A DNA stretch of 6,595 bases from Hyphomicrobiales bacterium (GTDB lineage Bacteria > Pseudomonadota > Alphaproteobacteria > Rhizobiales > Beijerinckiaceae): positions 1-6,595 of the forward strand of contig PXAW01000206.1 in the NCBI GenBank assembly GCA_003567055.1, in the 5' to 3' direction. Positions 1-6,595 of the stretch are shown here, in pieces. Below the pieces are notes generated by a model. The model worked only from the letters and a program-made list of their open reading frames with translations, searched no databases and was not told the DNA's origin. Every line of letters begins with the position of its first letter. The stretch's first letter is position 1. The position numbers and the translations under genes are program-made.

Positions 1-2
1 AC

Positions 3-380
3 TTCGTTCAGGCCAAGCACATGGCTGCACGCGAGATCGCGCTGGCCTTCGGCGTGCCGCCGCTGCTGCTCGGCCTGCCGGGTGACGCGACGCATGCGAA
101 TTACGCGGAAGCCAACCGCGCCTTCTATCGCCAGACGGTGATCCCGCTGGTCAAGCGCACGGCACAGGCGCTCGCGCATTGGCTCGGGCCCGCCTATGGG
201 CGCGATCTCGTGCTGGAGCCGGATCTCGATGCGATCGAGGCACTGTCGCATGAGCGCGAATCCCTGTGGCGGCGGGTCAATGCCGCCGGCTTCCTCGACG
301 ATGACGAGAAGCGCGCAGCGGTCGGTTACGGCCGGCGCGAGCGCGATCACGGGCCGGACAGGGACGAGGGCTCCGAATGA
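3..380 (+). CDS. Phage/GTA portal protein, C-terminal end (partial)
   Basis: This is the C-terminal 125 residues of an HK97-type portal protein; the reading frame is open to the left edge, so the true start lies outside the window. The portal is the dodecameric ring at one capsid vertex through which DNA is packaged and to which the tail is joined. The visible part begins FVQAKHMAAREIALAFGVPP and includes LLLGLPGD, ANYAEANRAFY and the helix around PLVKRTAQALAHWL, which is the typical C-terminal region of this family. A Met at base 21 is internal and not the start. The tail after the helical part is charged (RRERDHGPDRDEGSE). The stop overlaps the next start as ATGA (377-380), pointing to translational coupling. 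The family call is by recognition of motifs; the GTA assignment rests on the gene order downstream. Confidence 0.9.
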   Translation, partial: FVQAKHMAAREIALAFGVPPLLLGLPGDATHANYAEANRAFYRQTVIPLVKRTAQALAHWLGPAYGRDLVLEPDLDAIEALSHERESLWRRVNAAGFLDDDEKRAAVGYGRRERDHGPDRDEGSE

Positions 381-580
381 GCGGGGCCGTCGAAAGCCTT
401 GTGGGAGCGGTCGCCGCGCGGGGTGATCTCGGCCATATCGCGTTGTTTGCCTGGGCCAGCGTGGCGAGCCTGTTCGCCGCCGCCCAGCACCGGGAAGCCG
501 CCGCTGCGAGCCGGCGCTTCGACGAGTTCGTGCGCGAGCTCGCCCTCTTCAACCGCAATCATTCGGGAGATTGTGAATGA
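377..580 (+). CDS. Small GTA head-formation-like protein (g3.5 position)
   Basis: A 67-residue protein sits between portal and prohead protease, the position of gene 3.5 in the Rhodobacter capsulatus GTA cluster. It has one hydrophobic stretch at about residues 18-37 (HIALFAWASVASLF), then an amphipathic basic/acidic helix with RRFDEFVRELALFN at about 46-59. This architecture resembles the small family annotated as GTA head formation protein (RCAP_rcc01685 family). Its biochemical role is not established from the sequence; the hydrophobic segment could be a membrane anchor or a buried helix in the capsid/portal assembly. The ATG overlaps the portal stop in ATGA, with a GAGGG upstream as ribosome binding site. 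The stop overlaps the next start in the same way, so the gene looks translationally coupled on both sides. Confidence 0.65.
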   Translation: MSGAVESLVGAVAARGDLGHIALFAWASVASLFAAAQHREAAAASRRFDEFVRELALFNRNHSGDCE

Positions 581-771
581 TGCTGAAACAACGCGCGACG
601 CCGCCACGGCGTTCGGCTGTGCCGCGCCCGCCGAAACCGGGGGGCGGCAAGCCGCCGGGCAAGCAGCCTGGAGACACCTTCCGGGATTTCATCAGGACAT
701 TGGAAAGGCTCGATCGGGGCGCGTCGCACAAGCAACGCGCCCCGAACCGTTTCGGGGAGGGGGCACGATGA
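577..771 (+). CDS. Small basic Pro/Lys/Arg-rich protein, unrecognised
   Basis: A 64-residue open frame that I do not recognise. It fits exactly between its neighbours: its ATG overlaps the previous stop (577-580), its stop overlaps the prohead protease start (768-771), and GGGAGA at 565-570 lies 6 bases before the ATG. These three points support it as a real gene, although GC-rich DNA gives many chance frames. The first half is low-complexity and very basic (PPRRSAVPRPPKPGGGKPPG), probably disordered. The second half can form a short amphipathic helix (DTFRDFIRTLERLDR). A second ATG follows directly at 580. A positively charged small protein encoded beside portal and capsid could bind DNA or act in capsid assembly, but that is inference only. 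A longer frame running through this stretch in the prohead protease frame is an upstream extension of that gene and is less likely. Confidence 0.5.
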   Translation: MMLKQRATPPRRSAVPRPPKPGGGKPPGKQPGDTFRDFIRTLERLDRGASHKQRAPNRFGEGAR

Positions 772-1310
772 AGCTGGAATTTCCTGCAGCCCCCGAGATC
801 AAGCTCAACCCGCACGCCCCGGCGAGCATCACCGAGGAGGGGGTATTCGAGGGTTATGCCAGCCTGTTCGACCTGCCCGACCTCTCGCAGGACGTGGTGC
901 GCCGGGGCGCCTTCAGCGACAGCCTCGCACGGCGCGGCACCGGCAATATCCGCATGCTCTGGCAGCACGATCCGGCCCAGCCGATCGGAACCTGGAGCAC
1001 GATCCGCGAGGATGCGCGCGGGCTGTTCGTGCGCGGGAGGCTCAACCTCGCCGTGGCGCGCGCCCGGGAGGTGCATGCGCTGATGCGAGACGGCGCCATT
1101 GACGGTTTGTCGATCGGCTATCGCGTCCAGCGGGCGGGCAAGGATCGCCGACGCGGGCAGCGCATCCTCGAGAAACTCGATCTCTGGGAGATCTCCGTCG
1201 TCACCTTCCCGATGCTGCCGGCGGCGCGCGTGTCGCAGGTCAAGGGCGACCATCTCGCCGCCGCGATCCGCCGCGCGGCGGACCGGCTGTTTCCGCGCCC
1301 GGCCTTCTGA
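768..1310 (+). CDS. HK97-family prohead protease (peptidase S78)
   Basis: This 180-residue protein is a capsid maturation protease of the HK97 gp4/S78 type. It is packaged inside the procapsid, removes the N-terminal scaffold part of the major capsid protein and then digests itself. Recognisable elements in order are FEGYASLFDLPDLSQD with GAF (about 27-49), RMLWQHD with the likely catalytic His67, GLSIGY with the likely nucleophile Ser115, and LWEISVVTFPMLPAA with Glu141 as the probable third member. Length is typical for the family. The frame is open far upstream, but the ATG at 768 is chosen because it overlaps the preceding stop (ATGA) and has GGAGG at 756-760. It is directly followed by a terminator-like hairpin and then its presumed substrate, the capsid gene. 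Confidence 0.95.
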   Translation: MKLEFPAAPEIKLNPHAPASITEEGVFEGYASLFDLPDLSQDVVRRGAFSDSLARRGTGNIRMLWQHDPAQPIGTWSTIREDARGLFVRGRLNLAVARAREVHALMRDGAIDGLSIGYRVQRAGKDRRRGQRILEKLDLWEISVVTFPMLPAARVSQVKGDHLAAAIRRAADRLFPRPAF

Positions 1311-1323
1311 GCCGGGCGTTTTT
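1296..1323 (+). terminator. Intrinsic terminator-like hairpin between prohead protease and capsid genes
   Basis: CGCCCGGC (1296-1303) pairs perfectly with GCCGGGCG (1311-1318) across a 7-base loop, and five Ts follow at 1319-1323. The protease stop codon is the end of the loop. The form is that of a rho-independent terminator on the plus strand, inside an operon and 18 bases before the capsid start. It could attenuate transcription, set mRNA ends or protect the capsid message from exonucleases. The T run is short, so leakiness is likely. Confidence 0.6.
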
Positions 1324-1341
1324 CATTCGCCATATCCAACC

Positions 1342-2601
1342 ATGAAAGTGAGCACCATGAGCGCACCGATCGAGACCAAATCCGCCGAGGCCGTCGAGGC
1401 TTTCGATGCCTTCAGCCGCGCCTTCGAGGCCTTCAAGGAGACCAATGACGAACGCCTCGCCGCGCTCGAGCGCAAAGGCCATGCCGATCCGCTGACCGAG
1501 GAGAAACTCGCGCGTATCGATGCCGGGCTCGACGAGACCCGTGCGCGAATCGATGCGCTGGCCCTGGGGCGTGCCCGCCCGCCGCTTGGCGGGATCAATC
1601 AGGGCGCGGGGCGCGATCACGACCCGCTTGTGCAGGAGCACAAGGCAGCCTTCGACAGCTATATCCGCAGCGGCGAGAGCGGCGGGCTGAAGCAGCTCGA
1701 AACCAAGGCGCTCTCGGCGGGATCGGGGCCCGATGGCGGTTATCTGGCGCCGCCCCAGGTCGAGAGCGAGGTGCTGCGCCGGCTCTCGGCGCTCTCACCG
1801 ATTCGCGCCATTGCCGGCAACCGGGTGATCTCGGGCGGGCTCTACAAGGTGGCGCATTCGGTCTCGGGCCCGGCCTCGGGCTGGGTCTCGGAGGCGGCGG
1901 CGCGACCGGAGACGGACAGCCCGACGCTCGCGGAGCTGAGCTTCCCGGCCATGGAGCTCTACGCCATGCCCGCCGCGACGCAGACGCTGCTCGACGACGC
2001 CATCGTCGATATCGACCAGTGGATCGCCGACGAGGTCGAGACCGCCTTCGCCGAGCAGGAGGGCGCGGCCTTCGTCAATGGTGACGGCAATGCCAAGCCG
2101 CGCGGCTTCCTGGATTATACGGAAGTGGCCGATGGCAGCTGGAGCTGGGGCAATCTCGGTTTCATCGCCACCGGTGTAGCCGATAATTTCCCGGCCTCCG
2201 ACCCGTCCGACGTGCTGGTCGATCTGATCTATGCGCTGAAGGCGGGCTATCGCCAGAATGCGACCTTCGTGATGAACCGCAAGACCCAGAGTGCGATCCG
2301 CAAGTTCAAGGATCAGCAGGGCAATTATCTGTGGCAGCCGCCGGCGGGGATGGGGCGCAACGCGACGCTGATGAATTTCCCCGTGATCGAGGCCGAGGAC
2401 ATGCCCGATATCGGTGCGGGCACGACGCCGATCGCCTTCGGTGATTTCCGCCGCGGCTATCTCGTGGTGGATCGCGCCGGGATCCGGATCCTGCGGGATC
2501 CGTATTCGGCCAAGCCCTATGTGCTGTTCTATACGACCAAGCGCGTGGGCGGCGGCGTGCAGGATTTCGCGGCGATCAAGCTGATGAAATGCGCGGCTTG
2601 A
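1342..2601 (+). CDS. HK97-fold major capsid protein
   Basis: This is the major capsid protein, 419 residues from the ATG at 1342, or 414 from the second in-frame ATG at 1357. The second start (MSAPIETK) is a real alternative, as neither has a strong Shine-Dalgarno; GTGAG lies just before 1357. Residues about 14-75 are helical and charged (FDAFSRAFEAFKETNDERLAAL; EEKLARIDAGLDETRARIDAL), like the scaffolding delta domain of HK97 capsids. A linker follows, then LETKALSAGSGPDGGYLAPP near residues 119-138, where the mature shell domain normally begins and where the prohead protease would be expected to cut. The shell domain shows SGWVSEAAARPETDSP, AMPAATQTLLDD, EQEGAAFVNGDG and PRGFLDY, and ends with VGGGVQDFAAIKLMKCAA. 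Length and motif order are normal. It is the last plus-strand gene before the inverted protease pair. Confidence 0.97.
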   Translation: MKVSTMSAPIETKSAEAVEAFDAFSRAFEAFKETNDERLAALERKGHADPLTEEKLARIDAGLDETRARIDALALGRARPPLGGINQGAGRDHDPLVQEHKAAFDSYIRSGESGGLKQLETKALSAGSGPDGGYLAPPQVESEVLRRLSALSPIRAIAGNRVISGGLYKVAHSVSGPASGWVSEAAARPETDSPTLAELSFPAMELYAMPAATQTLLDDAIVDIDQWIADEVETAFAEQEGAAFVNGDGNAKPRGFLDYTEVADGSWSWGNLGFIATGVADNFPASDPSDVLVDLIYALKAGYRQNATFVMNRKTQSAIRKFKDQQGNYLWQPPAGMGRNATLMNFPVIEAEDMPDIGAGTTPIAFGDFRRGYLVVDRAGIRILRDPYSAKPYVLFYTTKRVGGGVQDFAAIKLMKCAA

Positions 2602-2612
2602 GTTGAGGCGCC

Positions 2613-2645
2613 GGTCCCGTCCCGGTCATGCACCGGGGCGGGGTC
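2613..2645. terminator. GC-rich hairpin between convergent capsid and protease genes
   Basis: Bases 2613-2626 can pair with 2632-2645 across a 5-base loop (CATGC), giving a 14-pair stem that includes three G-T wobbles. It fills most of the 42-base gap between the capsid stop and the stop of the minus-strand protease, whose stop codon it touches. There is no T run on either strand, so it is not a classical intrinsic terminator. It could still stall polymerase or stabilise the 3' ends of both converging messages. Confidence 0.4.
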
Positions 2646-3501
2646 AATCAGCCCATTCGATCCATTCGTTGCTGCGGTCACGGCCGAGCGGCGGCAGGCG
2701 CACGGAGGTGGAGACGCTGGAATCGATGGCGCGCAATTCACGCATGCGCGCCTCGATCCAGCCGAGATGCGGGGTGAGCGGGGTGATCGCGGTGGAGCCG
2801 CCACAGGCCGCGCCGGAACGCTCGCTCGTCGCGCCGCTGGACCAGCTGACCAGACCGAGCAGGGTGAATCGGCCCGGATCGCCGCGCAGGATCGGGCCGC
2901 CGGAATCGCCCTGGCAGGCGCCGGCGCCGGTGCGCTGGGATTCGCGCTCGCTGTCGGATGCCATCAGCATCGTGTTGCCGATCTGCATTTCGCCGCGAAT
3001 GCGCAGGTACGTATAGCGCAGCTTGCGCGCCGTTTCGCGCTTGCCGAAGGCGGTGGTGCCGAAGCCGGCCAGCGTGACATCCTCGCCGACGGCGGGAGGC
3101 GGGACGCTGCGCAGCGGCAACGGCGTGAATTCCTGGCCGAGCGGCGCATCGAGCCTGAGCACGGCGAGATCGATCCCGGGCTGGCTGCGCGGCGGGGCCG
3201 TCCCGTCGAAACTCGGATGCAGCGCCTTGGCCAGAACGCCGCGCGTTATCGTGCGAAAACGCTGATCGAGGGCGAAGACGTCATAGGAGGCATCCGCGAG
3301 CAGGCAATGCGCGGCGGTGATGACGAGGTCCGGCGAGACGAGCACGCCGGTGCACATTTCGCCCTGGTCGCTTTCGATGCGCACGATGAAATCGCGCAAA
3401 CCGTCACGATTGGTCGCCTCGACACCGCGCACGATCGCTTCCGCCGGTGCGCCAGCGACGGTGACAAGGAGAATCAGGGAAAGGAACGCGCTTCGGATCA
3501 T
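2644..3501 (-). CDS. Secreted S1-family (chymotrypsin-fold) serine protease, downstream copy
   Basis: A 285-residue exported serine endopeptidase, read from the ATG at 3501. A signal peptide of about 22 residues (MIRSAFLSLILLVTVAG...AEA) is followed directly by IVRG, the equivalent of the activating IVGG terminus of trypsin. The catalytic triad is His65 (TAAHC), Asp111 (GIDLAVLRL) and Ser200 (CQGDSGGP). Cys50/Cys66 and Cys196 with the Cys in AACGG would give the conserved disulphides, consistent with a periplasmic or extracellular site. The residue six before the Ser is Gly rather than Asp, so trypsin-like cleavage after Arg/Lys is not expected. A C-terminal tail of about 30 residues extends beyond the usual final helix (HLGWIEARM). 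Upstream in-frame starts exist at 3531 and 3540 (GTG); 3501 is chosen for a normal signal peptide. It lies 39 bases after the other protease, probably in one transcript. No substrate or link to particle assembly can be read from the sequence. Confidence 0.93.
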   Translation of the reverse strand: MIRSAFLSLILLVTVAGAPAEAIVRGVEATNRDGLRDFIVRIESDQGEMCTGVLVSPDLVITAAHCLLADASYDVFALDQRFRTITRGVLAKALHPSFDGTAPPRSQPGIDLAVLRLDAPLGQEFTPLPLRSVPPPAVGEDVTLAGFGTTAFGKRETARKLRYTYLRIRGEMQIGNTMLMASDSERESQRTGAGACQGDSGGPILRGDPGRFTLLGLVSWSSGATSERSGAACGGSTAITPLTPHLGWIEARMRELRAIDSSVSTSVRLPPLGRDRSNEWIEWAD

Positions 3502-3540
3502 GCCTGCAATCTTGACCGCTTCACTTCCCATGACAAGCAC

Positions 3541-4299
3541 TTATCGCCACGTCACATGGCGATTCCAGCCCGCCGTGACATCTTCGATCCAGCTGCGCTG
3601 GGGACCGAGCAGGACGCCCTGACTCATGGCGCCACAGGAAGCGGAGCCTTCGCCGGTCGTCCAGGTGGTGATGGCGAAGACATCCCCGTCACGGCTGATC
3701 GGCCCGCCTGAATCGCCATGGCAACCGCCGCGCGGCGTGGCGCCGCCGCCGGACAGCCAGATCAGGATACTGCTCGGCCCATACGGCTCGATCACGGTGA
3801 GTTCGGCACTGTGGAAGCTGCCGCTGGTCGCGCCGCTGTCGTCAGATTCCTCGCGCAGACCGAAACCGGCCAGGCGCACCCGGGTCTCGGCGCGCGGCGC
3901 CCGCACTGACAGGGTGGCCGGCTCAAATCGCATCGGCAGGGGCTGGGCGACGCGGATCAGGGCGAGATCGATCGAGCGGCGGCGGGTGCGGATCGCGTCC
4001 GGATCGAATTGCGGATGCACCGCCTTCGCGCCGATTTCGAGCAGAACCGGCGTCCCGTCCTCGTCGCGGAAATGGACGCGATGTTCCGAAGCGCCGGTCA
4101 CGCAATGGGCGGCGGTGAGGACGACGTCGTCGTCGAGCATCACGCCCGAACAGACCGACCCACCGGAGCCGAGAACCATCACGCCCGCCCGCGCGAGCGG
4201 GGAGGTGTCCGCAGTACCGCCGATCACGGCTTTGGCCGGCCCGACCGGCAGCGTCAGCCCCAGGCAAAGGATGAGTGCGGCGAGGCAGGCGCGCGACAT
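3541..4299 (-). CDS. Secreted S1-family (chymotrypsin-fold) serine protease, upstream copy
   Basis: A 252-residue exported serine protease. The start at 4299 is chosen because it gives a clean signal peptide (MSRACLAALILCLGLTL...AKA, about 24 residues) and has GGAAG seven bases upstream; the longer frame to 4494 runs into the connector gene on the other strand and is unlikely. After the presumed cleavage the chain begins VIGG, an activating terminus with no propeptide. The triad is His65 (TAAHC), Asp111 (SIDLALIR) and Ser197 (CHGDSGGP). Cys50/Cys66 and Cys193 with the Cys of ASCGAM match the family disulphides. The pocket residue six before Ser is Gly, and the usual SWG of the substrate strand is TWT, so specificity is unlike trypsin and may be restricted. 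Positions of Cys50, His65, Cys66 and Asp111 are identical to the neighbouring protease, as is KAxHPxFD at 92-99, indicating tandem paralogues. It is first in a minus-strand pair and diverges from the connector gene across 31 bases. Confidence 0.93.
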   Translation of the reverse strand: MSRACLAALILCLGLTLPVGPAKAVIGGTADTSPLARAGVMVLGSGGSVCSGVMLDDDVVLTAAHCVTGASEHRVHFRDEDGTPVLLEIGAKAVHPQFDPDAIRTRRRSIDLALIRVAQPLPMRFEPATLSVRAPRAETRVRLAGFGLREESDDSGATSGSFHSAELTVIEPYGPSSILIWLSGGGATPRGGCHGDSGGPISRDGDVFAITTWTTGEGSASCGAMSQGVLLGPQRSWIEDVTAGWNRHVTWR

Positions 4300-4330
4300 T
4301 CGAGAGCTTCCGAAAAACGAGGTATCCATC
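4300..4330. promoter_or_regulatory. 31-base divergent gap holding both ribosome binding sites
   Basis: The gap between the minus-strand protease start and the plus-strand connector start contains GAGG at 4319-4322, eight bases before the connector ATG. It also contains GGAAG on the minus strand (4311-4307), seven bases before the protease ATG. These two sites fix both starts. The gap is too short for two full promoters and I see no convincing -35/-10 pair in it. A protease promoter would therefore have to lie inside the connector gene, and a connector promoter inside the protease gene. Confidence 0.55.
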
Positions 4331-4897
4331 ATGAACCCGATACGCGTCGACGGCCCCGCCGTCGAGCCCGTTTCGCTCGCCGATGCACGGGCGCATCTGC
4401 GGCTCGACGACACACATGAAGATGATCTGGTTGCGGCGCTGATCGAGGCGGGGCGGCTCCTGCTCGAATCGGCGACGCGGCTGATCTTCATCAATCAGAG
4501 CTGGCGGCTGATCCTGGAGGAGGCGCCGCGCGGCATGCGCCTGCATCTGCCGCTCGCCCCGATCATCGCGATCACCGAGATCCGCGCCATCGATGCGCAG
4601 GGTGCAGCCAGCGTGGTCGACCCGCAGGAATACCGGCTGCGCGCGGGGGCACAGCCGCCGACCCTGATGCTCGAAGAGAGCTTTCCGCGCCTGCCCGGCG
4701 GTATCGAGATCGATCTGGAGGCGGGGTTCGGACCTGCGCCCGAGAACGTGCCGGCGCCGCTGCGCCAGGCGCTGCGCATGCTGGTCGCGCGCTGGTTCGA
4801 GGAGCGCGGCGACGGGGTCGGCGAGCCGGAGACGGGGGTACTGCCGCCGGATGTGGCGCTGATGATCGCGCCGTATCGGCATCTGCGGCTGAGCTGA
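4331..4897 (+). CDS. Head-tail connector protein (phiE125 gp8 / gp6-like, GTA g6 position)
   Basis: A 188-residue protein of the phage head-tail connector group (phiE125 gp8 / HK97 gp6-like family). Such proteins form a ring under the portal after DNA packaging and receive the stopper. The N-terminal motif VEPVSLADARAHLRLDD followed by HEDDLVAALIEAGRLLLE is characteristic. Next come NQSWRLILEEAP, a beta-rich middle (LPLAPIIAITEIRAID, VDPQEYRLR), the EIDLEAGFG signature, and a C-terminal helix VPAPLRQALRMLVARWFEERG. The start has GAGG at 4319-4322. The frame stays open upstream through the antisense of the protease gene, but that extension is not credible as protein. It is the first gene after the inverted protease pair, and its distance from the capsid gene (1.7 kb) is unusual because in GTA clusters these genes are normally close. 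Confidence 0.88.
   Translation: MNPIRVDGPAVEPVSLADARAHLRLDDTHEDDLVAALIEAGRLLLESATRLIFINQSWRLILEEAPRGMRLHLPLAPIIAITEIRAIDAQGAASVVDPQEYRLRAGAQPPTLMLEESFPRLPGGIEIDLEAGFGPAPENVPAPLRQALRMLVARWFEERGDGVGEPETGVLPPDVALMIAPYRHLRLS
4347..4365. promoter_or_regulatory. Perfect 8-bp inverted repeat near the connector start
   Basis: TCGACGGC (4347-4354) and GCCGTCGA (4358-4365) form a perfect dyad with a CCC centre. It lies within codons 6-12 of the connector gene and about 50 bases upstream of the minus-strand protease start. It could be a protein-binding site for the protease promoter or a hairpin in the connector mRNA. In DNA this rich in GC it could also be chance. Confidence 0.25.
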
Positions 4898-4908
4898 GGG
4901 AGGTCTGC

Positions 4909-5241
4909 ATGGAACAGCGCACGAAGATCGGCGCGCGCCGCAAACTCTTCGTCATCGAAACGCCCGTGGACGTTCCCGACGGCTTCGGCGGCGTCACCCG
5001 CAGCTGGCAGGCCGGTCCGGCGGTCTGGGGCGCGCTCGAGACCCTGCGCTTCGACGAGCGCCGCACCGCCGATCGGACCGAGGAGGTGGCGACGCATCGT
5101 CTGCGGCTTCGCCGGCGCACGCCGCCGCCTGCGGGATCACGCTTCGCACTCGGCCCGCGCCGCTTCGACCTGCGCGCGAGCGACGCCGCCGAGGCGCCGG
5201 CGCGCGATCTCATTTGTCTGGTGGAGGAGGTCAGGCCATGA
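4909..5241 (+). CDS. Phage head-tail joining / head closure adaptor (GTA g7 position)
   Basis: A 110-residue protein of the phage head-tail joining family (SPP1 gp16-like stopper). Such proteins plug the connector channel and provide the docking surface for the tail. Its compact beta-rich pattern is typical: IGARRKLFVIETPV, DGFGGVTRSWQAGPAVWGALE, EEVATHRLRLRRR, FDLRASDAAE, DLICLVEEVRP. The motif GGVTRSW...VWGALE is the strongest indicator. The ATG is preceded by GGGAGG at 4898-4903, only 11 bases after the previous stop. The stop overlaps the next gene's start as ATGA (5238-5241), indicating coupled translation. Confidence 0.88.
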   Translation: MEQRTKIGARRKLFVIETPVDVPDGFGGVTRSWQAGPAVWGALETLRFDERRTADRTEEVATHRLRLRRRTPPPAGSRFALGPRRFDLRASDAAEAPARDLICLVEEVRP

Positions 5242-5648
5242 GCGGTCCCATACTCGCCTTGCGTCAGGCCGTCCTGGCGCGCCTCACCGAGGATGGCGAC
5301 CTTGCCCAGGCCATGGGTGGCACGGTGCATCTCTATGATGAGCCGCCGCGCGCAGCGCCCGCGATCTATGCGGTGTTCGGCGATGCGCGGGTGCGTGACT
5401 GGCCGGGTGATCTGCAGGAGGCGCATGAGCATGATCTGCGCATCATCGTCTGGGCGCGCCCCGGTTCGCGGGCGAGCGCGCTCATTGCCGCTGACCACAT
5501 GGCGGAGGCGCTGCACGACGCGCCGCTGACGCTGACCGATCACCGGCTGATCAATCTGCGCGTCGTCTCATGCGAGATCGGGCGCGACGACCGCTCGGGG
5601 CTGGGGCGGGCGGAGCTGCGGCTGCGGGCGGTCACCGAGCGCCTGTGA
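5238..5648 (+). CDS. DUF3168 tail completion / tail terminator protein (GTA g8 position)
   Basis: A 136-residue member of the DUF3168 family (gp17-like tail completion proteins). These form the ring that caps the head-proximal end of the tail tube and stops its growth. Visible signatures are ALRQAVLARLTEDGDLAQAMGGTVHLYDEPP at the N-terminus, PAIYAVFGDARVRDW, then HEHDLRIIVWARPGSRASA and the closing LINLRVVSCEIGRDDRSGLGRAELRLRAVTE. GGAGGAGG at 5223-5230 sits seven bases before the ATG at 5238; the in-frame upstream start at 5214 is rejected because it lies inside the previous gene without such a site. Length is normal. Confidence 0.88.
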   Translation: MSGPILALRQAVLARLTEDGDLAQAMGGTVHLYDEPPRAAPAIYAVFGDARVRDWPGDLQEAHEHDLRIIVWARPGSRASALIAADHMAEALHDAPLTLTDHRLINLRVVSCEIGRDDRSGLGRAELRLRAVTERL

Positions 5649-5682
5649 GCGCGATACGCAATGGATTTCAGGGAGACACGGG

Positions 5683-6090
5683 ATGGCAGCACAGAAAGGC
5701 AAGGATCTTCTGGTGAAGATCGCGGATGGCGGCGGTTTCGCCACGGTGGCGGGTTTGCGCGCGCGGCAGATCAGTTTCAACGCCGAGCCCGTCGACGTCA
5801 CCCATGCGGATTCCGCCGGACGCTGGCGGGAATTGCTCGCGGGAGCTGGCATGCGCCGGGCCTCGATCGCGGGATCAGGGGTGTTTCGCGATGCGCAATC
5901 GGATGCGCTGATGCGGGCGCTGTTCTTCGATGGCGGGATCGGTGATTTCGAGATCGTGATCCCCGATTTCGGCGTGATCACCGGCGCCTTCCAGATCGTC
6001 GCGCTGGAATATCGCGGCGATCACGCGGGCGAGGTGACCTTCGACATGGCGCTCGAATCGGCGGGCGCGCTGGCATTCCAGGCAGCATGA
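5683..6090 (+). CDS. Major tail protein, TP901-1-type (GTA g9 position)
   Basis: A 135-residue tail tube protein of the TP901-1 major tail protein group, which stacks into rings to make the tail tube. The N-terminal pattern MAAQKGKDLLVKI is typical, followed by TVAGLRARQISFNAEPVDVTHADSAGRWRELL. The middle has GVFRDAQSDALMRALFF and the end IPDFGVITGAFQIVALEYRGDH with EVTFDMALESAGALAF. The start has GGGAG at 5671-5675, seven bases upstream. An ATG at 5661 is in another frame and not used. The gene stands 34 bases after DUF3168 and 10 bases before the gp10-like gene, so one transcript is likely. Confidence 0.9.
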   Translation: MAAQKGKDLLVKIADGGGFATVAGLRARQISFNAEPVDVTHADSAGRWRELLAGAGMRRASIAGSGVFRDAQSDALMRALFFDGGIGDFEIVIPDFGVITGAFQIVALEYRGDHAGEVTFDMALESAGALAFQAA

Positions 6091-6100
6091 GGAGGCGGAT

Positions 6101-6595
6101 ATGGTCAATCGCAGACGCGGTGAGACGGAACTCGTGCTCGGGGAGCAGCGCTATCGGCTATGCCTGACGCTCGGCGCGCTGGCCGAGCTCGAAGCGGCAT
6201 TCGGGGTCGATGACCTGGCAAGCCTCGCCGAGCGCTTCAATACCGGGCGGCTGGCGGCGGGGGATGTGATCACCATGCTGACCTGCGCCCTGCGCGGGGG
6301 CGGTCACGAGATGAGTGAGGGAGAGGTCGCGGCGCTGCACGGGCCGGACGGGGTCGGCCCGCTGGTCGAGGGCGCCCTCGCGGCGCTCGAGGCGGCTTTC
6401 GGGGTCGATGACCTGGCAAGCCTCGCCGAGCGCTTCAATACCGGGCGGCTGGCGGCGCAGGACGTGATCACCATACTGACCTGCGCCCTGCGCGGTGGCG
6501 GTCACGAGATGCGTGAGGCGGAGGTCGCGGCGCTGCACGGGCCGGACGGGGTCGGCCCGCTGGTCGAGGGCGCCCTCGCGGCGCTGGAGGCGGCC
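6101..6595 (+). CDS. GTA gp10-like tail protein with internal tandem duplication (partial, 3' end outside)
   Basis: An open frame from the ATG at 6101 (GGAGG at 6091-6095) runs to the window edge without a stop, giving 165 residues so far. The N-terminal part (ETELVLGEQRYRLCLTLGALAELEAAFG) and the following DDLASLAERFNTGRLAAGDVITML...GGGHEMSEGEVAALHG match the GTA gp10 family (Pfam names it a tail tube/tail chaperone protein). Its usual place is after the major tail protein and before the tape measure. Family members are usually a little over 100 residues, so this one is already too long. The reason is visible: residues 34-99 and 100-165 are two copies of a 66-residue unit with only four differences (Gly to Gln, Met to Ile, Ser to Arg, Gly to Ala). 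Whether the frame ends normally or continues into a third copy cannot be seen. Confidence 0.85.
   Translation, partial: MVNRRRGETELVLGEQRYRLCLTLGALAELEAAFGVDDLASLAERFNTGRLAAGDVITMLTCALRGGGHEMSEGEVAALHGPDGVGPLVEGALAALEAAFGVDDLASLAERFNTGRLAAQDVITILTCALRGGGHEMREAEVAALHGPDGVGPLVEGALAALEAA
6200..6397 (+). repeat. 198-bp tandem repeat, copy 1
   Basis: First copy of a 198-bp direct repeat inside the gp10-like gene, exactly 66 codons. It differs from copy 2 at 10 positions by my count, about 95% identity. The first 60 bases and a 65-base block near the 3' end are identical; eight of the ten differences fall between these blocks. Confidence 0.97.
6398..6595 (+). repeat. 198-bp tandem repeat, copy 2 (reaches window end)
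   Basis: Second copy, directly adjoining the first with no spacer and in the same reading frame. The window ends exactly as the unit ends, so a third copy or the normal C-terminus may follow. Confidence 0.97.

Follow-up and report, generated by a model that had tools for sequence, protein, structure and literature searches.

A tandem pair of genes for S1 serine proteases, here called protA and protB, lies in reverse orientation between the major capsid gene (g5) and the head-tail connector gene (g6) of a gene transfer agent (GTA) cluster in a Hyphomicrobiales bacterium. This position and orientation are conserved across a clade, the pair is under purifying selection, and it persists at the same locus in genomes in which no GTA genes were detected. 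Both proteins are predicted to be exported. We consider it likely, with a probability of about 0.7, that the function of the pair benefits the host cell and does not depend on the GTA particle. Since it is kept at the same chromosomal spot without the particle genes, it is likely to have a job of its own for the cell.

The window, which is the whole stretch of 6,595 nucleotides analysed here, is a single 6.6-kb contig from a genome that is 75% complete and in 641 contigs. The gene order is the 3' part of the portal gene, g3.5, a small open reading frame (ORF), the S78 prohead protease gene, g5, and then g6 to g10. The structural set of RcGTA-like clusters is therefore present in its order from portal to g10, with the contig ending inside g3 and g10. 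The genes g1, g2 and g11 to g15 are not present in the window, and the cluster is recognised here as RcGTA-like from its genes. The features are as follows.

3..380, plus strand: g3, 3' part of the portal protein gene (PF04860, 85.9 bits).
768..1310, plus strand: g4, S78 prohead protease, the maturation protease that belongs to the GTA itself (PF04586, 115.7 bits).
1357..2601, plus strand: g5, HK97-type major capsid protein, convergent with protA (PF05065 Phage_capsid, 304 bits; TIGR01554).
2613..2645: hairpin of 14 pairs where the 3' ends of g5 and protA face each other; it reaches into the protA stop codon and has no T-run.
2644..3531, minus strand: protA, S1 serine protease, predicted to be exported (PF00089, 99.6 bits; AxA^[IVLM] motif).
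3541..4299, minus strand: protB, S1 serine protease, predicted to be exported (PF00089, 73.4 bits; alignment A1; AF2 model and PDB matches).
4300..4330: 31 bp separating the start codons of protB and g6, which are transcribed divergently.
4331..4897, plus strand: g6, head-tail connector (TIGR02215, 166 bits; PF05135).
4909-5241, 5238-5648 and 5683-6090, plus strand: g7, g8 and g9 (PF05521, PF11367, PF06199; phrog_2115 for the set g7-g10).
6101-6595, plus strand: start of g10, cut by the contig end.

The basic reading of the earlier note on this DNA was upheld. Two complete minus-strand S1 genes fill the g5-g6 gap (ORFs at 2644-4299, both PF00089), both neighbours are intact, as the scores of g5 and g6 indicate, and the S78 maturation protease is encoded upstream. 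Two further observations concern the cluster itself. A 64-aa ORF at 577-771, between g3.5 and g4, is kept in the congeners G001, G002 and G003 (49-85% identity over parts) and gave no match in a PHROG search. A 198-bp unit in g10 is repeated in tandem at 6173-6594, up to the contig end (2.1 copies, 93% match); it is present in a single copy in the congeners G003 and G002, and the repeat may be a real duplication or an assembly end effect.

Both proteases scored far over the PF00089 Trypsin cut-off of 20.6 bits. The order of transcription is protB then protA, with a gap of 9 bp. The predicted signal peptide of protB is MSRACLAALILCLGLTLPVGPAKA and the predicted mature protein starts with VIGG; for protA, an alternative later start at 3501 would give a signal peptide beginning MIRSAFLSL. 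The catalytic His, Asp and Ser of protB are residues 75, 121 and 207 in the 262-aa reading from 4329, and their order, together with the chymotrypsin fold of the model, assigns the protein to S1 (PF00089). The two proteins (262 aa for protB, 295 aa for protA) carry trypsin-type Pfam domains only, with no CARD, ATPase or nuclease domain. Sequence comparison showed that the His and Ser motifs are kept. The AxA^[IVLM] motif was found in 114 of 122 protB and 55 of 55 protA sequences, and residue 35 of the model aligned with chain residue 16 in 43 of the 50 PDB entries listed. Both proteases would be exported by Sec, and a signal peptidase cut at AxA^[IV] would place the new N-terminus at residue 16 of the chymotrypsin fold. 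Because this N-terminus would lie exactly at residue 16, a zymogen step would not be needed, and the proteases are predicted to be active upon removal of the signal peptide. Residue 189, read as the sixth residue before the catalytic Ser, is Gly in 116/124 protB and 59/62 protA sequences and Ser or Ala in the remainder. Trypsin specificity for Arg/Lys, for which Asp189 is expected, was rejected. Judged from this one pocket residue, Gly predicts a preference for small or aliphatic residues over Arg/Lys.

The hairpin that the earlier note had placed on the capsid side is there, and stems of 12, 11 and 13 pairs occur at the same junction in three congeners. Its role as a terminator is unproven, because it has no T-run, its folding energy is unremarkable for a sequence so rich in GC (z -1.23; 200 shuffles included 23 that did as well or better), and a stem of at least 8 pairs was present at only 16 of 44 testable junctions (12/44 beat 57 or more of 60 shuffles). 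A canonical terminator was rejected on the first two grounds, and a consensus scan of the junction region found no terminator-like site with a T-run. A consensus scan of 2400-4700 for one promoter type found no sigma-70-type promoter; a promoter of protB would probably be located inside g6. In the GTA cluster of Caulobacter, anti-termination by GafZ allows polymerase to run past terminators (PMC11150451). Anti-termination of this type would account for the tolerance of a reversed, hairpin-bearing pair, and it predicts that producers silence the pair. In GTA-producing cells, the operon transcript would cross the pair as antisense RNA, and by analogy this read-through probably silences the proteases. 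Given such antisense RNA in producers, cells that make no GTA are probably the ones that express the proteases, which would there cut proteins of the periplasm or outside the cell. As a separate observation, the Methylobacterium loci L055, L062-L064, L067, L068, L070, L071 and L196 have an additional 0.8-1.7 kb separating protA from g5.

The distribution of the protease was surveyed with a profile of 25 protB-type sequences (A1), which was searched together with the window capsid in the same 149 family genomes, many of them drafts. A capsid match (E <= 1e-40) was found in 91 genomes, and 88 of these were taken as GTA-type by a cut of our own choice, at least 54% identity to g5, which excludes G006, G114 and G125. 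The A1 profile matched (E <= 1e-15) in 79 of the 88. Protease and capsid were on one contig in 78 genomes, and the protease was antisense and just 3' of g5 in all 78. The other nine genomes, from two genera, had no A1 match, and their g5-g6 gap measured 76-164 bp between match ends. Among the 61 family genomes without a GTA-type capsid, 34 had the protease and 27 had neither gene. Beyond the family, the A1 profile matched (E <= 1e-25) in 17 of 150 genomes of the order sample, from five families, the match in one of them (f35) being weak and away from the GTA; the capsid matched (E <= 1e-90) in 107 of these 150. In the class sample, A1 matched in 3 of 190 genomes, all from the family of the window. 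The best 80 of 373 confirmed stretches in named genomes comprised 60 that touch g5 and/or g6, all antisense, and 20 without a GTA gene. Named carriers among the matches listed include Microvirga, Methylobacterium, Bosea, Chelatococcus, Enterovirga, Ancylobacter, Xanthobacter, Azorhizobium, Labrys and Phreatobacter. In place of the recent insertion in one strain that would have counted against the reading of the earlier note, we found a cassette conserved at this junction across the clade (79/88 GTA-bearing family genomes; 78/78 same-contig cases; 60 of the best 80 of 373 named loci).

The congener G003 has the same arrangement on a 2.36-Mb contig, with a protB 88% identical. Its protB is named 'gene transfer agent trypsin-like serine protease [Saliniramus fredricksonii]' at NCBI, and the association of GTA and protease is thus already in the annotation, in one record name. 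The protB query matched none of 50,697 phage records. Of 25 viral-contig matches, 19 showed the same GTA arrangement and the other six had no GTA gene. A phage origin of the protease was rejected on these results. The nineteen 'viral' contigs from IMG/VR (L118-L136) are chromosomal GTA islands. In Bradyrhizobium (L113, L116, L117), a protease of the same group lies at another locus without the GTA flank genes and is possibly a copy that moved there, or a relative.

The 34 protease-bearing genomes without the capsid were rechecked with g9 and a looser capsid search, and 30 had no GTA-type gene beside the protease. In three of the exceptions (G034, G026, G065), other GTA genes adjoin the protease and the contigs end there. 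In G105, the capsid gene is split into parts about 38 kb apart, with protB and the run from g6 to the tail genes in place and the protease frame open; this cluster (L205 8006-17650, L206 860-3277) appears to be caught in decay. The 30 include closed or nearly closed genomes, namely G012 and G101 (one contig), G063 (two), and G104 and G111 (three). A g9-like match of 39-41% lies elsewhere in the genomes of G111, G156 and G172. G064 has a lone protease beside CxxCxxCC-PBP and a diverged capsid/tail cluster on another contig, and G182 has a protease locus without a GTA (L175) together with a GTA elsewhere. Flank queries were taken from L047, L048 and L073, and these flanks were afterwards found beside GTA-bearing clusters. 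Of the 31 protease loci without GTA genes, the known host flanks were present on both sides in 15, on one side in 10 and on neither in 6. At 24 such loci from 23 genomes (L086 and L169 being one), no GTA-conserved ORF, defined as kept in at least 5 of 14 GTA-bearing test loci, was matched outside the frames that overlap the proteases. The stretch L050 stops shortly after protA. The link to GTA function proposed in the earlier note found no support: the result that the note had named as its refutation, the same pair in relatives without GTA genes, was obtained, and many of these loci lie between the host genes that flank the GTA in relatives.

A protB tree of 96 scored rows, 20 of them GTA-less, requires at least 12 changes of the GTA state; the tree is a quick one with often weak forks (40/97 open). 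By these changes GTA losses were repeated, and recurrent GTA loss is already known (PMC10883770). One loss left a sequence fossil. At the Bosea psychrotolerans locus L073, homology to the GTA-bearing Bosea locus L065 ends on the left at query base 609, on the host side, and resumes at 618, which is the g6 start codon. On the right, 26 other loci have a g5 whose 3' end matches positions 11848-11905 (the best at 88% over 50 bp, E 3.8e-11); this capsid-end fossil reads LQDLAAIKRLTFSA and its counterpart in GTA-bearing Bosea reads VQDFAAIKGLKFAV. A further piece of L073 matches the start of the portal ORF in L061 (15297-15391; 75% over 109 bp, E 2.6e-13). With breakpoints at the g6 start codon and in the last g5 codons, the GTA was evidently deleted to both edges of the pair, which was left intact. 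A second Bosea locus (L077) shares the left breakpoint and has no g5 remnant. In Methylobacterium (two stretches upstream of protB and a third in WSM2598) and in Chelatococcus reniformis (two stretches), searches for GTA remnants returned only host-flank matches.

Purifying selection was estimated by NG86 dN/dS. For the window and two congeners, values were 0.13-0.17 for protA and 0.21-0.25 for protB; a GTA-bearing Bosea pair gave 0.08 and 0.19, and four pairs from GTA-less loci gave 0.015-0.18 and 0.09-0.26. The values for g5 were 0.06-0.10. By these sequence estimates, the proteases evolve faster than the capsid, yet are constrained with and without the GTA (0.015-0.26 overall), and the surmise that they are kept under selection holds. 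The GC content of the protease pair (0.673 and 0.692) lies within that of the GTA genes (0.647-0.725), and GC3 is likewise similar.

A tree of g5, g9 and g6 with 64 rows (39 with protease, 25 without) needs two changes of the protease label; it was midpoint-rooted, and 20 of 61 inner branches are open. The gain clade has 48 rows (SH-aLRT 88), and the loss clade, the two GTA-bearing genera without protease, has nine (SH-aLRT 100). With the other families placed at the base, a single gain followed by a single loss is the best reading of the two changes. At 11 junctions from other families (L152-L162), the g5-g6 gaps are 69-735 bp and no S1 match was found. Among nine outgroup GTA clusters with wide flanks, both host flanks were present in three (G047, G191, G264), one in four and none in two; the three have PBP-CxxCxxCC on the g1 side and the small gene-RR on the tail side. 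The same flank genes border the clusters of protease-bearing relatives, e.g., Bosea and G078 (both tail side) and Chelatococcus composti (g1 side). Since the GTA can occupy the same host locus in families without the protease, the GTA was probably present first and the protease entered an existing cluster. We infer a single ancient entry, in the ancestor shared by this group of Beijerinckiaceae/Methylobacteriaceae, Xanthobacteraceae, Labrys and Phreatobacter, followed by vertical inheritance. In L073 (7296-9754) and its relatives, the small gene and a conserved response regulator-histidine kinase pair border the tail side of the GTA. The record L091, 'Bosea sp. 117', groups with Ancylobacter in the protB and GTA trees, so its name may be wrong.

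The proteases could be accessory factors of the GTA, exported before lysis and trimming envelope or receptor proteins for release or uptake. The frequency of the protease in GTA-bearing family genomes, its fixed place there and the NCBI record name agree with such a role. However, co-occurrence (79/88 GTA-bearing versus 34/61 capsid-less genomes), although expected under this role too, is explained by shared descent, and neither the 30 genomes without an adjoining GTA-type gene nor the continued purifying selection at GTA-less loci fits it. The GTA-bearing clade that lost the protease has an apparently intact capsid-connector run, so the protease is dispensable there. A role in GTA release or uptake is therefore disfavoured and seems unlikely to us.

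We give still less weight to defence against phages or foreign GTAs, e.g., by shaving surface receptors, with GTA-less lineages retaining the proteases. Their retention with and without the GTA would suit this role, as would distant similarity to LmuA (E 8.6e-8) and Avs1b (3.4e-5), but the matches span the protease part only and reflect the common trypsin fold; a known defence protein was rejected on this basis. The predicted signal peptide is also at odds with intracellular sensors, and no defence gene was recognised among ten annotated neighbours. The fragmentary source assembly of the window could raise suspicion of a chance insertion or assembly artefact without function. That is hardly credible, and it was rejected, given the same arrangement on the 2.36-Mb congener contig, in the named loci and in every same-contig family case, and dN/dS well below 1. 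An independent service to the host cell remains the preferred reading.

The enzyme family and the kind of cluster are both known; the nesting and its fate are unusual. Like other RcGTA-like clusters of Alphaproteobacteria, this one has the portal, g3.5, S78 protease, HK97 capsid and g6-g10 in the usual order; unlike them, it has two antisense S1 genes splitting g5 from g6, whereas nine GTA-bearing relatives and 11 outgroup junctions have a g5-g6 gap of 69-735 bp without an S1 match. The proteases share PF00089, the catalytic His/Asp/Ser and, by model, the chymotrypsin fold with secreted bacterial S1 proteases. They differ in having Gly rather than Asp at 189 in most members, in their predicted activation by signal peptidase alone and in their fixed place at the GTA locus. 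Prophage morons are non-structural genes between structural phage genes. The pair resembles them in this respect; however, it lies in a GTA, has the GC of its neighbours, outlives the element and has no protB match among phage records, so the 'moron-like' label of the earlier note fits loosely. That note had also held that no S1 protease takes part in GTA or HK97 assembly. A caveat comes from Caulobacter, in which LypABC-mediated lysis, by which GTAs are released, depends on the trypsin-like domains of LypA and LypC (PMC13236601). These proteins, which belong to a CARD-NLR-like control of GTA release, share a trypsin-like peptidase domain and a GTA connection with the pair; as described there, they are multidomain (CARD/ATPase; nuclease), whereas protA and protB have a trypsin-type domain only plus a predicted signal peptide and are of neither the LypA/LypC nor the Avs1b multidomain type. 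Our search, with most subscription papers outside it, found no published account of a reversed S1 pair in a GTA cluster, and the word 'protease' is absent from PMC9836097.

A clade with a reversed, apparently non-structural gene in the GTA operon bears on the questions of why GTAs are retained and by what route they disappear. The retained proteases mark sites of past GTA loss, one of them with a sequence fossil. They provide a natural experiment in which the function of the particle can be told apart from that of its cargo, and a case in which antisense coupling within a GTA operon can be put to the test. More speculatively, and with rather low odds, the locus might act as a sense-antisense switch that divides the population, in which producers read through the proteases and silence them, package DNA and lyse, and non-producing siblings secrete the proteases and digest the protein set free by their lysed kin. 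If so, lineages that lose the GTA would keep the scavenging half as an ordinary secreted protease.
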